DNA of 7,591 bases from Oscillospiraceae bacterium (lineage in GTDB: Bacteria; Bacillota; Clostridia; Oscillospirales; Ruminococcaceae). The position numbers and the translations under genes were made by a program. This document shows positions 1 through 7,591 of this stretch, one piece after another (position 1 is the first letter of the stretch; each line of letters starts with the position of its first letter). The notes beneath the pieces are model-generated. The model did not search any database. It was not told where the DNA came from and saw only the letters and a program-made list of their open reading frames with translations. Where the stretch lies: NCBI GenBank assembly GCA_016295545.1, contig JAEDLA010000065.1, forward strand, positions 1-7,591, in the 5' to 3' direction.

Positions 1-81
1 CGTGGGATTCCAAAGGGTTTATTAACCCTTTGGCGGAGTCCAGAGGCAGAGCCTCTGGTGGGGAGTGGGGCAAAGCCCCAC
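1..81 (-). repeat. Partial copy A of a dispersed multi-hairpin repeat
   Basis: This is the end of a repeat that continues left of the window. It contains three palindromes in a row: arms CCAAAGGGTT (10-19) and AACCCTTTGG (24-33) around TATT; arms CCAGAGGC (40-47) and GCCTCTGG (51-58) around AGA; and arms GTGGGGC (65-71) and GCCCCAC (75-81) around AAA. The segment at about 3-33 is the reverse complement of 3312-3342 in copy B, and the order of the first two hairpins matches copies B and C. The sequence outside the first hairpin diverges but keeps the fold. It encodes no protein that I can recognise. The right boundary is uncertain, and 82-113 holds nothing I can name. Confidence 0.7.
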
Positions 82-113
82 AAATAGCCGTCAGGCGCTC
101 CGCAAAGGGTGAA

Positions 114-144
114 TTAAAAAACAGTCCGGTGGACTGTTTTTTAA
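114..144. terminator. Bidirectional intrinsic terminator, probably ending tyrA
   Basis: A near-perfect palindrome has a 14-bp stem, TTAAAAAACAGTCC against GGACTGTTTTTTAA, and a 3-nt loop at 128-130. The core CAGTCC/GGACTG is flanked by A6 and T6, so it reads as a rho-independent terminator on both strands. On the minus strand it lies about 100 nt beyond the tyrA stop and is the first hairpin with a proper T run there. It would also stop plus-strand transcripts coming from outside the window. Confidence 0.75.
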
Positions 145-146
145 GA

Positions 147-175
147 GGGAACGCCCTGCAAGAGAGGGCGTTCCC
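147..175. repeat. Strong GC-rich inverted repeat in the tyrA 3' region
   Basis: Perfect 11-bp arms, GGGAACGCCCT (147-157) and AGGGCGTTCCC (165-175), enclose a 7-nt loop. Neither strand has a T run directly after it, so alone it is not a classic terminator. It sits 3 nt from the bidirectional terminator and may act as a 3'-end stabilising hairpin for the tyrA transcript. Confidence 0.6.
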
Positions 176-204
176 TTGACTTTCTGGACTTTTTCGACAG
201 AATG

Positions 205-247
205 AAGCACTTTTGTGTCTTTCACGGACTCAAAAATGCTTTTTTTT
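205..247 (+). terminator. Plus-strand intrinsic terminator abutting the tyrA 3' end
   Basis: Arms AAGCACTTTTG (205-215) and CAAAAATGCTT (231-241) pair with one mismatch around a 15-nt loop, followed by an uninterrupted T run at 240-247. The T run overlaps the tyrA stop codon on the other strand. Its likely job is to stop plus-strand transcription entering from the left before it runs antisense into tyrA. Confidence 0.6.
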
Positions 248-1097
248 AATTCGGCTGACCTATTCTATTCCGGAGATTTTCCTCTTTGAGCAGTCTGCCC
301 TCCCGGATAAGCTCCGTCATTGCCTGTGAATCGGCTTTATCAAGTGCTTCACTGTATTTTTTCAGATTTTCTATGAGCGTTTCAAGTTCGAATTTCAGAT
401 TATCCCTGTTCTGCATGAACAAATCAGTCCACATAACCTCGTTCATAGTCGCTATTCTCGTCATATCCTGAAAGCTTCCGCCGCTGAAGCCGCACTCCAC
501 GTTAAGCTCCGGACTTTTGACATAAGCGCTGGAAACAACGTGGGCAAGCTGAGATGTATAGGCTATCATTTTATCATGATTTTCCGGAGAGGTAACAACA
601 ATTTTTCCTGCCCCCATAGTTTTGCCGATTTTTTTCAGAAGCTCAATATTGCTGCTGTCTGCGTCCTCAAAGGGAGTAATAATGAAATTAGCGCCTGCAA
701 ACAGGTCTGCAAAGCTGTTGGAATATCCTCCGAACTCCTTGCCTGCCATTGGGTGGATTCCTATGTAATTAAGGTTATTATCAAGGGCAATCTGGTTCAT
801 TCGACGTGAAAAATCTCCCTTAATACCGCAAACCTCAGTAATAAGGGTATCTCCGCTGATTTTCGGAGCGTTTTCACGGAAATAGCTTTCAGCCGCTTCG
901 GGATAGAGACAAATGATGACAAGTCCGGCATTGTCGAAGCTGCCGGAGAAAATCTCGTCAATGGAGCCGTCTTTAAGAGCCTGAGCTTCAATGTCCCTGT
1001 TCAGGTCAGAGCCTGTCACTCTGTAATTGCTGTATTTTTTCAGTGCCTTGCAGATTGAGCCGCCAATCAGCCCAAGTCCAACAACAACAATATTCAT
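246..1097 (-). CDS. tyrA: Prephenate dehydrogenase (tyrosine biosynthesis)
   Basis: TyrA is a cytoplasmic enzyme that oxidatively decarboxylates prephenate to 4-hydroxyphenylpyruvate, the tyrosine branch of aromatic synthesis. The 283-residue protein opens with a Rossmann dinucleotide fold (GLGLIGGS at 7-14). An Asp at 31 after the second strand favours NAD+ over NADP+. The family signature HPMAGKE is at 115-121, HD at 174-175, a conserved His at 186 in a TSQLAH motif, and a GGSFQDMTRIA segment further on. There is no fused chorismate mutase and no clear C-terminal ACT domain, so it is the monofunctional short form. I chose the ATG at 1097: AAAGGTG lies 6 nt upstream, whereas the GTG at 1106 is part of that ribosome binding site. 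It stands alone here with its own promoter and is not in an aro operon within the window. The function call is secure. Confidence 0.95.
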   Translation of the reverse strand: MNIVVVGLGLIGGSICKALKKYSNYRVTGSDLNRDIEAQALKDGSIDEIFSGSFDNAGLVIICLYPEAAESYFRENAPKISGDTLITEVCGIKGDFSRRMNQIALDNNLNYIGIHPMAGKEFGGYSNSFADLFAGANFIITPFEDADSSNIELLKKIGKTMGAGKIVVTSPENHDKMIAYTSQLAHVVSSAYVKSPELNVECGFSGGSFQDMTRIATMNEVMWTDLFMQNRDNLKFELETLIENLKKYSEALDKADSQAMTELIREGRLLKEENLRNRIGQPN

Positions 1098-1177
1098 TCC
1101 AATCACCTTTCGCAGAAAATATGTGACAGACCTGTTCAGAATCCTCTGAAATACTGTCTATTTTGCTTTCATATTCA

Positions 1178-1206
1178 ATTATATCATTTTTAAGCTTAAA
1201 ATTCAA
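1178..1206 (-). promoter_or_regulatory. Sigma-A promoter for tyrA, extended -10
   Basis: Read on the minus strand, the -35 is TTGAAT (1206-1201), followed by exactly 17 bp and a perfect -10 TATAAT (1183-1178). A TG one base before the -10 makes it an extended -10. Transcription should start near 1171, giving a leader of about 75 nt. I see no T-box or convincing attenuator in that leader. Confidence 0.75.
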
Positions 1207-1230
1207 CAATATTCTGAAATATTTATTTTT

Positions 1231-1260
1231 TTATCAATATAGACCTTTCCTGCATAAAAT
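1231..1260 (+). promoter_or_regulatory. Candidate promoter for the amidase gene
   Basis: TTATCA (1231-1236) and TAAAAT (1255-1260) are separated by 18 bp and match the consensus at 4 of 6 and 5 of 6 positions. It would give a 5' leader of about 55 nt. It is back to back with the tyrA promoter. The region is very AT-rich, so chance matches are likely and the call is tentative. Confidence 0.4.
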
Positions 1261-1322
1261 AATAGCAGACCTGATAAGTCTGTAACAACTGCTTTGCAGA
1301 AATCATAGAAAGGAAAATAATT

Positions 1323-2060
1323 ATGCCAAAGGTATTTTTAAGCCCTTCTACGCAGGAATGGAACCAGTACGCTACAGAGGGCAATGAGGAGCAGTATATG
1401 AATCTTCTTGCCGACCGAATGGAACCATACCTGCGTTCAAGCGGCATTCAATATGTAAGAAATGATCCGGAAAGAAATGTTGGAGGTGCTATAAGCGACT
1501 CCAATTCTGCTTATTATGACGTTCATCTTGCGCTTCACACAAATGCTGCGCCGGAGAATCTTGCAGGTAAGCTGAGGGGTATTGACATCTATTTTTCTCC
1601 GAAAAGCGTAAACAGCGAAAGACTGGCAAATATAATCGCAAATAATCTGAAAAGCATTTATCCTCTGCCGGATAAGAGCCGAGCTGTGCCGACCACCTCC
1701 TTAGGCGAGGTCACTCAGACGAAAGCTACAGCGGTACTCTGTGAGCTTGGCTATCACGACAACTACGCTGACGAGGCGTGGCTGAAAAATAATCTCAATG
1801 AGATAGCAAGGAATCTTGTCCAGTCTCTCTGCGATTATTTTGGAATACCGTTTATTTATCCCACAGCTGTACGCTGGGGAACAGTTACAACAGATGGAAG
1901 CGGACTTAATATCCGCAGCTATCCCGGCACAAACGGAAATATTATCGGTTCGATTCCCAACGGGGCAACAGTTATGATAAGCGGCGAAACTGACGGCTGG
2001 TATGTAGTCAGCTACAACGGAATCACCGGATATTCAAGCAGTCAGTATATAACGCTTTAA
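1323..2060 (+). CDS. N-acetylmuramoyl-L-alanine amidase (Amidase_3) with C-terminal SH3 domain
   Basis: This is a probable zinc peptidoglycan hydrolase cleaving the bond between N-acetylmuramic acid and the stem peptide. Residues 1-180 resemble the Amidase_3 fold. Acidic residues E22/E23 sit in the helix where a zinc-ligand Glu is expected, LALHTNA at 69-75 supplies His72, and CELGYHDN at 140-147 supplies the catalytic-type Glu141. The first His ligand of classical members (the HGG motif) is not obvious near the N-terminus, which reads SPSTQEWNQY. Residues about 187-245 form a bacterial SH3 repeat (GLNIRSYPG ... GWYVVSYNG ... GYSSSQYI), a wall-binding module. There is no signal peptide and no membrane segment, so export would need lysis or a non-classical path. 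AAAGGA lies 8-9 nt before the ATG. It is a single-gene unit divergent from tyrA. The family is firm, but the in vivo role (autolysin, phage-derived lysin, sporulation) is open. Confidence 0.85.
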   Translation: MPKVFLSPSTQEWNQYATEGNEEQYMNLLADRMEPYLRSSGIQYVRNDPERNVGGAISDSNSAYYDVHLALHTNAAPENLAGKLRGIDIYFSPKSVNSERLANIIANNLKSIYPLPDKSRAVPTTSLGEVTQTKATAVLCELGYHDNYADEAWLKNNLNEIARNLVQSLCDYFGIPFIYPTAVRWGTVTTDGSGLNIRSYPGTNGNIIGSIPNGATVMISGETDGWYVVSYNGITGYSSSQYITL

Positions 2061-2102
2061 GTCTGTAAAAAGAAATAATAAGCCTGTAAAAAGAAATAAT
2101 GC
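2061..2102 (+). repeat. 21-bp tandem duplication after the amidase stop
   Basis: Two consecutive 21-nt units (2061-2081 and 2082-2102) share CTGTAAAAAGAAATAAT exactly and differ at the second base (T/C) and the last two. The first unit begins at the base after the TAA stop codon. It looks like a recent slippage or duplication event in the 3' untranslated region. I see no coding role. Confidence 0.75.
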
Positions 2103-2156
2103 CGAAGTTTTGTATCTCCGGCACCTTTCCTTTGTTCTTTTTCTTTTTTTCTTTTG
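2100..2156 (+). terminator. Possible weak terminator of the amidase gene
   Basis: Arms TGCCGAAG (2100-2107) and CTCCGGCA (2116-2123) pair with one A·C mismatch around an 8-nt loop. The following tract is strongly T-rich but interrupted by C and G, with the first long T run about 13 nt away. It is the only hairpin soon after the gene, so it is the best candidate, but it is not a textbook site. Confidence 0.45.
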
Positions 2157-2242
2157 TTCTACAATAGTTATTTTATCATAGAGAAAAAAGAAAGTCAAGC
2201 ATAAATTTCTGACAATAAATGTCAGTCAGACACAACTTCGGC

Positions 2243-2275
2243 AAAAAAATCCCTGAATATGGCTTCATAGGGATT
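2243..2275 (-). terminator. Intrinsic terminator after pnuC
   Basis: On the minus strand a stem AATCCC/GGGATT continues, after a small bulge, as TGAA/TTCA around the loop GCCATA, and is followed by a run of seven Ts. It lies about 80 nt beyond the pnuC stop, with no gene between, so it should end the pnuC transcript. Confidence 0.75.
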
Positions 2276-2356
2276 ATTTGCACCTTATCCCACAGCATTT
2301 TCACCAACACACAGTTTAGATACAAGCGGGATTTTATAAGAACGGACAACAGATTA

Positions 2357-3043
2357 TTATGCCGACTGCTGTCTGTGCTGCATTTTTTTCCAGCTGATAA
2401 AACCATAAAAATCATTTATGAGGAAAATTACAAAGCAGGATATCATGGTCAGGCATGAAATGTCGGAAACAGCTCCCAGCGTCCACAGGATAATCAGAAT
2501 AAGGTCATTTGCCGCATAGGCAAGGGCGTAAAAGGGACTTCTCCGGAAAGTAAGGTATGAAGCGGAGAAGCTTGTGGTTATCGATATGGTGCTGATAATA
2601 AGATTTGCCGTATTGAAAGCTTTCAGGATAAAATAGAAAATAAAAGTTACAACAGCTGTCAGGAAAGCAATGAACAGGTATTCCTTTCGGTCAAGACGAT
2701 TTACAGAGACTTCGGAGCTGTTTTCGCCTGACATATTTCTCAGCCATGAAATAAGAGCAAGTACAGCCATAGGTGCAGTCATTCCGAGATATGTTATCAT
2801 TTCTCCGTAGTATCGGAATCTGAAAGAAATAACAGCGTAAAGAGCAGCAAAAATAATTATAAGCACCTGTCCGACAGGATTTCCCTTTGCACAGAAAATC
2901 AGGGATGCTGCACCTATCATTGAAGCTGCAAAGGTCATATAGTTTTCTCTGTCAAAAAGCAGGAATGATACAATAATGACAAGCTCTGAAACAGCCCACA
3001 GTCCAAAATCAGTACGAGAAAAGCTGTCAAATATTTTTTTCAT
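2357..3043 (-). CDS. pnuC: PnuC-family nicotinamide riboside/NMN transporter
   Basis: This is a membrane facilitator of the PnuC family, which carries nicotinamide riboside or related pyridine compounds inward and works with downstream trapping by phosphorylation. The 228-residue protein is largely hydrophobic, with about seven predicted membrane segments. There are four in the first 102 residues, a polar loop at 103-120 (MSGENSSEVSVNRLDRKE), then three more. Family hallmarks are visible in the second half: YAANDLILIILW at 176-187 and the closing FLINDFYGFISW at 207-218, ending in a short basic tail. The start at 3043 has GGAGG about 6 nt upstream. The gene has its own consensus promoter and a structured leader, and it lies downstream of the NAD salvage operon in the same direction, separated by repeat copy B. 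Family assignment is strong. The exact substrate cannot be read from sequence; thiamine (PnuT) and riboflavin (PnuX) relatives exist, but the neighbours favour a pyridine substrate. Confidence 0.88.
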   Translation of the reverse strand: MKKIFDSFSRTDFGLWAVSELVIIVSFLLFDRENYMTFAASMIGAASLIFCAKGNPVGQVLIIIFAALYAVISFRFRYYGEMITYLGMTAPMAVLALISWLRNMSGENSSEVSVNRLDRKEYLFIAFLTAVVTFIFYFILKAFNTANLIISTISITTSFSASYLTFRRSPFYALAYAANDLILIILWTLGAVSDISCLTMISCFVIFLINDFYGFISWKKMQHRQQSA

Positions 3044-3061
3044 AAATTACCTCCAAAAAAT

Positions 3062-3114
3062 AAGCATTCATATACACATCTTCTAAGACCTGACGATGTG
3101 TAAAATGAATGCTT
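3062..3114 (-). promoter_or_regulatory. Large leader hairpin before pnuC, terminator-like
   Basis: Inside the pnuC leader, arms AAGCATTCAT (3062-3071) and ATGAATGCTT (3105-3114) form a 10-bp stem. A small A/AA internal loop then leads to a second 8-bp stem, TACACATC with GATGTGTA, capped by a 14-nt loop. On the minus strand the structure is followed by A and six Ts (3060-3055) and then directly by the GGAGG ribosome binding site. This is the layout of a transcription attenuator or a site for regulated readthrough. I cannot identify a known riboswitch, and no convincing antiterminator is visible. It might alternatively be a DNA operator or, in the other direction, a plus-strand terminator (T5 at 3113-3117). 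Confidence 0.6.
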
Positions 3115-3146
3115 TTTCACATATTATACCCGGTGGCACTGTACAT

Positions 3147-3175
3147 ATTATATCATGTATTTTTTTGTGTGTCAA
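3147..3175 (-). promoter_or_regulatory. Perfect-consensus sigma-A promoter for pnuC
   Basis: On the minus strand the -35 is TTGACA (3175-3170), the spacer is exactly 17 bp and the -10 is TATAAT (3152-3147), preceded by TGA for an extended -10. All twelve hexamer bases match consensus. Transcription should start near 3140, about 97 nt before the pnuC ATG, so the whole leader hairpin is transcribed. Such a strong promoter suggests that control happens after initiation or by a repressor. Confidence 0.88.
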
Positions 3176-3246
3176 GGAGTGATGAAGCAGAAATCAACTA
3201 ATTACTTTGTCGGGCAAGCCGAGGAAAGAAATACAGAACCGTCCGT

Positions 3247-3377
3247 AAAGCTTCGCTGCGCTTGCTTTACTGCTTTGTCAGGGGGGCTCTGCCCCCCTCT
3301 TACACCCCCTGCCAAAGGGTTAATAAACCCTTTGGAATCCCACCTTGCGGCTTCGCCGTTTTTTCTCATTAATAAAT
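3247..3377 (+). repeat. Copy B of the dispersed multi-hairpin repeat
   Basis: Non-coding, and matches copy C (7462-7591) in inverted orientation almost end to end. In order: a shared AAAGCTTCGCTGCGCT start; hairpin AGGGGGGC-TCT-GCCCCCCT (3280-3298); a conserved ACACCCCCTG link; hairpin CCAAAGGGTT/AACCCTTTGG around AATA (3312-3335); GGAATCCC; and a short hairpin CGGC-TTC-GCCG (3348-3358) followed by T6 (3359-3364), which could stop plus-strand transcription. The last shared bases, CATTAATAAAT (3367-3377), include the stop codon of the NADAR–NadE gene on the other strand. No transposase is present. Confidence 0.85.
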
Positions 3378-4523
3378 ATCTGCCAGAAATCGTGGCATAG
3401 GTTCGAGCTTGTGTCTGCTTGCCCTGTACATTCTGTCAATTTTTGCTTTAAGCTCCGGCTTATCGCTTAAATCGGTGAAACCTCTGATATAATCGTCAAG
3501 CTGAGCGTAGCTAAAGCCGAGATTTTCCTCATCAGTCTTTCCGCAAAGTCCGTCAATGGGCGTTTTGTGTACCAGATGGTAGGGAAGTCCAAGATAGTCA
3601 CCGATACCAACGACTTCAGTAACAGTCAGGTCAGAAAGAGGGCTGAAATCACCGGCACCGTCGCCGAATTTTGTTGCATAGCCAACCCAGTCCTCTGAGA
3701 GGTTGCAGGTGTTGACAACACGTCCTCCGATGCAGGCAGCGGCGGCGTACAGTACAGTCATGCGAAGCCTTGCCGGAGTATTGATTTTTGCCTGCTGAGA
3801 GATTTCTGTCTGCTTTTCAAGCTCCGTCATCAATCCCAGATAAGCCGGCTGAATGTTGACCTCCATGCATGGAATTTCCAGAGTATTAACGAGCAGTCGG
3901 CTGCAGTCAATGTCAGACTGAATGCCCTGCGGCATTAAAACGCCAAGGATTCTGTCCTTTCCGAGAGCCTGTTTGCAGAGTGCGGCAGCTACAGAGCTGT
4001 CCTTGCCGCCGGATATTCCGATAACAGCCTTTGTATCGGGAGAAGCATTTTCTTCAAAATAAGCTTTTATCCAGCTTATGATTTTTTCCGCAGTTTCAGC
4101 GGCATCAAATCCTCTGAATTCATTTCGTATCTGCATGAGGATTCTTCCAAGATAATTTTCGCCTGTTCCGTCGCCCATGCCCCAGAAAACATCTCCCCAG
4201 TCATTGCCCTCAATAAGCTCCTCATGACCTGTTTCAATAAGCTTTTCACAGAGGGCAGGATTTTGTTCGAATTTTGCCCTGCAAACTCTGTACATTTCCT
4301 TTACCTTGATTTTTTCCCAGTCAGACCTGAGATTTACTGCTCTGCCCCTGCTTTTTGCAGCATCAGGACTTAAATCAGCAAATTCCCTGCGAAGTGCAGG
4401 TTCAGCGGCTTTCTGTGCCTGAAAGGCTGCCTCGCTGTTTCTGAAAGTGATACCGTCCACAGTAACCGGACATTCATAATAATTGCTTAAAAAGCTGTAT
4501 GTTCCGCTAAATGCATTAATCAT
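3369..4523 (-). CDS. nadE: Fusion of a NADAR domain and NAD(+) synthetase
   Basis: This is a two-domain protein of 384 residues. Residues 1 to about 138 are a NADAR (YbiA-like) domain: FLSNYYECPV (11-20), NSEAAFQAQK with Glu31 and Lys38, and a C-terminal WGDVFWGMGDGTGENYLG stretch (109-126). NADAR proteins are N-glycosidases acting on ribose-linked N-C bonds, including riboflavin intermediates and ADP-ribosylated guanine. Residues about 143-384 are an NAD synthetase, which adenylates and amidates nicotinate adenine dinucleotide to NAD. It has the PP-loop SGGKDSS (171-177), ARLRMTVLY (251-259), NLSEDWVGYATKFGDGAGD (274-292) and a KTDEENLG segment near the end. No glutaminase domain is present, so ammonia should be the nitrogen donor. 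It is the last gene of the operon. The ATG overlaps the nadV stop by one base (TGATG), with GGAGG 9 nt upstream. Both domain calls are firm; what NADAR does for the synthetase is unknown. Confidence 0.9.
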   Translation of the reverse strand: MINAFSGTYSFLSNYYECPVTVDGITFRNSEAAFQAQKAAEPALRREFADLSPDAAKSRGRAVNLRSDWEKIKVKEMYRVCRAKFEQNPALCEKLIETGHEELIEGNDWGDVFWGMGDGTGENYLGRILMQIRNEFRGFDAAETAEKIISWIKAYFEENASPDTKAVIGISGGKDSSVAAALCKQALGKDRILGVLMPQGIQSDIDCSRLLVNTLEIPCMEVNIQPAYLGLMTELEKQTEISQQAKINTPARLRMTVLYAAAACIGGRVVNTCNLSEDWVGYATKFGDGAGDFSPLSDLTVTEVVGIGDYLGLPYHLVHKTPIDGLCGKTDEENLGFSYAQLDDYIRGFTDLSDKPELKAKIDRMYRASRHKLEPMPRFLADIY

Positions 4524-6049
4524 CAGAATTTACCTCCATGTAATCTGTTCCGGATTTCAGCAAGCGAATATTCTCTGAGCATTCTGCCGTCTCTGAACAC
4601 CGGCACAAACATATTTATATCAGCAGTTTCCTTAATAGTATCGGTAGTGTATCCGTCCCTGCATACTATCTCACCATTGTCGTCTTTGTAAACGCAGCAC
4701 ATTCCTCTGTGAGATTTCTTGCTTATTTCGTGATTGGGGGAATCCTCCACAGCAATGAATTCACCGTTAATTTTTCTGTAGTTTTTGGGAGCCTTGAAAA
4801 TTGGAATCTGCTTACCGTTTTTATCCTCGCAGTAGGTAGCTTTTACTGCAATATGGAATGTATCACGGGTAAACGGAGCAAGGGTATCACCTGTTTCAAG
4901 GCACTGCATTGAGAAGCTGCCTGCGCCCAGTACAACGTTATTGCAGGCAAAGCTCTTTTCAATAAGCACATTGTAAATAGCCTCTGCACGCTGAGGAGTA
5001 ATAGAATCCCCGTAAATAGCCCTTACATGATTGTCGAGAACCTTATACCCCTTGCTGTTGACAGTTCCGCCGAAGATATCCCATAATCTGAAAACTGTCT
5101 CTGTAACGACTTCCACAGGGTCACCGCTGTCGCCTCTGATGAGAAGCGTCCCGTTATGGTTCATGATTTCCTCTTTAAGCTGGGGCAGAATATTATTGAC
5201 TACGTTCCAGTAATCGTAGCTGTCGGAAACTACGGAGAATGATGTGTCAGGATAAAGCTCCGTAAGAAGTCTCCTGAACATTGTTATCTCATCACCGTCA
5301 AAGGCATAGTTTGAGCACATTACCGAATGTTCCGTTGAAACAGCACCATAGGCAACAGGTTCTTTGGTGCAGTCACAGTTATAGTATTTTTCAAGGTAGG
5401 GAACAGCCGGAACAGTTGCTGTATTGAGAAATGACAAGCAGAACGCAGCGGAAGATTTTACAGCGGAGGAAAGTGATTCCTGACCTCTGAAAGAGAAATC
5501 ACCCAGTGCCTTTGCTCTCGGAACATCGTCTTCTGTGCTGATATCGTAATATTTGTTGACTATCTGCCTGTACATATATCCGACATTGGCAGAAATCATG
5601 CCGTGCCACATTTCAGCAGAGAGAACGCTTTCAATGTACTCCACTATCCATGGGAAATCGGGGTGAGTATTAGTCAGCTGAATCATTGGAACTTTTACCG
5701 GAACAATGGTACCCTCCGGAAGTGCGGAGACTTCAATGGGTAGATAGCCAAGCTTGTGGAGATTCCTTATCATTTCCTTGTTGTAAGCCTGGGGACCGAG
5801 GGTATTATCGATAATGCGGAAGTACTCCTCTGTGACAGCTTCAAAGGGCTTGCCAAAAAAATCCCTGTCGAAAGCTTCTATCATAAATTCCTTGATAAAA
5901 GCCTGTAAACCAAACATTATCAGCTTTTCCTCTCCCTTTATTCTTGAACCTCTTGGAGTAAGGTATGAAACGATTTTTGAGAGGTCAGCAGGGTACATTT
6001 TTGCGTGTGTAGCTTTATAAAAATCAATATTGAGCATAGGATTTGCCAT
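4523..6049 (-). CDS. nadV: NAMPT/NadV-family pyridine phosphoribosyltransferase, Asp219-equivalent replaced by Ala
   Basis: The family transfers phosphoribose from PRPP to nicotinamide, giving NMN. The 508-residue protein aligns with human NAMPT from NIDFYKATH (7-15, with Tyr11 matching Tyr18) to the C-terminus. It has GDFSFRG (183-189, with Phe185 and Arg188 matching Phe193 and Arg196), TEHSV (His241 matching catalytic His247), VVSDSYD (273-279) and IRGDSGDP (Arg305 and Asp307 matching Arg311 and Asp313). The exception is FLNTATVPA, where Ala211 replaces Asp219 of human NAMPT, the residue that contacts the carboxamide and selects nicotinamide. Spacing from Phe185 and to the YY pair (222-223) matches exactly, so the alignment is reliable. 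The neighbours make nicotinate a plausible substrate. I chose the ATG at 6049 (MANPMLNID): AAGGA lies 9 nt upstream, while for the ATG at 6058 it would be only one base away. It follows prs by 14 nt. Confidence 0.9.
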   Translation of the reverse strand: MANPMLNIDFYKATHAKMYPADLSKIVSYLTPRGSRIKGEEKLIMFGLQAFIKEFMIEAFDRDFFGKPFEAVTEEYFRIIDNTLGPQAYNKEMIRNLHKLGYLPIEVSALPEGTIVPVKVPMIQLTNTHPDFPWIVEYIESVLSAEMWHGMISANVGYMYRQIVNKYYDISTEDDVPRAKALGDFSFRGQESLSSAVKSSAAFCLSFLNTATVPAVPYLEKYYNCDCTKEPVAYGAVSTEHSVMCSNYAFDGDEITMFRRLLTELYPDTSFSVVSDSYDYWNVVNNILPQLKEEIMNHNGTLLIRGDSGDPVEVVTETVFRLWDIFGGTVNSKGYKVLDNHVRAIYGDSITPQRAEAIYNVLIEKSFACNNVVLGAGSFSMQCLETGDTLAPFTRDTFHIAVKATYCEDKNGKQIPIFKAPKNYRKINGEFIAVEDSPNHEISKKSHRGMCCVYKDDNGEIVCRDGYTTDTIKETADINMFVPVFRDGRMLREYSLAEIRNRLHGGKF

Positions 6050-6063
6050 AAAAACCATTCCTT

Positions 6064-6894
6064 TCAGTTAAGGCAGTCAAGTATAAAAAGCTTATGAGTA
6101 TCATTAAGAGTACACAGCGAATTTGTGGTGTAGATACGGTGAATCAGGTCGCCTTTGAGAAGCTCACCCTTTTCAATTGAGTTTTCGCAGTGAGTGAAAA
6201 ATACGTCAATATTTTTGCAGCCCATGCTTTTCAGTTTTTTCGCCGAGTGAAAAACAGTTCCTCCGTATGAGCATATATCGTCAATAATAAAAACATTTCT
6301 GTCTTTCGGCGAATCTCCCGCAATGTCCAGACCAAGAATTTTGCCGGTAGACCAGTCTCTTTTCTTTATACCGAAGCCTGTGTGCTTACAGTCAGGAAAC
6401 AATCCGGAATACCTTTTGCAGCTGCCCTCATCGGGGAAGAAGATGTAGTCATTTATGATGTCGAAACCGGAGCTTTTTATTGCTTCACGGATATATTTTT
6501 TCGGAGAGAGATTAGTACACCTGTCCAGCAGAGCCGCTCCGACACTGGAGTGAACATCAAGGACAATAACCCTTGAAAAGCCGAGAGAATTTATCATCTG
6601 ACAAAAATATTTCAGTGTAAAGACTTCATAGTCGTTGTGAACTCTGTCCATTCTTGCGTTGGGAAGATAGGGGAGGTAAAGCTCTGTATCTGCATGAGGA
6701 AAGCGTTCCTGCACGTTTTTGGCAAGATAAGCCAGGATAAGCATTTCCTCCTCTTTTTCGTACTTCCACGTAAAGCGGAAATAATCGTTCTGACTTATGC
6801 CTGAAAGCTCTAAATCAATTTTAAATGTGCCGTCGGGGTATCTTATAATCTCCGGATAAATAATTTCACCGGATTTGAGCAAGAGGTTTATCAT
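6064..6894 (-). CDS. prs: Ribose-phosphate pyrophosphokinase-like protein (PRPP synthetase)
   Basis: The family makes PRPP from ribose 5-phosphate and ATP in the cytoplasm; here PRPP would feed the next gene's phosphoribosyltransferase. The 276-residue protein keeps the main marks of the family: YPDG near the N-terminus (19-22), YLPNARMDR (76-84) at the ATP-binding ARQDR position, LDVHSS (112-117), PDEG (154-157), KKRD (177-180) and the PRPP loop IIDDICSYGGT (203-213). It is shorter than housekeeping Prs (about 310-320 residues). It lacks the usual SGNA-type N-terminus and resembles short Prs-like proteins of phage NAD-salvage clusters; that likeness is from memory. I prefer the ATG at 6894, with AAAGGAG 5 nt upstream. 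An in-frame ATG at 6909 overlaps the previous stop but has no ribosome binding site. It lies 11 nt after the hydrolase gene, so the two are co-transcribed. Confidence 0.85.
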   Translation of the reverse strand: MINLLLKSGEIIYPEIIRYPDGTFKIDLELSGISQNDYFRFTWKYEKEEEMLILAYLAKNVQERFPHADTELYLPYLPNARMDRVHNDYEVFTLKYFCQMINSLGFSRVIVLDVHSSVGAALLDRCTNLSPKKYIREAIKSSGFDIINDYIFFPDEGSCKRYSGLFPDCKHTGFGIKKRDWSTGKILGLDIAGDSPKDRNVFIIDDICSYGGTVFHSAKKLKSMGCKNIDVFFTHCENSIEKGELLKGDLIHRIYTTNSLCTLNDTHKLFILDCLN

Positions 6895-6905
6895 ACTGTC
6901 TCCTT

Positions 6906-7442
6906 TCATATAACGGTAATCTGACAGATTTTCATAGCTTCAAGTGCATTTTTGTGGGTTTCGGGAGAAACACCGGCACAGCAGCTGCTGTCAACGATTA
7001 TTTCGGCTTCGGGGAAAAATGCTTTGAGCAGCATTGCGTTTGAGATTACGCATATATCAGTGCAGACACCGAAAAGCTCAATTTCATCGGGGGATTCACC
7101 GCATATTCCGGTGATTATCTCCGGCAGTTCCTTTGCTCCGAAGGTGCATTTTTTAACCTGCTGCTTTTTTGATACACAAGACATGGCATTTTTTAACTCA
7201 TCAGGAAGCTCCCAGCCCGGAGTTCCTTCGATACAGTGAGGAACGGGAAGCTTTCTGCCCTCCTGAGTATCCATGTAGCTGTTCTGGTGCGTATCCATAG
7301 TGTAAAGAAGCACAGCATTTTCATCAGCTCCGATTTTCTTGACCTTTTCGCAGACAGCCGGAAGAACTGCCGTTGTATCGGGGTTACCAAGAACTCCGCT
7401 GATAAAGTCATTCTGCATATCGATCATAATAAAAGCTTTCAT
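6906..7442 (-). CDS. Isochorismatase-family cysteine hydrolase, probable nicotinamidase
   Basis: Nicotinamidase hydrolyses nicotinamide to nicotinate and ammonia. The 178-residue protein has the family's catalytic triad: Asp8 in MIDMQNDF, a Lys at 97/98 in QVKKCTFG, and Cys131 in GVCTDICVISNA (125-136), where the preceding residues form the oxyanion region. Metal-site candidates are Asp50 and His52 (TMDTH) and His69 (PHCIEGTPGW). The second His of classical PncA (H57 in the Asp-x-His-x5-His pattern) is missing; the equivalent stretch reads QNSYMDTQEG. The superfamily also includes other amide hydrolases, so the nicotinamide assignment rests mainly on the operon: PRPP synthetase, NadV-like enzyme and NAD synthetase follow directly. 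ATG at 7442 has AGGAG 9 nt upstream. No clear promoter is visible between it and repeat copy C, so the promoter may lie within or beyond the repeat. Confidence 0.8.
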   Translation of the reverse strand: MKAFIMIDMQNDFISGVLGNPDTTAVLPAVCEKVKKIGADENAVLLYTMDTHQNSYMDTQEGRKLPVPHCIEGTPGWELPDELKNAMSCVSKKQQVKKCTFGAKELPEIITGICGESPDEIELFGVCTDICVISNAMLLKAFFPEAEIIVDSSCCAGVSPETHKNALEAMKICQITVI

Positions 7443-7461
7443 AAAAAATCACTCCTGTAAG

Positions 7462-7591
7462 ATTTATTAATGTGGTAAAAAGCGGCGAAGCCGCACGGGG
7501 GATTCCAAAGGGTATAAACCCTTTGGCAGGGGGTGTACGAGGGGGACAGAGTCCCCCTGACAAACCAGTAAAGCCAGCGCAGCGAAGCTTT
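7462..7591 (-). repeat. Copy C of the dispersed multi-hairpin repeat
   Basis: This is an inverted counterpart of copy B, cut by the window end. From the gene outward it holds the 11-mer ATTTATTAATG (7462-7472); an A5 run (7477-7481) with hairpin GCGGC-GAA-GCCGC (7482-7494), which on the minus strand reads as a short terminator with T5; hairpin CCAAAGGGT/ACCCTTTGG around ATAA (7505-7526); and hairpin AGGGGGAC-AGA-GTCCCCCT (7540-7558). An AGCGCAGCGAAGCTTT end (7576-7591) follows. The terminator-like end points at the operon start, so it may insulate the operon from upstream transcription. No coding sequence is recognised. Confidence 0.85.

Follow-up and report, generated by a model that had tools for sequence, protein, structure and literature searches.

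The window, by which we mean the whole 7,591-nucleotide stretch of DNA that was analysed (Oscillospiraceae contig JAEDLA010000065.1), contains a tightly packed minus-strand operon of four genes, encoding a PncA-like protein, a kinase of the PRPP synthetase fold, a NAMPT-family protein and a NADAR-NadE fusion (Table 1). By their coordinates, the genes for the PncA-like protein and the kinase overlap by four bases, and those for the transferase and the NADAR-NadE fusion have one base in common. Residues of the transferase are numbered here with the ATG at 6058 as the first codon; a second ATG in the same frame, at 6049, is better spaced from an upstream AAAGGA and is the likelier start. Rfam gave no matches within the window. 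What we say of NARP systems is taken from PMC12774641 and PMC11559045.

Table 1. Features of the window, with coordinates, strand and basis or correspondence
Feature	Position	Strand	Basis or correspondence
PncA-like nicotinamidase, 178 aa, operon gene 1	6906..7442	-	isochorismatase Pfam above cut-off
Adps-like kinase, 281 aa, predicted ADPR-PP maker	6064..6909	-	similarity to SPbetaL1 Adps
Namat-like transferase, 511 aa counted from 6058, predicted nicotinate transferase	4523..6058	-	homology, fold
Arg39 codon	5942..5944	-	equivalent of adenine-stacking Arg40 of SPbetaL1 Namat (PMC12774641)
Lys183 codon, proposed carboxylate partner	5510..5512	-	column of human Tyr188
Gly186 codon	5501..5503	-	column of human His191 / Namat His187
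Asn212 codon	5423..5425	-	column of human Gly217
Ala214 codon GCA	5417..5419	-	column of human Asp219 / Xcc Asp203 / Namat Asp215
Clamp segment, residues 380-399, GSFSMQCLETGDTLAPFTRD	4862..4921	-	Namat motif from PMC12774641
NADAR-NadE fusion, 384 aa	3369..4523	-	NADAR about 4113-4502; NAD synthase about 3402-4088
Repeat copy, operon downstream boundary	3247..3364	.	inverted relative to the 7477-7591 copy
Repeat copy, operon upstream boundary	7477..7591	.	extends to window end

Proteins of the operon

The best solved match of the PncA-like protein is the pyrazinamidase/nicotinamidase of P. horikoshii (1ilw/1im5; E 4.7e-16). What we take to be its triad (Asp8, Lys98 and Cys131) and metal ligands (Asp50, His52 and His69) are conserved in the PncAs of the module, all six in 59 of 59 proteins except Cys131, which is found in 58. 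Since it scores only 22.2 bits against the nicotinamidase equivalog PRK11609 (cut-off 174), we refer to the gene as 'PncA-like'. The fusion protein contains a NADAR domain (93.8 bits, residues 8-137) and a NAD_synthase domain (173.5 bits, residues 146-374), both above the Pfam cut-offs; its score for TIGR00552 (nadE) is 172.9 bits against a cut-off of 63.65, and the ATP-binding SGGxDS residues occur in 64 of 64 module NadEs. An earlier, sequence-only reading of this DNA had proposed a probable nicotinamidase and a NAD synthetase in the operon; the Pfam match and conserved residues fit the former, and the TIGR00552 score the latter. It is a speculation, by analogy, that the NADAR domain supplies additional ADP-ribose, as does RyDEP, a NARP1-linked glycosidase that feeds ADP-ribose into NARP1 (PMC13232231).

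The kinase is named ribose-phosphate pyrophosphokinase or diphosphokinase in NCBIfam, PHROGs and phage records. In sequence, it matches SPbetaL1 Adps with 147 bits (41.6% identity over 197 residues) and the six Prs proteins of relatives' genomes with at most 55.8 bits, and falls below the TIGR01251 cut-off (95 versus 113 bits). In a tree it lies with Adps in a group of 68 rows to the exclusion of Prs (SH-aLRT 99); the Prs set consists of the six of 14 candidate loci that yielded a sequence by a motif filter, four of which were left in the tree after thinning. An ordinary PRPP synthetase was therefore dropped as a candidate, since in both scores and tree the kinase is nearer to Adps than to the six Prs. 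We predict from this similarity that it makes ADPR-PP from ADP-ribose.

The nearest solved relative of the transferase is Namat, by both sequence and fold. A Foldseek search with its AlphaFold model (mean pLDDT 93.7, pTM 0.91) ranks the Namat chains 9w5x/9w5w first (ranks 1-7), then H. ducreyi NadV and then human NAMPT, and phmmer gives the same order, with 360 bits to 9w5x versus 272 to H. ducreyi NadV. Within NARP1, Namat couples nicotinamide with ADPR-PP supplied by Adps, an enzyme that parallels PRPP synthetase; ADPR-PP is the preferred donor of Namat, with PRPP still usable in vitro (PMC12774641). The transferase has equivalents of the NAMPT catalytic residues His247, Phe193, Arg311 and Asp313 (His244, Phe188, Arg308 and Asp310) and, in both NCBIfam and PHROGs, falls into a family named for nicotinamide/nicotinate phosphoribosyltransferase. 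It scores 18.7 bits against TIGR01513 (NAPRT; cut-off 297.4) and 442 against PRK09198 (cut-off 405); the latter is titled nicotinate phosphoribosyltransferase, a title that probably does not tell nicotinamide from nicotinate.

The Asp219 column and its gene neighbourhood

The sequence-only reading had noted Ala in the transferase where human NAMPT has Asp219, and the minus-strand codon indeed encodes Ala (residue 211 from the ATG at 6049, 214 from that at 6058). Human positions in this column and its neighbours are given by a constant offset of five, taken from Phe193, Arg196 and Asp219, rather than read from a human sequence alignment. In five family members with solved structures, the TDT-motif Asp (Asp203 in Xcc NAMPT) aligns gap-free with Ala214. 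Ala is found in 119 of the 120 homologues listed of 7944 matches, and Ser in the remaining one, so that neither a read error, which had already been thought unlikely, nor chance accounts for the residue. The flanking anchors also stand: Phe188, Arg191 and His244 do not vary across 66 Ala/Ser rows and 134 Asp/Glu rows. Arg308 and Asp310 are found in 66 of 66 Ala/Ser and 133 of 134 Asp/Glu rows, the remaining one having a gap. Ala/Ser at the Asp219 column is thus a clade-wide state.

The first 27 loci, from genomes and viral contigs (Ala in 22, Ser in five), all carry PncA-like and kinase genes, with the PncA of L025 in two pieces, and 26 of them carry NadE. Asp-type controls came from 12 phage records (two proved to have Ala, ten Asp/Glu), 15 loci obtained with a query from a Staphylococcus phage and 80 loci found by an alignment query. 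L028-L048, L076, L082 and L083, which are either other phosphoribosyltransferases or further pieces of genomes already sampled, were left out before counting, as was L077, a distant protein (26% identity) with the column unaligned and no module gene found. Once 11 duplicates had been set aside from 134 loci, 123 remained, 64 with Ala/Ser and 59 with Asp/Glu; column 214 defines the two groups and is by itself not evidence. PncA and/or NadE occur in 64 of the 64 Ala/Ser loci (PncA-like in 58, NadE in 63) and in none of the 59 Asp/Glu loci. The co-occurrence with an adjacent nicotinamidase and NadE that the sequence-only reading had proposed checking is thus found. Six Ala/Ser loci lack PncA; all of them except L108 are truncated within 1.8 kb on the upstream side of the transferase gene. 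NADAR matches occur in 17 of the 64 Ala/Ser loci versus three of the 59 Asp/Glu loci, leaving 47 Ala/Ser loci without one.

The same association is seen when whole virus records, which may be fragments, are compared (50 in total, 25 per type). Isochorismatase is found in 25/25 Ala/Ser versus 0/25 Asp/Glu records; a strong NAD_synthase match is present in 25/25 of the former, and the latter give three weak partial matches (two above the family cut-off) and no full-length one. PF01467 (NMNAT/NaMNAT) is found in five of the 25 records of each type and is uninformative. A survey of the phylum with PRK09198 matched six of 398 genomes, with one above the cut-off, which was G003 itself; the gene is so rare there that the survey is useless for correlation.

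In a 103-row tree, which was thinned at 90% identity and leaves out five partial rows, the Ala/Ser proteins form one clade with one residue change, joined on a long branch by Phass-1, a human-gut phage (support 89). Without Phass-1 and L060, the Ala/Ser clade of a 52-row tree has an SH-aLRT of 100. Because there is one change on the tree, the perfect association of residue and genes is close to a single event. In an AU test on the 52-row tree, a single clade of all Asp/Glu rows was not rejected (p 0.8), so that the test gives no support for descent from within Namat.

An independent second origin of the Ala/Ser switch was sought through scans with Phass-1. The Phass-1 protein alone gave no matches. 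An alignment led by it gave 80 loci, 76 of them with new locus ids, and 75 of these 76 are Asp/Glu loci without PncA or NadE. The sole Ala locus (L236), which has both PncA and NadE, lies on the same contig as the already known L090, and others likewise come from contigs fetched earlier. A tblastn search of the protein against phages listed 15 of 1915 records, of which the SPbetaL1 record alone was examined afterwards. These scans leave Ala/Ser as a single clade.

The sequence-only reading had also stated that no NAPRT gene is present. This holds within the window and only partly in the genomes of 15 relatives: a second PF04095 protein is absent from nine, including the four closest, and present in six as a canonical NAPRT/PncB. 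Nearly all 15 are MAGs of unstated completeness, so that absence is weak evidence. NadD is above the cut-off in 13 of the 15. In addition, nadC and a second NAD_synthase match (E < 1e-20) are each found in 12 of the 15 genomes, which suggests that in bacteria the module is likely to be an extra route.

Base pocket and adenine clamp

Columns 183, 186, 214, 238, 239, 241 and 306 split the 66 Ala/Ser rows from the 134 Asp/Glu rows with zero overlap, the rows including re-fetched records. Column 212 is always Gly in the Asp/Glu rows (134 of 134); in the Ala/Ser rows it is Asn (49), Lys (14), Gly (two) or Arg (one). By the offset of five, columns 183, 186, 212 and 214 correspond to human Tyr188, His191, Gly217 and Asp219, which form a hydrogen-bonded tunnel wall (PMC4186856). 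In the alignment, columns 239 and 306 hold Ile224 and Val291 of Xcc NAMPT, which line a second nicotinamide in the tunnel (PMC10907753). When counted by locus, column 186 is His in 59/59 Asp/Glu loci and Gly, Ala or Ser in 64/64 Ala/Ser loci. Exactly one Lys/Arg at column 183 or 212 is seen in 60 of the 64 Ala/Ser loci (four have none) and in none of the 59 Asp/Glu loci, a post hoc count, as the two columns were chosen after the column comparison had been viewed. The Ala group mostly combines Lys/Arg183 with Asn212, and the Ser group Met183 with Lys212. The loss of an acid and the gain of a base would fit a carboxylate ligand.

Other enzymes bear on the choice of base. Seven PncB-type proteins, from the relatives' genomes and one further genome, have Ala (four) or Ser (three) at the profile-equivalent column, and the six of them that were scanned are above the NAPRT cut-off. 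NAPRT has Ser at the Asp219 column, and the Asp has been argued to favour nicotinamide over nicotinate (PMC10907753). The D215A mutation, which makes the change seen naturally in the window transferase, lowers the nicotinamide-dependent NAD+ production of Namat about 8.1-fold, and the nicotinamide contacts of that enzyme, Phe189, Arg192, Arg306 and Tyr15 (PMC12774641), are kept in the window transferase by alignment. Structure titles record crystals of human NAMPT, with its Asp, holding nicotinic acid and NaMN, so that the Asp is not an absolute bar to nicotinate. In bacteria, PncA and Nampt are reported to exclude one another (PMC9316036), so that a partner of PncA that uses nicotinamide is unlikely. 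The use of nicotinate by the window transferase is well supported by indirect evidence.

On the donor side, the clamp of the window transferase keeps the GSF and TRD of the Namat motif, contains an insert and is missing the second aromatic (Tyr396). The full Namat motif, GSX-Phi-X-Phi-X-Phi-TRD in which positions 3 and 7 are aromatic, does not describe it; position 7 is non-aromatic and, with the insert, this leads us to file the protein as a Namat-related variant rather than as a Namat. The adenine-stacking residue in SCL (Arg, Lys or Tyr) is present as Arg39. When the 64 Ala/Ser loci are taken together with the window protein, the column of the adenine-stacking Phe392 is Phe/Tyr in 65/65 and Thr398 and Asp400 are kept in 65/65; the Arg40 column is Arg in 49 and Met in 12, and the Tyr396 column is Tyr in one, with an insert there in most rows. 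In Namat, the R40A/F392G mutant lost about 16.6-fold, and the Y396K pairs 2.4- and 4.3-fold (PMC12774641). By the motif of the same paper, most Asp/Glu controls resemble Namat: 52 of the 59 have GS[FY]...TRD, four a Nampt-like GG and three neither; the regular expression missed seven Ala/Ser and three Asp/Glu loci, which the aligned clamp counts include. The loss of Tyr396 and the insert could mean a return to PRPP. NaAD nevertheless appears a likelier product than NaMN, because the transferase is Namat-like in sequence and fold and its neighbour is Adps-like rather than Prs-like. Thus, of the nicotinate phosphoribosyltransferase of NAMPT fold that the sequence-only reading had suggested, the nicotinate part is favoured by the association with PncA and NadE, the Ala/Ser of PncB and the D215A effect, and the phosphoribosyl part is probably wrong; we predict that the enzyme joins its pyridine base to ADPR-PP.

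A predicted deamidated route to NAD+

Gene content, the association of residue and genes, the pocket replacements and the closeness to Namat and Adps, together with a predicted fold, lead us to propose, with somewhat better than even confidence, that the operon is a deamidated NARP1, in which the Ala214 enzyme would join nicotinate to ADPR-PP and give NaAD directly. The PncA-like enzyme would convert nicotinamide to nicotinate, and the Adps-like kinase would make ADPR-PP from ATP and ADP-ribose, its inferred substrate. The Namat-like enzyme, in which the Asp that binds the amide is missing along with its His partner and a Lys/Arg has been gained on the same wall, would then combine nicotinate and ADPR-PP, both presumed substrates, into NaAD, which NadE would amidate to NAD+. 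Such a route would use the four genes present and make a NadD adenylyltransferase unnecessary. It would start from nicotinamide and ADP-ribose, the two molecules that NAD+-cleaving defences produce, and its physiological role may be anti-defence in phages and an extra NAD+ restoring route in bacteria. The clearest case of the module is Phass-1, which has Ala at the column, clamp aromatics (GAYTYQYVTRD), one Arg at 212, an annotated nicotinamidase, a kinase that scores 115 bits to Adps versus at most 51.6 to Prs, and NadE.

The main competitor, which we regard as rather unlikely though still of some weight, is a nicotinate phosphoribosyltransferase in the strict sense, which would make NaMN from nicotinate and PRPP, with the kinase supplying PRPP, the NadD of the cell forming NaAD and the NadE of the operon completing NAD+. 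All the base-side evidence fits it equally well, and such a route would work too in the 13 of 15 relatives with NadD; the canonical PncB found in six of the 15 genomes also counts against the deamidated NARP1 reading. The loss of the adenine-clamp Tyr396 would suit PRPP, but Phe392 and Thr398/Asp400 of the clamp are kept throughout. Namat itself uses PRPP in vitro (PMC12774641), yet it is Namat and not NAMPT that is the nearest solved relative, and the kinase, whatever its name in NCBIfam, PHROGs and phage records, is closer to Adps than to the six Prs. Moreover, the module brings a kinase and NadE and no adenylyltransferase, PF01467 being found in only five of 25 Ala/Ser records.

It is improbable that the enzyme has kept nicotinamide as a substrate, alone or next to nicotinate, like Namat, with PncA and NadE handling spill-over or a separate nicotinate branch. 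The family names that cover nicotinamide, the retained Namat contacts Phe189, Arg192, Arg306 and Tyr15, and the human NAMPT crystals with both bases (by their titles) would allow this, but the amide-binding Asp and its His partner are gone clade-wide with a Lys/Arg gained, loss of the Asp costs Namat about 8.1-fold (PMC12774641), and in nine of the 15 genomes there is no PncB that could consume the nicotinate made by PncA. A product other than NAD+, such as NaAD or a related dinucleotide serving as a signal, or a NADAR-directed repair of ADP-ribosylated bases, is very improbable. Many pocket columns have changed together and NADAR, fused to NadE in the window, is commoner in Ala/Ser loci, but it is missing from 47 of the 64, and the conserved PncA active site and NadE motifs fit a route to NAD+ without further assumptions.

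The operon resembles several known systems and differs from each. Like NARP1 (for example in Bacillus phage SPbetaL1 and Paenibacillus foliorum), it has a Namat-like gene, with a product of the same fold, immediately preceded by an Adps-like gene, keeps most clamp residues and occurs in both phages and bacterial chromosomes. It differs in the replacement of Asp215 and His187, the gain of Lys/Arg, the loss of Tyr396 with an insert, and the addition of PncA and NadE; its base and product are predicted to be nicotinate and NaAD, versus nicotinamide and NAD+. NAMPT/NadV (human, Xcc, H. ducreyi), which converts nicotinamide and PRPP to NMN (PMC10907753), shares the fold and catalytic residues. Unlike it, the window transferase is without equivalents of Asp219 and His191, has GSF at the clamp where NAMPT has GG, and is linked to PncA and NadE. 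Canonical NAPRT/PncB has Ala/Ser at the Asp219 column and nicotinate as base, as predicted here, but uses PRPP and is distant from the window transferase (hhalign probability 97.4%, 22% identity). The Preiss-Handler pathway (PncA-PncB-NadD-NadE) also has PncA first, NadE last and NaAD as final intermediate, whereas the window route is predicted to bypass NaMN and NadD by way of ADPR-PP. Phages also carry a NadV plus NadM/NadR salvage, which is NARP2-like. Like the window operon it is a phage-borne rebuilding of NAD+ with a NAMPT-family enzyme, but by an amidated route with an adenylyltransferase, and the main text of PMC9503650 makes no mention of nicotinamidase, PncA or NadE. In the literature searched (titles and abstract openings, with most subscription journals outside its coverage), we found no description of a nicotinate-using Namat, of a PncA-Adps-Namat-NadE module, or of the reaction of nicotinate and ADPR-PP to NaAD.

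Phages counter NAD+-destroying immunity by rebuilding NAD+. We consider it slightly better than an even call that the module is a new NAD+ reconstitution pathway of phages and gut bacteria, which returns NADase debris to NAD+ via deamidated intermediates only, with a nicotinate ADP-ribose transferase as a new reaction and the base-pocket charge of a Namat-type enzyme reversed. If so, it would add a further route, via nicotinate and NaAD, for which an adenylyltransferase is unnecessary. It would also be a natural reversal of base specificity in a NAMPT-type fold, readable from columns 183, 186, 212 and 214, and genes now named nicotinamide or nicotinate phosphoribosyltransferase would become sortable by sequence. 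The module turns a standing ambiguity over base and donor into one that is testable with four proteins.

Setting and boundaries of the operon

Judging by the neighbouring genes, which encode a prephenate dehydrogenase, an SH3-domain amidase and a transporter of the PnuC family, the window looks chromosomal rather than phage-derived. The operon is bounded exactly by inverted copies of an intergenic repeat (3247-3325 and 7513-7591; 79 nt, 92% complementary), which may delimit a movable cassette or may belong to a repeat common in the genome.

Features flanking or associated with the operon in the window
Feature	Position	Strand	Remark
Prephenate dehydrogenase	246-1106	minus	
N-acetylmuramoyl-L-alanine amidase	1323-2060	plus	with SH3 domain
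PnuC-family transporter	2357-3043	minus	
pnuC leader	3030-3175	minus	promoter match, then hairpin
NADAR-NadE	3369-4523	minus	one fused gene, NADAR domain at the N terminus of NadE
Intergenic repeat	1-60, 3247-3364, 7477-7591		copies of one sequence

Copies and variants of the module in other loci

A module closely matching that of Thomasclavelia cocleata is present on viral contig 2574179769_000003 (L025/L114 and L015 among the comparison loci); the viral copy has both its PncA and its transferase broken into two frames. The module also occurs on a 4725-base contig (L006) from a metagenome-assembled genome named as the archaeon Candidatus Methanofilum arcanum, where its presence may reflect either misbinning or transfer. 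Among the homologues listed for the transferase is a 582-residue protein of 75% identity (P0008), which is possibly a regulator-enzyme fusion, since its precomputed Pfam domains include the helix-turn-helix families PF12844, PF01381 and PF13560.

A small Namat-like group (L051, L144 and L218), to which Prevotella phage Lak-B4 belongs, has Glu in place of Asp at column 214 (SETVP) and His at column 186, the position of human His191. Neither PncA nor NadE was found in these three loci.

The NADAR-NadE fusion and the pnuC leader

The NADAR and NadE matches share a single frame in the relatives L001-L004, and occupy separate frames in L015 and other loci. In the window, the fusion gene shares its operon with a kinase that is predicted to use ADP-ribose.

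In the pnuC leader, a 12/12 promoter match (3175-3147, minus strand) is followed by a long hairpin (-31.7 kcal/mol, z -3.56) that ends in a T run immediately 5' of the ribosome-binding site. The hairpin has no match in Rfam. This leader is a possible attenuator or regulator site of the transporter gene.
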